Assembly (NCBI RefSeq): GCF_036227205.1
Contig: NZ_CP109442.1
Span: 248,001 to 312,000, forward strand
Source: Amycolatopsis sp. NBC_01480
Lineage (GTDB): Bacteria; Actinomycetota; Actinomycetes; Mycobacteriales; Pseudonocardiaceae
Direction: 5' to 3'
DNA: 64,000 bases
A program made the position numbers and the translations under genes. A model generated the notes under the pieces. It searched no databases, had not been told where the DNA came from, and saw only the letters and a program-made list of their open reading frames with translations. Shown here in pieces: positions 1 to 64,000 of the stretch; the stretch's first letter is position 1; each line of letters starts with the position of its first letter.

Positions 1-296
1 AGCCGGAACCGCACCGGCTCGAGGTCGCTCAGCACGACGACCCCGCCGGCGCGCTCGGTTTCCGCCGACTCGGTCAGTGTGAAGACGCCGTCGGCCCAGG
101 TCGCCTTGGCCACCAGGTGCCAGCCGACGCGCCGGGCGCCGCCCTCGCCGTCCGGGAGCCACAGGCCGAGCGAGGTGACGACCAGGTGCCCGCCGCCCTC
201 GACCGCCGCCGCGGCGATCACGTTCTCACCCGGCTCCGGGCGCGCCGGGAATCCTTCCGGGAGCCCGTTTCCGAAGATCCGGCTCAGCCAGCCCAT
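1..296 (-). CDS. Hypothetical protein, 5' part only (runs off the window start)
   Basis: A minus-strand frame opens with ATG at 296 and stays open to base 1, giving about 98 residues. It begins only one base after the dnaG stop codon, so it is probably translated in the same operon. The visible part starts MGWLSRIFGNGLP and continues with a beta-rich stretch (ENVIAAAAVEGG, LVVTSLGLWLPDG) resembling the start of a small PH-like or sugar-binding-like domain. I do not recognise the family and assign no function. The C-terminus is outside the window. Confidence 0.6.
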   Translation of the reverse strand, partial: MGWLSRIFGNGLPEGFPARPEPGENVIAAAAVEGGGHLVVTSLGLWLPDGEGGARRVGWHLVAKATWADGVFTLTESAETERAGGVVVLSDLEPVRFR

Positions 297-297
297 C

Positions 298-2205
298 TCA
301 GTCCCATCCGCTGGCGGCCTGCTGCCGCAGCGCTTTCCGGTACTGCTCCAGCGCCACCAGGTCGCCGAACAGCGCGCGGTAGTCGTCCGGCGCCTCGACC
401 GGCGAAAGCCGCTGCAGCTTCGATTTGATCTCGCCGATCTGCCGGCCGACGAGGCTCTCCTGCACGCCCGCGAGCACTCCCGAGATGTACCGGGAGTCGA
501 CTTCGCCCAAGGCGCGCAACGGTTCCACGGACAGCTCGCTGAGCACCCGCCGGACCGTCCCTTCCGGACAGTGCTGCGCCGCGGCGTCCAGCAGCGCCGG
601 GCCGGTGAGCCCGGACGCCGCGCCGCCCGCCTTGAGCACGGCCAGGTGGATCGCGACGTACACCGGGTGCGTGAACGCCTCCTCCGGCAGCGAGTCGTAC
701 TCCGGGCCGGCGATCGCGGGCTGCTGCAGCGCGGCCTTGAGCGCCTCGCGCTGGCCGGTGAACCGCGGGTCGCCCGGCGCGGGCCGCGGCAGATCCTGTT
801 CCTTGGGCTCCGGCTCGGGCGCCTGCCTCGAGGCCGCCTGGCGCAACGGCGGCCCGCCGCGCTTCGCCGTGGCGCCCGCGCTGCCGCGCACCCGGTTCAC
901 CACCTGGGCCACGTCCTGCCAGCCCACCCACCAGGCCAGCTTGGACGCGTAGCCGTCGCGGCTGGCGCGGTCCTTGATCGACGCCACCATCGGCACCGTC
1001 TTCTGCAGCGCGGCGACCTGCCCGTCGACCGAGTCGAGGTCGAACTGCTTGAGCATGCTCTTGATCGCGAACTCGAACAGCGGCGTCCGGCGCGCGACCA
1101 GGTCCTTCACCGCCGCGTCGCCCTTGGCGATGCGCAGCTCGCACGGGTCCATGCCGTCCGGCGCGACCGCGATGTAGGTCTGCCCGGCGAAGGTCTGGTC
1201 GCCCTCGAACGCCTTGAGCGCGGCCTTCTGGCCCGCCGCGTCGCCGTCGAAGGTGAAGATCACCTCGCCGCGGAACGCGTCGTCGTCCATCATCAGCCGG
1301 CGCAGCACCTTCATGTGGTCCTCGCCGAACGCGGTGCCCGAGGACGCGACGGCCGTGGGCACCCCGGAAGCGTGCATCGCCATCACGTCGGTGTAGCCCT
1401 CGACCACGACCACCTGGTGCCGCTTCGCGATCTCGCGCTTGGCCTGGTCGAGGCCGAACATCACCTGCGACTTCTTGTAGATCGGCGTCTCGGAGGTGTT
1501 GAGGTACTTGGCCTCGATCCGGTCGTCGTCGAACAGCCGGCGCGCGCCGAAGCCCACCACGTCGTTGCCGACGTCGCGGATCGGCCAGACCAGCCGCCGG
1601 TGGAAGCGGTCCATCGGGCCGCGCTGGCCCTCCTTGGACAAGCCCGACGCGAGCAGCTCCTTGACCTCGAACCCGTGGTTGAGCAGGTACTTCGTCAGCT
1701 TGTCCCAGCCGCCGGGCGCGTAGCCGCAGCCGAACTGCTTCGCGGCCGCCGCGTCGAATCCGCGCTCCGACAGGAAGTCGCGGGCTGTGCGAGCCTCGTC
1801 GGTGGCCAATTGCTCGATGTAGAACGCGCTCGCCGCCCGGTGCGCCTCGATCAGCCGCGCGCGGGTGCCGCGGTCGCGCTGAGCCGCCCCGCCCCCGCCG
1901 CCCTCGTAGGTCAGCCGGAGCCCGGCCCGGTCGGCCAGCCGCTCGACCGCCTCGACGAACGAGACGAGGTCGATCTTCTGGATGAACTTGATGACGTCGC
2001 CGCCCTCGCCACAGCCGAAGCAGTGGAAGGTGCCGTGCGAGGGGCGCACATTGAACGACGGGGTCTTCTCGTTGTGGAACGGGCAGAGGCCCTTGAGGCT
2101 GCCTCCGCCGGCCCGCCGCAGCGCGACGTACTCCCCGATGACCTCGTCGATCCGGTTGCGCTCACGCACCTCCGCGATGTCGCTCTCCCGAATCCGTCCT
2201 GCCAC
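298..2205 (-). CDS. dnaG: DNA primase DnaG
   Basis: This primase lays down RNA primers for chromosome replication and works with the replicative helicase. The CHC2 zinc finger is visible at C41, H44, C62 and C65. The TOPRIM catalytic core follows, with the VVVVEGYTDVMA block near residue 265 and FTFDGDAAG near residue 310, then a C-terminal helicase-interaction region. GTG at 2205 is preferred, starting (M)AGRIRESDIAEVRERNRIDE as actinobacterial primases usually do. A longer frame to 2247 adds 14 unlikely residues and approaches the divergent sigma-factor gene. The length of 635 residues is normal. The gene is followed one base later by a small partial gene. Confidence 0.97.
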   Translation of the reverse strand: MAGRIRESDIAEVRERNRIDEVIGEYVALRRAGGGSLKGLCPFHNEKTPSFNVRPSHGTFHCFGCGEGGDVIKFIQKIDLVSFVEAVERLADRAGLRLTYEGGGGGAAQRDRGTRARLIEAHRAASAFYIEQLATDEARTARDFLSERGFDAAAAKQFGCGYAPGGWDKLTKYLLNHGFEVKELLASGLSKEGQRGPMDRFHRRLVWPIRDVGNDVVGFGARRLFDDDRIEAKYLNTSETPIYKKSQVMFGLDQAKREIAKRHQVVVVEGYTDVMAMHASGVPTAVASSGTAFGEDHMKVLRRLMMDDDAFRGEVIFTFDGDAAGQKAALKAFEGDQTFAGQTYIAVAPDGMDPCELRIAKGDAAVKDLVARRTPLFEFAIKSMLKQFDLDSVDGQVAALQKTVPMVASIKDRASRDGYASKLAWWVGWQDVAQVVNRVRGSAGATAKRGGPPLRQAASRQAPEPEPKEQDLPRPAPGDPRFTGQREALKAALQQPAIAGPEYDSLPEEAFTHPVYVAIHLAVLKAGGAASGLTGPALLDAAAQHCPEGTVRRVLSELSVEPLRALGEVDSRYISGVLAGVQESLVGRQIGEIKSKLQRLSPVEAPDDYRALFGDLVALEQYRKALRQQAASGWD

Positions 2206-2258
2206 GGCATCCACTCTAGTTCTCCCGCCCCGGCGCCCGTGCGGCACACTCTCCCCTT

Positions 2259-3203
2259 ATGCGCACACCTTCGGCTCTGGCCGGTTTCGCCGACGAGTTC
2301 GCGGCGCACCGGGGGCACCTGCTGGGCGTGGCCTACCGGCTCACCGGCACGCGGGCGGACGCCGAGGACGCCGTGCAGGAGTCGTGGCTGCGGCTGGCCG
2401 GGCTGGACGACGCGGGCCGCGCGGCCATCCGCGATCTGCGCGGCTGGCTGACCACGGTGGTCGGCCGGATCTGCCTCGACCGGCTGCGCTCGGCGGCGGT
2501 GCAGCGTGAGCGGTACGTGGGCCAGTGGCTGCCGGAGCCGATCGTGACGCCGTTCGGCATGCCGGTGAGCGAAGACCCGCTGGACGCCGCCGTGCGCGAC
2601 GACGGCATCCGCATGGCTGCGATGGTGGTGCTCGACAAGCTGACGCCGGAGCAGCGCGTCGCCTTCGTGCTGCACGACGCGTTTTCGGTCCCGTTCGGCG
2701 AGATCGGCGACATCCTGGGCTGCTCGGCCGACGCCGCGCGCCAGCACGGCTCCCGCGGGCGGCGGGCGCTGGCCCAGGCGGACCCGCCGCAGCGCGTCGA
2801 GCTGTCCGAACAGCAGCACCTGCTGGAGAAGTTCGTCACCGCGCTGCTGGCCGGCGACATCCGCGGGATGACCGAGCTGCTGCACCCGGACGTGGTGCTG
2901 ATAGGCGACTCGGACGGCAAGGGCCGCACCACCCGCCAGATCATCGCCGGCCCGGACAAGCTGGTCCGCTTCCTGCTGGGCCTGATGCAGAAGTACGAGC
3001 CGGGCCTGTTCGGCCGCGGCGCCCCGGTGCTGGTCAACGGCGACCTCGGCCTGTGGCTGCCGGCGCTGCCGGGACGCGAGGGCTTCCTCGCCCTCGACGA
3101 GCACGTCCAGGCCATGAGCATCCGGGACGGCCGCATCGTCGCCGTCTACGACATCGTGAACCCCGACAAGCTCACCCGCATCACCCGCCCCGAGCTGCCC
3201 TGA
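2259..3203 (+). CDS. sigJ: ECF41-group RNA polymerase sigma factor (SigJ-like) with SnoaL-like C-terminal domain
   Basis: The 314-residue protein has sigma region 2 (AEDAVQESWLRL, residues 35-46) and region 4 with a helix-turn-helix around residues 140-170. A C-terminal SnoaL/NTF2-like domain (about 180-310) replaces an anti-sigma factor in this group. The ECF41 landmark WLPEP lies at 90-94 and NPDKL at 301-305; a DGKGR stretch stands where the group has DGGG. ECF41 factors are usually linked to a carboxymuconolactone decarboxylase, oxidoreductase or epimerase gene. Such a gene lies convergently 7 bp downstream. No clear ribosome-binding site precedes the ATG, so the transcript could be leaderless. 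The symbol follows the mycobacterial SigJ and is by similarity only. Confidence 0.9.
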   Translation: MRTPSALAGFADEFAAHRGHLLGVAYRLTGTRADAEDAVQESWLRLAGLDDAGRAAIRDLRGWLTTVVGRICLDRLRSAAVQRERYVGQWLPEPIVTPFGMPVSEDPLDAAVRDDGIRMAAMVVLDKLTPEQRVAFVLHDAFSVPFGEIGDILGCSADAARQHGSRGRRALAQADPPQRVELSEQQHLLEKFVTALLAGDIRGMTELLHPDVVLIGDSDGKGRTTRQIIAGPDKLVRFLLGLMQKYEPGLFGRGAPVLVNGDLGLWLPALPGREGFLALDEHVQAMSIRDGRIVAVYDIVNPDKLTRITRPELP

Positions 3204-3210
3204 GCCCCGC

Positions 3211-3777
3211 TCACGGCAGCGGGACGCGGCAGGCCTCGCCCGAGGTGAAGCCCTGGTCGACGATGCCGAGGGCGCTGTTCACCCGGGCGCGGGAGTTCTC
3301 GAGGCCGATCTGGTAGGTCAGCTCGACCACCCCGTCCCGGCCGAACTCGGCCTCCAGCTCGGCCACCTGCTCGTCGGTGACGGTGACCTGCGCGCCCGTC
3401 ATCGCGTCGGCGTAGGCCAGGGCCAGGCGCTCGGGGCGGGAGAACGCGGGCGAATCCGCGTAGTCGTCGATGTGCTTGAGGCGCTCGATGTCGAGGCCGT
3501 CGTGGCGCTGCAGCATGGTGCCGAAGTCGACGCACCACGAGCAGCCGATGCTCGTGGCGACGCGGTACACGGCCAGCTCACGCACACTCGCGGGCAGCCG
3601 TTTCGACGCCTTCTCCGCGAGCAGCTCGTGCAGCACGCTCGCGCGCAGCAGCCCCGGATGGTGCGCCACCACGGCCATCGGCGCGGGCACGGCGCCGTAC
3701 CGGCGGCCCGCGATGCGGTAGATCAGCTTCAGGAACGGGCCGGCTTCGGTGGCGCGCTTCGCCGGGATACGGGACAT
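3211..3777 (-). CDS. Carboxymuconolactone decarboxylase / AhpD-like family protein
   Basis: The 188-residue protein has the AhpD-like CxxC pair C79-S-W-C82 in the context ATSIGCSWCVDFG, followed by the helical repeat of the family. AhpD-type members are thiol peroxidase or disulfide reductase partners; the substrate here is unknown. A strong ribosome-binding site (AGAGGAGGAG) precedes the ATG at 3777. A good match to an ECF41 promoter lies 35-61 bp upstream of the start codon. With the convergent ECF41 sigma gene, this makes it the probable main target of that sigma factor. Confidence 0.88.
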   Translation of the reverse strand: MSRIPAKRATEAGPFLKLIYRIAGRRYGAVPAPMAVVAHHPGLLRASVLHELLAEKASKRLPASVRELAVYRVATSIGCSWCVDFGTMLQRHDGLDIERLKHIDDYADSPAFSRPERLALAYADAMTGAQVTVTDEQVAELEAEFGRDGVVELTYQIGLENSRARVNSALGIVDQGFTSGEACRVPLP

Positions 3778-3811
3778 GGTCGTCTCCTCCTCTGGGGTGA
3801 TTCGGGAGGAG

Positions 3812-3838
3812 GACGGGACAGCTGCGGGGAATGTGACG
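3812..3838 (-). promoter_or_regulatory. Predicted ECF41-type promoter of the CMD-family gene
   Basis: Read on the minus strand, a -35 CGTCACA (3838-3832) is followed by exactly 16 bases and a -10 CGTC (3815-3812). The published ECF41 consensus is TGTCACA, about 16 bases, CGTC, so only the first base differs. The promoter lies in the 63-bp gap in front of the CMD-family gene and behind the stop codon of the next minus-strand gene. Confidence 0.75.
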
Positions 3839-3840
3839 CC

Positions 3841-5673
3841 TCAGCGGACGGCGGTGATCGGGCGCACGTCCCAGATCCACACGCCGTCGACGAACTCCGC
3901 GGGCTTGCGCAGCAACAGGTCCACGGTGGCGCGGTAGGCGTCGGAGTGCTCCCGCGGGATCAGCACCAGCACGCTGGCGTGCCAGTAGCGCAGATCGTCG
4001 ATGGCCTGGTCGCGGGCGGTGTCGTCGACCGGCGCGGCGGTGCCCGAATCGCGGATCTGGTCCAGCAGCGCGGAAGTCGGCCGCTGGACGGCGCCGTACC
4101 GGCCCCGCTTGTCATTCGGACCGCTGGGGCCGACGAAGTAGCCCTCCGGCATCGCGTAGCCGAGGCCGGCGTCGACCTGCCAGTGCAACGGCTCCGACTC
4201 GCCCGAGCTGGGCAGCGGCACGGGCACCACGGTGCCGCCCGGCGCCACGTACGTCCGCCAGGTGCCGTCGGCGAAAAACGCCGGCGTGGGCGGGCGGTCC
4301 TTGACCAGCAGTTGCGTCGGCGCGATCGGCAGCAGCACCGCGATCACGGCGCCGATCCACATCAGCCGCACCGGCAGCCGTCGCTGGCCTTCTCCCGGTT
4401 CGGGCAGCGCGGCCGCCGCCGTGAACACCCGGTCGGTGGCGATCGCGAGCAGCGCGCCGATCGCCGGCACACAGGCCATCGCGAGCCGCGACTCCAGCAG
4501 CGATTCGAACAGCGGCAGGTTCGCCAGCAGCTTCCACGGCCCGGGCACGCCGGTGTCCACGTGCACCACCACGAGGTCCACGCCGAGCGAGAGCCAGGCC
4601 ATCAGGAACATCGAGATCGCGATCGAGCGCGCGACGACCTCCCGCCACAGCCAGATCGTCACCACGACCATCAGCACGATCAGCGGCCAGCCGAAGAACG
4701 CGTTCTCCTCGGTCCGGTTGAGCGAAACGTCGGCGGCCTCGGCGGGCTGGCCGGCGATCGACTGCGTGGCGAACCGGGTGAACGCCGCGGTGTCGTTGCC
4801 GACCTGGCCGTGCTCCAGCGCGGTGTAGCTCTGCGGGCCGAAGAACTGCCACCACAACGGGAAAGCGAGCAGCACGAACGCCAGCACCAAGGCGATCCCG
4901 CCGCCGAGCAGCGTCGGCCGGACCATCGCCTTCAGCTCGCGCGGACGGGAAGCGCAGTAGGCGACGGCGAAGATCACGAAGCTCAGCGCGAAGATCAGCA
5001 GCGGCTCTTCGCCCAGGAACACCTGGTACGCGGTGAGCACGCCGAGCCAGATCCCGTTGCGCACCGGCTTGACGCCCTGCGCGATCCGGATCACCTTGAG
5101 CGCCAGGAACGGCAGCACGAACCAGGCGACGAAGTTCGGGTGCGCGTTGGCGTGCGAGATGATCGGGGGCGCGAACCCGGCGACGGCGCCGCCGATCGCC
5201 GCGGAAACCCGGTGCCGCACCAGGTGCCGCGAGAACACCCAGTACCAGGCGGCCGCCGTGCCGGCCAGGCTGCCGGTGAGCGCGATGGCCCAGGTCGCGG
5301 TGGGGCCGAACGTCAGCGTGATCGGCGTGAGCGGGATGGAGACGCCGAGCATGGCCGTGTTGGCCATCATGTTCACGCCGAGCGGGTAGTTCTGCAGGTC
5401 CGTGGTGAACGGGTTCTGCAGGTGCAGCACGGACTTCGCGGTGACGGAGAAGAACCACTCCCACATGTTCTGGTCCGACGCGCTGTTCCACAGGTAGCCG
5501 TGGCCGAGGTCGGCCCACAGCCCGCCGAACAGCACCACCGAGAACGCCAGGTACGCGCCCACGATGCCCGCGTCGGACCAGGAGCGGCGCAGCTTCGGCT
5601 CGGCCACGGTCGTGGGCGGGCCGGTCACGACGGGGATCAACTCGGTCCTCGCCTCCGGTTGGAAAAGGCTCAC
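3841..5673 (-). CDS. Polytopic membrane protein, GT-C glycosyltransferase-like
   Basis: This 610-residue protein has roughly ten hydrophobic segments between about residues 35 and 430 and a soluble C-terminal part. An acidic motif in the first extracytoplasmic loop (NSASDQNMWEWFF) and the pattern of loops resemble GT-C lipid-linked sugar transferases of the actinobacterial envelope. No catalytic assignment can be made by eye. The GTG start at 5673 overlaps the serpin stop codon by one base (TAGTG), so the two are translationally coupled. It ends just in front of the ECF41 promoter of the next gene. Confidence 0.75.
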   Translation of the reverse strand: MSLFQPEARTELIPVVTGPPTTVAEPKLRRSWSDAGIVGAYLAFSVVLFGGLWADLGHGYLWNSASDQNMWEWFFSVTAKSVLHLQNPFTTDLQNYPLGVNMMANTAMLGVSIPLTPITLTFGPTATWAIALTGSLAGTAAAWYWVFSRHLVRHRVSAAIGGAVAGFAPPIISHANAHPNFVAWFVLPFLALKVIRIAQGVKPVRNGIWLGVLTAYQVFLGEEPLLIFALSFVIFAVAYCASRPRELKAMVRPTLLGGGIALVLAFVLLAFPLWWQFFGPQSYTALEHGQVGNDTAAFTRFATQSIAGQPAEAADVSLNRTEENAFFGWPLIVLMVVVTIWLWREVVARSIAISMFLMAWLSLGVDLVVVHVDTGVPGPWKLLANLPLFESLLESRLAMACVPAIGALLAIATDRVFTAAAALPEPGEGQRRLPVRLMWIGAVIAVLLPIAPTQLLVKDRPPTPAFFADGTWRTYVAPGGTVVPVPLPSSGESEPLHWQVDAGLGYAMPEGYFVGPSGPNDKRGRYGAVQRPTSALLDQIRDSGTAAPVDDTARDQAIDDLRYWHASVLVLIPREHSDAYRATVDLLLRKPAEFVDGVWIWDVRPITAVR

Positions 5674-6839
5674 TACGGGCGCACCACCCGCGCGAAGAAG
5701 TACACCGCACCGGTGCCGGCGTGCCGGACCAGGAGCAGGAACGGCCGGTCGACCTGAACGTCGACGGGTTCGGACATGTCGAGCGACAGGGTGCGCATCG
5801 TGATCGCGGTGGCGGCGGCGCCCTCGAGGCCCTGCTCGTCGACCCGGAGCACGGCCTGGTGCAGCACGCTGTCCACCCAGAACGGCTTGGTCGCGGTCAG
5901 CCCGGTCAGGTCGGCATCCGGCTGGAACATCTCGCGGACGCCGAGGGACTTCAGCGCGCTGTCGAGATCGGTGCGGACGTCAAGCGAGATCTTCGGCAGC
6001 GCGAGGCGGACCTTCTGGCGCCGCGTGCCCTCGATCAGGGCGGCGAGGCGGTGCTCGTCCAGCGCGGCCTCGGCGGGTTCGAGATCACCGTCCGGCAGGA
6101 GGACAACGGCCTGGACGCCGCCGACCGCGTTCAGCGTGACGACCTGCCAGCCGTCGGCCTGCTGGTAGCCGACGGTCTCCTGGAGGTGCATGGTCGGCAC
6201 GTCGCGCGAGCCGCCGGGCCCGTGGAACGCGGCGGGCGCGGTGGCGCCTTCGGGGAACGGGAAGCGCCAGGCGGTTTTGAGGTAGAGCGCGTTGACGATG
6301 CTGGCCCGGGTGTCGGTGTCGAGGGAGCCGGGAGGCAGCAGCTCCGGGATCAGGCCGCGGGTGGTGCGGCGGACGTCGGTGTTGATCAGCTCGCGGGCTG
6401 CTTCGGGGTCAGGGCTGAACGGCGCGGTCTCGGTCTTGCTGCCGGGCCAGGCTTCGAGTTCGGTTCGGAAGCTGTCCTCGACGGTGATGAGGTCGGAAGC
6501 CCAGAGCGTGTTCGCGACGGCGAGGATCGCGGCTTCGTCGTTCAGGATCGCGGCTTCGCGCAGGACGCGGGCGTGGGGTTCGAGGTCGGCGGCGGCGGTG
6601 GTGGTGGTGGTGGCTTCGCCGGTGCCGTTGCCGGTCGCAGTGCCCTCGCCGGTGCCGGTGCCTTCGCTGGTCCCGGCCAGCAGCGCGAGCAACTCGTCGG
6701 CGGTGCGCCCGCGAGCAGCCCGGCTGACCAGCCCCAACGCGCTCGCCGCGGAGTACGGCGAGAAACACGCGTCAACCCCGCCTGCCGCAGCGGCCCGGTG
6801 GAGTGCGAGCGTGAACCTCAGGTGGCTGTCGACGGCCAT
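5673..6839 (-). CDS. Serpin family serine protease inhibitor
   Basis: The 388-residue length and fold-specific motifs fit a bacterial serpin. The C-terminal signature reads VDRPFLLLVRHAGTGAVYFFARV, split here around FLLLVRH and VYFFARVV. The reactive-centre hinge EQGLEGAAATA (about 335-345) is alanine-rich as in inhibitory serpins, although P14 is Leu rather than Thr or Ser. Counting 17 residues from the hinge Glu predicts P1 Leu351 and P1' Ser352, suggesting chymotrypsin- or elastase-like targets. No secretion signal is visible. Residues 56-86 are a Gly/Thr low-complexity insertion not expected in the family. The gene is coupled to the downstream membrane protein and lies behind the palindrome array. 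Confidence 0.9.
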   Translation of the reverse strand: MAVDSHLRFTLALHRAAAAGGVDACFSPYSAASALGLVSRAARGRTADELLALLAGTSEGTGTGEGTATGNGTGEATTTTTAAADLEPHARVLREAAILNDEAAILAVANTLWASDLITVEDSFRTELEAWPGSKTETAPFSPDPEAARELINTDVRRTTRGLIPELLPPGSLDTDTRASIVNALYLKTAWRFPFPEGATAPAAFHGPGGSRDVPTMHLQETVGYQQADGWQVVTLNAVGGVQAVVLLPDGDLEPAEAALDEHRLAALIEGTRRQKVRLALPKISLDVRTDLDSALKSLGVREMFQPDADLTGLTATKPFWVDSVLHQAVLRVDEQGLEGAAATAITMRTLSLDMSEPVDVQVDRPFLLLVRHAGTGAVYFFARVVRP

Positions 6840-6900
6840 GCGGCGACCGTACCGGAACGCCCCTGACCGCGGCGCGGAACACCGGACCTGCCGCGAAGGT

Positions 6901-7292
6901 CCCTGAAGGCCACCTTGAGGGCATGTCGGTCCCTGAAGGTGGCCTTCAGGGCGCTCGCCAAGCTGTGAAGGGGTCCTTCACCGCGTCCAGCGCCGGTAAG
7001 GAGGCCTTGACCGCGTCCGCACCGGCAAGGACGCTTTCACCCCTGCGTCCCGCGGCGGAAAAGTGACCTTCACGTGTCCGGCACGAGCGCTCCACCACGT
7101 CAGGGCGCGCCAGCAAGGAGTCCTTCGCCGCGTCGAGCGCAGGCAAGGACTCCTTCACCGCGTCAGGCGCGCCGGTAAGGAGTCCTTGCCTGCGTCCAGC
7201 GCCAGCAAGGAGGCCTTCACCGCGTCGAGCGCAAGCAAGGACTCCTTCACCGCGTCCAGCGCCGGTAGGGAGGCCTTCACCGCGTCGAGCAG
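6901..7292. repeat. 30-bp-period array of about 12 palindromic AAGG-NNN-CCTT cores
   Basis: This fills most of the gene-free stretch between the serpin start and the dgt stop. Cores begin at 6906, 6936, 6968, 6998, 7027 (decayed), 7060 (decayed), 7115, 7145, 7177, 7207, 7237 and 7267, almost all 30 bases apart. The first two are extended to CCCTGAAGG-NNN-CCTTCAGGG palindromes. Typical linkers read CACCGCGTCCAGCGCCGG. A 30-bp period keeps frames open on both strands, so short chance frames occur. A two-unit copy lies at 60404-60444. Function is unknown; it may be transcribed as serial hairpins. Confidence 0.9.
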
Positions 7293-7306
7293 GGGTCCGG
7301 CAGCGG

Positions 7307-8584
7307 TCAGCCAGGCCGCCCGACGTGCCAGCGGTGCCACTCGTGGGCTTGGGCGTCGGTCAGGGAGGCGACCTGGTCGACGAGTACGCGCAGGCGCGCG
7401 GCGTCGTCCGGGGCCGCTCGCCAGGCCGGGGCGAAGAGCGGGTCGAGTGAGTCCGGGGCGCGGCGGCCGAGGGCGGCGACCAGTTCGACGATCAGCTCGC
7501 GCTGGCCGTCCTGCATGGCCAGGCGGCGGCGGTCGCTCATCACGTAGCGCAGGGCCAGGGCCTTGAGCAGCGCCACTTCCGCCGCGACCTGGTCCGGGAC
7601 GGCCAGGCGCGCGCCGTACCGGGTGAGCGGGCCCTCGCCGTACACGCCGCGGGTGCCGGTGACCACGGCGGAGGCGAAGCGGCCGACCAGCTCGCTGGTC
7701 AGGCGTTTCAGGGCGACCTGCGCGCGCAGCGACCCGTCCGGGGCCGTCCGCACCAGGTCGGCGACCACGGGCAGGTCGAGCAGCTCCTTCGCCGCACCCT
7801 CCAAAGTGGACACCGACTGGGTGGAGAAGTGCCGCGCCGCCGCCTCGGCCACGGCCGCGCGCTCGTCGGAGTCGGCGAGCACGCCGAGGCGGATGCGGCC
7901 GGCCAGCACCCCGTCCTCGACGTCGTGCACCGAGTACGCCACGTCGTCGGACCAGTCCATGATCTGCGCTTCGATGCACCGCCGCTGCCCCGGCGCGCCG
8001 GCCCGGATCCACTGGAACACGGGCACGTCGTCGGGGTACACGCCGTACTTCTGCTCGCCCGGGCGGCGCTCCCACGGGTACTTCATCGTCGCGTCGAGGC
8101 ACGCGCGCGTGAGGTTCAGCCCCGCCGTGGCGCCGTCCTCGGCGACGGCTTTCGGCTCCAGCCGGGTGAGGATGCGCAACGTCTGCGCGTTGCCCTCGAA
8201 GCCGCCGCAGGCCTGCGCGACCTGGTTCAGCGCCTTCTCGCCGTTGTGCCCGAACGGCGGGTGGCCGATGTCGTGCCCGAGCCCGGCGGTGTCCACCAGG
8301 TCCGGGTCCACGCCCAGCTCCTCGGCGATGCCGCGGCCGATCTGCGCGACCTCCAGCGAGTGCGTGAGCCGGGTCCGCGGCACGCCGCTGACCTCGGCGC
8401 CCTCCCCCGGCCCGACCACCTGGGTCTTGCCCGCGAGCCGCCGCAGCGCGGCCGAGTGCAGCACCCGCGCGCGGTCGCGGGAGAACGCGCTGCGCCCGTC
8501 CGCTCGCGCACCCGCCAGCGCCGCGCCCTTGGGTGCCTCGGCCAGCACCCGGGCGCGGTCGTGCTCGCTGTACCCGTCACTCAC
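7307..8584 (-). CDS. dgt: Deoxyguanosinetriphosphate triphosphohydrolase-like protein (Dgt)
   Basis: An HD-superfamily dNTP triphosphohydrolase that cleaves dGTP and related dNTPs to nucleoside plus triphosphate, helping to control dNTP pools. The metal ligands are visible: RLTHSLEV, then GLGHDIGHPPFGHNGE carrying the His-Asp pair, and the later Asp in MDWSDDVAYS. The 425-residue length fits the bacterial Dgt-like group. It lies downstream of YdcF on the same strand after a gap of only about 30 bases. Synteny with dnaG is conserved in mycobacteria. Its 3' end abuts the palindrome array. Confidence 0.95.
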   Translation of the reverse strand: MSDGYSEHDRARVLAEAPKGAALAGARADGRSAFSRDRARVLHSAALRRLAGKTQVVGPGEGAEVSGVPRTRLTHSLEVAQIGRGIAEELGVDPDLVDTAGLGHDIGHPPFGHNGEKALNQVAQACGGFEGNAQTLRILTRLEPKAVAEDGATAGLNLTRACLDATMKYPWERRPGEQKYGVYPDDVPVFQWIRAGAPGQRRCIEAQIMDWSDDVAYSVHDVEDGVLAGRIRLGVLADSDERAAVAEAAARHFSTQSVSTLEGAAKELLDLPVVADLVRTAPDGSLRAQVALKRLTSELVGRFASAVVTGTRGVYGEGPLTRYGARLAVPDQVAAEVALLKALALRYVMSDRRRLAMQDGQRELIVELVAALGRRAPDSLDPLFAPAWRAAPDDAARLRVLVDQVASLTDAQAHEWHRWHVGRPG

Positions 8585-8614
8585 CCCGCCAGCTTAGGCG
8601 CGGGGTCCGACAAT

Positions 8615-9271
8615 TCAGCCCAGCATCGTGTCGAACAGCTCGTCCGCCGGCGACTTCGTGAGCTTGTAGAACAGCAGCGCGCCGGTCTCGCGGAAGATGT
8701 AGCGGATCTGCGTGCCGCGCTCCTGCACGATCGGCCCGCTGTGCGTCGGCGCGGTCCAGGCGTCCAGGCCCAGGTCCTCGGCCATGGTGCGGCTGCGGAA
8801 CGAGTGCCACGGGTCGCTCACCAGCACCGCCGTGTGCCAGCCGCGCGCCTGCACCTGGTCGGACACCGCGCGCAGGCTGCGCAGGGTGTCGCTGCCCTCG
8901 CCCACGGCGAGCGTCGCCGACTGCGGCACGCCGTGCTTGGTCAGCCACAGCACGCCCGCCTGCGCCTCGGTGTAGTTGTCCGCGGCCTTCTTCCCGCCGG
9001 CGGTGACGATGGTCTTCGCGACGCCCGCGTCGTACAGCTGCTTCGCCTTCTCCAGCCGCGCGGAGAAGATGTCCGACGGCTTCCCGTTGTACTGCGCGGC
9101 GCCGAGCACCACGATCACGTCGGCCTGCGAGCGGTCGTTCCCGCGCGCCACCTGCCACACCCGGAACGCCGTGCCGCCGACGACGGCCAGCAGCACCAGC
9201 ACCGCGCCGAACGCGACCCGGCGCAGCCAGCTCGCGCGCGTCGGCCTCGTTCTCGGTGGGGCAGCACTCAT
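8615..9271 (-). CDS. YdcF/SanA/ElyC family (DUF218) membrane-anchored protein
   Basis: One N-terminal transmembrane helix (about residues 15-37) is followed by a DUF218 domain. Its motifs are DVIVVLGAAQYNGKPS, TIVTAGGK and TAVLVSDPWHSFRS. Family members such as ElyC and SanA affect envelope integrity and lipid-carrier metabolism, but the reaction is not established. ATG at 9271 is preferred over ATG at 9280 because the CAGGA ribosome-binding site is then correctly spaced; the alternative adds three residues. Confidence 0.85.
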   Translation of the reverse strand: MSAAPPRTRPTRASWLRRVAFGAVLVLLAVVGGTAFRVWQVARGNDRSQADVIVVLGAAQYNGKPSDIFSARLEKAKQLYDAGVAKTIVTAGGKKAADNYTEAQAGVLWLTKHGVPQSATLAVGEGSDTLRSLRAVSDQVQARGWHTAVLVSDPWHSFRSRTMAEDLGLDAWTAPTHSGPIVQERGTQIRYIFRETGALLFYKLTKSPADELFDTMLG

Positions 9272-9323
9272 GCCCGCCATCCTGGCAGAGCCACGAACGG
9301 GTGAGGCGCAGACACCCCGGGCA

Positions 9324-9929
9324 CTACAGCCAGCCGCGCTCCTCGGCGAGCCGGACGGCCTCGGCCCGCGTTCGCGCCCCCGTTTTGCCGATCGCCGCCG
9401 ACAAGTGGTTGCGCACAGTGCCTTCCGAGAGGAAAAGCGCCTTCGCGATGTCGGCGACGGTGCTGCCGTCCTTGGCCGTGCTCAGCGCGTCACGCTCGCG
9501 CGCGGTCAGCGGGCTCGCGCCCGTGGCGAGCGATTCGGCGGCGAGCGCCGGGTCGACCACTCGCAGTCCACTGTGGACGCGGCGGACGGCCTCCACGAGC
9601 TGTTCCGGCGGAGCGTCCTTCACCACGAAGCCCGCCGCGCCCGCCGCCATCGCGCGCGCGAGGTACCCGGGGCGGCCGAACGTGGTGCAGATGATCACCC
9701 GGCAGGACGGCAGCGCCTGGTGCAGCTCGGCGGCCGCGGTCAGGCCGTCCTTGCCGGGCATCTGGACGTCGAGCAGCGCGACGTCGGGCTTCGCCTCCCG
9801 GGCCGCGGCGACCACCTCCTCGCCGGAGCCGACCTGCCCCACGACCTCGATGTCGGCTTCCAGCCCCAGCACGGTGGCCAGCGCGCCGCGCACCATCGCC
9901 TGGTCGTCGGCCAGCAGTACCCGGATCAA
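9324..9929 (-). CDS. NarL/LuxR family response regulator
   Basis: A 201-residue two-component regulator. The receiver domain has D8, D9 and phospho-acceptor D54 (VALLDVQMPGKDG). A LuxR-type helix-turn-helix follows at about 138-195 (LTARERDAL, VADIAKALFLSEGTVRNHLS). TTG at 9929 is the only sensible start and overlaps the kinase stop codon (cTTGA), so it is translated by coupling. It is the last gene of an operon with the histidine kinase and ABC exporter and probably controls that exporter's expression. Confidence 0.93.
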   Translation of the reverse strand: MIRVLLADDQAMVRGALATVLGLEADIEVVGQVGSGEEVVAAAREAKPDVALLDVQMPGKDGLTAAAELHQALPSCRVIICTTFGRPGYLARAMAAGAAGFVVKDAPPEQLVEAVRRVHSGLRVVDPALAAESLATGASPLTARERDALSTAKDGSTVADIAKALFLSEGTVRNHLSAAIGKTGARTRAEAVRLAEERGWL

Positions 9930-11131
9930 GCCAGTCCCCCCGCGGTCTCGGCCCGCACCGCCGGGGCGGCCGCGGTGGCCGCCTCCGGTTCCGGGACCTC
10001 CGCCCGGACGGCCAATCCTCCCCCGGGCCGGACGCTCGTGCGCAGCGTCCCCCCGACCGCCGCCAGCCGTTCGGACAATCCGCGCAGGCCGTTGCCCGCC
10101 ACGACTTCGGTCGCGGTGCCGTCGTCCTCCACCTCGAGCCAGCCGCAGCCCAGCCGGACCTTCACCCGGCTCGCCCCCGAATGCCGCAGCACGTTCGTGA
10201 TGGCCTCGCGCAGCACGTAACCGAAGGTGCTCCGCAGCTCGGCCCGCACATTGTCGACCGCGTGCGGCAGGTCCGCCTCGATCTCCGCCGCCCGCAACGC
10301 CGCCCGCGCGCCGGCGATCTCCGCGGGCAGCGACACCTCGCGGTACTCCGTGACCGTGGCCCGCACGTCCGAAAGCGCGCTGCGGGTGAGGCCCTCGACC
10401 TCGCGGATCTCCTGGACCGCGCGCGGGATGTCGCCGGAGCTTTCCAGCACCCGCCGCGCCAGGCCGGCCTTCACGGTGATCGTGGTCAGGCTGTGGCCCA
10501 GCAGGTCGTGCAGGTCGCGGGCCACGCGCTCGCGCTCGGTGGCGACGGCGAGCGTGCCGATCTCCCGGTTCGCGATCTCCAGCCGCCGGATCGCGCGGAT
10601 CAGGTTGGACATGAAGAACATGGCCGCCGTGACGCCCGCGACCGAGCCGAGGTCGCCGGTGCTGCCGGCCAGCCTGCCGACCGCGAACAGCAAGGCCATG
10701 GCCACCAGCATCCCTGCGACGTCGAAGATCAGCGCCCACGCGGCGGGCAGCAGGAACGCGATGGTGGCGGTGGCGTAGAGCAGGACGTACGAGCTGGCCC
10801 CCGGCACCATCACCGTGGCGATGCCCACCGCCAGCATCGCCAGGCTGAACAGCAGCTTGGTGCGGCGCTCCCGGCCGAACATCGTCGGGAAGACCAGGTA
10901 CATGACGCCGTAGCCGCACAGCAGCAGCCATTCCAGCACGTGCAGCGGCGTGAACTCGGACTGGAGCAGGTACTGCGTCGCCGGGATCAGGAACGGCAGG
11001 AGGAATACGAGGCCGACGATCCACCACCGCCCGCCGTGCGGCCGGTCCTGGCCCGAATCGCCGATCGGATCGGCCCACCACGTGTCGCGGTCGGCCAGCA
11101 CCGACCGCCCCCGGCTCTGTGTCTCCGCCAT
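9926..11131 (-). CDS. Sensor histidine kinase, NarL/DesK type
   Basis: The protein has about five to six transmembrane helices in the N-terminal half. These are followed by a HisKA_3 dimerisation domain with the H-box ERERVARDLHDLLGHSL and a HATPase domain (DDGTATEVVAGNGLRGLSERL). DesK-like kinases with membrane sensors often respond to membrane state or to drugs handled by the linked ABC exporter. ATG at 11131 is chosen. A TTG at 11161 that overlaps the permease stop would add ten residues and has no good ribosome-binding site. It overlaps the regulator gene by 4 bp. Confidence 0.92.
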   Translation of the reverse strand: MAETQSRGRSVLADRDTWWADPIGDSGQDRPHGGRWWIVGLVFLLPFLIPATQYLLQSEFTPLHVLEWLLLCGYGVMYLVFPTMFGRERRTKLLFSLAMLAVGIATVMVPGASSYVLLYATATIAFLLPAAWALIFDVAGMLVAMALLFAVGRLAGSTGDLGSVAGVTAAMFFMSNLIRAIRRLEIANREIGTLAVATERERVARDLHDLLGHSLTTITVKAGLARRVLESSGDIPRAVQEIREVEGLTRSALSDVRATVTEYREVSLPAEIAGARAALRAAEIEADLPHAVDNVRAELRSTFGYVLREAITNVLRHSGASRVKVRLGCGWLEVEDDGTATEVVAGNGLRGLSERLAAVGGTLRTSVRPGGGLAVRAEVPEPEAATAAAPAVRAETAGGLA

Positions 11132-11157
11132 CTCGGCCCTGCCCCCGTTCCCTCTGG

Positions 11158-11898
11158 TCAAACCCGCGCGCTGTCCTTACGGTAACGCCTGATCACGAGC
11201 GTCCCGAGGACGATGGTCCAGGCGCCGAGCACCGCGACCGCCGTCGGGAAGGCCACCAGCATCTCGTTCGTCACGGCGGGGCGCACCAGGCCGAGCACCC
11301 AGTAGGTCGGCATCGCCTGCGCCAGCTGGTGCATCCAGCCCGGCATGGTCTCGAGCGGGATCCACAGCCCGCCCAGGAAGCCCATGCCCAGCATCACGAT
11401 CATGTTCACCGGCTGCATCGACTCCGGCGTGCCGAACTGGCCCAGCAGCAGGCCGAGCAGCACGAGCGGGATGGTGCCGAGCCAGATCCCGACGATGATG
11501 CGGACCCAGCCGGCCGCGTCGAGGTGCACACCCTCGGCGAAGACCGCGAGCAGCGGCACCAGCACCAGCGCGGGCAGGCCCACGAGCAGGCCCGAAAGCG
11601 CTTTGCCGCCGAGGTAACCCGCGCCCGAGAGCGGGGTCAGCCGCAGCTGCCGTTGCCAGCCGGTGGCGCGTTCGACGGCGAGCTTGGCGCCGTTCATGGT
11701 GGCCGCGGCGAAAGCGCCGAAGGCCATCATGTTGACCATGACCACGGCGACGATCGCCGCGTGGTCCGGGTCGCTGGCCTTGGTGAAGACGTTGGCCTGC
11801 AACAGGAACATCAAGACCGGGAAGGCGACCACGAACACGATGAACCGCGGCGAGCGGAACAGCCGCCGGACTTCGACGGTGAGGTAGCTGAGGTTCAT
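11158..11898 (-). CDS. ABC-2 type transporter permease
   Basis: The 246-residue protein has six predicted membrane helices in the ABC-2 pattern: an N-terminal helix VFVVAFPVLMFLLQ, then MAFGAFAAATMNGAKLAVERATGWQRQ-type loop, cut here for length, and a final pair of helices. It forms the membrane half of an exporter with the ATPase whose gene overlaps its start by 4 bp. Both are linked to a two-component system, as for antimicrobial-peptide or lipid exporters. The substrate cannot be told from the sequence. Confidence 0.9.
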   Translation of the reverse strand: MNLSYLTVEVRRLFRSPRFIVFVVAFPVLMFLLQANVFTKASDPDHAAIVAVVMVNMMAFGAFAAATMNGAKLAVERATGWQRQLRLTPLSGAGYLGGKALSGLLVGLPALVLVPLLAVFAEGVHLDAAGWVRIIVGIWLGTIPLVLLGLLLGQFGTPESMQPVNMIVMLGMGFLGGLWIPLETMPGWMHQLAQAMPTYWVLGLVRPAVTNEMLVAFPTAVAVLGAWTIVLGTLVIRRYRKDSARV

Positions 11899-12854
11899 CG
11901 GCCTGCTTCTTCCGGGTCGGTCTCGCTCGCGGTCAGGGAAAGGAAGGCGCCTTCGAGGCCGACGGCGCTGATCTCGATGTCGCGCACGTCCGGCACTGCC
12001 GTCATGAGTGCCCGCAACGTGGTGTCGGAGGCGGAGCTCGAAATGGCGACGCGCTCGCCGCGCAGCTCGAACTCGGTGACGCCGGGCAGCCGCCCCACCA
12101 GCCGTCCGATCTCGTCGTCCGCGCCGGGCAACACGGCGCGGATGGTGCGCCCGCCGGCCAGCGCGCGAACCTGAGCCACGGACCCGTCGGCGACGACGCG
12201 GCCGGAGCGCATCAGGACCACCCGGTCGGCGAACTCCTCGGCCTCTTCCAGGTAATGCGTCGCGAACAGGACGGTGCGGCCGCTCTCGGTGAAGGCGTAC
12301 ATGGACTTCCAGAACTCGCGCCGCGTGCCGACGTCCATCGCGGCGGTCGGCTCGTCCAACACAAGAAGGTCCGGGTCCGACACCAGCGCGACGGCGAACC
12401 GCACCCGCTGCTTCTGCCCGCCGGACAGCTTGTTCGCCCGCCGGTCGGCCAGGTCGGCGATCCCCGCGCGCTCCAGCGCCTCGGCCAGCGGCATCGGCCG
12501 CCGATGCAGATTCGCGACCATGCCGACGGTCTCGCGCACGGTCAGGTCGTCGAGCAGCGTGCCGCCCTGCAGCATCGCCCCGATCATCCCCGCGCGCACG
12601 GCCCCGGCGGCGGTCTTGCCGAACACGCTGACCTCGCCCGCGTCGGGCCGGCTGAGCCCCAGAATCAGGTCGACGGTGGTGGATTTCCCGGCGCCGTTCG
12701 GCCCGAGCAGTGCCACTACTTCGCCTGGCGCGATCGTCAAGTCGACGCCGTCGACGGCGCGCACGTCGCCGTACTGCTTCCTCAACCCGGTCAGGTGTAC
12801 GGCCGCCCCCGCCGCGACGTCCCGCGCCCCGCGTTCGGCCTGTGTGGTTTCCAT
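11895..12854 (-). CDS. ABC transporter ATP-binding protein
   Basis: This is the nucleotide-binding subunit of the exporter. Walker A is LLGPNGAGKST, the signature is LSGGQKQR, Walker B is LLVLDEPTAAMD and the H-loop is FATHYLEEA. A C-terminal extension of about 80 residues follows, as in drug-resistance ABC-2 exporters. ATG at 12854 (METTQAERG) is preferred. A GTG at 12890 would add twelve residues, lacks a ribosome-binding site and sits on the probable promoter. It is the first gene of the four-gene operon ending at 9324. Confidence 0.95.
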   Translation of the reverse strand: METTQAERGARDVAAGAAVHLTGLRKQYGDVRAVDGVDLTIAPGEVVALLGPNGAGKSTTVDLILGLSRPDAGEVSVFGKTAAGAVRAGMIGAMLQGGTLLDDLTVRETVGMVANLHRRPMPLAEALERAGIADLADRRANKLSGGQKQRVRFAVALVSDPDLLVLDEPTAAMDVGTRREFWKSMYAFTESGRTVLFATHYLEEAEEFADRVVLMRSGRVVADGSVAQVRALAGGRTIRAVLPGADDEIGRLVGRLPGVTEFELRGERVAISSSASDTTLRALMTAVPDVRDIEISAVGLEGAFLSLTASETDPEEAGR

Positions 12855-12899
12855 GTCCTGAACTGTGGCGCTGGGAGCGAGGCGGGCCACAGGCCTTGC

Positions 12900-12918
12900 G
12901 TCATGACGTGGGCATGAC
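12900..12918. promoter_or_regulatory. Candidate operator upstream of the ABC-two-component operon
   Basis: TCATGAC (12901-12907) and GCATGAC (12912-12918) form a direct repeat one helical turn apart, and GTCATGAC is itself palindromic. The site is 46-64 bp upstream of the ATPase start codon, a position where a LuxR-type response regulator could bind for autoregulation. Only position and symmetry support this. Confidence 0.35.
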
Positions 12919-12994
12919 AGGTGTCAGGGGTGGGGTGATGCCTCTCGGACCGCGCGGTGCCCGGGCGGGAGACGCTCTCCGGTACCAGAGAAAC

Positions 12995-13354
12995 TCAACG
13001 AATGGGGTTATCCTCGAACTCGTAGTCTCCCAGCCAAGCCAACTGAACACCCACACCCGCATAGCTGGGCGCCTCGATCTTCTCGATCTCCGCAGTAATG
13101 AACTGCTTGATTCGCTCCATGTCAGCGGAATCCACGATCACCAGCGACCGCCCCATCAGAAACCCTTCGCGGGCGATCGTCGCCTGCAACGCCTTGGGCG
13201 TGCACACGATAAACTGGACTATCTCCTCACCCCTGGGGTCGTTGTCCGGTCCGACGATGACTTGAAGCGGAAGCCAGAAATTATCTGGGTCCTCGGGGCT
13301 GAAGTTGCGGAGGTCGGCATCCGCCGTCTCGAAGTAACGAACTTTTGGCTTCAT
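12995..13354 (-). CDS. Imm8-like immunity protein, copy 2
   Basis: The 119-residue protein resembles the Imm8 group of polymorphic-toxin immunity proteins (aromatic FWLPLQVIVG core, EEIVQFIVCTPKAL strand, acidic C-terminus WLGDYEFEDNPIR). The assignment is by recollection of the family and needs a profile search. It differs from copy 1 at only eight of 119 residues. ATG at 13354 matches copy 1. An in-frame ATG at 13432 with AAGGGG upstream could extend it by 26 residues (MSDQLPTAGDNQWELQ...). It is the last gene of the island, whose base composition is more AT-rich than the flanks. Confidence 0.75.
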   Translation of the reverse strand: MKPKVRYFETADADLRNFSPEDPDNFWLPLQVIVGPDNDPRGEEIVQFIVCTPKALQATIAREGFLMGRSLVIVDSADMERIKQFITAEIEKIEAPSYAGVGVQLAWLGDYEFEDNPIR

Positions 13355-13496
13355 GGCATATCCGTAATGTTGAGGTGAAGGTTCTTGTAATTCCCACTGA
13401 TTGTCGCCCGCCGTGGGAAGTTGGTCTGACATCGAGGCCCCTTCGCGGTCTCGAAACCCCAGCACCGACGAATACGGCCGCCGGGACCAGGAAGAC

Positions 13497-13856
13497 TCAC
13501 CGAATGGGGTTATCCTCGAACTCATAGTCTCCCAGCCAAGCCAACTGAACACCCACACCCGCATAGCTGGGCGCCTCGATCTTCTCGATCTCCGCAGTAA
13601 TGAACTGCTTGATCCGCCCCATGTCAGCCGAATCCACAATCACCAGCGAACGCCCCATCAGAAACCCCTCACGAGCCACCGTCGCCTGCAACGCCTTGGG
13701 CGTGCACACGATAAACTGAACTATCTCCTCACCCCTGGGGTCGTCATCCGGGCCGACGATGACGTGAATCGGGAGCCAGAAGTTTTCCGGGTCCTCGGGG
13801 CTGAAATTATCAAGGTCGGCATCGGCTGTGTCGAAGTAACGCACTTTTGGCTTCAT
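13497..13856 (-). CDS. Imm8-like immunity protein, copy 1
   Basis: This 119-residue near-twin of copy 2 has the same FWLP, VIVGPDDDPRGEEIVQF and FLMGRSLVIVDSADM blocks. The start ATG is at 13856, with GGA eight to ten bases upstream. The repeat unit is 502 bp and includes about 80 bp of upstream DNA. In that DNA the peptide pattern DNHWELQE-SPSQHYG is recognisable but shifted out of frame by one extra base just before the ATG. The gene lies directly downstream of a toxin-like remnant, the usual place for a cognate immunity gene. The target toxin is not known. Confidence 0.75.
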   Translation of the reverse strand: MKPKVRYFDTADADLDNFSPEDPENFWLPIHVIVGPDDDPRGEEIVQFIVCTPKALQATVAREGFLMGRSLVIVDSADMGRIKQFITAEIEKIEAPSYAGVGVQLAWLGDYEFEDNPIR

Positions 13857-13930
13857 AGTTTTGTCCGTAATGTTGAGATGGAGATTCTTGAAGTTCCCAA
13901 TGATTGTCGGCCGCATGGGAGGTTGGCCTG

Positions 13931-14295
13931 CTACCGTTGCCCGCTGCGCTTAGGGTCAAGTCGGGTCTTTGAACGTGAGCGGGCGGCAATTCGCAACCCG
14001 TCAGCGCTCACTATCGCCTTCCCGTCCGTAGAGAACCGCCAACCCAGGCCGGCCCGGGTCGCGCCCACTCTAGCGGCCTCCCCTTTGGTCACAAAACCCA
14101 TTAAGTCGACCTTCTTGTTGTTGCGCGCAGCGTCTTCCAGCATGCGTCCAGCTCCCTCACACGAGCAGCCTGCGGGCCACCTGCCGCTCCGGGCTCCTCG
14201 GCCAGCCGACCGGCTTCAGCCGCCGCCTGGGCCGCGTCCGCTGCCTGATCAGCCGAGATACCAGTCTGGTGTGCCCACGACTGACTCGCGTTCAC
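13931..14295 (-). pseudogene. Possible remnant of a polymorphic-toxin C-terminal region, frameshifted
   Basis: Two overlapping minus-strand frames are visible. The first (14295-14101) reads VNASQSWAHQTGISADQAAD and then an alanine-rich stretch. The second (14143-13931) reads MLEDAARNNKKVDLMGFV and KAIVSADGLRIA, ending SKTRLDPKRSGQR. The second has the look of a toxin tail that precedes an immunity gene, and it ends 75 bp before Imm8-like copy 1. No long toxin frame precedes either piece. I interpret this as a leftover tip whose frames were separated by a frameshift. A genuine small gene at 14143-13931 cannot be excluded. Confidence 0.4.
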
Positions 14296-14463
14296 AGCAG
14301 TGACGGCGCGCGCAGCTTACACTCGAGCCGTGGCTGCCGGTTCCTCGGACGGAACGCACTACTCACCCACGGAACGGGTCTTCACCTCGACGACCGGCCG
14401 GCTTGACACCCGAAATCCCCAGCGCCCAGCTCCACCCCATGCGACTGTCAGGACTCCGATCAG

Positions 14464-14847
14464 CTATTTCTCCCAGAATTTTTCCGCCTCTTCACTCATT
14501 CCGTAGAAATGTCCTTTCCGATCTTGCTCTTTCAGGTCAGGCAGACCGTCGGATGACATTCTTTTGCTATCTTCATTCGACAATTCGGGAAGTTTCTTTC
14601 TTCTGGCCCGCTTGAGCTTTCGCGGGTGCCCCTCGTGCACAAAGACCGCAGCCAGAGAGGATGCAGTCGCCAGCATCATGCTCCCGCCGGAAGGAGTCGA
14701 TGGGCCTTTTAACAAGAGCCACTCCGCCACCCCGCAGATCCTCATGAGTTCATCATTTGAGCAAGTCAAAGCCCAATCGGACGCTTCGCCTTCGCCGTAT
14801 TCAAGCAGGTCTCTCGAGATCAACCCTCTGCTCACAGAAAACACCAT
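14464..14847 (-). CDS. Island family protein, paralogue 4 (unrecognised, probable immunity protein)
   Basis: The 127-residue protein is closely similar to paralogue 1 along its length. Shared blocks are LEYGEGEASDWALTCS, RICGVAEWLLLKGPSTPSG, LAAVFVHEGHPRKLKRARRK and a C-terminal FYGMSEEAEKFWEK. There is no signal peptide or membrane segment; the centre is basic and the N-terminus acidic. ATG at 14847 has CAGGA about nine bases upstream. I do not recognise the family. Tandem copies beside Imm8-like genes and a toxin-like remnant make a toxin-immunity role the best guess. Confidence 0.7.
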   Translation of the reverse strand: MVFSVSRGLISRDLLEYGEGEASDWALTCSNDELMRICGVAEWLLLKGPSTPSGGSMMLATASSLAAVFVHEGHPRKLKRARRKKLPELSNEDSKRMSSDGLPDLKEQDRKGHFYGMSEEAEKFWEK

Positions 14848-14998
14848 TACGCGGTCCTGACCGTTCGTATCCGAACCTAGGAATATGCAACATAACCTGC
14901 ATCACTACGTCGCTGACAGCCACGGATCGAGGCCAGCTTGATTCTCCAGCACTCTTCACGTTCTCCGCGATCAATTCCAGTCACTCCAGGTAATTCAC

Positions 14999-15385
14999 TT
15001 AGACACTCTCCGTTCTGGTCCAAAAATCCTTGAAACCCTCGGTAACGCCGTAATAGGTTCCTTTTTTCTGGATAATCCAGCAACGAAATCCTATCCAGAA
15101 GAGCATCGGAATAACTACGTGAATCCGCCCGGATATTCTTTCGAATCTTACGCCGCAGCAGCCAAGGGCTACCTTCTTTTACAAATTCGGCAGCCAACGC
15201 GACAGCTTTATCCACCATCATCCCCGCCTCCGACGGAGTCGTCGGCCCCTGGTACATCAACCAATCAGCGACGCGACAGACTCGCACGAATTCTTCATCG
15301 GAGCATCCCAGTGCCCAATCGGCCACAACATCCTCGCCGTACTGCGCAGAACTCTGCGCAATCGATCTTCGCGTCGTCGAAACAT
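14999..15385 (-). pseudogene. Island family protein, paralogue 3, with two single-base lesions
   Basis: Homology to the other copies is clear: GCSDEEFVRVCRVADWLM, GPTTPSE, LAAEFVKEG. The ancestral ATG at 15385 is followed by TTTCGACGACG, where paralogue 2 has an extra C, so codon 2 has lost one base. Near 15060 a run of six A has gained one. Reading the other frame from there restores KKGTYYGVTEGFKDFW and a stop at 14999, exactly the family C-terminus. As written, the open frame runs from TTG 15446 to 14877 and has a foreign 45-residue tail. A homopolymer sequencing error could explain one lesion, but hardly both. Confidence 0.65.
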
Positions 15386-15432
15386 TTTTCTCCCTGCGCT
15401 TCGACTTGCCTGGTTCGGAGTTGACCCCGGAG

Positions 15433-15831
15433 TCAGGTCGCGCCAAAACTTCCCGTACCCCAAAAATTCTTCAGCTCTCCCGTAACGCCGTAGAATTTAC
15501 CTTTCTCCCTCAGTTCAGGCAGAGACGGATCCTCTCTCTTCTCCATTTCTTCAGACCATCCTGGCGGAAAATCCGAGAGCTTCTTACGTCGACTCCTCGC
15601 AAGCTCCCTTGGCGCACCCTCGCGGACGAATACCGCTGCGACAGCGATCCCTCGCGCAACCATCATGCTCGCACCCGAGGGCGTTTTCGGTCCATACAAC
15701 AGTATCCAGTCCGCAACTCCGCAAACTCGGATAAATTCATCATCACTGCAGAAAAAGACCCACTTGGCCGCCTCCTCTTCGCCGTATTCGAGTAGACCTT
15801 TTGCCGCCAACACCCTGCTAGTGGAAAGCAT
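15433..15831 (-). CDS. Island family protein, paralogue 2 (unrecognised, probable immunity protein)
   Basis: The 132-residue member of the four-copy family shows LLEYGEEEAAKWVFFCSDDE, RVCGVADWILLYGPKTPSG, AAVFVREGAPRELARSRRKK and FYGVTGELKNFWG. It is more divergent from paralogues 1 and 4 than those are from each other, so the array is not a single recent amplification. Its C-terminus runs a few residues past the family end (TGSFGAT). ATG at 15831 follows paralogue 1 after a 42-bp gap. The family is unknown to me. Confidence 0.7.
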   Translation of the reverse strand: MLSTSRVLAAKGLLEYGEEEAAKWVFFCSDDEFIRVCGVADWILLYGPKTPSGASMMVARGIAVAAVFVREGAPRELARSRRKKLSDFPPGWSEEMEKREDPSLPELREKGKFYGVTGELKNFWGTGSFGAT

Positions 15832-15873
15832 CCCAACCCTTCACTGCCTCGTTCAGGCGAGTGGACGGGGAAA

Positions 15874-16254
15874 TTATTCCCCCCAAAACTTCTCCGCCTC
15901 TTCGGTCACTCCATAGAAACGTCCTTTCGCGTCTTGCTCTTCCCGATCCGGCCGACCACCAGATGAAATTCTCTCACGCTCTTCGAGAGATAGCTCAGGA
16001 AGTTTTTTCCGTCTTGACCGCTTGAGCTTCCGTGGGTGCCCATCGTGAACGAATACCGCAGCCAGGGACGCTGCAGTCGTCAGCATCATACTGGCACCGG
16101 ACGGGGTAGATGGACCCTTCAGCAGGAGCCAATCCGCGACTCCGCAGACCCTTATGAGCTCATCGTCCGAACAAGTCAAAGCCCAATGGGATACTTCGCC
16201 TTCATCGTATTCAATCAGACCTCTTGCGATCAATCCACGACTAGCGCTCAACAT
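15874..16254 (-). CDS. Island family protein, paralogue 1 (unrecognised, probable immunity protein)
   Basis: First gene of the island in transcription order; 126 residues. Consensus blocks are LIEYDEGEVSHWALTCSDDE, RVCGVADWLLLKGPSTPSG, LAAVFVHDGHPRKLKRSRRK, and the C-terminal FYGVTEEAEKFWGE. AAAGGATC, about 13 bases ahead of the ATG at 16254, is a plausible ribosome-binding site. The protein appears cytosolic and helical. Function is unknown; proximity to Imm8-like genes suggests immunity against a contact- or secretion-delivered toxin. Confidence 0.72.
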   Translation of the reverse strand: MLSASRGLIARGLIEYDEGEVSHWALTCSDDELIRVCGVADWLLLKGPSTPSGASMMLTTAASLAAVFVHDGHPRKLKRSRRKKLPELSLEERERISSGGRPDREEQDAKGRFYGVTEEAEKFWGE

Positions 16255-16340
16255 GATCGCACGATCCTTTACCCCGCATGTCCATGCTTTTCGAATTGAT
16301 CAGCCATCCGGAAGCATACCGATCCGGGCGCCATCGCCCC

Positions 16341-16369
16341 GGTACAGGACAGGCACCCGGCCACGTCAA
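16341..16369 (-). promoter_or_regulatory. Weak candidate promoter of the immunity island
   Basis: On the minus strand TTGACG (16369-16364) is followed after 17 bases by TGTACC (16346-16341), about 87 bases before the paralogue 1 start codon. The -35 is good and the -10 poor. It is the best candidate between the glyS terminator and the first island gene. Confidence 0.25.
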
Positions 16370-16418
16370 CCCCACGTCTTGTGCGCTGGGCATGGACGCA
16401 TCACGGCCCGGAAACGCC

Positions 16419-16452
16419 GAACGGCCCTCCCCCAACCAGGGAAGGGCCGTTC
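16419..16452 (-). terminator. Transcription terminator hairpin of glyS
   Basis: GAACGGCCCT (16419-16428) pairs perfectly with AGGGCCGTTC (16443-16452), with further inner G-C pairs and a short loop. It lies 13 bases after the glyS stop codon. There is no U-run, which is common for actinobacterial hairpin terminators. It insulates glyS from the immunity island. Confidence 0.7.
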
Positions 16453-16464
16453 GAGAAGAAGCGT

Positions 16465-17853
16465 TCAGCAGCCGATCAGCCGCGCGCCCAGGTAGGACTC
16501 CACCTGGTCGATCGCGATGCGTTCCTGCTTCATGCTGTCGCGTTCGCGGATGGTGACTGCGTTGTCTTCGAGGGTGTCGAAGTCCACGGTGACGCAGTAC
16601 GGGGTGCCGATTTCGTCCTGGCGGCGGTAGCGGCGGCCGATGGCCTGGGCGTCGTCGAAGTCGACGTTCCAGTGCTTGCGCAAGGTGGCCGCGAGGTCGC
16701 GGGCCTTGGGCGAGAGGTCGGCGTTGCGCGAGAGCGGCAGGACGGCCGCCTTGTACGGCGCGAGGCGCGGGTCCAGGTGCAGGACCGTTCGCTTGTCCAT
16801 GCCGCCCTTGGCGTTCGGGACCTCTTCTTCCTCGTACGCGTCGACGAGGAACGCCATCATCGAACGGCCCACGCCCGCCGCCGGCTCGATCACGAACGGG
16901 CGGTAGCGCTGGCCCGAAGCCTGGTCGAAGAACGACAGGTCCACGCCCGAGTGGTTCGAGTGCGTGGTCAGGTCGAAGTCGGTGCGGTTGGCGATGCCTT
17001 CCAGCTCGCCCCACTCCTGGCCCGCGTTGAACGCGAAGCGGTACTCGATGTCGACGGTGCGCTTCGCGTAGTGCGAGAGCTTTTCCTTCGGGTGCTCGAA
17101 ATGGCGCAGGTTCTCGGCCTTGATGCCGAGGTCCTTGTACCACTCGGTGCGCGTGTCGATCCAGTACTGGTGCCAGGTCTCGTCCTCGCCCGGCTCGACG
17201 AAGAACTCCATCTCCATCTGCTCGAACTCACGCGTGCGGAAGATGAAGTTGCCCGGCGTGATCTCGTTGCGGAAGGACTTGCCGACCTGGCCGATGCCGA
17301 ACGGCGGCTTCTTGCGCGAGGCCTGCTGCACGTTGTTGAAGTTCACGAAGATGCCCTGCGCCGTCTCCGGGCGGAGATAGGCCAGGCCCTCCTCGGACTC
17401 GACCGGGCCGAGGTAGGTCTTCAGCATCATGTTGAAGTCGCGCGGCTCGGTGTACTTGCCGCGGGTGCCGCAGTTCGGGCACGGCACGTCGGACAGGTCG
17501 TCCTCCGAGGTCTCCTTGCCGGTGCGCTCCGAGTACTCCTCGGCGAGCTGGTCGGCACGGAACCGCTTGTGGCACGAAAGGCACTCGATCAGCGGGTCGG
17601 TGAACACGTTCACGTGACCGGAGGCGACCCAGACCTGGCGCGGCAGGATGACCGACGAGTCGAGGCCGACCACGTCCTCGCGGCCCTGCACCATGGTCTT
17701 CCACCACTGGCGCTTGATGTTGTCCTTCAGCTCCACGCCGAGCGGCCCGTAGTCCCACGCCGACCTGGTGCCGCCGTAGATCTCCCCCGACGGGAAGACG
17801 AAGCCACGGCGCTTGCACAGACTGACGACGGTTTCGATGGTGTTGGCGGGCAC
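16465..17853 (-). CDS. glyS: Glycyl-tRNA synthetase
   Basis: Class II aminoacyl-tRNA synthetase of the homodimeric eukaryote/archaeal-like type, about 462 residues, which charges tRNA-Gly. Class II motif 2 is seen at [23 protein letters not shown] (core FRNEI) and motif 3 at [10 protein letters not shown]. Two CxxC pairs (CLSCHKRF and CPNCGTRG) form a zinc site. GTG at 17853 gives (M)[20 protein letters not shown], the usual N-terminus, with GGAG upstream. Longer starts at 17871 and 17943 lack ribosome-binding sites. Next to smtB-zur as in mycobacteria. It ends in a hairpin terminator. Confidence 0.97.
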
Positions 17854-17890
17854 TCCACGCTCCGGACGCATGCGGGGACGGTTATCGGAC

Positions 17891-17951
17891 CTAGTGTCGC
17901 GTGATCCTGTTCGTCTTGCGCTTGCCAGGAAACAGGAACACACAACACTAG
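17891..17951. repeat. Symmetric two-stem inverted repeat in front of glyS
   Basis: CTAGTGT (17891-17897) pairs with ACACTAG (17945-17951), and TCCTGTT (17905-17911) pairs with AACAGGA (17931-17937). The two stems are separated by exactly seven bases on each side, with a 19-base centre. It lies 38 bases upstream of the glyS start and would fold in the glyS leader RNA. It may be a terminator for the sortase gene, a leader element or an operator. Confidence 0.5.
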
Positions 17952-18006
17952 AACGTCCAGCCTATCCGGCCGCCCCCGCGGCACCTCCGGCGGAGGTCAG
18001 GAGGGC

Positions 18007-18645
18007 TCAGGGCCGGGTCACTAGCTCGGCCGTGGCGACGCGGTTGTCGTCGTAGCCCTCGGTGCCGCCGACGTAGTCGCCGCCGCAGGTGACGAGCACC
18101 AGCCGGTGCGGGCCGTCGGGGGAAAACAGCTTCTCCGACTCCGCGGCGAGGCCCGACTTGTGGATCGTGCGCACGTCGTCGACCCGGTAGCCCCACTGCG
18201 CGCCCGCGGTGTCCGTGACGGTCACGACCTGGCCCGCCTTCACCTGCCACAGCTGGTTGAACGGGCCGGTCTTGCCCTTCCAGTTGACGTGCCCGGAGAA
18301 CAGCGTGACGCCCTTGTCCGCGCCGAGCCCGGAGCCCCACCACGCGGCCTCGTCGAGGCTCTGCGGGATGACCAGCGCCCCGTCGGCGCCGACGTCCTCG
18401 GCCACCAGCTTCGCGCTGCCGCCGGCGGGCAGGCGGACCGTGCCGGGGGTCTTGCCGGGATCGGCCTGGGGCTGCTGCCCGCCCTGGGCGGCGGGCGCTT
18501 GCTGCGACGTCGCCGACGGCGCCGGGCCGGCGACCTGGTCGGCCTGCCCGCACCCGGTGGCCAGCGCAGCCACCACCGCGGCCCCGATGGCCAGCCGCAC
18601 CCACCGCCGCGAGCCCGTCACGGCCTGTTCCTGTGTCCCCTGCAT
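18007..18645 (-). CDS. Class F sortase, predicted lipoprotein
   Basis: The 212-residue protein begins with a lipoprotein signal peptide (RRWVRLAIGAAVVAAL, lipobox LATGC with C32). A Pro/Gln-rich spacer follows, then a class F sortase domain. The catalytic His119 (FSGHVNW), Arg181 and Cys187 (RLVLVTCGGDY) are all present. Sortases are transpeptidases that attach proteins to the cell surface, although class F substrates are poorly defined. It is one of two tandem paralogues, with a membrane-anchored secreted protein upstream. Lipid anchoring rather than a transmembrane helix is unusual for a sortase. Confidence 0.88.
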   Translation of the reverse strand: MQGTQEQAVTGSRRWVRLAIGAAVVAALATGCGQADQVAGPAPSATSQQAPAAQGGQQPQADPGKTPGTVRLPAGGSAKLVAEDVGADGALVIPQSLDEAAWWGSGLGADKGVTLFSGHVNWKGKTGPFNQLWQVKAGQVVTVTDTAGAQWGYRVDDVRTIHKSGLAAESEKLFSPDGPHRLVLVTCGGDYVGGTEGYDDNRVATAELVTRP

Positions 18646-18728
18646 CGTGCTCCCTGGTTCGGCGTGTACTCGCCGGGAGACATGCCGCGGGAGACGCGGC
18701 GGGTTGCACCGAGCTTGACGGCCGGGTG

Positions 18729-19367
18729 TCAGTCCGGGCGCGAGACCAGGTTCGCTGTCACGATCCGGTTCTCGTCGTAGCCCTCGCTGCCGCCGACGTA
18801 GTCCCCGCCGCAGGTGACGAGCACCAAGCGGTGCGGGCCACTCTGCGCGAACCACTGCGGGGCCTGCGCGGGCAGCTGCCCCTTCCCGACGGTCACGGCG
18901 CCGGTCACGCGGTAGAGCCACCGGCCGCCGGCGGAGTCGACGATGCTCACGTTGTCCCCGGTGCGGATCCGCCAGAGGACGTCGAACGGCCCTTTCGTGC
19001 CGGCCCAGTTGACGTGGCCGGACAGCACGGCAGCGCCTTGTTCGGCGCCGAGCCGGGCGCCCCACCACGCGGCGTCGCCGAGCCCGCGCGGGATCGGCAG
19101 CACGCCGTCACGGGTCACCTCGGTGCGCACCAGCCGCGCCTCGGAACCGTCCGGCAGCTGGACGGTTCCGGGCCGCTGCTGCCCCACCGGGGAGTTGTCG
19201 GCGGGCAGCACGGCGGGCGCGCCGTCCTCGCCGGGCAGCGAGCCGGGCGGGGGCTCGGCGGCCGCCGCTACCGGCGCCGGCGCGGGGGCCCACGTCAGCA
19301 CCACCACGCCCGCGGCCAGCGCGAGCACGGCGACCACCGAGCACAGCACGGTGAGCGCGCGGCGCAC
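18729..19367 (-). CDS. Class F sortase, transmembrane-anchored
   Basis: A second 212-residue class F sortase, with an N-terminal helix (residues 4-28) as uncleaved signal anchor and a Pro/Ala-rich spacer. Catalytic residues are His118 (LSGHVNW), Arg180 and Cys186 (LVTCGGDYVGG). It begins three bases after the stop of the upstream secreted protein gene, so they form one operon. The domain is closely similar to that of the neighbouring lipoprotein sortase, pointing to tandem duplication followed by a change of anchoring. Confidence 0.88.
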   Translation of the reverse strand: MRRALTVLCSVVAVLALAAGVVVLTWAPAPAPVAAAAEPPPGSLPGEDGAPAVLPADNSPVGQQRPGTVQLPDGSEARLVRTEVTRDGVLPIPRGLGDAAWWGARLGAEQGAAVLSGHVNWAGTKGPFDVLWRIRTGDNVSIVDSAGGRWLYRVTGAVTVGKGQLPAQAPQWFAQSGPHRLVLVTCGGDYVGGSEGYDENRIVTANLVSRPD

Positions 19368-19369
19368 GG

Positions 19370-20467
19370 CTACTCGCCGCGGGAGCGGGCCACGCGACGC
19401 CGGCCCAGCCAGATCGCCAGCGCGCCGAACACGAGGCCGCCACCCAGCAGGCCGACGCCGATCGGCACCCGCAGGTCACTCTGCGGCGCCGCCGCGGCAG
19501 CGCCGAGGTAGCCGGCCGGTACCTCGGTCGGCACGGACGGTTGGTTCACGGTCGCCCCGCCGCTGGTGCTGCCCGACGCCAGCGCGACGAAGTTCTTCGG
19601 GATCGAGCAGCTGACGCCGCCCAGCACCATGGTCGTGTGCACGTCCTGCAGCTGGACGTTGGCCGCGTCGTGCACGTGCGTGGTCACGTCGACCCGCCAG
19701 CCGGCCACCGCCGTGACGTCGCCGCCGCGCCAGCCGTCCTGCTTGATCAGCTGGTCGAAGGTCGACACGCGCGAGACCTCGATGTCGGACAGCGTGGTGT
19801 CGTGGCTGGCCTGCGGGACAGCGCCGGGCGCGCCCAGGTGGAGGTTGCTCATGCGCAGCGTGGCGGAACCCGCGGGCATGGCGACCTGGCTCAGCGAGTT
19901 GTCCTCGCCGCGGACCCACAGCCGCGTGACGGTCGTCGTGCTGCTGAGCTTCTTCGGCGCGGTGCAGTCGACGGCACTGCGCGCGCCCTCGAGCACCAGC
20001 ACGGTCTTGTCGACCGGACTGCCGCCGCTACGGGCGTTGTCACGCAGCGCGTAGTTGGTCTCGGCGACGGCCGTCGGCACGTCAGTGGCCTGCAGCGCCG
20101 CGACGACGTTGTGGCTGCGGCTGGCGATGCCGGACGGGTACGGGCTCTGCCCCGCGTTGTAAGGGCCCAGGTCGATCTCGTAATTGGGGCCGAGGGTGGT
20201 GCGCTCGCCGTCGTTCTTCGGCACGGACACGCGGTCGGCGCCGAGCTTCGACTCGCCGGGGGTCAGTGGTGAGCGCTGGGTCTCGGTGATCAGCGCGCCA
20301 CCGTGCTGCGCGTCCGGCCCGAGCCGCACCGAAGCGATGTTGGCGAACGACACCGGGCCGGTTTTCTCGTCCACCCCTTGCGCGGTCTGGGCCGAAGCCG
20401 CGGCAGGCGCGAGCACCGGCAGCGCCAAACAGGCCGCCACCGCCGTCTTGGTCACGAAACGAGTCAT
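19370..20467 (-). CDS. Secreted, C-terminally membrane-anchored surface protein
   Basis: A 365-residue protein with a cleavable signal peptide (ending about ASA-Q at residue 26), a large extracytoplasmic part and one C-terminal helix (IGVGLLGGGLVFGALAIWL) followed by RRRVARSRGE. This is the layout of a sortase-type anchor, but no LPxTG is seen; VPTEVPAGYLG precedes the helix. Two Cys (VDCTAPKK and VSCSIPKN) may form a disulfide. Downstream sortase genes follow after 3 bp. Function unknown; it is probably the substrate or partner of those sortases. Confidence 0.75.
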   Translation of the reverse strand: MTRFVTKTAVAACLALPVLAPAAASAQTAQGVDEKTGPVSFANIASVRLGPDAQHGGALITETQRSPLTPGESKLGADRVSVPKNDGERTTLGPNYEIDLGPYNAGQSPYPSGIASRSHNVVAALQATDVPTAVAETNYALRDNARSGGSPVDKTVLVLEGARSAVDCTAPKKLSSTTTVTRLWVRGEDNSLSQVAMPAGSATLRMSNLHLGAPGAVPQASHDTTLSDIEVSRVSTFDQLIKQDGWRGGDVTAVAGWRVDVTTHVHDAANVQLQDVHTTMVLGGVSCSIPKNFVALASGSTSGGATVNQPSVPTEVPAGYLGAAAAAPQSDLRVPIGVGLLGGGLVFGALAIWLGRRRVARSRGE

Positions 20468-20760
20468 GCTCTCCCCACTGCCTCCGGCTCACCACACGCG
20501 GGTCGTCAGCGTACGAGAAGCGACGAAACGCCCCGCACAACCTTGCACCGTCGGAGACCAGTTGCGAAGACGCAGTCCCGGTCCCCCGTGTTTATCGTTC
20601 ACGAACTCACCCGGACGGGTGAGCCCGGCCGGCAGGACCGGTGACTGCACGCCGCCGCGCGGGGGAACACTACGATGGCGGTGACCGTTACCGGTAATGA
20701 CATCCGGCTTCGGAATCCGTCCCCGGGTTCCCGGGTGACGAGAAGTGACTGGAGGCAGCG
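20468..20760. promoter_or_regulatory. Divergent regulatory region between the surface-protein operon and smtB-zur; palindrome at 20688-20697
   Basis: The gap of about 290 bp must hold promoters for both directions. Its clearest feature is the perfect palindrome TTACCGGTAA at 20688-20697, within GTGACCGTTACCGGTAATGAC, about 64 bp before the ArsR/SmtB start. This is a plausible operator for the SmtB or Zur protein encoded downstream, though it does not match the AT-rich Zur box of streptomycetes. No gene is seen here. Confidence 0.4.
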
Positions 20761-21144
20761 ATGGCCACGGCGACTTCGGGCGCTCTCTCGGCCGGCCCGA
20801 TCCCACCGGAGGCCGAGCCGCACTCGCCCGGACGCCCCGCCGCCGCCCCGCTCGGCGCGTCGGCCGGCATCCTCGCCGACGCCGGCGACCTGTTGCGCGC
20901 GCTGGCCGCGCCGGTCCGGATCGCGATCGTCCTGCAGCTGCAGGAGTCGGACCGGTGCGTGCACGAGCTGGTCGACGCCCTCGAGGTCGCGCAGCCGCTG
21001 ATCAGCCAGCACCTGCGCGTGCTGAAGACCGCGGGCGTGGTGGAGGGCGAGCGGCGCGGCCGTGAGGTCGTGTACCGCCTGGTGGACGACCACCTGGCCC
21101 ACATCGTCGTCGACGCGGTCGCCCACGTGCAGGAAGGAAAATGA
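20761..21144 (+). CDS. smtB: ArsR/SmtB family zinc-type metal sensor repressor
   Basis: A 127-residue winged-helix repressor with recognition helix VAQPLISQHLRVLKTAG. The helix alpha-5 metal site DxH-x10-H-xx-E is complete: D109, H111, H122 and E125. This is the zinc (Co/Ni) site of SmtB and CzrA. The first 35 residues are a flexible Pro/Ala-rich tail. It overlaps the zur start by 4 bp. The smtB-furB(zur) operon next to glyS is also found in M. tuberculosis, where SmtB represses the operon until zinc is high. Confidence 0.92.
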   Translation: MATATSGALSAGPIPPEAEPHSPGRPAAAPLGASAGILADAGDLLRALAAPVRIAIVLQLQESDRCVHELVDALEVAQPLISQHLRVLKTAGVVEGERRGREVVYRLVDDHLAHIVVDAVAHVQEGK

Positions 21145-21560
21145 CGATGACCTCGGCTCCGGCCCCGGTGCCCGGCCGCCGCTCGACCAAGCAGCGCACG
21201 GCGGTGGTGGATCTGCTCAACACCGTCGACGACTTCCGCTCGGCCCAGGAACTGCACGACGAGCTGCGCAAGCGCGGCGACGGCATCGGCCTGACCACCG
21301 TCTACCGCACCCTGCAGTCGCTCTCCGAGGCCGGCGAGATCGACGTGCTGCGCACCGATTCGGGCGAGGCCATCTACCGCCGCTGCTCCTCGCACCACCA
21401 CCATCACCTGGTCTGCCGCGTGTGCGGCCGCACGGTGGAGGTGGAGGGCCCCGCCGTGGAGCGCTGGGCCGAGAAGATCGCCTCGGAGAACGGGTTCTCC
21501 GAGATCAGCCACACGGTCGAGATCACCGGCACCTGCGCCGAGCACGGCGGCACCCGCTAG
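21141..21560 (+). CDS. zur: Zinc uptake regulator Zur (FurB), Fur family
   Basis: A 139-residue Fur-family repressor. The winged helix (TTVYRTLQSLSEAGEID) is followed by a His cluster at 85-89 (SSHHHHHL). The structural zinc site is Cys92/Cys95 (VCRVCGRT) and Cys132/His135. When zinc-loaded, Zur represses zinc import and alternative ribosomal protein genes. Co-transcription with smtB lets zinc set Zur level as well as activity. A 46-nt perfect inverted repeat 15 bases after the stop separates it from the convergent genes. Confidence 0.93.
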   Translation: MTMTSAPAPVPGRRSTKQRTAVVDLLNTVDDFRSAQELHDELRKRGDGIGLTTVYRTLQSLSEAGEIDVLRTDSGEAIYRRCSSHHHHHLVCRVCGRTVEVEGPAVERWAEKIASENGFSEISHTVEITGTCAEHGGTR

Positions 21561-21575
21561 ACCCAGCGCCCCAGG

Positions 21576-21621
21576 CTCGTGAGTGTTCATGACGGTTAGA
21601 ACCGTCATGAACACTCACGAG
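21576..21621. repeat. 46-nt perfect inverted repeat, family copy 1 (between convergent zur and TIGR03943 genes)
   Basis: Two 22-base arms with no mismatch flank a 2-base centre (AG). The arms begin CTCGTGAGTGTTC and end ATGACGGTT. It abuts the stop codon of the convergent gene at 21622. Its position between two converging 3' ends fits a bidirectional terminator. Two further copies are at 44417-44462 and 63351-63396. Confidence 0.9.
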
Positions 21622-22404
21622 TCAGTACTCGTACGGGTCCTTCGGCGCCGGGATCCGCTCGACGCTCGCCAGGGTCAGGTCCGGGGTGTAGCTGTTCGCC
21701 TCGCTCGCCGTATTGGGGACGACCTGGCCGGTGACCTGCAGCCAGGTGTCGCTCGCGAAGCGGTCGGCCTCGCCACCCTTCAGATGGACGGTGACGGGTG
21801 AGGCATCCGCGGCGCAGCAGCTGATCACCAGCCGCGCGAGCAGCGTCTGGCCGCCGGCGTGGACGACGAACCCGGTCATGGACACGGTGCGCCCGTTCAG
21901 CGTGCCGTTCGAGTCCCAGCCGGCCCGGCTGACCACCTCGTTCATCGCCATCGGCACCACCGCGCCCGCGGGCAGCGGCGGGAACGCGGCGGCGGACGTG
22001 CTGGCCGCGCTCTGCGGCACCCGGGCTTCCGTGCGCGTCACCGAATCCGCGCCCAGCGCGGGCGGGGCCACCAGGAACACCGCGAGCACCGGCACCACCA
22101 GCAGCCACGCGGACCGCACGGTGTGGCTGTGCCCGTGGCCGTCGTCGACGTGGGCGGCATGAGCGTGGCCGTCCTCGGCGCCGTGGTCCGGGCCCGCCGC
22201 GGCCGCCGCACGCGCCGTGGCGCGCGCCGACAGGACGTCGCTCACGATCGCGACGCCGCCGAGCACCAGCATCACCGCGCCGCCGAGGATGATCCACGGC
22301 TGCTGTGACGGCTTGACGTAACGCAGGTAGTCGCCGTTCAGCGCGATCTTCACCAGCGCGCCGCCGAGCAGGATGAGCAGCACGTTCTGCGTCTCGCGCC
22401 TCAT
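21622..22404 (-). CDS. TIGR03943 family putative permease subunit (DUF1980-like)
   Basis: A 260-residue membrane protein with two N-terminal helices, a His/Asp-rich cytoplasmic or loop segment near residues 71-94 (HGAEDGHAHAAHVDDGHGHS), a third helix and a C-terminal soluble domain with LVISCCAADA. Members pair with a COG0701 permease, as here, where it overlaps the permease stop by 4 bp. The metal-binding-looking loop and the convergent zur gene suggest a role in zinc or other metal handling. This is inference only. Confidence 0.82.
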   Translation of the reverse strand: MRRETQNVLLILLGGALVKIALNGDYLRYVKPSQQPWIILGGAVMLVLGGVAIVSDVLSARATARAAAAAGPDHGAEDGHAHAAHVDDGHGHSHTVRSAWLLVVPVLAVFLVAPPALGADSVTRTEARVPQSAASTSAAAFPPLPAGAVVPMAMNEVVSRAGWDSNGTLNGRTVSMTGFVVHAGGQTLLARLVISCCAADASPVTVHLKGGEADRFASDTWLQVTGQVVPNTASEANSYTPDLTLASVERIPAPKDPYEY

Positions 22405-23420
22405 CGTCCGCCGCCCAGCACCAGCAGCCCGGCGACGGTGCCGCAGGCGAGCGCCACGACAAACGTCACCGGCGCGAACCGCGTGGCGAACGAGCGGCCG
22501 AAAGTGCCTGCCTGCAAGGCGAACAGCTTCACGTCGATGGCCGGGCCGACCACCAGGAACACCAGCTTCGGCAGCATCGGCACGGCGGTCAGCGACGCCG
22601 CCACGAACGCGTCGGCCTCACTGCACAGCGCGAGCACGACGGCCAGCACCGCCATCACGAGCACGCCGACCACAACCTGGTCCGACAGCACGCCGAACCA
22701 CTTCTGCGGCACCAGCACGTTCAGCGTCGAGGAGATCAGCGCGCCCAGGACCAGGAAACCGCCGGCCTCCACCAGATCCGTGCGCGCGGTCTCCGCGAAA
22801 ACCTTCCAGCGCTGCCCCGGCTCGACGTCCGGCAGCCGCCGCAGCGCGCGCTCGGTGATCCACGAAAGCTTGCCCCAGCGGGCCCAGATCCAGCCCATCA
22901 CCATCGCGGTGGCGAGCGAGCCGGCGAAGCGCGCCAGCACCATTTCCGGCCGCCCGGGGAACGCGACGGCCGTGGCCACCAGCACCACCGGGTTCACCGC
23001 GGGCGCGGCCAGCAGGAAGGTCAACGCGGCCGCGGGCGCGACGCCCTGGCCGATCAGCCGCCGCGCGACCGGCACCGAAGCGCACTCGCAGCCGGGCAGC
23101 GCGACCCCGGCGAGCCCGGCGACGCCGACCGCGGCGCCGGCCTTCTTCGGCAGCACCCGCTCCAGCACCCGCGCCGGCACGAACGCCGCGATCGCGCCGC
23201 TGATCAGGACTCCGAGCACCAGGAACGGCAGCGCCTGCACGCACACGGCGACGAACACCGTGGAGCCGGTGCGCAGCGCGGGCACGTTGAACACGTCCTG
23301 CAGCCAGCTCTGGGCGAGGATGGCCACGAGCAGCACGGCGCACAGGATCTCGATGGAGCTGATCCGGAACCGGCGGGCGCGCCGAGCCGGCTCGGTCGCG
23401 GTGCTGGGAAGGGTTTCCAC
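22401..23420 (-). CDS. COG0701-type permease (PF03773-like)
   Basis: The 339-residue protein has about eight to nine membrane helices. The family motif PxCECASVPVARRLIGQGV (GCECASVP core) and a second repeat near CSEADAFVAASL are both visible. Members include the arsenic exporter ArsP and uncharacterised zinc-linked permeases. It forms an operon with the TIGR03943 partner. GTG at 23420 is the start used; no strong ribosome-binding site was seen. I found no clear Zur box in front of it. Confidence 0.85.
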   Translation of the reverse strand: METLPSTATEPARRARRFRISSIEILCAVLLVAILAQSWLQDVFNVPALRTGSTVFVAVCVQALPFLVLGVLISGAIAAFVPARVLERVLPKKAGAAVGVAGLAGVALPGCECASVPVARRLIGQGVAPAAALTFLLAAPAVNPVVLVATAVAFPGRPEMVLARFAGSLATAMVMGWIWARWGKLSWITERALRRLPDVEPGQRWKVFAETARTDLVEAGGFLVLGALISSTLNVLVPQKWFGVLSDQVVVGVLVMAVLAVVLALCSEADAFVAASLTAVPMLPKLVFLVVGPAIDVKLFALQAGTFGRSFATRFAPVTFVVALACGTVAGLLVLGGGR

Positions 23421-23502
23421 GAGGCCCGATGATGCCAGTGCGTACCGACAAGATCACAGCCGCACACGGGGTGAACGGCCCCCTCACGACCGTTTTAGCG
23501 GT

Positions 23503-23538
23503 TTTCCGCCACGGAACACCGGTTCCGCAGGCGGCAAA
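23503..23538 (-). terminator. Terminator hairpin after the YbjN gene
   Basis: On the minus strand, TTTGCCGCC ... GGCGGAAA encloses an inner GGAAC-CGGT-GTTCC stem. It starts 17 bases past the YbjN stop codon and closes the recO-uppS-YbjN transcription unit before the permease gene. Confidence 0.6.
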
Positions 23539-23554
23539 CCGAGCGAATCCGGAC

Positions 23555-23983
23555 TCAGCCCTCGCTGTTCGAGAGCCCCGGCAGCTCCGCCCGCAGCTGC
23601 GACGCCGTCGACACCACGAGCATCAGCAGCGTGCCCAGCGGTGAGGGCTCCATGCCCTCGGCCGGGAACGCGTATCGCAGCGTCACGTCGAGCCCGTTGT
23701 CCGTGTGGCCGACGCCGAGCGTGCCGAACAGGCCCTGGCCCGCCCGCTCCGCGATCGCGACGGCGAGCGCCGGGTCCTCGGGCAGGTCCCAGGCCACCAC
23801 GCAGGTCAGGCTGAGCACCGTGAGCCCTTCGGCGAGCCGCGTCGCCTGGATGACACACGGCACGTCGGCGTGGGAGAAGGTGATCGCGCCGTCGTCGTCC
23901 ACGTGCACTTCGATGTACCGCTCGAGCGCCTCGCGGGCGCGGGTGAGCAGCTCACCGGTTTCGGCCGCTTCCGCGGTACTCAT
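23555..23983 (-). CDS. YbjN domain-containing protein
   Basis: A 142-residue acidic protein of the YbjN fold, related to type III chaperone-like domains. Visible features are the strands [32 protein letters not shown] and [15 protein letters not shown]. The biochemical role is not established. ATG at 23983 overlaps the uppS stop by 4 bp, so it is translated with uppS. M. tuberculosis has a conserved hypothetical gene in a comparable place. Confidence 0.8.
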
Positions 23984-24831
23984 GACGCCTCGCCTTCGGC
24001 GGCCCCGGCCGCCTGCTTCGCCTGTTCCGCCTGGTCGACGGCCGCGCCGAACCGGCGGTCGCGCTTCGCGAACTCCAGGCACGCGCGCCACAGGTGGGTC
24101 CGGTCGAAGTCCGGGAACAGGGTGTCTTGGTAGACCATCTCGGCGTACGCGGACTGCCACAGCAGGAAGTTCGACGTCCGCTGCTCGCCCGAGGGCCGCA
24201 GGAACAGGTCGACGTCCGGCATTTCCGGCTGGTACAGGTACTTCCCGATGGTGCGCTCGTCGATCTTGTCCGGGTTGAGCTTGCCCGTGGCCACGTCCTG
24301 GCCGATCCGGCGCATGGCGTCGCCCAGCTCGGCGCGGCCGCCGTAGTTGACGCACATGGTCATGTTGAGCGCCGTGTTGTTCTTGGTCTTCTCCTCGGCG
24401 ACCTGGAGTTCCTTGATCACGCTCGCCCACAGCTTGGGCCGCCGCCCGGCCCAGCGGATGCGCACGCCGATCGAGCCGAGGTAGTCCACCTGGCGGCGGA
24501 TGGTGTCGCGGTTGAAGCCCATCAGGAACCGCACCTCTTCGGGGCTGCGCTTCCAGTTCTCCGTGGAGAACGCGTACACCGAGAGCCACTTGACGCCGAT
24601 TTCGACCGCGCCGCTGGCCACGTCGATCATCACGGCCTCGCCGCGCTTGTGCCCCTCGATCCGGGGCAGGCCGCGCTGGTTGGCCCAGCGGCCGTTGCCG
24701 TCCATCACCAGCGCCACGTGTTTCGGGACCAGATCGCGTGGGATCTCCGGGGGCCTGGCCCCGGACGGGTGCGGCTCCGGCGCCCGCAGCTCGTAGCCCG
24801 ACGCCCGGCTCTCGCGTCCCCTGCGCAGCAC
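23980..24831 (-). CDS. uppS: Isoprenyl (cis-prenyl) diphosphate synthase UppS
   Basis: A cis-prenyltransferase that makes the C50/C55 lipid carrier used for peptidoglycan and arabinogalactan. The signature [20 protein letters not shown] carries the catalytic Asp. [23 protein letters not shown] and [20 protein letters not shown] are the other conserved blocks. GTG at 24831 is chosen because AGGGAGG lies seven bases upstream, giving 283 residues; longer frames have no support. Located between recO and the YbjN gene, as is usual in actinobacteria. Confidence 0.95.
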
Positions 24832-24872
24832 TTCGCGCCTCCCTGAAGAGTGAACTTCGTACCCGCAGGACC

Positions 24873-25634
24873 CTACTTGCCCGGTGCCGCGGCCTCCCGG
24901 GCACGCCGCTCCACCAGCGGCAGCGAGCGGAGCTGACGTTCCAGATGCCACTGCAGATGGGCCGCGACCAGCCCGGACGCGTCGCGGCGGGTGATGCCGG
25001 GCGCCGCCTCCGCCACCGGCCACTCGCCGTGCAGCAGGGCTTCGAGCAGGATCAGCACCTCGGGCGCGGGGTGCACCGAGCCGGCGAGCCGGCAGTCCGG
25101 GCACATCGAGCCGCCCGCGGCGACGTTGAACGCGGCGTGCGGACCCGGCAGCCCGCAGCGGGCGCACTCGGTGATGGCGGGCGCCCAGCCGGCGTAGGAC
25201 ATGGCGCGCAGGAAAAACGCGTCGAGCACCAGCGAGGGGTCGCGTTCGCCGCCCGCGAGCGCGCGCAGGGCGCCGACGGCCAGCAGGTACAGCTTGAGCA
25301 CCGGCTCGCCCTCTTCGGCCGAAAGCCGGTCCGCCGTCTCCGCGATGGCGCTGGCCGCGGTGTAGCGCTGGTAGTCGGCGACCAGCGGCAGCGCGAACGC
25401 GTCCACGGTCTCGACCTGGGTGATCACGTCGAGCGTGCGCCCGGTGTAGAACTGCACGTCGACGTGGCCGAAGGGCTCCAGCCGGGCGCCGAACCGCGAC
25501 GAGGTGCGGCGCACGCCCTTGGCGACGGCGCGGACCTTGCCGTGCCGCCGGGTCAGCAGGGTGATGATCCGGTCGGCCTCACCCAGCTTGTGCGTGCGCA
25601 GCACCACTCCGGTGTCGCGGTACAGGTTCACCAC
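24873..25634 (-). CDS. recO: DNA repair protein RecO
   Basis: The 253-residue RecO mediates RecA loading in the RecFOR pathway. An N-terminal OB fold begins [21 protein letters not shown] helical domain follows, with a four-Cys zinc site: CARCGLPG near residue 157 and CPDCRLAG near 178. Two adjacent GTG codons (25634 and 25631) are possible starts. UppS follows after 41 bp. Confidence 0.94.
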
Positions 25635-25683
25635 CCCGACATCGTCCCACTTCCGGGCGACATCGAGGTGGTGACACCCTGGT

Positions 25684-26193
25684 TCAGCAGTAGTAGCCGC
25701 TGCAGTACGTGCTCACCGACGCGGCGGCCACGATCGAGATGATGATCATGATGATCGCGAACACCCAGCCGACCGCGCCGATGATGGTGGCGATCAGGCA
25801 CAGCGTCTTCGTGCTCTGCGAGGCCTGCTGGGCCATCGCGTAGTTGCCCTGCATCTTGTACGTGCGGACTTCGTTCGACTTCATGATGGCGAAGATCGCG
25901 ATGATCCACATCAGGAAGATGCAGCCGATCGCCCAGCCCTTGTAGTCCTTGATCTCGTTCATGTCGCCGCCGGGCATGCCCATGCCCGGGCCGCCGCCGT
26001 AAGCGGGCTGGCCGAACGGCGCCTGCTGGCCGTACTGGCCCTGCGGGGCGGCGCCGTAGGGGACGGGCATGCCGCCGGACGGCGTGCCATAACCCGGCTG
26101 CTGCGGCTGCTGGCCGTAGGGCGGCTGCTGCGGCTGCTGCGGCTGCTGCGGCTGCTGACCGTAAGGCGGCTGCTGACCGTAGGGATTGGTCAT
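25684..26193 (-). CDS. CD225/dispanin family membrane protein with Q/P/G-rich N-terminus
   Basis: A 169-residue protein. Residues 1-75 are a low-complexity PYGQQPQQP-type tail; residues 76-169 hold two membrane segments with the dispanin-like intracellular loop between them (AIMKSNEVRTYKMQGNYAMAQQASQSTKT). Bacterial CD225 proteins are of unknown function; animal members alter membrane fusion. It is one of three such genes within 3.3 kb, grouped with RDD and DUF2752 genes. Confidence 0.82.
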   Translation of the reverse strand: MTNPYGQQPPYGQQPQQPQQPQQPPYGQQPQQPGYGTPSGGMPVPYGAAPQGQYGQQAPFGQPAYGGGPGMGMPGGDMNEIKDYKGWAIGCIFLMWIIAIFAIMKSNEVRTYKMQGNYAMAQQASQSTKTLCLIATIIGAVGWVFAIIMIIISIVAAASVSTYCSGYYC

Positions 26194-26263
26194 GACTGGA
26201 TTACCCCAACTTCTCGTGGTTCCCCGGCGAGCTCCCCCCGCCGCGGATCTTCAGGTGGACGCG

Positions 26264-27535
26264 TCAGTGCTGGCCGGGCTGACCCGGCTGGCCCGGCTCG
26301 CTCGGCGGGATGTTCTGCGTCGCCTCGGACTGCCCCGGCTCGGGCGAGCCCGGCCTCAGCATCTGCGTGCGCTCGGCGGCGTCGGACTCGCTGCCCGCGG
26401 GCTGGCCCGGCTTGATCATCTGGGTCGGCTCGGCCTGCTCGAAGCCGGACGCGCCGGGCTGCTCGAACCCGCCGCTCTGCGGCTGCTGCGGGGCGAAGGG
26501 CTGCGGGGCCGGCGGCTGGCCGAAGCCGCCGGACTGCGGCTGGCCGAACGGCGCCTGCCCCGGCTGACCGGGCTGCGGCTGACCTGGTTGTCCGGGCTGG
26601 CCGAACCCGCCCGGCTGCTGGCCGTACGGCTGGCCTGGCTGACCCGGCTGGCCGAAGCCCGGCTGCTGCCCGGGCGGCGGGAACCCGCCGACGGCGCCGA
26701 GCGGCTGCGATCCCGGCTGGCCGAAGCCCGGCTGGCCGTACGAGGCCGACGCGGGCGCGGCGTCCGCGGGCACGACGATGGTGCCGACGATCTTGTCGGA
26801 GAAGGTCTGGGACTTGTCGTCCCACAGCGGCCACAGGAAACCGAGGTAGCAGATCGCGTTGTCGAGGATGTGCGCGAGGTCGCGGACGAACGCCATGCCG
26901 GGCCCGAGCGGCTGGCCGCTGTCCTCGCGGATCAGCTTGATGCCGAGGATCCGCTTGCCCAGTGACTGGCCGGTGTTGCCGGCGGTGATCCAGCGGTTGT
27001 ACACCGTCCAGCCGAGGAAGCCGAGGATCGCGATGAAATAGACGATCGTGCCCGCGGTGGTGCTCGCGATCATGACCAGCACGGCCACGATGATGCCCAC
27101 GAGCAGTGGCGCGACGTCGATCAGGTAAGCGCCCGCGCGCTGGCCCCAGTTCGCGTAACCGCCGGGCGGCGCGTACGGGGACGGTGCCCCGTACGGCTGG
27201 CCGTACGCCGGCTGGCCGTAACCCGGCTGCGGGCCGAACCCGCCGGGCTGCTGGCCGAAGCCCGGCTGCCCCGGGGCCTCGGGCTGGCCGAAACCGCCCG
27301 GCTGACCCGGTTGCCCGGGCTGGCCGAAACCGCCCGGCTGACCCGGCTGCCCGGGCTGGCCGAAACCGCCGGGCTGACCCGGCTGACCCGGTTGTCCCGG
27401 CTGGGGGAAGCCGCCGGACGGCGGTTGCTGGCCGAAGCCACCCTGCTGCTGGCCGTACGGCGGCTGCGCCGGCGGCTGGCCGAAGGGCGGCTGGCCCTGC
27501 GGCTGGCCGGTGGGCTGGCCGTAGGGATCGGTCAT
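26264..27535 (-). CDS. RDD family membrane protein flanked by G/Q/P repeats
   Basis: A 423-residue protein. The central RDD domain (about residues 128-260: [19 protein letters not shown], then [21 protein letters not shown]) has three to four helices. The N-terminal about 125 and C-terminal about 150 residues are tandem [13 protein letters not shown] repeats, encoded by in-frame short DNA repeats. RDD proteins have been linked to ion exchange and to membrane-protein clusters, but no transport role can be asserted. The N-terminal tail resembles those of the neighbouring CD225 proteins. Confidence 0.85.
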
Positions 27536-27744
27536 CGGGTACTCCCCCTCGCTCGTCGTTCGCCCGCGCGGTGCCTCGCGCGCCGGGCGCCGGCCGTGCT
27601 CGCCCGAGTCGCTGGTGGACAGGCCGGTGCGCGGGAGCGTACTCGGTCACAGCCCGGACGGCCCGGGTAGGCGCCCGCAGGCGCGGACGTGTCGGACTCC
27701 TGCGACGGGCGCGGGCCCGCGCCGGTTCCACGCGAGGGGAAACT

Positions 27745-28194
27745 TCAGACGAACAAGCCGGTGAACGGCGCAAACGGCAGGTTGCGAACGACGAACCAGA
27801 GGCAGAACACGATGGCCACCACCAACGGTGTGCGGCGCCAGTGCAGCCATGACCGGACGGCGCGGCCGCGGAGCCTGCCGAGCGTCCACGCGGCCCCGCT
27901 CCAAGCGAGCAATACGAGGAACACCAACGAAACGGCGTTGTAGTGCAGTGCCGCGGTGAAGTCGCCGTGCATCAGGCTGTACGCCATCCGCATGCCGCCA
28001 CACCCGGGGCAGTCGATGCCGAGCAGGTACTTGGTGGGGCACACCGGCAGCGGCCCGCCCGGAGTGGTCGGGTTGCCCAGCCACACGACCGCGCAGCAGA
28101 CGCCGAGGCCGGCGACGACAGCCGCCGGCGGCGCGAGGGCCCGCGCTTTCTCACGCAGCCCTCGCGCCGGGATTCCGGTGTAGACGGTCGTCAT
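27745..28194 (-). CDS. DUF2752 domain membrane protein
   Basis: A 149-residue protein with three to four membrane helices. It contains the DUF2752 motif CPTKYLLGIDCPGCGGMRMAYSL, in which the CPGCGGxR core is diagnostic. The function is unknown; these genes regularly accompany CD225 or TM2-like genes in actinobacteria. ATG at 28194 overlaps the stop of the upstream CD225 gene by 4 bp, so they are coupled. Confidence 0.85.
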   Translation of the reverse strand: MTTVYTGIPARGLREKARALAPPAAVVAGLGVCCAVVWLGNPTTPGGPLPVCPTKYLLGIDCPGCGGMRMAYSLMHGDFTAALHYNAVSLVFLVLLAWSGAAWTLGRLRGRAVRSWLHWRRTPLVVAIVFCLWFVVRNLPFAPFTGLFV

Positions 28195-28532
28195 GGCGTG
28201 TAGGTCGAAGCCGAGACACCGACGATGACGACCATCACCACGATGAAGACGATGTACAGCAGCAGGAGGATCCCGGTCGTGATGGCCGACCACATGGCCC
28301 ACTTGCGCGCGTCGGCCGCGGCCTTGTGCGCCTCCGCGTGGAACCCCTGGAACCACAGGGTGTTGACCTGGTTGGACTTCACGATCGACACGATGCCCAG
28401 CGGCAGGCAGCACAGCACCGTGCTCAGGATGGCCCACACCAGGTTGTTGTCCGGTGGCGGGCCGTAACCCGGTGGTCCGTAGCCCGGGCCGCCGTAATAC
28501 GGGCCGCCGGGCGGTGGGTACGGGCCGGTCAT
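28191..28532 (-). CDS. CD225/dispanin family membrane protein
   Basis: A 113-residue protein with a Pro/Gly/Tyr-rich N-terminus (about 27 residues) and then the dispanin core NNLVWAILSTVLCCLPLGIVSIVKSNQVNTLW. A charged loop and a second helix (LLLLYIVFIVVMVVIVG) follow. The CCLP segment is typical of the family. It is coupled to the DUF2752 gene by a 4-bp overlap and is the middle one of three CD225 genes. Confidence 0.88.
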   Translation of the reverse strand: MTGPYPPPGGPYYGGPGYGPPGYGPPPDNNLVWAILSTVLCCLPLGIVSIVKSNQVNTLWFQGFHAEAHKAAADARKWAMWSAITTGILLLLYIVFIVVMVVIVGVSASTYTP

Positions 28533-28558
28533 GGGAGTCCCCCTGCTGCTGTTCGCCG

Positions 28559-28885
28559 TCAGTACGTCTTGACGTTACCGCTGAAGGTGAGCGCACCCGT
28601 GATGGACAGGATCAGCGAGATCACGATCAGGATCACGCCGAGCACCGCCGAAATGATGGCCCACTTCTTCGCCGACTGCGCGGCCGCCTGCGCCGCCGCG
28701 GTCTGGCCCTGCGCCCACAGGCCGTTCACCTTCGCGGCCTGGACGATCGACACGATGCCGAACGGCAGGCAGCAGAAGATGGTCGTGAGAATGGCCCACA
28801 CGAGGTTGTTCGACGGCGGCGGGCCGGGCTGGTACCCGCCCTGCTGGCCGCCGGAGTAAGGGGGCAGGCCCTGGTCACTGGTCAT
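28559..28885 (-). CDS. CD225/dispanin family membrane protein
   Basis: A 108-residue protein: short Gly/Gln-rich N-terminus, core NNLVWAILTTIFCCLPFGIVSIVQAAKVNGLW, alanine-rich loop, second helix. It is closely similar in the core to the gene 26 bp downstream, so the pair probably arose by tandem duplication. ATG at 28885 is preferred to longer frames because it matches the N-termini of its paralogues. Confidence 0.87.
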   Translation of the reverse strand: MTSDQGLPPYSGGQQGGYQPGPPPSNNLVWAILTTIFCCLPFGIVSIVQAAKVNGLWAQGQTAAAQAAAQSAKKWAIISAVLGVILIVISLILSITGALTFSGNVKTY

Positions 28886-29056
28886 GATGGGTGCAAACCT
28901 TCCTGGTGTTTCGGTGGTTACCGCCGCCGTTGCCCGATCAACGGCTTCCGGCACGAAGCTGCGACTTTAAAGGCCGCTGCCCGGTTCCCGCTCAGGAAGA
29001 CTCCACCCGCGATCCAATCGAGACTTAGTGGCCATCGATCGTTCTCGCGGGCCGGC

Positions 29057-29956
29057 TCAGAAGCCGAGCCGCCGCAGCTGGCGCGGGTCGCGCTGCCACT
29101 CTTTGGCCACTTTGACGTGCAGGTCGAGGTAAACTTTCGAACCCAGCAGGCCCTCGATCTGGCGGCGCGCCGAAGCGCCGACTTCGCGCAGCCGCTCGCC
29201 CTTGTGGCCGAGGATGATGCCCTTCTGGCTCGGCCGCTCCACGTAGAGGAACGCGTGCACGTCGATCATGTCGTCGCGGCCCTCGTGCGGCAGCATCTCC
29301 TCGACCGTGACGGCGATGGAGTGCGGCAGCTCGTCGCGCACGCCCTCCAGCGCGGCCTCGCGGATCAGCTCGGCCACCAGCGTCTGCTCGGGCTCGTCGG
29401 TGAGCTCGCCGTCCGGGTAGAGCTGCGGGCCCTCGGGCAGCCGGGCCACCAGCAGGTCGGCCACCGTCTGCACCTGGAAACCGTCCACAGCGGACACCGG
29501 CACCAGGTCGGCGAACTCCATCACCTTCTGCAGTGCCAGCAATTGCTCGGCGACCTGCTCCGGCGGCACCAGGTCGGTCTTGGTGACGATGCCGATCACC
29601 GGGGTGCGCTTGGCGATCTTCGTCAGCTCGGCGGCGATGAACCGGTCGCCGGGGCCGACCTTCTCGTCCGCCGGCACGCACAGCCCGACAACGTCCACTT
29701 CGGACCAGGTCGAGTGCACGATGTCGTTGAGCCGCTGGCCCAGCAGGGTGCGCGGGCGGTGCAGGCCGGGCGTGTCGATGATGACCAGCTGCGCGTCCTC
29801 GCGGTGCACGATGCCCCGGATCGCGTGCCGGGTGGTCTGCGGTTTGCTGGAGGTGATGGCGACCTTCGAGCCCACGAGCGCGTTGGTGAGGGTCGATTTC
29901 CCGGCGTTGGGCCGGCCGACGAAGCAGGCGAAACCCGAGCGGTGCGGCGCGGCCAT
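29057..29956 (-). CDS. era: GTPase Era
   Basis: A 299-residue GTPase for 16S rRNA maturation and 30S assembly. G1 is GRPNAGKST, G3 is DTPGLHRPR and G4 is TKTD. The C-terminal KH domain has ILGHKGERLREVGASARR. The ATG at 29956 overlaps the stop of the upstream Cdd-like gene by one base. Era ends a run of tightly packed minus-strand genes that starts at phoH. Confidence 0.97.
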   Translation of the reverse strand: MAAPHRSGFACFVGRPNAGKSTLTNALVGSKVAITSSKPQTTRHAIRGIVHREDAQLVIIDTPGLHRPRTLLGQRLNDIVHSTWSEVDVVGLCVPADEKVGPGDRFIAAELTKIAKRTPVIGIVTKTDLVPPEQVAEQLLALQKVMEFADLVPVSAVDGFQVQTVADLLVARLPEGPQLYPDGELTDEPEQTLVAELIREAALEGVRDELPHSIAVTVEEMLPHEGRDDMIDVHAFLYVERPSQKGIILGHKGERLREVGASARRQIEGLLGSKVYLDLHVKVAKEWQRDPRQLRRLGF

Positions 29957-30291
29957 CAGGCGAGCACCTCGACGACGTTGCCGTCCGGGTCGGCCAGGAT
30001 GATCGGGGCCGTCTTCGCCAGGTCGCGGACGGCGTGCACCGAAGCCTCCTGGACGAGCGCGTCGGCGGTGACGACGACAGCCGCTTCGAGCCCGTCGGCC
30101 CCGCTCGACAGCGCGGCGGCCACGGCGGCCTGCAGCGCGGTCAGCTTGAACGAGGGCTGGTCGACGGTCGCGGCCGCATACGTCCGGCCGTCGGTGTCGC
30201 GCACGGCGGCACCTTCCGCCGTGCGCACGCGGGCCCGCGACGACCGGGCCAGTGTGATGAGCTTCTGGTCCTCGGCGTCGAGGTCAGGCAT
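29956..30291 (-). CDS. Cytidine deaminase-like protein lacking catalytic motifs
   Basis: A 111-residue protein with the fold-level pattern of cytidine deaminases (FKLTALQAAVAAALSSG, a VVVTADALV strand). The zinc-binding HxE and PCxxC motifs of active enzymes are absent; there is no Cys at all. It corresponds to the small conserved gene between era and the CBS-domain gene in actinobacteria. An enzymatic role is therefore doubtful, and a structural or regulatory role with Era is only a guess. It overlaps the upstream gene by 8 bp. Confidence 0.75.
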   Translation of the reverse strand: MPDLDAEDQKLITLARSSRARVRTAEGAAVRDTDGRTYAAATVDQPSFKLTALQAAVAAALSSGADGLEAAVVVTADALVQEASVHAVRDLAKTAPIILADPDGNVVEVLA

Positions 30292-31636
30292 GTTCGACTC
30301 TCCTGTCGCGTTCTTCGGGCTGGGGCACCCTGGTGCGGCGGCGCGCACCGGATTCGGTCACCGCTTCGGCGTCGGCCGGGTGCACCACCACCGAGGTGAT
30401 CCGCATCCGGCCGCGCCGGTCCTTGCCGCCTTCGGCGAACAGCCGGAGGCCGGCGACCTCGGCTTCGGCCCCCGGCAGGGGGACCCGGCCCAGCCGCTCC
30501 GCGAGCAGGCCGCCCACGGTCTCCACGTCGTGGTCTTCTTCGAGGTCGATCCCGAACAGCTCGCCGAGGTCGTCGATGCCGAGGCGGGAGGACACCCGGA
30601 CGGCACCGCCGTCCAGCTCCTCGACGTCGGGGCGCTCGTCGGTGTCGGACTCGTCGGTGATCTCGCCGACGATCTCTTCGAGGATGTCCTCGATGCTCAG
30701 CAGGCCCGCGGTGCCGCCGTACTCGTCCACCGCGATCGCCATGTGGTTGTGCGTGCGCTGCATTTCCTTGAGCAGCTCGTCGAGCCGCTTGGAATCGGGC
30801 ACGAAGCTGGCCGGGTTCATCACCGCGTCGACGACCGTGCTCGGCCCGTCCGGGTCCATGAACGCCGGCATCAGGTCCTTGATGTTGACCACGCCGACGA
30901 TGTCGTCCACCGACTCGCCGATCACCGGCACGCGGGTGAACCCGGTGCGCAGCGCGAGCGCGAGCGCCTGGCGGACGGTCTTGGTGCGCTCGATCCAGAC
31001 GATCTCGGTGCGCGGCACCATCACCTCGCGCGCGACCGTGTCGCCCAGCTCGAACACCGAGTGGATCATCTCGCGCTCGGAGTCCTCGACGACGCCGCGC
31101 TCCTGGGCCAGGTCGACCAGCTCGCGCAGTTCGACCTCGGAGCTGAACGGGCCCTCGCGGAAGCCCTGGCCCGGAGTGATCGCGTTGCCGATCACGATCA
31201 GCAGGCGGGAAAGCGGCCCCAGCACCGAGCCGAGGACCCGCACCAGCCCGGCGACAGCAGTGCCGACGCGGTACGGGTGCTGGCGGCCGATGGTGCGCGG
31301 GCCGACGCCGATGAGCACGTAGCTGACCACGACCATCACGACCGCGGACAGCAGCACGGCGAGCCACAGCCGGCCGAACCAGTGCACGAACGACACCGTG
31401 ACCAGGACCGTCGCGGTCAGCTCGCAGCTCAGCCGGAGCAGGAGCAGCAGGTTGATGTGCCGGCGGCGCTCGGCGACCACCGCCGCGAGCTGGCGCGCGC
31501 CGGCCCGGCCGATCCGGACCAGCCCGTCGGTTCGGGCCTGCGAAACCGTGCTGATGGCCGCGTCGGCCGCCGCGAACACCCCGGCGAGCAGCACGAGCGC
31601 GATCGCGACGATCAGCTGTGCCGTGGGACTGCCCAT
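30284..31636 (-). CDS. Hemolysin/CorC family protein: CNNM domain, CBS pair, CorC_HlyC domain
   Basis: A 450-residue membrane protein. An N-terminal CNNM transmembrane domain (about 1-150) is followed by two CBS domains (VPRTEIVWIERTKTVRQAL; MAIAVDEYGGTAGLLSIEDILEEIVGEI, cut for length). A C-terminal transporter-associated CorC_HlyC domain (GGLLAERLGRVP) completes it. Relatives take part in Mg/Co transport; the substrate is not known here. It lies between ybeY and the Cdd-like gene in a conserved order. Confidence 0.92.
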   Translation of the reverse strand: MGSPTAQLIVAIALVLLAGVFAAADAAISTVSQARTDGLVRIGRAGARQLAAVVAERRRHINLLLLLRLSCELTATVLVTVSFVHWFGRLWLAVLLSAVVMVVVSYVLIGVGPRTIGRQHPYRVGTAVAGLVRVLGSVLGPLSRLLIVIGNAITPGQGFREGPFSSEVELRELVDLAQERGVVEDSEREMIHSVFELGDTVAREVMVPRTEIVWIERTKTVRQALALALRTGFTRVPVIGESVDDIVGVVNIKDLMPAFMDPDGPSTVVDAVMNPASFVPDSKRLDELLKEMQRTHNHMAIAVDEYGGTAGLLSIEDILEEIVGEITDESDTDERPDVEELDGGAVRVSSRLGIDDLGELFGIDLEEDHDVETVGGLLAERLGRVPLPGAEAEVAGLRLFAEGGKDRRGRMRITSVVVHPADAEAVTESGARRRTRVPQPEERDRRVEHA

Positions 31637-31646
31637 GACCGGCTGC

Positions 31647-32198
31647 CTAGGACGTTTCCCCGGCCGCGGGGGCGTCGAGGCCCGCGATGCCGAGCACGCG
31701 GTCGTCGGTGTTGCGCTGCGCGTTCTGCCGCTCCAGCTCGGCGACGGCCGCCTGGAACTCGGTGAGGATCCGCTTCTGCAGGCCGAACATCTCGCGTTCC
31801 TCGGCCGGCTCGGCGTGGTCGTAGCCGAGCAGGTGGAGCACGCCGTGGACGGTGAGCAGGTGCAGCTCGTCGATCAGCCCGTGGCCGGCCGTCTTGGCCT
31901 GGTCCTTGGCGAACGCCGGGCACAGCACGATGTCGCCGAGCAGGGCCGGCGACGCGTCGGGCGCGTCGGGGCGGCGGGAGGAGTCCAGCTCGTCCATCGG
32001 GAAGGCCATCACGTCGGTGGGACCGGGCAGGTCCATCCACCGCTCGTGCAGGTCCTCCATCACCTCGAGCGTGACGAGCAGGATGGACAGCTCGGCGAGC
32101 GGGCTGACCTCCATCTTGTCGAGCGCGAAGCGGGCGGCCGAGACGATCGACGCCTCGTCGACGTCGACCCCGGACTCGTTGGCGATCTCGATGCTCAT
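31647..32198 (-). CDS. ybeY: Endoribonuclease YbeY
   Basis: A 183-residue zinc endoribonuclease acting in 16S rRNA 3' maturation and ribosome quality control. The metal motif H-x3-H-x5-H is seen in [24 protein letters not shown] at 32198 overlaps the phoH stop by 4 bp; a longer frame starting at 32258 lies inside phoH and is not supported. The C-terminal tail of about 25 residues is Ala/Gly-rich. Confidence 0.95.
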
Positions 32199-33304
32199 CG
32201 GCGGTTGCCCTTCCAGCCGCCGGCCGGCTGGTCCTGGCTGTCCTGCACGGCCTGCCACTTCTCGTAGGCGTCGACGATGTCGCCGACGAGGCGGTGCCGC
32301 ACGACGTCCTGACTGGTCAGCTCGCTGAAGTGCAGGTCTTCGACGCCCTCGAGGATGTCGCGGACCACGCGCAGGCCGCTGCGCTGGCCGTTCGGCAGGT
32401 CGATCTGGGTGATGTCGCCGGTGACCACGATCTTGGCGCCGAAGCCGAGCCGGGTGAGGAACATCTTCATCTGCTCGGGCGTGGTGTTCTGTGCCTCGTC
32501 GAGAATGATGAACGCGTCATTGAGGGTTCTACCGCGCATGTAGGCGAGCGGGGCGATCTCGATGGTGCCGGCCTGCATCAGCCGCGGGATCGACTCGGGC
32601 TCGACCATGTCGTGCAGCGCGTCGTAGAGCGGGCGCAGGTACGGGTCGATCTTCTCGTTGAGCGTGCCGGGCAGGTAGCCGAGCCGCTCGCCGGCCTCGA
32701 CCGCGGGGCGGGTGAGCACGATCCGGCTGACCTGCTTGGCCTGCAGGGCCTGGACGGCCTTCGCCATGGCGAGGTAGGTCTTGCCGGTGCCGGCCGGGCC
32801 GATGCCGAAGACGATGGTGTGCTTGTCGATGGCGTCGACGTAGCGCTTCTGGTTCAGCGTCTTGGGCCGGATCGTCTTGCCGCGGCGGGAGACGATGTTG
32901 AGGCTGAGCACCTCGGCCGGGGACGCGTCGCCGCTGGAGAGCATGCCGACGGTGCGGCGCACCGTGTCCGGGCCGACCTGCTGGCCGCCGGTGGCGAGCT
33001 GCACCAGCTCGGTGAACACGCGCTCGGCGAACGCCACATCGGCGGGCAGCCCGGTGAGCGTCACCTCGTTGCCGCGGACATGCACGTCCGCGGCGAGCAG
33101 CTCCTCGGCGACGCGCAGATTCTCGTCACGCGAGCCCAGCAGGCTCAGCGCGGCGGCGTCAGGGATGGGAAAACGGGACTGAGCCTGAGCCACGCCGCCC
33201 TCGGCGGCGGCAGCGGCGCTCTCATTCTTCGATGCCGAACTCTTCGGCACCTTCGACACGGGAACGTCGGGTCGGGCGGCTCCACCCTGTGCGGTTCCGG
33301 CCAC
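32195..33304 (-). CDS. phoH: PhoH family ATPase
   Basis: A 369-residue P-loop ATPase. A KH-like N-terminal segment is followed by Walker [14 protein letters not shown] near residue 173 and Walker [10 protein letters not shown], with [12 protein letters not shown] as a further conserved block. PhoH proteins are probably RNA-linked helicases, which fits co-transcription with ybeY and era. The first 40 residues are low-complexity. GTG at 33304 is used as the start, and a downstream start cannot be excluded. Confidence 0.94.
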
Positions 33305-33476
33305 GTGGCCTCTGGCCTGCTTTCTGCGCTTCTGGGACTTCTCGGACTACGGACTGATCTGCCACCGATGCTACTGGCTGCCGCCCCGCCCCCGCAGGTC
33401 GGTTTCCCTACACGCGGCCACGCCTGCTTCGCCCGCTTCGCTTCGGACTACCCGACTTCACCCCACCCACACGCCG

Positions 33477-33836
33477 CTACACCCCAGGCTTCCCGAACAA
33501 CCCCAGCTGCTCCCCACCCAGCACATGCGCGTGCACATGAAAAACCGTCTGCCCGGCATCCCCATCAGTATTGAACACAACCCGATACCCGGACTCCGCA
33601 ATCCCCTCCACCTCAGCCACCCGCCGACAAGCCCCCACCACGTCCCCCAACAACCCGGGATCCGCTTCCGCCAACTCACCCACATTCCGATACCGCACCC
33701 GCGGCACCACCAACACATGCACCCTGGCCTGCGGATTTATATCCCGAAACGCAAACGTCTTCTCATCCTCATACACCACATCAGCAGGAATCTCCCCACC
33801 AATAATCCGCTCGAACAACGTCTCCGCATCACTCAT
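33477..33836 (-). CDS. HIT family protein (HinT-like)
   Basis: A 119-residue nucleotide-binding protein with the histidine triad HVHAHVLGG near residue 100, typical of HinT phosphoramidases and AMP-lysine hydrolases. Codon use is odd: the coding strand is full of G- and T-ending codons (GTG, GGG, GAT, GTT), whereas neighbours prefer C-ending codons. The composition shift extends to about 33900. A ribosome-binding site is unclear. Confidence 0.92.
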   Translation of the reverse strand: MSDAETLFERIIGGEIPADVVYEDEKTFAFRDINPQARVHVLVVPRVRYRNVGELAEADPGLLGDVVGACRRVAEVEGIAESGYRVVFNTDGDAGQTVFHVHAHVLGGEQLGLFGKPGV

Positions 33837-34225
33837 CCCCCCACCCTACAAACCACCCCAACCACCACGCCGCAGGCGACCCTAAAACCCACCACGCTGA
33901 TTCAGCACCACCCGCACCGTGGGGGGTCCGGGGGGCTCGGCCCCCCGGGCAATACGCGGAAACCGCTGCGGCGAAGGAGGCTGCGAAGCACCTCCGAAGA
34001 CGCCGCGGGCGGTGGAGCCTGGGGGTCGCTCCACCGCTCCGCGGCTCCGCCGGACCGAGGGGGGAGGTGCCCGGCGGGGTTTTCGGGTACGCGCACACCG
34101 GTGTTCCCACCCAGTTGCGCGCCGAAACCTTGGTTTTCTTGCGCGTCGGTCACGAGCGTAGCTGCCCGGAGCGTGATCACGCCATAACTCGCCGCAAAAT
34201 CCGCGCGTTTTTTCCCTGGTCCGGC
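33837..34225. other. Hairpin-rich gap of about 390 bp between rsmE and the HIT gene
   Basis: Several nested inverted repeats are visible: GGGGGGCTCGGCCCCCC near 33930, GTGGAGC...GCTCCAC near 34010-34034, and CGCGGCTCCGCC near 34040. A minus-strand frame from GTG 34180 to 33902 (92 residues, VITLRAATLVTDAQENQGF) is open, but the second half is Pro/Ser/Arg-rich and looks non-coding. It could be a dispersed intergenic element. No confident gene is seen. Confidence 0.4.
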
Positions 34226-34978
34226 TCAGTGCCAGCGGCTGGTCAGGGCGCCCAGTGCGCCGAGGGCGACGGCGGCCGCGGTGGAGGTGCGGAGCACTGC
34301 CGGGCCGAGGCGGACGGCGATGGCGCCGGCGGCTCGGAGGGTGGCGAGTTCGTCGTCGGTGATGCCGCCTTCGGGGCCGACGACGAGCAGGATGTCGCCG
34401 GTGTCGGGGAGGTCGACGTCGGTGAGCCGGCTGGTGACGCCGGATTCGAGCACGAGGGTGCGGGACATGGTGGCGGCGAGCTGGGCGAGTTCGCGGGTGT
34501 CGACGGGCTCGGTGACGTCGGGGATGTGGGCGCGGCGGGCTTGTTTGGCGGCGGAGCGGGCGGTGGCGCGCCAGCGGGCGAGGGCTTTGTCGCCGCGGGT
34601 GCCGTCTTCCCAGCGCGCGACGCTGCGGGCGGCACGCCACGGGACCACGGCGTCGGCGCCGGCTTCGGTGGCCAGCTCGACCGCCAGCTCGCCGCGGTCG
34701 CCCTTGGCCAGCGCCTGCGCGACATGCACGCGCAGCGCGGGCGGCTCCTCCGTCCAGCGTTCGACGACGGTGAGGGTGAGCTGGGCTTCACGTCCGGCTT
34801 GGACGGCTTCGACGGTGCAGCGCGCCATCGCGCCGGCGCCGTCGGAGAGCACGAGCTGCTCCCCGACACGCAACCGGCGGACGGTGGCGGCGTGCCGGGC
34901 CTCCTCGCCGTCGAGCACCGTCCGGCCGGCTTCGGGCAGGGCGGTGGCGAGGAAGACCGGCAGCGTCGTGTCGGGCAC
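34226..34978 (-). CDS. rsmE: 16S rRNA (uracil-1498-N3)-methyltransferase RsmE
   Basis: A 250-residue SPOUT methyltransferase. A PUA-like N-terminal domain (VLDGEEARHAATVRRLRVG) is followed by the knotted domain with LVVGPEGGITDDELATL and VRLGPAVLRTSTAA, the SAM-binding signatures. It modifies U1498 of 16S rRNA. It follows dnaJ by 14 bp in the conserved hrcA-dnaJ-rsmE order. Confidence 0.95.
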   Translation of the reverse strand: MPDTTLPVFLATALPEAGRTVLDGEEARHAATVRRLRVGEQLVLSDGAGAMARCTVEAVQAGREAQLTLTVVERWTEEPPALRVHVAQALAKGDRGELAVELATEAGADAVVPWRAARSVARWEDGTRGDKALARWRATARSAAKQARRAHIPDVTEPVDTRELAQLAATMSRTLVLESGVTSRLTDVDLPDTGDILLVVGPEGGITDDELATLRAAGAIAVRLGPAVLRTSTAAAVALGALGALTSRWH

Positions 34979-34992
34979 TTTTCCGGCTACGC

Positions 34993-36153
34993 CTAACGGT
35001 TCTTGGCGCGCAGCTTGGAGAACAGGCCGCCGTGCTTGCTGCCGTTGGAGGCCAGCGTCGGCACCTCTTCGCCGCGCTGCTGGGCCAGGTCCACGAGCAG
35101 GTCGCGCTGGGCCTCGTCGAGCTTGGTCGGCACCACGACGTCGACGTGCACGTGCAGGTCGCCACGGCCGTCGACGCGGCCGGACGAGCGCAGCCGCGGC
35201 ATGCCCTTGGCCGTGAGCACCAGCTCGGTGTTGGGCTGGGTGCCGGGCTCGATGTCCAGCTCGTAGTCGCCGTCGACCAGTGTGGTGATCGGCACGGTGG
35301 CGCCGAGCGCGGCGGTGGTCATCGGGATGCGGAAGTTGCAGTGCAGCTCGTTGCCCTCGCGGATGAACACCTCGTGCGGGGTCTCGTCGATCTCCACGTA
35401 CAGGTCGCCCGCCGGGCCGCCGCCGGGGCCGACCTCACCCTGGCCGGACAGCCGGATGCGCATGCCGTCGCCGACGCCCGGCGGGATCTTCGCCGTGACG
35501 TTGCGCCGCGCGCGGATCCGCCCGTCGCCGCCGCACTGGCGGCACGGGTCGGGGATGACCTCGCCGAGGCCGCGGCAGACCGGGCACGGGCGGGCCGTGA
35601 CGACCTGGCCGAGGAACGAGCGCTGCACCGACTGCACCTCGCCGGCGCCGCCGCAGGTGTCGCAGGTCTTGGTGGTCGTGCCCTCCGCGGTGCCGGCGCC
35701 GCGGCACAGGTCGCAGACCACGGCGGTGTCGACCGTGATCTCACGGTCCGCGCCGGTGGCGCACTCCTCCAGCGTGAGCGCGAGCCTGATCAGGGCGTCG
35801 GAACCGGGCTGCACGCGGCTGCGCGGGCCCCGTCCGCGGCCGCCCCCGCCGCCGGCCGCGCCGAAGAACGCGTCCATGATGTCGCCGAGCCCGCCGAAAC
35901 CGGCGAACGGGTCGCCGCCGCCCCCGCGCGCGCCCGAGTCCATCGGGTCGCCGCCGAGGTCGACGACCTTGCGCTTCTGCGGGTCCGAGAGCACCTCGTA
36001 GGCGGTGGTCACCTCGCCGAACCTGTGCTGCGCGTCCTCCGACGGGTTCACGTCGGGGTGGAGCTCGCGGGCCAGCTTGCGGTACGCGCGCTTGATCTCC
36101 TGATCGGACGCGTTCTTGGCCACCCCGAGGATCCCGTAGTAGTCCCTCGCCAC
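34993..36153 (-). CDS. dnaJ: Chaperone protein DnaJ (DnaJ2 type)
   Basis: A 386-residue type I Hsp40 that feeds unfolded clients to DnaK. The J domain (residues 1-68) has the HPD motif in [14 protein letters not shown] Gly/Phe-rich region follows, then four zinc repeats: [24 protein letters not shown] and CRQCGGDG. It forms an operon with hrcA upstream (42-bp gap) and rsmE downstream, matching actinobacterial DnaJ2 rather than the dnaK-linked DnaJ1. Confidence 0.97.
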
Positions 36154-36195
36154 CGTCTTCGCCTTCTCCTTCTGCTCCGCCCGGCCCGCTGCTGA

Positions 36196-37221
36196 TCAGC
36201 GGGCGGACAGGATCTGCCCCACGTAGTTGGCCACCGCGCGGACCGCCGCGATGGTGCCCGGGTAGTCCATCCGGGTCGGTCCGACGATGCCCATGCCCCC
36301 CAGGATCATGTCGTCGGCGCCGTAGCCGATCGACACCACGGAGGTGCTTCGCATCTGTTCGTCCTCATTTTCCTCACCGATGCGGACCGTCACCGCACCG
36401 GGGTAACGCGCCGCCGCCAGCAGCTTGAGCACGACCACCTGCTCCTCGAGCGCCTCCAGCACCTGCCGCAGCGATCCGGGGAAGTCCGCGACGTTGCGGG
36501 TCAGGTTGGCCGTGCCGCCGAGCACCAGCCGTTCTTCCGGGTGCTCGACGAGCGACTCCACCAGAACCGTACAGATACGGGTGAGGCTGTCGCGCAGGTC
36601 GGCCGGTGCCGCCTCGGGCAGCTCGGCGACGCGGGCGGCGGCCTCGGCCAGCCGGCGCCCGGCCAGCGCGCCGTTGAGCACCGTGCGCAGCCGGAGCACG
36701 CCCTCCTCGGTGACCACGTCGCCGAGGTCCACGGTGCGCTGGTCGACCCGGCCGGAGTCGGTGATCAGCACCAGCATCAGTCGCGCCGGCGTGAGCGGGA
36801 CCACCTCGAGGTGGCGGACCGCCGCGTTGGTCAGCATCGGGTACTGCACCACCGCGACCTGCCGGGTGAGCTGCGCGAGCAGCCGGACCGAGCGGCGGAG
36901 CACGTCGTCGAGGTCGGTGCCGGAGTCGAGGAAGCTGATGATCGCGCGGCGCTCGGCCGGGGACAGCGGCTTGATCTCCGAGAGCCGGTCGACGAACAGC
37001 CGGTACCCCTTGTCCGTGGGGATCCGGCCGGCGCTGGTGTGCGGCTGGGCGATGTAGCCCTCTTCCTCGAGCGCGGCCATGTCGTTGCGGACCGTGGCGC
37101 TGGAGACGCCGAGGTTGTGCCGCTCGACGATGGTCTTCGAGCCGACCGGCTCCTGGTTCGAGACGTAGTCGGCGACGATCGCGCGAAGAACCTCGAAGCG
37201 ACGTTCGTCCGTGTTCGCCAC
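36196..37221 (-). CDS. hrcA: Heat-inducible transcription repressor HrcA
   Basis: A 341-residue repressor that binds CIRCE operators of groE-type heat-shock genes. The winged helix is seen in [24 protein letters not shown] and the GAF-like domain later. GTG at 37221, (M)[11 protein letters not shown], is preferred because GGAGG lies five bases upstream. A GTG at 37227 would overlap that ribosome-binding site. I searched the upstream gap for the CIRCE pattern (TTAGCACTC with a 9-base spacer) and found none. Confidence 0.95.
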
Positions 37222-37459
37222 CCGCACCTCCTTGGTCTGCCCCCGGTACTCACCACGAGTTTACGGAAGCCTGAGCGCCCGGCGCTCAACCCGCCGGGGT
37301 CGCCGCGGCGGGCCGGGCCGCCCGCCATTGTTAAATGGTTGGCAAACGACACTTAATAAAGGCGAACCGGACAAATCAAAACTTCGCTTGCCGAGGGAAC
37401 CGTAACCGGGTTTGCTGCCTCAGAAAGACCATGGTGGAACCGAGGACCCGAGGGCAGTT

Positions 37460-38008
37460 GTGGACATGAACGCAGGGGCACCCAATACCTCCGATATCGC
37501 TGAAATCGGGCAGCGGGCCGCCGAGGCCCAGGAACGGCTGAAGCACGTCGCCGCCACGGCGACGAGCGCCGACGGGGCGGTCACTGTCACCGTGAACACC
37601 GCCGGAGCACTGCAGCAGCTGTCCTTCGGCCCCCGGTCCGAGGAGCTGCCGCGCGCCGCGCTGGCCGCGGCCGTGGTCGCCACCGCCCACCGCGCGCAGG
37701 CGCAGGCGGCCCAGCAGCTGACCGCGATCATGGCGCCGGTGATCGGTGAGAACAGCGACGCGATGAAATTCCTGGAAGAGCAGATCCCGGCTCCCGAGGT
37801 CGAAGAGGAACCGCCGCCCGCGGAGCCGCAGCGGCAATTCTTCAATCGCGACGACGAATTCCCGCCGCCCCCGCCGCCGGCCCGCCCCGGCCCACCTGCG
37901 CCCCCGGCGCCCCCGGCGCGTCCGTCGCGGCCGGCCCGGCCGCCCGCGGGCAACACCGATGACGACGACTACTACAACGGCGGCTCGATCCTGGGGAGGG
38001 GCAACTGA
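37460..38008 (+). CDS. YbaB/EbfC family DNA-binding (EspL-like) protein
   Basis: About 182 residues. The N-terminal two thirds form a YbaB-like domain (TVTVNTAGALQQLSFG, EELPRAALAAAVVATAHRAQ). The rest is a Pro/Arg-rich acidic tail. EspL-type YbaB proteins are typical of ESX/type VII secretion loci. GTG at 37460 has AGGG five bases upstream; ATG at 37466 is an alternative. Its last base is the first base of the next start codon (TGATG), so the genes are coupled. The gap in front is AT-rich and probably holds the promoter. Confidence 0.8.
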   Translation: MDMNAGAPNTSDIAEIGQRAAEAQERLKHVAATATSADGAVTVTVNTAGALQQLSFGPRSEELPRAALAAAVVATAHRAQAQAAQQLTAIMAPVIGENSDAMKFLEEQIPAPEVEEEPPPAEPQRQFFNRDDEFPPPPPPARPGPPAPPAPPARPSRPARPPAGNTDDDDYYNGGSILGRGN

Positions 38009-38325
38009 TGCCAGATCAGAAGGTCAGTCTGGAAGCACTGCAGACGCACAAGGGCGAGGTGCAGAGCATCGGCGACGGCGTCAAGGCGGCCGCGCAGGCG
38101 ACCGCCGGCGCGGGCCAGGCGATGAGCGACAACTCGTTCGGCCTGGTCGGGGCGCCGTTCGGCGCGGCGATGGAGATCTGGACGGCCATCGCGTCGTCCT
38201 TCATCGGCGACGTCGCGAGCTCGGCCGAGGACATCGCGGACAAGCTCCAGCAGGCCCACGACATGTACAGCGATCACGACAAGCAGACGGCCGGGCACAT
38301 CAACGGCATCGGCAAGGAGCTGTAG
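38008..38325 (+). CDS. EspC-like type VII secretion target, small helical protein
   Basis: A 105-residue alpha-helical protein with a pattern resembling EspC/WXG100-type substrates: VSLEALQTHKGEVQSIGDGV, a central turn with NSFGLVGAPFG, and a second long helix ending AHDMYSDHDKQTAGHING. The usual WxG at the turn is replaced. It is probably exported with the larger neighbour through an ESX apparatus encoded elsewhere. Confidence 0.75.
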   Translation: MPDQKVSLEALQTHKGEVQSIGDGVKAAAQATAGAGQAMSDNSFGLVGAPFGAAMEIWTAIASSFIGDVASSAEDIADKLQQAHDMYSDHDKQTAGHINGIGKEL

Positions 38326-38327
38326 GC

Positions 38328-39605
38328 ATGACCGAGACGCAGGAAAACCCCCTCGTCGCGAAGTCCGAGTCGCCGACCGGCTTCACCACGAACATGGGCT
38401 CGGCGCCCAATGAGCTGGACAACCTCAACGCCCAGACCTCGGGCGCGGGCATCCTCAACGACGTCGCCTCCAGCCTCACCGACTTCCGCAACGGCGACTG
38501 GCTCAACTTCGGCGTGGACGTCGCCACGGACGGGCTCGACCTGCTCGGCGCGGCGATGGACCCGCTCGGCACGCTGGCCAGCGCGGGCGTCGGCTGGCTG
38601 ATCGAGCACATCAGCTTCCTCAAGGAGGGCCTCGACCAGCTCGCGGGCAACCCCGAGGCGGTCACGGCGAAGGCCACGACCTGGGAGAACGTCTCCAAGC
38701 AGCTGGAGCAGAGCGCCGGCCAGTACGAGCAGGCCGCGGCGAAGGTGGCGCCGGACTTCCAGGGCGCGGGCGGGCAGGCCTACCAGAACACGGCGAAGGG
38801 CTACGCGGCGACGCTGCGGGGTGCCTCCGGCCAGGCGCACGCCGCGTCGATCGGCATGAACGTGGCGGCCGCCCTGGTCGGCACCGAGCGCGGCCTGATC
38901 CGCGACATGATCTCGTCCTTCGTGGGCGAGCTGATCATCAAGGGCCTGGCCGCGCTGGCCGCCTCGTGGTGCACCTTCGGCGGCACGATCGCCGCGTTCA
39001 TCGCCGACACCGTGGTCGAGGGCGGCATCCTGGCCGAGAAGATCGGCACCCGCATCGCCAAGGTCGTCGAGCAGCTGGAGAAGCTCGCCAAGAGCGCCGG
39101 CAAGTCCAAGGCGGCCATCGAGGACGCTGCCAATGCGCTGAAGAAGCTCGGCAAGGCCGCAGACAAGGTGACCGACAAGAGCGTCGACCTGGCCGCGAAC
39201 ATCGAGAAGAAGGGCAACGAGCTCACCGACTCCGCCCGCGCCGCCGGGAAGTCCCATGTGGACGAGAGCGTCGGGGACAAGGCCAAGCGGTGGGGCGAGG
39301 CGTGGGAGGACAAGGTCCCGGGCCGCGATCATGTCAAAGGCTTGGGTGACAAGTACTCCGAAGACGGCCGCAGCTTCCTCAGTCAGAAGGAATGGCGCAA
39401 GCCCGGCGAGGAAACTCCGAAGTGGAACACCGCGGACACCGTGGGTGCCGCGACCGAAGCGCGCCGCCAGGAGAACGAACAGATCGCCCGCTCCAAAGAA
39501 GGCGCCGAAGCCTACGAAAAAGAGCACGGCGGGGAAGGCGGCGGCGAGGGCGCGAAGCCCGAAGGCGGCGGCCAGAAACCCGAAGGCGGGGCAAAGCCCG
39601 AGTAA
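38328..39605 (+). CDS. Large WXG/EspB-like putative type VII secreted protein
   Basis: A 425-residue protein starting two bases after the EspC-like gene. A helical domain around residues 100-190 contains the PPE/WXG-like turn FQGAGGQAYQNTAKGYA. A hydrophobic stretch follows (about 190-240), then coiled-coil-like Lys/Ala helices and a Gly/Glu/Pro/Lys repeat tail (PEGGGQKPEGG). No toxin domain was recognised at the C-terminus. It is probably a structural or effector ESX substrate. Confidence 0.7.
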   Translation: MTETQENPLVAKSESPTGFTTNMGSAPNELDNLNAQTSGAGILNDVASSLTDFRNGDWLNFGVDVATDGLDLLGAAMDPLGTLASAGVGWLIEHISFLKEGLDQLAGNPEAVTAKATTWENVSKQLEQSAGQYEQAAAKVAPDFQGAGGQAYQNTAKGYAATLRGASGQAHAASIGMNVAAALVGTERGLIRDMISSFVGELIIKGLAALAASWCTFGGTIAAFIADTVVEGGILAEKIGTRIAKVVEQLEKLAKSAGKSKAAIEDAANALKKLGKAADKVTDKSVDLAANIEKKGNELTDSARAAGKSHVDESVGDKAKRWGEAWEDKVPGRDHVKGLGDKYSEDGRSFLSQKEWRKPGEETPKWNTADTVGAATEARRQENEQIARSKEGAEAYEKEHGGEGGGEGAKPEGGGQKPEGGAKPE

Positions 39606-39734
39606 CAGCATGACTCGACGGGGCCGGCCGAAGTGGCCGGTCCCGCACCGGTGAGCCGACCGTGCCGGTCATCCCTTCCCGACCGGCTGCCACCATGACG
39701 CGGACCCGAGCACAGAAATGGAAGGTGGCGACGA

Positions 39735-40250
39735 GTGACGACGCCGGCGAGCCCGACGGAAGTGAACGCGGCGAACCTGGCCGGTCGGGTGCATCCGTCC
39801 CAGCGGGGTCAGGTGCTGGACGGGGTCTTCTGGATCTCACTCGTGGTGGGGATCCTGATGGCCGCGCTGGTCATCATCCTCCCGCTCGCCACCGGCATCC
39901 TCTCCGGCCCCAACGCCGGGGAGAGCTACGCGGCGCTGCCCTTCGGCGTGCTGCTGGCGGTCGCCTGCCTCGGGCTGTGCTGGCGGCGATACCGGGACCT
40001 GCACCGGCCGCTGACTGTGATCAGCGGATGGACGCACGACTTCGGCAATGGCCGGTTGACCGACGAATACCCGATCGGAATGCGGTTCCAGCCGCAGGCC
40101 TACAAATCGGTCGAACGCCGGGAAGTGCGCGCCGGCGGGAGGACCTACCAGCTGACCCCGCAAATGTGGGCGCTGCTGCACGCCGACCGGAACAACACGC
40201 TCTGCCTGCTGCCCCGGACCAAGGTGCTGGTCAACGTCATTCCGTCGTGA
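39735..40250 (+). CDS. Small membrane protein of a twin pair (HPSQRG family), copy A
   Basis: A 171-residue protein: N-terminal NLAGRVHPSQRGQVLDGVFW, two membrane helices, then a soluble domain with GWTHDFGNG and the C-terminal LLPRTKVLVNVIPS. The next gene has the same architecture, so the pair arose by duplication. I do not recognise the family. The GTG start at 39735 follows GGCGACGA. Proximity suggests a link with the ESX-type substrates upstream. Confidence 0.7.
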   Translation: MTTPASPTEVNAANLAGRVHPSQRGQVLDGVFWISLVVGILMAALVIILPLATGILSGPNAGESYAALPFGVLLAVACLGLCWRRYRDLHRPLTVISGWTHDFGNGRLTDEYPIGMRFQPQAYKSVERREVRAGGRTYQLTPQMWALLHADRNNTLCLLPRTKVLVNVIPS

Positions 40251-40278
40251 ATCCGCCTTACCGCAAGGAAAAGCACGA

Positions 40279-40707
40279 ATGACGGCGGACGCCGAGGTGG
40301 ACCTGGCCAATCGCAACGGCCGGCTCCACCCGTCCCAGCGCGGGAAGATCCTGGACTTCAACTTCTGGGCGGCCGCTGTGCTCGTGGTCGCCGGGATCGC
40401 CGGGTTGGTGGCCCTTGTCGTCAAGGCCGTCGGCGACGTCGGCGATGCGAATCGGCTGAACGACGTCACCGGCTGGACGCACGACTTCGGGGAGGTGTCC
40501 GGCAAGCGCCCGGCACCGGGGCAGTATCCGTATCCGATCTACCTGTACACGATCTACGAGCGGATCCGGTTCACCTATCTCGTCGTGAACGGGCACAGCT
40601 ACCGGCTCGACGACGCGGACTTGCGGAACCGGGTCCAGGGCGAGCGCACCAATATCGTGCTCTCCACGCCCCGCACCAAGATCCTGATCAACGTCCTGCC
40701 CGCCTGA
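40279..40707 (+). CDS. Small membrane protein of a twin pair (HPSQRG family), copy B
   Basis: A 142-residue paralogue of the preceding protein. Shared motifs are NRNGRLHPSQRGKILDFNFW, GWTHDFGEVSG and STPRTKILINVLPA. It has a single hydrophobic segment (about 30-50) instead of two, so the membrane topology may differ. AAGGAAAAG lies ahead of the ATG. It ends five bases before the end of the convergent mmsA gene. Confidence 0.7.
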   Translation: MTADAEVDLANRNGRLHPSQRGKILDFNFWAAAVLVVAGIAGLVALVVKAVGDVGDANRLNDVTGWTHDFGEVSGKRPAPGQYPYPIYLYTIYERIRFTYLVVNGHSYRLDDADLRNRVQGERTNIVLSTPRTKILINVLPA

Positions 40708-40712
40708 ACCGC

Positions 40713-42203
40713 TCAGGAATTCCCCGGAAACCCGAGATTCACCCCCGCATGCGAGGTGTCCGGCCACCGCGAAGTGACCACCTTCGTCCGCGTGAAGAAG
40801 TGGAAACCCTCCGGCCCATACGCATGGCTGTCGCCGAACAGTGAGTCCTTCCAGCCGCCGAAGGAGTAGTAGCTGACGGGGACCGGGATCGGCACGTTGA
40901 CGCCGACCATGCCGACCTCGACTTCGTTCTGGAAGCGGCGGGCGGCGGCTCCGTTGCCGGTGAAGATGGCCGTACCGTTGCCGTAGGGGTTGGCGTTGAT
41001 CAGGGACAGAGCGTCGTCGTACGAAGGCGTGCGCGCCACTGACAGGACCGGGCCGAAGATTTCGTCGGTGTAGATCGGCATTTCGGGGCGGACGTGGTCG
41101 AACAGCGTCGGGCCGAGCCAGAAGCCGTTGCCGGTCACCGAGATGCCACGGCCGTCCATCACCAGCGCGGCACCCGAGGCGACGCCGGCGTCCACATAGG
41201 ACTTCACGCGCTCGTGGTGGGCCTTCGTGACCAGTGGCCCCATTTCCGACGACGGGTCGCGGCCGTCGCCGACGCGCAGCCGGGCCATGCGCTCGGTGAT
41301 CTTCGCGACCAGTTCGTCGCCGATCGGGTCCACGGCGACGACCACCGAGACCGCCATGCAGCGCTCCCCCGCCGAGCCGAAGCCGGCGGACACGGCGGCG
41401 TCCGCGGCCAGGTCGAGGTCCGCGTCGGGGAGGACGACCATGTGGTTCTTCGCCCCGCCGAGGGCTTGCACGCGCTTGCCGTGCCGCGTGCCGGTTTCGT
41501 AGACGTAGCGCGCGATCGGCGTCGAACCGACAAACGAGATCGCCTTGACGTCACGGTGTTCCAGCAGGCCGTCGACCGCCACCTTGTCGCCGTGCAGCAC
41601 GTTCAGCACGCCCGCGGGCAGCCCGGCTTCGGCGAACAGCCCGGCGATGAACACCGCGGCCGACGGGTCCTTCTCACTCGGCTTCAGAACCACAGTGTTG
41701 CCGCACGCCAGCGCGTTCGGCACGAACCACAGCGGCACCATCGCGGGGAAGTTGAACGGCGAGATCACGCCGACCACGCCCAGCGGCTGCGCGATCGAAT
41801 AGACGTCGACGCCGGTGGACGCGTTTTCGCTGAAGCCGCCCTTCAGCATTTGCGCGGCGCCGCACGCGTACTCCACGTTCTCCAGCGCCCGCGCGATTTC
41901 GCCGGCCGCATCGGATTCGACCTTGCCGTGCTCGGCCGTGACGATCTTCACCAGCTCGTGCTGACGCGCCGAAAGCAGCTCACGGAACGCGAACAGCACC
42001 CGCGTGCGCCCGGCCAGCGAGGTCCCGCGCCAGCCCGGCAGCGCAGCCGCGGCGGCGGCCACCGCCTGGTCCACCTCGGACGGGCCGGCGAAGTCCACCT
42101 TCGCCCGGACCTCGCCGGTCGCGGGGTCGAACACGTCCCCGGTGCGCCCGGCCGGGCCGGTGACCGGCTTGCCGTCGATCCAATGGCTGATGCGCTCGGT
42201 CAC
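40713..42203 (-). CDS. mmsA: CoA-acylating methylmalonate/malonate semialdehyde dehydrogenase
   Basis: A 496-residue aldehyde dehydrogenase-fold enzyme. It converts methylmalonate semialdehyde to propionyl-CoA and malonate semialdehyde to acetyl-CoA. Visible are the NAD-binding region (VISPFNFPAMVPLWF), FVGSTPIARYVYE and catalytic Cys in GFGSAGERCMAVS. GTG at 42203 has AAGGAG upstream; a longer start at 42263 is not supported. It takes the aldehydes that arise from beta-alanine and beta-aminoisobutyrate, the end products of the pyrimidine operon at 48-53 kb. Confidence 0.93.
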   Translation of the reverse strand: MTERISHWIDGKPVTGPAGRTGDVFDPATGEVRAKVDFAGPSEVDQAVAAAAAALPGWRGTSLAGRTRVLFAFRELLSARQHELVKIVTAEHGKVESDAAGEIARALENVEYACGAAQMLKGGFSENASTGVDVYSIAQPLGVVGVISPFNFPAMVPLWFVPNALACGNTVVLKPSEKDPSAAVFIAGLFAEAGLPAGVLNVLHGDKVAVDGLLEHRDVKAISFVGSTPIARYVYETGTRHGKRVQALGGAKNHMVVLPDADLDLAADAAVSAGFGSAGERCMAVSVVVAVDPIGDELVAKITERMARLRVGDGRDPSSEMGPLVTKAHHERVKSYVDAGVASGAALVMDGRGISVTGNGFWLGPTLFDHVRPEMPIYTDEIFGPVLSVARTPSYDDALSLINANPYGNGTAIFTGNGAAARRFQNEVEVGMVGVNVPIPVPVSYYSFGGWKDSLFGDSHAYGPEGFHFFTRTKVVTSRWPDTSHAGVNLGFPGNS

Positions 42204-42282
42204 GGCGTCCGCTCCTTCTCGTCCCGGGCTGGGTGTCCACCCGAGTCTCCGGGCGGGCGCCACGCGGGCGCCATCGGCAACG

Positions 42283-42310
42283 TGTACGGACTGCCCGGCC
42301 CGGCCGTACA
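42283..42310. promoter_or_regulatory. Inverted repeat in the mmsA-pucR divergent promoter region
   Basis: TGTACGG (42283-42289) and CCGTACA (42304-42310) form a 7-bp inverted repeat spaced by 14 bases, 40 bp before the PucR start and about 80 bp before mmsA. It is a candidate PucR-type operator acting on both genes. Confidence 0.35.
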
Positions 42311-42349
42311 GTCTGTGCCTGCCGGTGCGGAAGGAGGCCCGAGAACCCG

Positions 42350-43996
42350 ATGTACCCGACTGTCGCCGAGGTGCTCGCGCTGCCCGTGCTGCGCCAGGGC
42401 CGGCCCCACGTCGTCGCGGGCAGCGCCGGGCTGGAGCGGGCCGTGCGGTGGGCGCACGTCGCCGAGATCGCCGAGATCGCGCCCCTGCTGCGCGGCGGCG
42501 AGCTGGTGCTGACCACCGGTGTCGCGCTGCCGGACGACGGCGCCGCGCTCGCCCAGTACGTCACGGACCTGGCCGAGGTCGGCGTCGCCGGCGTGGTGGT
42601 GGAGCTGGTGCGGCACTGGAGCGACCGGCTGCCCCGCGCGCTGGTCGAGGCCGCCGAGAAATGCGGGCTGCCGCTGGTCACGCTCTCGCGCGAGACCCGC
42701 TACGTCGCCGTCACCGAGGCGGTGAACGGGCTGATCGTCGACGCGCAGGTGGCCGAGCTGCGGGCCGCCGAGCGCGTGCACGAGACGTTCACCGCACTCA
42801 CCGTCGCGGGCGCCGAGCCGGGCGTGGTGCTGGGCGAGGTCGCGCGGCTGACCGGGCAGCCGGTGGTGCTGGAGACCCTCGAGCACGAGGTGCTGGCCTA
42901 CGACGCGGCCGGCCTCGACCCGGGCGAGCTGCTCACGGGCTGGCCGGCGCGCTCGCGCGTGGTGCAGCTCGGCGAGCGCACGGGTTACCACGCGGCGGCG
43001 GGCTTCCTGATCACCGTCGTCGGCGCGCGCGGGCACGACTGGGGCCGGCTCGTGCTCGTCTGCGCCGAATCGCCGCCGCACCGGTACCGCGTGGTAGCCG
43101 AGCGGGCCGCCTCCGCGCTGGCCGTGCACCGCCTCGTGGCCCGGGATTCCGACACGCTCGAACGCCAGGCCCACCGCGCCGTGCTGACCGAACTGCTGGC
43201 CTCACCCGCGCCGTCGGCCGAGGCGCTGGCCCGGGCCTCGGCGCTCGCCGTGCCGCTCACCGGACGGCGGCTGATCGGGCTGGCCGTGCGGCCGCGCGTT
43301 TCCGCGACCACCCGGCCCGCGTTGTCCACCCCACCGCTGCTGCGTGAACTCGCCGAGGCGACCGCCCTGGCCACGCGCCGGGCGAAGGTCTCGGCGCTGG
43401 TGGCCACGGACGAAACCGGCGTCCGGGCGTTGATCGCGCTGTCCCCCGAGGCCGCGGCCGAAACGGTGCTCTCGAGGCTGGCGACCGACATCCACGAGGC
43501 CCGCGCGAGCGCGCCCTGCGTGATCGCCGTCGGCACGACCGTCACCGGCTCCGCAGAAGCACGCCGCACGCTGGTCGAGGCCGCACAGGTCGCGGCCGCT
43601 GCGCTGGGCGAGGGCGTCGAGCGGCCGCTGCACCGGCTGCGTGACGTCCGGCTGCGCGGCCTGCTGCACCTGCTCGAAGGCGACGAGCGGGTCAGCGCGT
43701 TCGCCGCCCGCGAGCTGGGGCCGCTGTTGCAACGGGACGCCGCCTCCGGCAGCCGCCTGGTGCAGGCGCTGCGGCACTACTGCGCGCAGGGCGGCAACAA
43801 GTCGGCCGCCGCCGTCGCCGCGCACACCTCGCGCACGGCGTACTACCAGCAGCTCGCGCGGATCGAGCAGGTGCTCGGCGTGCGACTGGAAGACCCGGAG
43901 TCGATGCTGTCGCTGTACGTCGCGTTACTCGCGCACGACCTGGCCACGGACACCCGTACGAGCGAGGAAAACTCACCCGGAAGAGGAGCACAGTGA
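42350..43996 (+). CDS. PucR family transcriptional regulator
   Basis: A 548-residue regulator. The N-terminal purine-catabolism domain (residues 1-125) reads TVAEVLALPVLRQGRPHVVAG and GELVLTTGVAL. A middle GGDEF-like region follows, then the C-terminal PucR helix-turn-helix (LVQALRHYCAQGGNKSAAAVAAHTSRTAYYQQLARIEQ, cut here as two pieces in the text). AAGGAGG stands upstream of the ATG. Relatives activate purine, proline or GABA catabolism. Being divergent from mmsA and near the pyrimidine operon, it is the likely regulator of both. Confidence 0.92.
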   Translation: MYPTVAEVLALPVLRQGRPHVVAGSAGLERAVRWAHVAEIAEIAPLLRGGELVLTTGVALPDDGAALAQYVTDLAEVGVAGVVVELVRHWSDRLPRALVEAAEKCGLPLVTLSRETRYVAVTEAVNGLIVDAQVAELRAAERVHETFTALTVAGAEPGVVLGEVARLTGQPVVLETLEHEVLAYDAAGLDPGELLTGWPARSRVVQLGERTGYHAAAGFLITVVGARGHDWGRLVLVCAESPPHRYRVVAERAASALAVHRLVARDSDTLERQAHRAVLTELLASPAPSAEALARASALAVPLTGRRLIGLAVRPRVSATTRPALSTPPLLRELAEATALATRRAKVSALVATDETGVRALIALSPEAAAETVLSRLATDIHEARASAPCVIAVGTTVTGSAEARRTLVEAAQVAAAALGEGVERPLHRLRDVRLRGLLHLLEGDERVSAFAARELGPLLQRDAASGSRLVQALRHYCAQGGNKSAAAVAAHTSRTAYYQQLARIEQVLGVRLEDPESMLSLYVALLAHDLATDTRTSEENSPGRGAQ

Positions 43997-44024
43997 GCGG
44001 CTTCCGGCTGCCGATATCCGAAGT

Positions 44025-44414
44025 ATGGTCTTCTCTTCCCTCGCTCCGATCGCCGCATGCATGCTGGGCCTCAGCAGTGTCGCCAGTGGTGTCGCCTCGC
44101 CGGCGTCCACTGTGCCGTCGTCGATCCTCCGGCTGAGCACGCACGAAACCTCCGGCCGGATCGCGGCCACTTCGCTGACCTGCCAGCCGACCGGCGGCAG
44201 CCACCCGAAGCGCGACGCCGCGTGCGCCGCGCTGATCGCCGCGGACGGCGACTTCGCCCGGATCAAGCCGCGGCTGCAGCGCTGCACGATGCTGTACGCG
44301 CCGGTGGACGTGTCCGCCGTCGGCACCTGGGCGGGCAAGCCGGTGTCGTTCCACACGACTTACCCGAACAAGTGCATGGCGGACGCCCAGTCCGCCGGCG
44401 TTTTCGCCTTCTAG
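44025..44414 (+). CDS. Secreted subtilisin inhibitor-like (SSI) protein
   Basis: A 129-residue protein with a signal peptide (about 1-25), then an SSI domain. Cysteines 53/67 and 87/117 match the two SSI disulfides. The reactive-site loop CTMLYAPV (87-94) aligns with CPMVYDPV of SSI, predicting P1 Met89 and P1' Leu90, suited to subtilisin- or chymotrypsin-like proteases. No ribosome-binding site is seen near the ATG. A 46-nt inverted repeat follows its stop by two bases. Confidence 0.88.
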   Translation: MVFSSLAPIAACMLGLSSVASGVASPASTVPSSILRLSTHETSGRIAATSLTCQPTGGSHPKRDAACAALIAADGDFARIKPRLQRCTMLYAPVDVSAVGTWAGKPVSFHTTYPNKCMADAQSAGVFAF

Positions 44415-44416
44415 GA

Positions 44417-44462
44417 CTCGTGAGTGTTTGTGACGGTTCTAACCGTCACAAACACTCACGAG
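44417..44462. repeat. 46-nt perfect inverted repeat, family copy 2 (between convergent SSI and DUF4153 genes)
   Basis: Perfect 22-base arms with centre CT; same arm ends as copy 1 (CTCGTGAGTGTT, GACGGTT), with a TTG/CAA variation that is compensated on both arms. It lies two bases after the SSI stop and two bases before the convergent stop, like a bidirectional terminator. Confidence 0.9.
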
Positions 44463-44464
44463 TT

Positions 44465-46057
44465 CTAACCGCAGTCCACCGCAGACAGGCGGACCGCCCG
44501 CGCACTGGCCCGGCTGAGATTCCAGCCGGGCCAGCTGTCGTCCGGCAGGTCCCGCAGCACCGGGCGGAGCACGCAGCCGGCGTCCGGCAGCCGCTGCGCC
44601 ACCACGGGCACGATGTCGGTGGAAAACCCGCCCAGGTAACGGGTGTCGAGCGGCTTCCCCTGCGCGGCCCGGTCGATGTTGGCCCCGGCGATCAACGCCT
44701 CCGGATCGGCCACGGCCAGCGCGAGCAGCGCGGCCGCCGCGGTGGCGATCGCGGCCCGCGGCAGCCAGGCCGAGCGCAGCCGCACCAGTGAAACACCGAC
44801 CAGCAGGAACACGCAGCCGAGCCAGATCTCACAGACCTCCACCAGCAGCCGCAGCACGGTGAAGCCGTACGCCTCCTGGTACGTCCACATGCGACTCAGC
44901 GCGGACAGCACGAGGACCAGGCTCAACGCGGCGAGCGCGCCGAGCAGGATCCGCTGGCCGATCCGGTCGCCCTTGAGCTCACGCGGCCCCCAGCGCAGGG
45001 CTGCGGAGATGATGCCGAGCGTCAGGACCGTGCACGCGCACAGCTGCCAGAAACCGCCGCGGGCGTACTCGGCGGAGGTCAGGCCGCCGGTGCGGAGCAC
45101 GTAATCCTTGCCCCCGAACAAAACCGCGATCCGGACGCCGACAAAGCCGGCGAACAGCACCACCAGCGTGGCGAGCGGGAGTGTCCACAGCAGACGGTCA
45201 CCCTGCGCGGTCCGCGGCCCGTCCGCGGCCGGGAACGGCGGCGAAGCGAGCAGGTAACACGCGCCGGTGACGCCGAACAGCGCGACGCAGAACAGGAAAC
45301 CCCAGCGGAAGATCGTGCCGGCCCCCAGGTCCGGCACGATCTCCCCGACGAAGTGCGCGAAGGCCGCGTCCGCGCTGGTCAGCAGCGGCAGGAAGACCAC
45401 GACCACCGCGACGGCGGCGAGCACGGCGCCGAACACCCGCCCGCGCTGCCGTCCGGACCCGCGCAGCCCGCGGGCCACCCACGGGATCGACCCGAAGGCC
45501 TCGATCGGGACCGCGAGCACGTCGTAGAACGTGGTGTTCATGGTGCGCCGCCCGACCACCGCGAGCGACCCGGTGACCACCGCGGCGAGTCCGCAAAGGA
45601 TGAACAGCCAGCCGGACGCCCGCACCGCCCCCACGGCCAGCAGCGCCAGCGAAAGCGCGGCCCACCCCGCACTGGCCCGGGTGAAATGCCGGGGCGCGTC
45701 ACGCGGGCGCGCCCGCCGGTCCACCGCGAAGATCGCCCCGGCCAGCACCGCGGCGGTCAGCACCCAGCCGATCCCGGGCCGGTCCAGCGGCACCACCACC
45801 GCGGCCACCAGCCCGGCCGCCCCCGCGGCGGGCAGCACCGCCGACGCCATCGGCACCACCTCGGACTTCGGCGGTGTCACCGGCAGCATCAGCACCGGGA
45901 CCTGCGCTTTCGGCAACCCCGGCGCGCCGGGTTCCACGGACTCCTGCGTCTTGGCGGCTTGCAGCACGGACTCGGCCCAGCCCCGCGCGGCGCCCTCGGC
46001 CCCCGGCGGGACAGCGTGCGCCGGACGGCGGGTGGATTCCGGATCTGTTTCGGACAA
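44465..46057 (-). CDS. DUF4153/DUF4173-type polytopic membrane protein
   Basis: A 530-residue protein with about ten to twelve membrane helices after a Pro/Ala-rich cytoplasmic N-terminus of about 65 residues. The YGFTVLRLLVEVCEIW segment and the RMWTYQEAYG block before it are characteristic of the DUF4153/4173 group. TTG at 46057 has GCAGGA upstream; frames reaching 46249 are less likely. The function is unknown. These proteins often sit beside two-component systems, as here (kinase gene ends at 46170). Confidence 0.75.
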   Translation of the reverse strand: MSETDPESTRRPAHAVPPGAEGAARGWAESVLQAAKTQESVEPGAPGLPKAQVPVLMLPVTPPKSEVVPMASAVLPAAGAAGLVAAVVVPLDRPGIGWVLTAAVLAGAIFAVDRRARPRDAPRHFTRASAGWAALSLALLAVGAVRASGWLFILCGLAAVVTGSLAVVGRRTMNTTFYDVLAVPIEAFGSIPWVARGLRGSGRQRGRVFGAVLAAVAVVVVFLPLLTSADAAFAHFVGEIVPDLGAGTIFRWGFLFCVALFGVTGACYLLASPPFPAADGPRTAQGDRLLWTLPLATLVVLFAGFVGVRIAVLFGGKDYVLRTGGLTSAEYARGGFWQLCACTVLTLGIISAALRWGPRELKGDRIGQRILLGALAALSLVLVLSALSRMWTYQEAYGFTVLRLLVEVCEIWLGCVFLLVGVSLVRLRSAWLPRAAIATAAAALLALAVADPEALIAGANIDRAAQGKPLDTRYLGGFSTDIVPVVAQRLPDAGCVLRPVLRDLPDDSWPGWNLSRASARAVRLSAVDCG

Positions 46058-46169
46058 GATTTCCTGCCTTTCTCCACAACGAACACCCGCTGCGCCGATT
46101 CGGGCAGCGTTGTTCGCCTTAGCAAATGTCAGGACGGCAGAGCGGACAAACCCCAGCGGGGCAGCGAAG

Positions 46170-47267
46170 TCAGGCGGGCAGCGTGACCCGGATCCGGCAG
46201 CCCTCCGCGCCGGCCGCGCCAGGCTCCGGCGAAACCCCTTCCGCGCCAACGGAAACCGGGTCGGAAGTCAGGGCGGGCGTCTCCGGCGCGACGACCGCGA
46301 TCGAGCCGCCGTGCAGTTCCACCACCCAGCGGGCGATGGCCAGGCCGAGGCCCGTGCCGCCGCCGCCGGCGCGTTCACCGCGGGTGAAGCGTTCGAAGAC
46401 ACGCGCGCGGTCCGCCGGCGGGATGCCCGGGCCCTCGTCGCGGACCTCGATGTGGGCCACGCCCGTATCGACCACCGCGCGGACCTCCACCGAACCGCCC
46501 GCGGGACCGTGCCGGGCGGCGTTCTCCAGCAGGTTCACCACCACCTGGTACAGCCGCGCGCGGTCCGCGGTCACGGCCGCGCCCGGCGGCGAAACCGACA
46601 CGTCGAACCGCACGCCCCGGCCGGTCGAGGCGGCCATCGCCTCGGCTTCGACCGCGACCTCGGCGAGCAGTTCCGCCAGGTCCACCCGGGCCAGGTCCAG
46701 CGACAGCGTGCCGCCGTCGATGCGCGAGAGGTCCAGCAGCTCCGTGACCAGGCGCCCCAGCCGTTCGGTCTGGTGCAGCGCCGTGCGCAGGGTGGCCGGG
46801 TCCGGCGAGGCGACGCCGTCCACCAGGTTCTCCAGCACCCCGTTCAACGCGGTGATCGGCGTCCGCAGCTCGTGCGACACGTTCGCGATCAGCTCGCGGC
46901 GCTGCTGGTCGGCGGTGGCGAGGTCGGCCGCCATCTGGTTGAACGCGTGGGCCAGGGAGCCCACCTCGTCCCGGGCGGTGGCGCGGACGCGGCGGGTGTA
47001 GTCGCCCTTCGCCATCGCGCGCGCCGCGGCCGTCATCTCGCGCAGCGGGCGGGTCATGCCGTGGGCCAGGATCTGCGAGGTGAGCAGCGCGATCAGCATC
47101 GCCGTGACCGTGGTCTTCGGCGGCAGCCAGCCGATCCGCCAGTTGAAGAACCCGAACGCGATCCCGCCCGAGGCGAGCAGCAGGATGGCCAGCTTGAGCT
47201 TGATCGACCGGATCGGGTCGAGCGGGCGCGGCAGCAGGTCCACGAGCTTGCCCAGGAACACCCTCAT
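46170..47267 (-). CDS. Sensor histidine kinase, HAMP-HisKA-HATPase type
   Basis: A 365-residue kinase. Two membrane helices (about 25-70) with almost no periplasmic loop are followed by HAMP, the H-box LIANVSHELRTPITAL, N-box VVVNLLENAARHG, and DEGPGIPP and GTGLGLAIARW ATP-binding motifs. The short loop implies sensing within the membrane. ATG at 47267 overlaps the response-regulator stop by 4 bp. Confidence 0.94.
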   Translation of the reverse strand: MRVFLGKLVDLLPRPLDPIRSIKLKLAILLLASGGIAFGFFNWRIGWLPPKTTVTAMLIALLTSQILAHGMTRPLREMTAAARAMAKGDYTRRVRATARDEVGSLAHAFNQMAADLATADQQRRELIANVSHELRTPITALNGVLENLVDGVASPDPATLRTALHQTERLGRLVTELLDLSRIDGGTLSLDLARVDLAELLAEVAVEAEAMAASTGRGVRFDVSVSPPGAAVTADRARLYQVVVNLLENAARHGPAGGSVEVRAVVDTGVAHIEVRDEGPGIPPADRARVFERFTRGERAGGGGTGLGLAIARWVVELHGGSIAVVAPETPALTSDPVSVGAEGVSPEPGAAGAEGCRIRVTLPA

Positions 47268-47959
47268 ACCGGTACCTCCAGCGCGTAGCCCACCCCGTGC
47301 ACGGTCCGGATCAGGTCGGCGCCGAGCTTGCGCCGCAACGCCTTGATGTGGCTGTCGACCGCGCGCGTGGTGGCGCTGCCGGCGTGCACGTCCCAGTCCC
47401 ACACCTCGGCCAGCAGCCGTTCGCGCGGCTGCACCGAGCGCGGCCGTCGCGCGAAGTGCACCAGCAGGTCGAACTCGATGGGCGTGAGCTGCGCGGGCTC
47501 CCCGCCGCGGGTCACCCGGCGCTCGTCGATGTCGATCTCCAGGTCGCCCAGCACGATCCGCTCCGGCCCGCGCTGGGCGGCCGAGCGCTCGATACGCCGC
47601 AGCAGGGCGTGCACCCGCGCGGTGAGCACGCGCAGGGAAAACGGCTTCGTCAGGTAGTCGTCGGCGCCGACGCCCAGCCCGACCAGCAGGTCGGTCTCGT
47701 CGGCGCGCGCGGTGAGCATCAGCACCGGCACCGGCCGCCGCGCCTGGATCCGGCGGCACACCTCGAGCCCGTCGAACCCGGGCAGCATCACGTCGAGCAC
47801 CACCAGGTCCGGGCCGCTCGCGGCCTCGGCCGCCACCGCGGCCGGCCCGTCGTGCGCCAGCTCCACGGTGAACCCCTCGGCCCGCAGCCGGGCGGCGATC
47901 GACGCGGCGATCGTGAGGTCGTCCTCGACGACCAGCACCCGCCGTCCCCCTCTGTCCAT
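47264..47959 (-). CDS. OmpR/PhoB family response regulator
   Basis: A 231-residue regulator. The receiver domain has acidic pair VEDD, phospho-acceptor LVVLDVMLPGFDG, LTAR and KPF. The C-terminal winged helix has LTPIEFDLLVHFARRP and RAVDSHIKALRRKLG. ATG at 47959, (M)DRGGRRVLVVEDD, is used; a longer frame to 48043 adds residues unrelated to the family. It is coupled to the downstream kinase gene. The DUF4153 gene further on may be a target. Confidence 0.94.
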   Translation of the reverse strand: MDRGGRRVLVVEDDLTIAASIAARLRAEGFTVELAHDGPAAVAAEAASGPDLVVLDVMLPGFDGLEVCRRIQARRPVPVLMLTARADETDLLVGLGVGADDYLTKPFSLRVLTARVHALLRRIERSAAQRGPERIVLGDLEIDIDERRVTRGGEPAQLTPIEFDLLVHFARRPRSVQPRERLLAEVWDWDVHAGSATTRAVDSHIKALRRKLGADLIRTVHGVGYALEVPV

Positions 47960-48188
47960 GCCGACGACTCTAGGGAACCACCGTGGAGGCCATCCGGGTG
48001 AGCTGTGGAGATCCTGTGGAGAACCTGGCCGTGTTTCGCTCACTTTGCGCCGACGCTACCGGCGGATTGTGACCCAGGTCATGCACCGTCGGGGCCGTTC
48101 GCGCAATCGACAGACTGCGCCGAGGGCAGCCGATCGGTGAACAGTCTGCATATGCCACCCGCGCGCACCCGGCGCGCAGGATTCCGCA

Positions 48189-49730
48189 ATGGAGCCGACC
48201 TCACAGGTGCACGCCGACGGGCGGGTGGAACTCGCCGACGTCCGGTCCCTGCACGGCAGCCGGTTCTTCAACGAGGAACTGGCCCCGGTCCCGATCGGGA
48301 AACGGACCTGGAGCACGTACAACTACTTCGCGCTGTGGATGGGGATGGCGCACAACATCCCCAGCTACGCGCTGGCCGCGTCGCTCATCGCGCTCGGCAT
48401 GAACTGGCTGCAGGCGCTCATCACGATCACCATCGGCAACCTCGTGGTGCTCGCCCCGATGCTGCTCAACAGCCACGCCGGCACGAAGTACGGCATCCCG
48501 TTCCCGGTGTTCGCGCGGGCGTTCTACGGCCTGCGCGGCGCCAACCTGGCCGCGCTGCTGCGCGCGTTCATCGCGTGCGGCTGGTTCGGCATCCAGACCT
48601 GGGTGGGCGGCGAGTCGATCTACGTGATCGTCGGCCGCCTCGCCGGGTCCGGCTGGCGCGATTCGACCGTGGTGCTCGGCCAGCACTGGACGCTGTGGCT
48701 GAGCTTCGCCGTGTTCTGGATCGTGCAGATGCTGATCATCTGGCGCGGCATGGACGCGGTCCGGAAGTTCGAGAACTGGACCGCCCCGCTGGTGTCGGTC
48801 GGCTTCCTGATCCTGCTCGGCTACGTGCTGGTGAAGGCGGGCGGTTTCGGCCCGATCCTGGCCGACCCGGGCAAGCTCGGCTGGGGCCCAGGGTTCTGGA
48901 AGGTGTTCGCGCCGTCGCTGATGGCGATGATCGCGTTCTGGTCCACGCTCTCGCTCAACATGCCGGACTTCACCCGCTTCGGCGGCAGCCAGCGCAAGCA
49001 GGTGCGTGGGCAGATCCTCGGCCTGCCCACCACGATGACGTTCATCGCGATCGTGGCCATCCTGACCACCTCCGGCGGGCACGTGCTCTACGGCCAGGAC
49101 ATCTGGGACCCGGCGCAGCTGGCGGACAAGTTCTCCAGCCCGGTCGTGGTCGTCGTCGCGCTAGCCGCGCTGGTGCTGGCGACGATCTCGGCGAACCTCG
49201 CGGCGAACGTGGTCAGCCCGTCCTACGACTTCTCCAACGCCTTCCCCAAGCGCATCACGTTCGCGCTCGGCGGCCTGATCACCGGCGTCGTCGGCATCCT
49301 GATCCAGCCGTGGCGGCTCTACTCCGACCCGAGCATCTACATCTTCGCCTGGCTCGGGTTCTACGGCGGCCTGCTCGGCGCCGTGGCCGGCGTGCTGGTG
49401 GCCGGCTACTGGGTGATCGCCCGGACCGAGCTGAAGCTGAAGGACCTCTACACACCCGATGGAGTGTACTGGTTCGCCGGGGGCTGGAACTGGCGCGCGG
49501 TGGTCGCGACGCTGGTCGGCGCGGTGCTCGCGGTCGGCGGGGCCTACGGCGGCCCCTTCCCCGCGGACGGCCTCATCCCGTTCCTCAAGCCGCTCTACGA
49601 CTACAACTGGGTGGTGGGCCTGGTCGGCGCGTTCGTCGTCTTCGCCCTGCTGTCCCGGTCCAGCACGAAGGAGGAGACAAGTGAGCGACCTGGTCCGAGC
49701 CGGATTGATCCAGCAGCGGTGGACGGGTGA
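48189..49730 (+). CDS. NCS1 family nucleobase/hydantoin:cation symporter
   Basis: A 513-residue protein with 12 expected membrane helices. The NCS1 signatures NYFALWMGMAHNIPSYALAA (helix 1) and SLNMPDFTRF (helix 8 region) are clear, as in Mhp1 and allantoin/uracil permeases. It imports the substrate for the downstream dihydropyrimidinase. Its last 50 bases overlap the beta-ureidopropionase start. A 230-bp gap in front, with no gene, must hold the operon promoter. Confidence 0.93.
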   Translation: MEPTSQVHADGRVELADVRSLHGSRFFNEELAPVPIGKRTWSTYNYFALWMGMAHNIPSYALAASLIALGMNWLQALITITIGNLVVLAPMLLNSHAGTKYGIPFPVFARAFYGLRGANLAALLRAFIACGWFGIQTWVGGESIYVIVGRLAGSGWRDSTVVLGQHWTLWLSFAVFWIVQMLIIWRGMDAVRKFENWTAPLVSVGFLILLGYVLVKAGGFGPILADPGKLGWGPGFWKVFAPSLMAMIAFWSTLSLNMPDFTRFGGSQRKQVRGQILGLPTTMTFIAIVAILTTSGGHVLYGQDIWDPAQLADKFSSPVVVVVALAALVLATISANLAANVVSPSYDFSNAFPKRITFALGGLITGVVGILIQPWRLYSDPSIYIFAWLGFYGGLLGAVAGVLVAGYWVIARTELKLKDLYTPDGVYWFAGGWNWRAVVATLVGAVLAVGGAYGGPFPADGLIPFLKPLYDYNWVVGLVGAFVVFALLSRSSTKEETSERPGPSRIDPAAVDG

Positions 49731-50523
49731 CAAGGAGTCGATGATCGGAGGCGCCGTCGAAGCCATCGGCAAGGCGGCTTCGCAGGGCGCCCAGGTCGTC
49801 TGCCTCCAGGAACTGTTCTACGGCCCGTACTTCTGCCAGATCCAGGACGCCGACTACTACTCCTACACCGAGGGCATCCCGGACGGCCCCACCACGAAGC
49901 TCATGCAGGAGGTGGCCGAGCGCCACGGCGTGGTGCTGGTGGTGCCGATGTACGAGCAGGAGCAGCCCGGCGTCTACTACAACACCGCCGCGGTGATCGA
50001 CGCCGACGGCACCTATCTCGGCAAGCACCGCAAGAACCACATCCCGCAGGTGAAGGGGTTCTGGGAGAAGTTCTACTTCCGGCCCGGCAACCTCGGCTAC
50101 CCGGTGTTCGACACCGCCGTGGGCCGGATCGGCGTGTACATCTGCTACGAGCGGCATTTCCCCGAAGGCTGGCGCGCGCTCGGCCTGGCGGGCGCGAAGA
50201 TCGTGTTCAACCCGTCGGCGACCAGCCGCGGGCTCTCGGAGTACCTGTGGCGCCTGGAGCAGCCCGCGGCCGCCGCGGCGAACGAGTACTTCGTCGGCAC
50301 GATCAACCGCATCGGCGTGGAACCCTTGGGCGACAACGACTTCTACGGCCAGTCCTACTTCGCCGACCCGCGCGGGCAGCTGGTGGGCGAGGCCGCTTCG
50401 GACTCCGAGGAGGAGATCGTCGTCCGCGACCTGGACATGGGCAAGCTCGCCGAGGTGCGCGACCTCTGGGCTTTCTACCGCGACCGCCGCCCGGACAGCT
50501 ACGGCCCCCTGACGGAGGCCTGA
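49681..50523 (+). CDS. Beta-ureidopropionase / N-carbamoyl amidohydrolase (nitrilase superfamily)
   Basis: A 280-residue nitrilase-fold enzyme that hydrolyses N-carbamoyl-beta-alanine to beta-alanine, ammonia and CO2. The Glu-Lys-Cys triad is E44 (CLQELF), K118 (KHRKNHIPQ) and C155 (ICYERHF). GTG at 49681 follows GAAGGAGGAG, and the long overlap with the transporter gene is accepted because of that site. It overlaps the dihydropyrimidinase start by one base. It supplies beta-amino acids whose carbon ends at MmsA. Confidence 0.93.
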   Translation: MSDLVRAGLIQQRWTGDKESMIGGAVEAIGKAASQGAQVVCLQELFYGPYFCQIQDADYYSYTEGIPDGPTTKLMQEVAERHGVVLVVPMYEQEQPGVYYNTAAVIDADGTYLGKHRKNHIPQVKGFWEKFYFRPGNLGYPVFDTAVGRIGVYICYERHFPEGWRALGLAGAKIVFNPSATSRGLSEYLWRLEQPAAAAANEYFVGTINRIGVEPLGDNDFYGQSYFADPRGQLVGEAASDSEEEIVVRDLDMGKLAEVRDLWAFYRDRRPDSYGPLTEA

Positions 50524-51905
50524 TGACCACCCTCATCAAGGGCGGCCAGGTCGTCTCCCCCGCCGGCGCCGTCGAGGCCGACGTGCTCGTGGACGGCGAG
50601 CGCATCACCGCCGTCGCCGCGCCCGGCGTGCTCACCGGCGACGAGACGATCGACGCCACCGGCAAGTACGTGCTGCCCGGCGGGATCGACGCGCACACGC
50701 ACATGGAGATGCCCTTCGGCGGCACGCATTCGGTCGACACCTTCGAGACCGGCACCATCGCCGCGGCCTGGGGCGGCACGACCACGATCATCGACTTCGC
50801 CGTGCAGGCCAAGGGCACCTCACTGCTGTCCACACTGGACAAATGGCACGGCAAGGCGGACGGCAACTGCGCCGTGGACTACGGCTTCCACATGATCGTC
50901 TCGGACGTCAACGACTCCTCGCTCAAGGAGATGCGGGCCTGCGTGGACGCCGGCGTGGGCAGCTTCAAGATGTTCATGGCCTACCCCGGCGTCTTCTACT
51001 CCACCGACGGCGAGATCCTGCGCGGGATGCAGCAGGCGCGCGAAATCGGCGCCACGATCATGATGCACGCGGAGAACGGCATCGCGATCGACGAGCTGGC
51101 CGCACAGGCGTACGCCGCGGGCCGCGTCGACCCGGTGGAGCACGGGCGCACGCGACCGCCGGAGCTGGAGGCCGAGGCGACCTCGCGCGCGATCCGGCTG
51201 GCCGCCGTCACGGGCTCGCCGCTGTACATCGTGCACCTGTCCGCCTCGCAAGCGCTGGCGGCGGTGGCGGAAGCGCGTGACAACGGGCAGAACGTGTTCG
51301 CCGAGACCTGCCCGCAGTACCTGTACTTGTCCATTGAGGACTTGGCGAAGCCCGGCTTCGAAGGCGCGAAGTACGTCGCTTCGCCGCCGCTGCGGGAGAA
51401 GTCGCACCAGGCCGACCTGTGGCGCGGGCTGCGCACCAACGACCTGTCCGTGGTGTCCACCGACCACTGCCCGTTCTGCTTCAAGGACCAGAAGGAGCTG
51501 GGCCGCGGCGACTTCCGGGCGATCCCGAACGGCATGCCCGGCGTCGAGCACCGAATGGACCTGCTGCACCAGGGCGTCGTCGCCGGAGAGCTGTCGCTCG
51601 GCCGCTGGGTCGAGACCTGCTCGGCGACGCCGGCCCGGATGTTCGGGCTGTACCCGCGGAAGGGCGTGATCGCCGCGGGCTCGGACGCGGACATCGTGGT
51701 CTACGACCCGGCGGCCAGGCAGACCCTGTCCGCCGAGACGCACCACATGAACGTGGACTATTCGGCGTACGAGGGATTCGAGCTGACCGGCAAGGTCCAC
51801 ACGGTGCTCTCGCGCGGCCGGGTCGTGGTGTCGCCGGACGGTTTCAGCGGCGGCGCCGGCCACGGGAAGTTCCTGTCCCGCGGCCTCAACCAGTACCTGA
51901 ACTGA
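50523..51905 (+). CDS. hydA: Dihydropyrimidinase (hydantoinase)
   Basis: A 460-residue amidohydrolase that opens dihydrouracil, dihydrothymine or hydantoins. The binuclear metal site is seen: H58 and H60 (DAHTHMEM), the carboxylated Lys149 (VGSFKMFMAYPG), His in MMHAENG and VHLSAS, and Asp in VSTDHCPF. It acts between the pyrimidine reductase step and beta-ureidopropionase. Start ATG and upstream stop overlap (TGATG), so translation is coupled. Confidence 0.95.
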   Translation: MTTLIKGGQVVSPAGAVEADVLVDGERITAVAAPGVLTGDETIDATGKYVLPGGIDAHTHMEMPFGGTHSVDTFETGTIAAAWGGTTTIIDFAVQAKGTSLLSTLDKWHGKADGNCAVDYGFHMIVSDVNDSSLKEMRACVDAGVGSFKMFMAYPGVFYSTDGEILRGMQQAREIGATIMMHAENGIAIDELAAQAYAAGRVDPVEHGRTRPPELEAEATSRAIRLAAVTGSPLYIVHLSASQALAAVAEARDNGQNVFAETCPQYLYLSIEDLAKPGFEGAKYVASPPLREKSHQADLWRGLRTNDLSVVSTDHCPFCFKDQKELGRGDFRAIPNGMPGVEHRMDLLHQGVVAGELSLGRWVETCSATPARMFGLYPRKGVIAAGSDADIVVYDPAARQTLSAETHHMNVDYSAYEGFELTGKVHTVLSRGRVVVSPDGFSGGAGHGKFLSRGLNQYLN

Positions 51906-51916
51906 GGGGCGGAACC

Positions 51917-52915
51917 GTGGACTTCGGGATCGTGCTGCAGACCGACCCGCCGGCGTCCGACGTCGTGCGGCTGATGAAGGCCGCCGAGGGCCAGGGTTTC
52001 CGCTACGGCTGGACGTTCGACTCGGCGGTGCTGTGGCAGGAGCCGTTTGTCGTCTACTCGCGGATCCTGGCGGAGACCTCGTCGCTGGTGGTCGGGCCGA
52101 TGGTGACTTCGCCGGGTACGCGGGGCTGGTCGGTGATGGCGTCGACTTTCGCCACCCTGAACGACATGTACGGCAACCGCACCGTGTGCGGCATCGGGCG
52201 GGGTGACTCGGCGCACCGGGTGGTCGGCAAGCCACCGTCCACATTGGCCACGGTGCGCGACTGCATGCGGGTGGTGAAGGACCTCGCCGAGGGCCGCGAG
52301 GTCACCATGAACGACACGGCCGTGCGCATCCCGTGGGTGCGGAACGGCCGGCTGGAGATGTGGATGGCCGGCTACGGCCCGAAAGCACTGAAGACCGTCG
52401 GCGAACACGCTGACGGCTTCATCCTGCAATGCGCCGACCCGGCCATCGCCCGCTGGACGATCGGCGCAGTCCGCGACGCCGCCCGCGCAGCCGGCCGCGA
52501 CCCCGGCGGCATCACGATCTGCGTCGCCGCCCCCGCGTACGTCGGCGAAGACCTGCCCCACCAGCGCGAGCAACTCCGCTGGTTCGGCGGGATGGTCGGC
52601 AACCACGTCGCGGACCTGGTGTCGCGCTACGGCTCCACCGGCGCGGTCCCCCGCGAACTGACCGACTACATCCGCGAGCGCGAAGGCTACGACTACAGCC
52701 ACCACGGCCGCGCGGGCAACCCGTCCACGGACTTCGTCCCGGACGAGATCGTGGACCGCTTCTGCCTGCTGGGGCCCGCTTCTGCCCATATCGCGCGTCT
52801 GCAGGAACTCGCTGAGCTGGGGGTTGATCAGTTCGCGCTGTATCTGATGCACGATGAGCGGGAAGAGACTTTGGGCGCGTATGGGAGTCAGATCGTGGGG
52901 AAGCTGACGGCTTGA
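51917..52915 (+). CDS. LLM-class F420/flavin-dependent oxidoreductase (TIGR03842-like)
   Basis: A 332-residue luciferase-like TIM-barrel enzyme: N-terminus VDFGIVLQTDPPASDVVRLM, F420/flavin region GPMVTSPGTRG, and MWMAGYGPKALKTVGEHADG. A subgroup of this family is found with dihydropyrimidinase genes. That makes it a candidate for an oxidoreductive step on dihydropyrimidines, though the reaction is unproven. GTG at 51917 follows GAGGGGCGG. The last 40 codons turn G/T-ending. Confidence 0.88.
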   Translation: MDFGIVLQTDPPASDVVRLMKAAEGQGFRYGWTFDSAVLWQEPFVVYSRILAETSSLVVGPMVTSPGTRGWSVMASTFATLNDMYGNRTVCGIGRGDSAHRVVGKPPSTLATVRDCMRVVKDLAEGREVTMNDTAVRIPWVRNGRLEMWMAGYGPKALKTVGEHADGFILQCADPAIARWTIGAVRDAARAAGRDPGGITICVAAPAYVGEDLPHQREQLRWFGGMVGNHVADLVSRYGSTGAVPRELTDYIREREGYDYSHHGRAGNPSTDFVPDEIVDRFCLLGPASAHIARLQELAELGVDQFALYLMHDEREETLGAYGSQIVGKLTA

Positions 52916-52951
52916 CGGATCCGGAACCGCCCCGGGGTCACCTGCCTTGAT

Positions 52952-53006
52952 GCGCCCCCATGTGGCGTTCGGTGCGTCCAACGCACCGAACGCCGCATTG
53001 GGGCGC
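52952..53006. repeat. Long imperfect inverted repeat after the pyrimidine operon
   Basis: Arms of 26 bases run GCGCCCC...GGCGTTCGGTGCGT and ACGCACCGAACGCC...GGGGCGC with a 3-base centre (CCA) and three mismatches near the ATG/CAT part. It lies 36 bases past the LLM stop codon. It may serve as terminator; its length also fits a dispersed palindromic element. Confidence 0.8.
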
Positions 53007-53132
53007 TCTCGGGCCGCGCGCTTGCGGTAAGCCGACAGAAAGTCCCAGCCATCTATACAAACGTGTGAAAGATTCGTACTCTCGCCTCGCCGCCGCTGTC
53101 CTGTCCGCATCGTCGCGACGAGGAGTCCCGTC

Positions 53133-54377
53133 ATGGGCGTGTCCCGCCGTACTTTCCTGTCCCTGGCTGCCGCCGGTTCCGCGGCCGCCGCGCTGCCCTC
53201 GCTGGCCGCACTGGCCACGCCCGCGTCGGCCGCCAGTCCGCCCGGTGACGTGGTCGGCAAGATCACCGTCGGCTACCAGGGGTGGTTCGCCTGCATCGGC
53301 GACGGCGCGCCGATCAATGCCTGGTGGCACTGGGCGCGCGACGCGAGCCAGCCGCCGTCGCCTAGCAACACCGGGATCAAGTCGTGGCCCGACGTCCGCG
53401 ATTACCAGCACACCTACCAAACCGGTTACGGGAACCTCGGCAACGGGCAGACCGCGAACCTGTTCTCCTCCTACGACCAGCAGACCGTCGACACGCATTT
53501 CTCGTGGCTGCAGCAGTTCGGCATCGACACCGCGGCCCTGCAGCGCTTCAACCCCAACGGCGCCGAGGGCCCGACCCGCGACGCGATGGCGGCCAAAGTG
53601 CGCAGCGCCGCCGAATCGCACGGGCGGAAGTTCTACGTGATGTACGACGTCACCGGCTGGACGAACATGCAGCAGGAGATCAAGGACGACTGGACGTCGA
53701 AGATGTCGGCGCACACCGCGTCCGGCGCGTACGCCCGCCAGAACGGCAAACCGGTCGTCTGCATCTGGGGCTTCGGCTTCAACGACGGCAACCACCCGTG
53801 GGACGCCGGCCCCTGCCTCGACGTGGTGAACTGGTTCAAGGGCCAGGGCTGTTACGTGATCGGCGGCGTGCCGCGGGAATGGCGCGTCGGCGGCTCGGGC
53901 ACCCGCACCGGGTTCTCCGACGTCTACCACGCGTTCAACGCGCTCTCACCGTGGATGGTCGGCGCGATCGGCAACGTGGGCGACTCCGACAACGTCTACA
54001 ACACCATCACCGTCGGCGACCAGGCGGACTGCAACTCCCACGGCATCGACTACCAGCCCTGCGTGCTGCCCGGCGACACCCAGGAACGCCAGCGCGTGCA
54101 CGGCGACTTCATGTGGCACCAGTTCTACAACATGATCCGCGCCGGCGCCCAGGGCATCTACATCTCGATGTTCGACGAGTACAACGAGGGCAACCAGATC
54201 GCGAAAACCGCCGAGGACTCCTCGATGGTCCCCGCGGGTTCTGGCATCTGGGCCCTCGACGAGGACGGCACGCGCTGCAGCTCCGACTACTACCTCCGGC
54301 TCACCGGCGACGGCGGCCGGATGCTGCGCGGCGAGATCGCGCTGACGCCGAACCGGCCGACCCAGCCGGTGGTCTGA
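53133..54377 (+). CDS. Tat-secreted glycoside hydrolase-like protein (GH71/GH99-like)
   Basis: A 414-residue protein with a twin-arginine signal (SRRTFLSLAAAG) and cleavage near ASA-A at 34. The mature part starts with VGKITVGYQGWFACIGDG, the entry of the GH71/99-like barrel annotated as xylosidase/arabinosidase. It ends with GAQGIYISMFDEYNEGNQIAK, carrying likely catalytic acids. The substrate is unknown. It is followed by a strong hairpin. Confidence 0.85.
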   Translation: MGVSRRTFLSLAAAGSAAAALPSLAALATPASAASPPGDVVGKITVGYQGWFACIGDGAPINAWWHWARDASQPPSPSNTGIKSWPDVRDYQHTYQTGYGNLGNGQTANLFSSYDQQTVDTHFSWLQQFGIDTAALQRFNPNGAEGPTRDAMAAKVRSAAESHGRKFYVMYDVTGWTNMQQEIKDDWTSKMSAHTASGAYARQNGKPVVCIWGFGFNDGNHPWDAGPCLDVVNWFKGQGCYVIGGVPREWRVGGSGTRTGFSDVYHAFNALSPWMVGAIGNVGDSDNVYNTITVGDQADCNSHGIDYQPCVLPGDTQERQRVHGDFMWHQFYNMIRAGAQGIYISMFDEYNEGNQIAKTAEDSSMVPAGSGIWALDEDGTRCSSDYYLRLTGDGGRMLRGEIALTPNRPTQPVV

Positions 54378-54383
54378 ACGACC

Positions 54384-54414
54384 CCCGCGTACGTCCTCAA
54401 TGGACGTACGCGGG
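54384..54414. terminator. Bidirectional terminator between the GH gene and the convergent serine hydrolase gene
   Basis: CCCGCGTACGTCC (54384-54396) pairs perfectly with GGACGTACGCGGG (54402-54414) around a 5-base loop. It lies between two converging stop codons (54377 and 54441). Confidence 0.8.
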
Positions 54415-54440
54415 TCAGTCGTTCGGCTGAACCGGCAGGC

Positions 54441-55673
54441 TCAGTCGACCAGCGCCTGGTAGACCAGCTGACGCAGCTGCTGCCGGATCGGGTGGGTGCT
54501 CGACGGCAGCAGCTGCGTGTAAAACGCCACCGTCAGGTCCTCGTCGGGGTCCACCCAGAACGCGGTGGACGCCGCGCCGCCCCAGGCGTACTCACCCGCG
54601 CTGGACAGGGTCTTCGCCTTGATCGGGTCCTCCAGCACCGAAAAGCCCAGCCCGAAGCCGAAACCGTCGAACGGCATCTCGGCGAACAGCGGCCGGCCGT
54701 AGGCCTCGAGGTCCACGTGGCCGGGCAGGTGGTTGCTGGCCATCACCTCGACCGTGCGCGGACCGAGCACCCGTGTGCCGTCAAGTTCGCCGCCGCGCAG
54801 CAGCATCTGCGTGAAACGGTGGTAGTCGCCCGCGGTGGAGACCAGGCCGCCGCCACCGCCGAGGAACTCCGGGCGGGCGGTGCCGAGCTTGCCGAAAACG
54901 TCGTTGCGCACGGCCCGTTTGGTGGCCGGGTCCGGCAGGTACAGCGCGGCGAGCCGGTCGGTGTCCGGGGTCCAGAAGCCGGTGTCGGTCATGCCGAGCG
55001 GGTTGAAGACGCGCTCGGCCAGCGCCTCGTCCAACGGCTTCCCGGCGAGCACCTCGACGAGGCGGCCGAGCACATCGCTGGACACCGAGTAGTTCCACTC
55101 GCTGCCGGGCTGGAACACCAGCGGGAACTCGGCCCACTGCCGGGAACACGCGGCGAGGTCCAGTCCCTTCGGCGTGCCCCACTCGTGCCCCGCCGCCCGG
55201 TAGATCGCGTCGACCGGGTGCGTGTGGTGGAAGCCGTAGGTCAGCCCGGAGGTGTGCGTGAGCAGGTGCCACAGCCGGATCGGCTCGGTCGCCGGCTCCG
55301 TGACCGGGGCCAGCGCCGAGCCCTTGACGTAGACCCGCGGCGACTCGAATTCGGGCAGCCACCGGGAAATCGGGTCGTTGAGGTCGATCCGGCCTTCTTC
55401 GACGAAGGTCATCGCGGCCACCGAGGTGATCGGCTTCGTCATCGAGAAGATGCGCCAGATCGTGTCGGGCTCCACCGGGGCGCCCGCCTCGACGTCGCGG
55501 CTGCCGTGCGACGCGACGTGCACGATCCGGCCGTGCCTGCTCACCACCGCGAGGTAGCCGGGAAGCAGCCCATCGTCGACATACCGGGCGAAATGCCGGT
55601 CGATGCGCAACAACCGTCCACTGTCGAACCCGGCCTCGGCCGGGTCGATGTCCACCTTCACCTCAGTCGCCAT
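54441..55673 (-). CDS. Serine hydrolase, class C beta-lactamase/esterase family
   Basis: A 410-residue cytosolic protein. Catalytic Ser-Lys are in FSMTKPITS (SxxK, near residue 78); the Tyr motif is WNYSVSS (YSV in place of YxN). A late GGAASTAFW replaces KTG. This pattern is that of EstB-like esterases and D-aminopeptidase relatives rather than true beta-lactamases, and there is no signal peptide. The substrate is not known. Confidence 0.9.
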   Translation of the reverse strand: MATEVKVDIDPAEAGFDSGRLLRIDRHFARYVDDGLLPGYLAVVSRHGRIVHVASHGSRDVEAGAPVEPDTIWRIFSMTKPITSVAAMTFVEEGRIDLNDPISRWLPEFESPRVYVKGSALAPVTEPATEPIRLWHLLTHTSGLTYGFHHTHPVDAIYRAAGHEWGTPKGLDLAACSRQWAEFPLVFQPGSEWNYSVSSDVLGRLVEVLAGKPLDEALAERVFNPLGMTDTGFWTPDTDRLAALYLPDPATKRAVRNDVFGKLGTARPEFLGGGGGLVSTAGDYHRFTQMLLRGGELDGTRVLGPRTVEVMASNHLPGHVDLEAYGRPLFAEMPFDGFGFGLGFSVLEDPIKAKTLSSAGEYAWGGAASTAFWVDPDEDLTVAFYTQLLPSSTHPIRQQLRQLVYQALVD

Positions 55674-55682
55674 GCGGCGAGG

Positions 55683-56498
55683 TTACGCCGATTCGCGCGC
55701 CCGCTCGGCCGCCTTCTCCTCACGCCAGGCCTCGTCGTTCTTGCCCTCGCGCCAGTATCCGGACAGCGACAGCGAGTCCCGCGAAACGGCGCGCTCGTCG
55801 AGCAGGTACCGGCGCAGCTCCCGGACGAACCCGGCCTCGCCGTGGACAAACGCCTGAACTTCGCCCTCGCGCCACGGCAGTGCCTTCACCGCCGCGGCGA
55901 GGTCGCCGCCGCTCGCCCGGTGCAGCCAGGTGATCTGCGCGTCCGCCTTGGTGACGAGCGGCTGCTCCTCGCCCACGTCCGCCACCAGCAGGAAAACGTG
56001 CGCGGGCGCGCCGGCGGGCATGGCCTCGAGCGCCGCCGCGATGGCCGGCAACGCGGCCTCGTCGCCCACCAGCAGATGCCAGCCCGCGTCGGCCCGCGGC
56101 GCGTAACCGCCGCCGGGACCGGAGAACAGCAGCTCGTCCCCGGGTTCGGCGCGCATCGCCCACGGCCCGGCGAGCCCCTCGTCCCCGTGCACGACGAAGT
56201 CGATCACCAGCTCGCCGGCCGCCTCGTCGTACGAGCGGACGGTGTAGGTGCGCAGCCGCGGCGCGTGCTCGCGCGGCAGCTCGGCCCGGATCCGCTGCAG
56301 GTCGAACGGCTCCGGGTACTCGACGCCGGGCACCTTGAAGACGACCTTCACGTACGCGTCGGTGAACTCGTTCGGCGAAAAGTCCCGCAGGCCCTCGCCG
56401 CCCGCCACGATGCGGATCATGTGCGGGCTCAGGCTCTCCTTGCGGAGGACCTGGAGCCGCACCGCCGGCCTCCCCTTGCGCGCCGGAGCATCGGCCAT
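55683..56498 (-). CDS. Siderophore-interacting protein (ferric-siderophore reductase, SIP family)
   Basis: A 271-residue NAD(P)H/FAD reductase of the ViuB/YqjH group that frees iron from ferric siderophores. The FAD motif RLRTYTVRSYD and ending LSGYWREGKNDEAWREEK are clear family marks. ATG at 56498 is chosen. A longer frame to 56558 would pass through the iron box that lies 14-32 bp upstream. Control by an IdeR/DmdR1-type repressor is therefore expected. Confidence 0.92.
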   Translation of the reverse strand: MADAPARKGRPAVRLQVLRKESLSPHMIRIVAGGEGLRDFSPNEFTDAYVKVVFKVPGVEYPEPFDLQRIRAELPREHAPRLRTYTVRSYDEAAGELVIDFVVHGDEGLAGPWAMRAEPGDELLFSGPGGGYAPRADAGWHLLVGDEAALPAIAAALEAMPAGAPAHVFLLVADVGEEQPLVTKADAQITWLHRASGGDLAAAVKALPWREGEVQAFVHGEAGFVRELRRYLLDERAVSRDSLSLSGYWREGKNDEAWREEKAAERARESA

Positions 56499-56511
56499 CG
56501 GTAACCACCCA

Positions 56512-56530
56512 TTCAGTAAGGCTTGCCTAA
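56512..56530 (-). promoter_or_regulatory. Iron box (IdeR/DmdR1-type operator)
   Basis: On the minus strand TTAGGCAAGCCTTACTGAA matches 13 of 19 positions of the consensus TTAGGTTAGGCTAACCTAA. It lies directly upstream of the siderophore-interacting protein gene. Confidence 0.7.
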
Positions 56531-56567
56531 TCTTGATTCCACCGTACGCGCCCGCCACCCGTCTCGC

Positions 56568-56900
56568 CTAGGCAATACCTTGGCCCAGTTCCGCGAGCAG
56601 CGCGGCGAACCCGGCCCGGACGCGGGGCCGGAAACCGACCAGGAACCGGTTGGCCAGCAGCACCGCCCACCACTGACCCTCGGCGGCGTTGAGCACCCGG
56701 TGGGTCACGCGCGCGCCCGCCGGATCGGCCACGACGTGGTACTCACCGCGATACCACCAGCCGCCCTGCTGCACGAGCGTTCGCCGTTCGCGGTCTGCCT
56801 CGACCGGTGTCGGATACTTCTTCAGCCGCCGCTCGATCCCGGCGAAGGCCTCCGACGGCGTGGTAGCGACGACGCCGGAGACCTCCACGATCGTTCTCAC
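56568..56900 (-). CDS. Small SRPBCC/START-like protein, hypothetical
   Basis: A 110-residue protein starting MRTIVEVSGVVATTPSEAF, in which a beta strand followed by an A/F-containing helix fits the start of SRPBCC (Bet v1-like) domains. It ends in a helix (VRAGFAALLAELG). No catalytic residues can be named. It overlaps the SnoaL-like gene by 4 bp, so they form an operon behind the TetR operators. Confidence 0.65.
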   Translation of the reverse strand: MRTIVEVSGVVATTPSEAFAGIERRLKKYPTPVEADRERRTLVQQGGWWYRGEYHVVADPAGARVTHRVLNAAEGQWWAVLLANRFLVGFRPRVRAGFAALLAELGQGIA

Positions 56901-57325
56901 GCCGCCCGCGGATCCGACACGCGGGTGTTCTGGAACGCGGTGATCAACCAGCCTTCCCCGCCGCGCACGAGCACAAAAGTGACCGTGACCTCCCGCCCTT
57001 CCTCGACGACGTCGCCGCCGGACAGCGAGGAACCGCCGCCGGAGACGACGATCGCGACGTCCTTCGAGGGGAAGCGGATGCGCGCTTCGCCGTAGCCGTT
57101 GACGAGCTTGGAACCCTTCAGCGGGCCTTCGAACAGCGCTCGATGCGAACTTTCGATCAGCTCCCGGCCCGGGAACTGCATGCCGAAGAACGTCACGTAG
57201 TCGGCGTCTTCGGTGAAGAGCCGGCCGTACGCGGTGGCGTCGCCGGCGTTCCAGGCGTCGTTTAGGCGGCCGAGGACGGCGAGGACTTCTTCCCGGGCGG
57301 TCTCTTGAGTGGCCAGGTCAGTCAT
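56897..57325 (-). CDS. SnoaL-like (SgcJ/EcaC family) protein
   Basis: A 142-residue NTF2-fold protein: helix LGRLNDAWNAGDATAYGRLF, strands DADYVTFFG and TVTFVLVRGGEGWLITAFQNTR. Such proteins are often annotated as oxidoreductases, but most lack a shown activity. It is divergent from a TetR gene across a 95-bp region with two palindromic operators, and is thus its probable target. Confidence 0.85.
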   Translation of the reverse strand: MTDLATQETAREEVLAVLGRLNDAWNAGDATAYGRLFTEDADYVTFFGMQFPGRELIESSHRALFEGPLKGSKLVNGYGEARIRFPSKDVAIVVSGGGSSLSGGDVVEEGREVTVTFVLVRGGEGWLITAFQNTRVSDPRAA

Positions 57326-57337
57326 GGCTTTCTCTCC

Positions 57338-57358
57338 TTAGCGAACGTGGTTCGTTAA
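57338..57358. promoter_or_regulatory. TetR-type operator 1
   Basis: The palindrome CGAAC-GTG-GTTCG, flanked by TTA on the left and TTAA on the right, lies 13 bp before the SnoaL-like start and overlaps its probable ribosome-binding or promoter region. Confidence 0.65.
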
Positions 57359-57373
57359 GAACAGTTCTACTCA

Positions 57374-57386
57374 CGAACGTCGTTCG
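57374..57386. promoter_or_regulatory. TetR-type operator 2
   Basis: CGAACGTCGTTCG repeats the same half-sites as operator 1 with its centre about 32 bp away (three helical turns), 35 bp before the TetR start codon. Confidence 0.65.
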
Positions 57387-57420
57387 CGTCAAGGAGATCG
57401 GCGCGGCTAGGCTGAGCGGC

Positions 57421-58128
57421 ATGACCGTCCCGCCCCCGCCCTGGCGCCGAACCCCCAGCCCGCGGCGGCGCGCCGCGAAGCCCCTGCTCTCCCAGGAGCT
57501 GGTGGTGAAGACGGCGCTGGAGATCCTGGCCGCGGAAGGCATCGAGGCCGTGACGATGCGGAAAGTCGCGCAGCGGCTGGAAACCGGGCCGGCGTCGCTG
57601 TACGCGTACGTGTCCAACAAGGAGGAGCTGGACGAGCTGATGCTCGACGCGGCGCTGGGCGACGTGCCGCAGCCGGCGCCGGACGCCGAGCGCTGGGACG
57701 AGCAGGTGAAGGAGCTGGTGCGGCTTCAGGTGCGCGCGATGATGGCGTACCCGGGCATCGCGCGGGTCGCGTGGAACACGCCGGTGCCGGTCACGCCGAA
57801 CGCGCTACGGCAGGGCGAGGCGATGCTGGCGCTGCTGCGCGCGGGCGGCCTGAGCATGGAGCAGGCGATGTTCGCGAGCGACGCGCTCAGCCTGTACGCG
57901 AAAGCCCACGCGTACGAGGCGAGCAGCTGGACGTTCGGCGACTTCGACCAGGCCGAAGTCGCCGAACGTGAGAGTCAGATGGAGGAGTACATGCGGTCGC
58001 TGCCCGCCGGCGCCTTCCCGAACCTGTTGCAGGCCGGGGAGTTCTTCACTGCCGAGACGAGCGGGCCGCGCTTCGAGTTCGCCCTGGAGATGTTCGTGGC
58101 CGGGCTGAAGACGCTGGTCAGGGCTTGA
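57421..58128 (+). CDS. TetR/AcrR family transcriptional regulator
   Basis: A 235-residue repressor. The N-terminal helix-turn-helix reads IEAVTMRKVAQRLETGPASLYAYVSNKEEL, cut here as VTMRKVAQRLETG and SLYAYVSNKEEL. The C-terminal ligand-binding domain is like that of TetR class C. It is divergent from the SnoaL-like operon with two matching operators between. Its stop overlaps by 11 bp the end of the convergent quinone oxidoreductase gene. Confidence 0.92.
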   Translation: MTVPPPPWRRTPSPRRRAAKPLLSQELVVKTALEILAAEGIEAVTMRKVAQRLETGPASLYAYVSNKEELDELMLDAALGDVPQPAPDAERWDEQVKELVRLQVRAMMAYPGIARVAWNTPVPVTPNALRQGEAMLALLRAGGLSMEQAMFASDALSLYAKAHAYEASSWTFGDFDQAEVAERESQMEEYMRSLPAGAFPNLLQAGEFFTAETSGPRFEFALEMFVAGLKTLVRA

Positions 58129-59038
58129 GCACGATCTTGCCGCGGGTGTGGCGCTCTTCCAGCTCGCGGTAGGCGTCCTGCACCTGCGCGAGCGGGTACA
58201 CGGCAGCGATCGGGACCTCGAGCAGGCCCTTGTCCACCAGCGCGACCAGGTCGCGCATGACCTCGGCGGACGCGGCAGCCGAGTTGCCCTCGGACTTCAC
58301 GCTGTACGTCTCCACAGCGGCAAAGTCGATCACCGTGTTGATCCGTCCCGTGTAGACACCCAGCCGCAGCGCCAGCTCCACGTAGCCGTCGCCGTAGTTG
58401 TCGATGAAGGAGTCCACCTGGCCGCCCGTGGCCACGCGGATGCGCTCCTCAACGCCTTCGCCGTACGCCACCGGGATCACGTCCTGCTCGCGCAGCCACG
58501 CGTGGTTCGCTTCGCTCGCGAGGCCGACCACGGTCGCGCCGGTGAGCTTGGCCAGCTGCACCGTCAGCGAGCCGACGCCGCCCGCGGCGCCCGAAACCAC
58601 CACGGTGTCCCCTTCGCGCACACAGACGGCCCGAACCGCGGCGTACGCAGTGGTACCGGCGACGAACAGCGCGCCGGCCGCCTCCCAGGAAACGCCGCTG
58701 GGCTTCGGGGTCAGGTCCGCGGCCTCGACCACGACGTACTCGGCGTGGCTGGAGCGGGTGTTCACGAAGCCGACGACCTCGTCGCCCACCTGGATCTCAT
58801 CGACCTCGGGCCCCAGCCCGACGACCACGCCGGCCAGGTCACTGCCCTGCCCGGACGGGAACTCCGACGGCCACCGGTCAGCGAGCGCGCCGCGCCGGAT
58901 CATGGCCTCGCCGGGGTTGATGCCGGCGGCTTTGACCTGGACGAGCACCTGGCCGGGTCCGGGTTCGGGACGGGGTACTTCGACCACTCGCAGCACGTCG
59001 ATTCCGCCGTGTTCGCTGTATCTGACCGCCTGCGGCAT
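58118..59038 (-). CDS. Zinc-type alcohol dehydrogenase-like / NADPH:quinone oxidoreductase
   Basis: A 306-residue MDR-superfamily enzyme. The GroES-like half has AAGINPGEAMIRRG. The Rossmann half has the NADPH motif VVVSGAAGGVGSLTVQLAKLTGATV. No catalytic zinc ligands are seen, as is normal for quinone oxidoreductases. ATG at 59038, (M)PQAVRYSEHGGIDVL, is preferred. The electron acceptor is not known. Confidence 0.92.
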   Translation of the reverse strand: MPQAVRYSEHGGIDVLRVVEVPRPEPGPGQVLVQVKAAGINPGEAMIRRGALADRWPSEFPSGQGSDLAGVVVGLGPEVDEIQVGDEVVGFVNTRSSHAEYVVVEAADLTPKPSGVSWEAAGALFVAGTTAYAAVRAVCVREGDTVVVSGAAGGVGSLTVQLAKLTGATVVGLASEANHAWLREQDVIPVAYGEGVEERIRVATGGQVDSFIDNYGDGYVELALRLGVYTGRINTVIDFAAVETYSVKSEGNSAAASAEVMRDLVALVDKGLLEVPIAAVYPLAQVQDAYRELEERHTRGKIVLKP

Positions 59039-59131
59039 GCGCGACTCCCTCGCTCGTGGACACTTGCAGCAACCAAGCATCGGCCGCGTTTATGCCCGCG
59101 AAGCGAAAATTCCCCCGCGATCAGCCGGGAT

Positions 59132-60355
59132 TCAGCCGGCCAGGCGACGCACGACGCCGTCCGCGAGCAGCCGCCCGCGATCGGTCAGCACGGCGCGGCC
59201 CTGACTGTCCAAAACGGACTCGTCCAGCAGTCCTTCCGCCGCCGCCGCGCGTGCCTCGGCCACCCCGGCGGCGTCCAGCGCGGAGAGCGGAAGCCCTTCC
59301 GCGACCCGGAGTTCGAGCATGATCCGCTCCAGGTGGCGGTCTTCGCCGGTGAGCAGCTCACGGCCCGCTTCGGGGCTTTCGCCCGCGGCGAGCTGGGCCG
59401 CGTACCGCGCCGGGTGCTTGACGTTCCACCAGCGCACGCCGCCGACGTGGCTGTGCGCGCCGGGGCCCGCGCCCCACCAGTCGCCGCCCTGCCAGTAGCC
59501 GAGGTTGTGCCGGCAGCGCGCGGCCGCCGAGGAGGCCCAGTTCGAAACCTCGTACCAGCCCAGGCCCGCGGCGGCGAGGGTGATGTCGATCAGCTCGTAG
59601 TCGGCGGCCAGCACGTCGTCGTCCGGGGCGGGCAGCTCGCCGCGCCGCACGCGCCGAGCCAGCGCAGTGCCTTCCTCGACGATCAGCGCGTACGCCGAGA
59701 CGTGGTCGACCCCCGCGGCGAGCACGGCGTCCAGCGACGCCCGCAGGTCCTCCGTGCGCTCGCCGGGAGTGCCGTAAATCACGTCGAGGTTCACGTGCTC
59801 GAAGCCCGCGGCCCGCGCCTCGCGCGCCGCGTCCACCGGCCGTCCTGGCGTGTGGACGCGGTCGAGCACCTGCAGCACATGCTGCGCCGCGGACTGCATG
59901 CCGAGCGAAACGCGGGTGTAGCCGGCCTCGCGGATCCCGGCGAAGAACTCCGGCGAGGTCGACTCCGGGTTGGACTCGGTGGTCACCTCGGCGCCGGGCG
60001 CCAGCCCGAACACCCCACGGACGATGTCGAGCACCTCGCCGAGCCCGTCCGCGCCGAGCAGCGAGGGCGTCCCGCCGCCGACGAACACGGTCTCCGCGGC
60101 CGGCGGCGCCTGGAGTACCCGGGCGGCCAGCTCCAGCTCACGGCGCAATCCGTCCAGCCACGACCGCGGCGACGCGCCCGAGCCGAGCTCGCCGGCGGTG
60201 TAGGTGTTGAAGTCGCAGTAGCCGCAGCGGGTGGCGCAGAACGGCACGTGCACGTAGACGCCGAACGGCCGGGTCCCCAGCCCTTCGAGGGCGCTCTCGG
60301 GCAATCCGATGGTGGCAGGTTCGGTGGTCTGGCTGGTCACGGGCACGACGTCCAT
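59132..60355 (-). CDS. hemW: HemW-like radical SAM protein (coproporphyrinogen III oxidase-like)
   Basis: A 407-residue radical SAM protein with CxxxCxxC in PFCATRCGYCDFN near residues 41-50, then VFVGGGTPSLL and the HemN_C domain. The extra Cys typical of true HemN is absent, fitting the HemW group of heme chaperones. ATG at 60355 starts (M)DVVPVTSQTTEPATIG. Upstream lies a gene-poor region with the two-unit palindrome. Confidence 0.93.
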   Translation of the reverse strand: MDVVPVTSQTTEPATIGLPESALEGLGTRPFGVYVHVPFCATRCGYCDFNTYTAGELGSGASPRSWLDGLRRELELAARVLQAPPAAETVFVGGGTPSLLGADGLGEVLDIVRGVFGLAPGAEVTTESNPESTSPEFFAGIREAGYTRVSLGMQSAAQHVLQVLDRVHTPGRPVDAAREARAAGFEHVNLDVIYGTPGERTEDLRASLDAVLAAGVDHVSAYALIVEEGTALARRVRRGELPAPDDDVLAADYELIDITLAAAGLGWYEVSNWASSAAARCRHNLGYWQGGDWWGAGPGAHSHVGGVRWWNVKHPARYAAQLAAGESPEAGRELLTGEDRHLERIMLELRVAEGLPLSALDAAGVAEARAAAAEGLLDESVLDSQGRAVLTDRGRLLADGVVRRLAG

Positions 60356-60403
60356 TGTCCACCGGCTCCCGACGGAGTCCGGCACAGGGACTCGAAGTCC
60401 GTC

Positions 60404-60444
60404 AAGGCCTCCTTGCCCGCGGCCCACGCCGGTAAGGAGGCCTT
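60404..60444. repeat. Two-unit copy of the 30-bp AAGG-NNN-CCTT palindrome family
   Basis: AAGGCCTCCTT at 60404-60414 and AAGGAGGCCTT at 60434-60444 are exactly 30 bp apart. They use the same core, spacing and linker style (CACGCCGGT) as the array at 6901-7292. The two cores are also reverse complements of each other, so the pair can form one larger hairpin. Confidence 0.85.
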
Positions 60445-60560
60445 GGCGGACAGTGCGCTTGTACCGCCCCACCGCACCGCATTGTCCCCTCACAGTGAGG
60501 CCTCTCCCACCATCCGGGCAAGCCTGGACCACATTGTGGACGCGTGGCACGCTCAGAGCC

Positions 60561-60647
60561 GTGAGTCCTGCCGGTGTCCTGCTCGTGGCGCGCCGCCACG
60601 TCGACCTTGTGCGCGTCGCGAGCGCGCTCTGCCGGCCGGTCCGCTGA
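60561..60647 (+). CDS. Putative sulfur-operon leader peptide (28 aa)
   Basis: GTG at 60561 opens a 28-codon frame ending in ARRHVDLVRVASALCRPVR. The RRHVDL-RVASA-C pattern is that of the short leader peptides in front of actinobacterial cysteine/sulfur genes. Comparable mycobacterial leaders with Cys codons act as cysteine-responsive attenuators. Here only one Cys codon is present. The stop lies 132 bp before the sulfite reductase start, and the gap has GC-rich inverted repeats. The 425-bp gene-free region around it otherwise holds only the palindrome pair. Confidence 0.75.
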   Translation: MSPAGVLLVARRHVDLVRVASALCRPVR

Positions 60648-60779
60648 CTCCCGACGCCCGACCAGCCCACCACACCTGGACCGCCGGCGCCGGACCGCCG
60701 CGAACCAGCCTGCCCGCCGGAAACTCCCCGGGCCCCGCGGTGGCCCCGGTGCCACGACCGCCTCCCGGAGGACCCCCAA

Positions 60780-62480
60780 ATGGCCTCACCCACGCGTGAC
60801 ACCCCCGCGCCCGGCCGCGCCCCCCGTGCCCGGCAGAAGCGCGGCGAGGGCCAGTGGGCGCTCGGCTACCGGGAACCGCTGAACCCGAACGAGCGCTCGA
60901 AGAAGGACGACAACCCGCTCAACGCCCGCGCGCGCATCGAGAACGTCTACGCCCACCGCGGCTTCGACTCGATCGACCCCGGTGACCTGCGCGGCCGGTT
61001 CCGCTGGTTCGGCCTGTACACCCAGCGCAAGCCCGGGATCGACGGCGGCCGCACCGCCACGCTGGAGCCCGAGGAGCTGGACGACCGCTACTTCATGCTC
61101 CGCGTCCGGCTCGACGGCGGCATGCTCACCACGCAGCAGCTCGCCGTGCTGGCCGAGATCTCGCAGACGCACGCGCGCGGCACCGCCGACATCACCGACC
61201 GGCAGAACATCCAGTACCACTGGATCCAGATCGAGGACGTGCCCACGATCTGGCAGAAGCTCGAGAACGCCGGGATGACCACGCTGGAGGCGTGCGGCGA
61301 CAGCCCGCGCGTCATCCTCGGCTCCCCCGTCGCCGGCATCGCCGAGGACGAGGTGATCGACGGCACCCCGGCGATCGAGGAGATCAAGCGCCGGTTCATC
61401 GGCGACCCGCGCTACTCGAACCTGCCGCGCAAGTTCAAGACCGCGATCTCCGGTCAGGCGGACGTGGCGCACGAGATCCACGACATCGCGTTCGTCGGGG
61501 TGAACCACCCCGAGCACGGCCCCGGCTTCGACCTGTGGGTCGGCGGCGGCCTGTCCACCAACCCGATGATCGGGCAGCGGCTCGGCGCCTGGGTGCCGCG
61601 CGACGAAGTGCCCGACGTCTGGGAGGGCGTGATCAGCGTCTTCCGCGACTACGGCTACCGGCGGCTGCGCGCGCGGGCCCGGATCAAGTTCCTGGTCAAG
61701 GACTGGGGTGCGGAAAAGTTCCGCGACGTCCTCGAATCCGAGTACCTCAAGCGCAAGCTCATCGACGGCCCCGCGCCCGACGTGCCGCCCGCCCCGATCG
61801 ACCACGTCGGCGTGCACAAGCAGGTCGACGGCCGGTTCTACGTCGGCGCCGCGCCGGTCGCCGGCCGGGTGAACGGCGAGACGCTGCTGGCCGTGGCCAA
61901 GGCCGCCGAGCACGCGGGCTCCGAGCGCGTCCGGCTGACGCCGCAGCAGAAGCTCGTGGTCCTCGACGTGCCCGAGCCCGAGGTGCCCGCGCTGGAGGCC
62001 GAGCTGGCCGAGCTGGGCCTGCACACCCGGCCCTCGCCCTGGCGGCGCAGCGTGATGGCGTGCACCGGGCTGGAGTTCTGCAAGCTCGCGATCGTCGAGA
62101 CGAAGGCCCGCGCGCAGGCGCTGGTGGCCGAGCTGGAGACGCGCCTGGCCGACATCCAGGCCGACCTCGACACCCCGGTGAGCGTGCACCTCAACGGCTG
62201 CCCCAACTCCTGCGCCCGGATCCAGACCGCGGACATCGGGCTCAAGGGCCAGATCGTCACCGACGGCGAGGGCAAGCAGGTCGAGGGCTTCCAGGTGCAC
62301 CTCGGCGGCGGCCTCGGCCTCGACGCCGGGTTCGGCCGGAAGCTGCGCGGCCACAAGGTGACCGCGACCGAGCTGACCGCGTACGTCGAGCGGGTGGTCC
62401 GCGCGTACATCGACGGCCGCGAAAGCGGAGAGCGGTTCGCGCAGTGGGTCGCGCGGGCCGACGAAAGCGTGCTGCAGTGA
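60780..62480 (+). CDS. sir: Ferredoxin-dependent sulfite/nitrite reductase (SirA type)
   Basis: A 566-residue siroheme-[4Fe-4S] reductase that reduces sulfite to sulfide, given its neighbours. The two half-repeats are visible (RLDGGMLTTQQLAVLAEIS; VRLTPQQKLVVLDV). Cluster and siroheme ligands are CTGLEFCKLAI near 424 and GCPNSCARIQ near 470. GGAGGAC lies ahead of the ATG. It is the first structural gene after the leader peptide and overlaps the next gene by 4 bp. Nitrite reductase activity cannot be ruled out by motif alone. Confidence 0.93.
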   Translation: MASPTRDTPAPGRAPRARQKRGEGQWALGYREPLNPNERSKKDDNPLNARARIENVYAHRGFDSIDPGDLRGRFRWFGLYTQRKPGIDGGRTATLEPEELDDRYFMLRVRLDGGMLTTQQLAVLAEISQTHARGTADITDRQNIQYHWIQIEDVPTIWQKLENAGMTTLEACGDSPRVILGSPVAGIAEDEVIDGTPAIEEIKRRFIGDPRYSNLPRKFKTAISGQADVAHEIHDIAFVGVNHPEHGPGFDLWVGGGLSTNPMIGQRLGAWVPRDEVPDVWEGVISVFRDYGYRRLRARARIKFLVKDWGAEKFRDVLESEYLKRKLIDGPAPDVPPAPIDHVGVHKQVDGRFYVGAAPVAGRVNGETLLAVAKAAEHAGSERVRLTPQQKLVVLDVPEPEVPALEAELAELGLHTRPSPWRRSVMACTGLEFCKLAIVETKARAQALVAELETRLADIQADLDTPVSVHLNGCPNSCARIQTADIGLKGQIVTDGEGKQVEGFQVHLGGGLGLDAGFGRKLRGHKVTATELTAYVERVVRAYIDGRESGERFAQWVARADESVLQ

Positions 62481-62635
62481 CCTCGACCGAGCGGGCGGTG
62501 CCGTACTACTGCCCGTTCTGCGGCGACGAGGACCTGCGTCCCGAGGAGGGCGGCGGCTGGCTGTGCACCGGCTGCCGCCGGACGTTCTCGGTGAAGTTCC
62601 ACGGACTGTCCCTACCGGAGGTGTCGCACGGATGA
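62477..62635 (+). CDS. Small zinc-ribbon protein in the sulfur operon
   Basis: A 52-residue protein with two Cys pairs, YYCPFCGDEDL and WLCTGCRRTFSV, making a zinc ribbon. GTG at 62477 overlaps the reductase stop and its own stop overlaps the cysH start (ATGA at both junctions), so it is coupled on both sides. Its role in sulfite reduction or assembly is unknown, but its conserved place suggests one. Confidence 0.85.
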   Translation: MTSTERAVPYYCPFCGDEDLRPEEGGGWLCTGCRRTFSVKFHGLSLPEVSHG

Positions 62636-63327
62636 CCGCCACAGCGGATTACCGGACCCTGGCCGAACGAGCGTCGAAGGAGCTGGCCGACGCCACCGCC
62701 GAGGAGGCGCTGCGCTGGACGGCCGAGACCTTCGGCGACGACTTCATCGTGGCGTCCAACATGCAGGACGCGGTGCTGATCGACCTGGCCACCCAGGTCA
62801 AGTCCGATGTGGACGTGCTGTTCCTGGAGACCGGCTACCACTTCGCCGAGACCATCGGCACCCGTGACGCGGTGCAGACCGTGTACCCGGACGTGACGAT
62901 CGTCAACGCCCAGGCCGAGCAGAGCGTCGCCGAGCAGGACGCCGAGTACGGCGCGAAGCTGCACGACCGCGACCCGACGCTGTGCTGCAACCTGCGGAAA
63001 GTGGTGCCACTGCGCAAAACCCTGGCCGGCTACTCCGCCTGGGTCACCGGCGTCCGCCGGGTCGACGCCCCGACCCGCGCGAACAGCCCGATCGTCACCT
63101 GGGACGAGCGCAACGGCCTGGTCAAGATCAACCCGATCGCGCCGTGGACCGACGAGGAGTTCGCCGGCTACATCCGCGAGCACGGCATCCTGGAGAACCC
63201 GCTGGTCTCGGTCGGCTACCTGTCCATCGGCTGCGCGCCGTGCACCGCGAAGGTCGCGCCGGGGCAGGACCCGCGCAGCGGCCGCTGGGCCGGCCAGGCG
63301 AAAACCGAATGCGGGCTGCACGGATGA
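62632..63327 (+). CDS. cysH: Phosphoadenylyl/adenylyl-sulfate reductase CysH (APS-type)
   Basis: A 231-residue enzyme reducing APS to sulfite. The [4Fe-4S] ligands typical of the APS type are LCCNLRK (CC near 117) and GCAPCTAK. The C-terminal catalytic Cys is in TECGLHG. ATG at 62632 is coupled to the small zinc-ribbon gene. It uses the product of CysD/CysN encoded next and supplies sulfite to the upstream reductase. Confidence 0.95.
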   Translation: MTATADYRTLAERASKELADATAEEALRWTAETFGDDFIVASNMQDAVLIDLATQVKSDVDVLFLETGYHFAETIGTRDAVQTVYPDVTIVNAQAEQSVAEQDAEYGAKLHDRDPTLCCNLRKVVPLRKTLAGYSAWVTGVRRVDAPTRANSPIVTWDERNGLVKINPIAPWTDEEFAGYIREHGILENPLVSVGYLSIGCAPCTAKVAPGQDPRSGRWAGQAKTECGLHG

Positions 63328-64000
63328 CGGCGGCGGGCGAAGAGACAAAGCTCGTGAGTGTTTATGACGGTTCTAACCGTCATAAACACTCACGAGTCCT
63401 GGAGCCGGCCCAGGACAACCTCGCCGCTCTGGAGTCCGAGGCGATCCACATCTTCCGCGAGGTCGCGGGCGAGTTCGACCGCCCGGTGATCCTGTTCTCC
63501 GGCGGCAAGGACTCGACGCTGCTGCTGCACCTGGCGATCAAGGCGTTCTGGCCCGCGCCGGTGCCGTTCCCGCTGCTGCACGTCGACACCGGGCACAACT
63601 TCGACGAGGTCATCGACTTCCGCGACCGGGTGGTGGAAAAGCACAACCTCCGCCTGGTCGTGGCGAAGGTCCAGGACTGGATCGACGACGGCCGCCTCGA
63701 AGAACGTGCCGACGGCATGCGCAACCCACTGCAGACCACGCCGTTGCTGGACACCATCTCGGACAACAAGTTCGACGCCGTGTTCGGCGGCGGCCGCCGC
63801 GACGAGGAGCGGGCCCGCGCCAAGGAGCGCATCTTCAGCCTGCGCAACTCCTTCGGCCAGTGGGAGCCGCGCCGCCAGCGCCCGGAGTTGTGGAACCTCT
63901 ACAACGGCCGTCACCGCCCCGGCGAGCAGGTGCGCGTCTTCCCGCTGTCCAACTGGACCGAGGCCGACGTCTGGAACTACATCGCGCGGGAGAACGTCGA
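63324..64000 (+). CDS. cysD: Sulfate adenylyltransferase subunit 2 CysD (3' end outside the window)
   Basis: The visible 225 residues have the PP-loop ATP-sulfurylase motif ILFSGGKDSTLLLHL and LLHVDTGHNFDEVIDFRD. ATG at 63324 overlaps the cysH stop. Residues 10-25 (LVSVYDGSNRHKHSRV) are encoded by a 46-nt perfect inverted repeat that lies in frame ahead of the conserved start of the protein (LEPAQDNLAALESEAIHIF). No ATG follows the repeat before the conserved domain, so the repeat must be translated unless the GTG inside it is used. Confidence 0.93.
   Translation, partial: MTAAGEETKLVSVYDGSNRHKHSRVLEPAQDNLAALESEAIHIFREVAGEFDRPVILFSGGKDSTLLLHLAIKAFWPAPVPFPLLHVDTGHNFDEVIDFRDRVVEKHNLRLVVAKVQDWIDDGRLEERADGMRNPLQTTPLLDTISDNKFDAVFGGGRRDEERARAKERIFSLRNSFGQWEPRRQRPELWNLYNGRHRPGEQVRVFPLSNWTEADVWNYIARENV
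63351..63396. repeat. 46-nt perfect inverted repeat, family copy 3, inside cysD
   Basis: Perfect 22-base arms around CT. It is the same element as at 21576 and 44417 apart from one paired change (TTTATG/CATAAA). Here it lies within the first 25 codons of cysD and keeps the frame open. In the mRNA it would be a 22-bp hairpin just after the cysH stop. Confidence 0.9.

Follow-up and report, generated by a model that had tools for sequence, protein, structure and literature searches.

The window analysed here is the whole stretch of 64,000 nt. At its right-hand end the genes cysH and cysD overlap on the forward strand, and a 46-bp palindromic element stands in frame within the first codons of cysD. 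The features referred to in the text are as follows.

62632 to 63327, forward strand: cysH (PF01507, PAPS reductase family), with its stop codon (63325–63327) 23 nt ahead of the element
63324 to 64000, forward strand: cysD, sulfate adenylyltransferase subunit 2, 324 aa in total, extending beyond the window
63324 to 63326, forward strand: the most likely cysD start, an ATG in an ATGA overlap with the cysH stop, its first base 27 nt before the element
63354 to 63356, forward strand: alternative in-frame GTG start, within the element's stem
63351 to 63396, forward strand: palindromic element of 46 bp with 22-nt arms about a central CT, whose in-frame reading is LVSVYDGSNRHKHSR(V)
21576 to 21621, no strand assigned: closely similar copy, flanked by convergent genes whose stops are 15 and 0 nt away
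44417 to 44462, no strand assigned: closely similar copy, flanked by genes that were called as convergent (the left-hand call is weak) and whose stops are 2 and 2 nt away

The identity of CysD was established from its PAPS_reduct domain (PF01507, residues 54–225 in the part of the protein that lies in the window) and from its alignment to the solved CysD 1zun_A. Homology to 1zun_A sets in only at residue 31, and the first residue of the Pfam domain is 54, so that the element falls outside the enzyme core.

The element had been described from the sequence alone as a 46-nt perfect inverted repeat. Its length and position stand, and its perfection does not: the two central nucleotides (CT) are unpaired, so that 44 of the 46 nt are self-complementary, and the ends are CTCGTGAG and CTCACGAG. 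The assignment of the element to cysD codons 10–25 without a stop was borne out, codons 10–24 consisting entirely of element and codon 25 (GTC) in part; the frame from the ATG at 63324 crosses it uninterrupted and reads LVSVYDGSNRHKHSRV. The two further intergenic copies reported for the window were also recovered (21576–21621 and 44417–44462), each differing by 2 nt from the arms of the copy at 63351. The cysD element folds as RNA into a hairpin of -39.2 kcal/mol (z = -10.6 versus shuffles), and the other two window copies, flanks included, reach -43.4 and -45.4 kcal/mol, respectively. The chance expectation of the element, determined from 100 shuffled windows, is 0.

Copies in the genome and in the genus

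This genome (10.1 Mb) is designated G000, and further genomes of the genus carry other G numbers. At cysD, the closest named relatives of G000 are species of Amycolatopsis. Copies were counted with a strict pattern (CTCGTGAGTG-N7-CGGTTCTAACCG-N7-CACTCACGAG) and with a broad pattern, in which the same ends enclose any 26-nt middle. G000 holds 233 strict copies (115 + 57 + 61 in a three-part recount) and 238 broad ones. The broad pattern is present in 55 of the 80 genus genomes (G000 included) at 1 to 245 copies each and supersedes the strict count of 37/80, which is too low because the centres vary; backwards control patterns gave 0 matches in the genus search. When middles of 20–34 nt were allowed, all 224 copies with these ends at the G000 loci measured exactly 46 nt.

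Sequence context was analysed for 222 of the 233 strict copies in G000. The variable heptamers are fully complementary in 81 of these (mean 20 and maximum 33 in 2000 shuffles) and in 20 of 119 distinct sequences (shuffles: mean 4.4, maximum 12), and 141 of the 222 copies carry at least one heptamer mismatch. Read in the CT orientation, frame 0 is open in 213/222 copies and one reverse frame in 17/222, and the other four frames are open in none. A search of Rfam with the element returned only two matches, both to miRNAs and both sub-threshold, for which reason they were read as chance. A made-up chain of element-encoded peptides, searched against a protein database, gave 724 candidates, of which 0 reached E ≤ 10.

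Gene orientation was assigned by a simple gene caller based on codon usage, for which the window served as the training sequence. By their neighbouring genes, 116 copies are convergent, 66 tandem, 3 divergent and 37 unclear (n = 222). The baseline, drawn from the window only (62 genes), comprised 48 tandem, 6 convergent and 7 divergent adjacent gene pairs, and against it the excess of convergent positions (116 of 185 classified copies) is significant with a Fisher p of about 1e-13. Stop codons facing a copy (n = 298) lie at a median distance of 3 nt: 203 are found at 0–20 nt, 72 inside the element and 22 further away, and one gene reads through; the TGA of CTCGTGA accounts for 61 of the 72 element-internal stops. 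A second species (G015), from stretches of which 35 copies were taken, gave a corresponding distribution (19 convergent, 5 tandem, 1 divergent and 10 unclear), with 33 of 43 facing stops between -46 and +20 nt (median 8) and gene-spanning copies in 0 of the 25 classified. The element is thus a REP in the broad sense of a short, high-copy palindrome close to gene 3′ ends, and as a REP-like element it is typical of gene 3′ ends in Amycolatopsis.

The flanks of the 222 copies lean to AAGGR on the left and YCCTT on the right and are weakly complementary, the first flanking pair matching in 102/222. Target site duplications, the mark of a MITE, were not found in these copies: the 2-nt flanks are equal in 6/222 and the 3-nt flanks in 3/222. 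The Y1_Tnp domain (PF01797) gave 0 matches in G000, with 5 of 14 control genomes positive. Neither a search of phages and plasmids with the cysD 46-mer nor a search of IMG/VR with the strict pattern produced a match.

The cysH–cysD junction and the CysD leader

The comparison of CysD N-termini and of the cysH–cysD junction that the sequence-only reading had proposed was carried out on 79 of 80 genus genomes (the G004 stretch yielded no junction). By leader reading and end motifs, the element is present at 1 of the 79 junctions, that of G000 alone. A search for the exact-ended element in 80 named cysD loci (312,829 bases) returned none, and query coverage above 93% was reached by none of the 120 CysD homologues listed, of 8000 scored. 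The leader of the relatives is short, typically MTTLEPATDAAQDNL, and without the element residues; across the junctions of the genus it is usually MTTLEPATDAAQDNLAALESEAI or near it. In the sister genome G047 (94% identity over the 1361-nt query) the leader reads MAEAEGSMTTLAEPAVDAAQDNL, the element is absent, and an ATG has been preserved 23 nt downstream of the cysH stop's first base.

These comparisons bear on the notion that the 16 residues are ordinary coding sequence that came to resemble the repeat by convergence. Relatives sharing the same residues on divergent DNA would be expected in that case, and the residues are absent from the relatives' leaders; the match to a 233-copy family and a chance expectation of 0 speak against convergence as well, and its probability is negligible. 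The proposal that the element moved in and was tolerated in a non-conserved leader is supported both by the relatives' leaders, which are without these residues, and by the onset of 1zun_A homology at residue 31.

In the cysD gene of G000 the usual start is gone, and the part from LEP to AQDNL is shorter. The flanks have diverged from those of the relatives, and the borders of the insertion are accordingly approximate. Before the conserved core, just two in-frame codons are ATG, GTG or TTG: the ATG at 63324, which overlaps the cysH stop, and the GTG at 63354 in the element. The next canonical start in frame lies 89 nt past the element, within the core. From either of the two starts codons of the element are translated; the ATG at 63324 is the likelier, as the GTG sits in the stem. 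Such a position is not unusual in the genus: an in-frame start at -3 to +1 of the cysH stop is found at 18 of the 79 junctions, G000 included.

Many N-terminal REPs may be extragenic through misannotated starts, as is pointed out by Di Nocera et al. (2013, PMC3733652), and CysD might correspondingly start downstream of the element at a non-canonical codon such as the CTG at 63399. The lack of any in-frame ATG, GTG or TTG from the element to the conserved core and the extension of the open frame back to the ATG on the cysH stop make such a start very improbable.

The element might also regulate in place, its hairpin terminating or slowing cysH–cysD transcription unless ribosomes coupled to cysH read through, so that cysDN would follow cysH translation. 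The strength of the hairpin, the terminator-like location of the copies at gene 3′ ends and the position of the element 27 nt behind an ATG that overlaps the cysH stop would all suit this role. However, the U-run that follows the stem of an intrinsic terminator is missing, the right flank having the composition YCCTT or nearly so over the 222 copies and TCCTGG at cysD. Since the element occurs in 1 of 79 genomes, regulation of cysD by it is not conserved, and in-place regulation as the account of the locus is considered unlikely.

A different, GC-rich palindrome (e.g., CTGGGGGAGACCCCCAG) stands in frame in the CysD leader of six genomes (G039, G015, G035, G010, G073 and G056; loci L134, L381, L396, L397, L428 and L429). 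In a tree of the cysH and cysD cores, the bootstrap of which is unsettled, the six carriers are distributed over four clades with good support, all separate from G000. The GC-rich palindromes may form one repeat family; similar contexts number only four in the G000 loci and the window. A GC-rich palindrome of the kind present in the CysD leaders of other species (GGGGGGTCCGGGGGGCTCGGCCCCCC) was observed at window positions 33921–33946. Because two kinds of palindrome have been taken up in separate Amycolatopsis lineages, the CysD leader might be used as a natural test of which hairpins can be translated and tolerated.

Other proteins and site comparison with the sister genome

A frame is open through the copy at 10 of the 79 gene 5′ ends that face one. 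The search for the element in other coding sequences, also suggested beforehand, yielded two more cases in G000, a PAP2-family protein and an AfsR-like regulator, so that in-frame protein cases checked against relatives number 3 (with cysD) among the 222 copies.

The PAP2-family protein (L221, C1:3497720, PF01569) carries the element in its leader, which reads MLETAET-LVSGNAGSNRSEHSRA-GGEVAVL. The copy lies 13 nt behind the upstream stop (identified by eye), and the native start is retained. An anchor motif allowed the leader to be read in 22 of the 30 loci retrieved and missed it in the other 8; in 19 of the 21 relatives so covered the leader is short and resembles MLEKG, and in the remaining two, G047 and G051, it contains a GC-rich palindrome. 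The element end motifs are found in 1 of the 30 loci, that of G000 only. In the AfsR-like regulator (L239, C1:4261773) the BTAD domain extends to residue 376 and the AAA domain begins at 400, and the codons of the element make up the linker that joins these domains. G047 shares this in-frame insertion with diverged stems, and 13 further loci (68–72% identity, putative orthologues) have shorter linkers without the element. In CysD, PAP2 and the AfsR-like regulator alike, the element is thus in frame in unrelated conserved proteins and missing from homologues, as is characteristic of Rickettsia palindromic elements (RPEs).

Open-frame candidates outside these three cases were compared with G047 only. 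L334 and L018 are possible further protein cases. At L334 (G000 C1:7049796–7053841) the element seems to give the upstream gene its stop (TGA), and the LytB-domain gene that follows may take its GTG start from the element in a GTGA overlap. At L018 (G000 C1:3464814–3467835) a transporter gene is short of about half a kilobase in its 5′ part relative to G047, and the element lies at the junction. The loci L279, L313, L308, L227 and L306 have open frames as well, but were rejected as protein cases because, in our judgement, their likely starts are behind the element.

For 20 copies in G000 the two flanks were joined and sought in G047. The site lacks an element there with modest change at L029 (clean), L167, L264, L267 and L286 and with larger changes at L019 and L331; at L154, L165, L223, L239 and L334 an element is present whose stems or centres differ. 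The G047 counterpart of L228 (L367) is an element that retains both outer arms and is interrupted by a sequence resembling an integrase (rve_3, at 23.4 bits under the Pfam cut-off of 26.5). A related shorter hairpin occupies L212, a different hairpin L256, L288 and L324, and a GC-rich palindrome L221; L018 and L208 were ambiguous. On these mixed outcomes the element moves or turns over, and its places are preferred ones; because about half of the 20 sites hold an element or a related or different hairpin in G047, part of the pattern is turnover at such places rather than fresh insertion. A rule by which 46 + 2 = 48 nt would preserve the frame was discarded, as the only cleanly empty site points to 50 nt (GA + 46 + GG).

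Interpretation and comparison with known systems

A probability of roughly three in four is assigned to the reading that cysD, lying close behind cysH in the operon, took up a REP-like 3′-end hairpin, which is read as a dispensable N-terminal leader. The usual place of the element is directly behind stop codons, mostly between convergent genes, where it probably ends or protects transcripts from both sides. In the G000 lineage a copy appears to have entered 23 nt behind the cysH stop. Because the junction is so tight, the native start region of cysD would have been replaced; the frame would have been kept because one of the element's six frames is generally open and the copy landed in that one. 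Translation would now begin at the ATG that overlaps the cysH stop codon, and the 16 element-derived residues would form an N-terminal leader presumably neutral to the enzyme. The case shows palindromes that code for protein in an actinobacterial genus of free-living antibiotic producers, and it suggests a simple route by which a hairpin from the 3′ end of one gene can, where operon genes stand close together, come to encode the N terminus of the gene that follows.

A bolder view, for now tentative and somewhat doubtful, would see in these elements an unrecognised actinobacterial class of small, mobile, stop-codon-seeking hairpins of exactly 46 nt without a tyrosine transposase, which would turn into N-terminal protein sequence at tight junctions and, at cysHD, would act as a translation-conditional bidirectional terminator.

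The sequence-only reading had known in-frame palindromic insertions from Rickettsia, and the novelty that it claimed on this ground was too strong: REPs are reported inside genes of several other bacteria, some of them N-terminal (Di Nocera et al. 2013, PMC3733652). The GTAG and CGTC REPs treated in that paper resemble the present element in being short and high-copy, mostly located between convergent or unidirectional genes near 3′ ends, with ends that may supply stop codons and with some members intragenic, N termini included. The main text of PMC3733652 contains 0 occurrences of actinobacteria, Amycolatopsis or Streptomyces. Unlike the REPs of those two superfamilies, the element is 46 nt long and actinobacterial, and its ends bear no unpaired GTAG or CGTC tag. 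It also differs from GTAG REPs in that no RAYT (Y1 transposase) to which it could be linked occurs in G000. CGTC REPs are likewise said to lack a RAYT.

The searches made of open-licence PMC papers did not yield the element family, its host group or the repeated use of the CysD leader. The SPRITE elements of pneumococcus, described in PMC10969869, are terminator-like repeat elements with a similarly strong hairpin; the present element, in contrast, is without a U-run and belongs to a high-G+C actinobacterium, and termination by it is putative. RPEs likewise stand in frame in unrelated proteins, where they are apparently tolerated, and their length is given as 105–146 bp (PMC2229807). The present element differs from them in measuring 46 bp and in being usually intergenic, with three checked protein cases among 222 copies. 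The in-frame palindromic repeat in cysD is real, and within the known phenomenon of intragenic REPs the element is a new, actinobacterial member.
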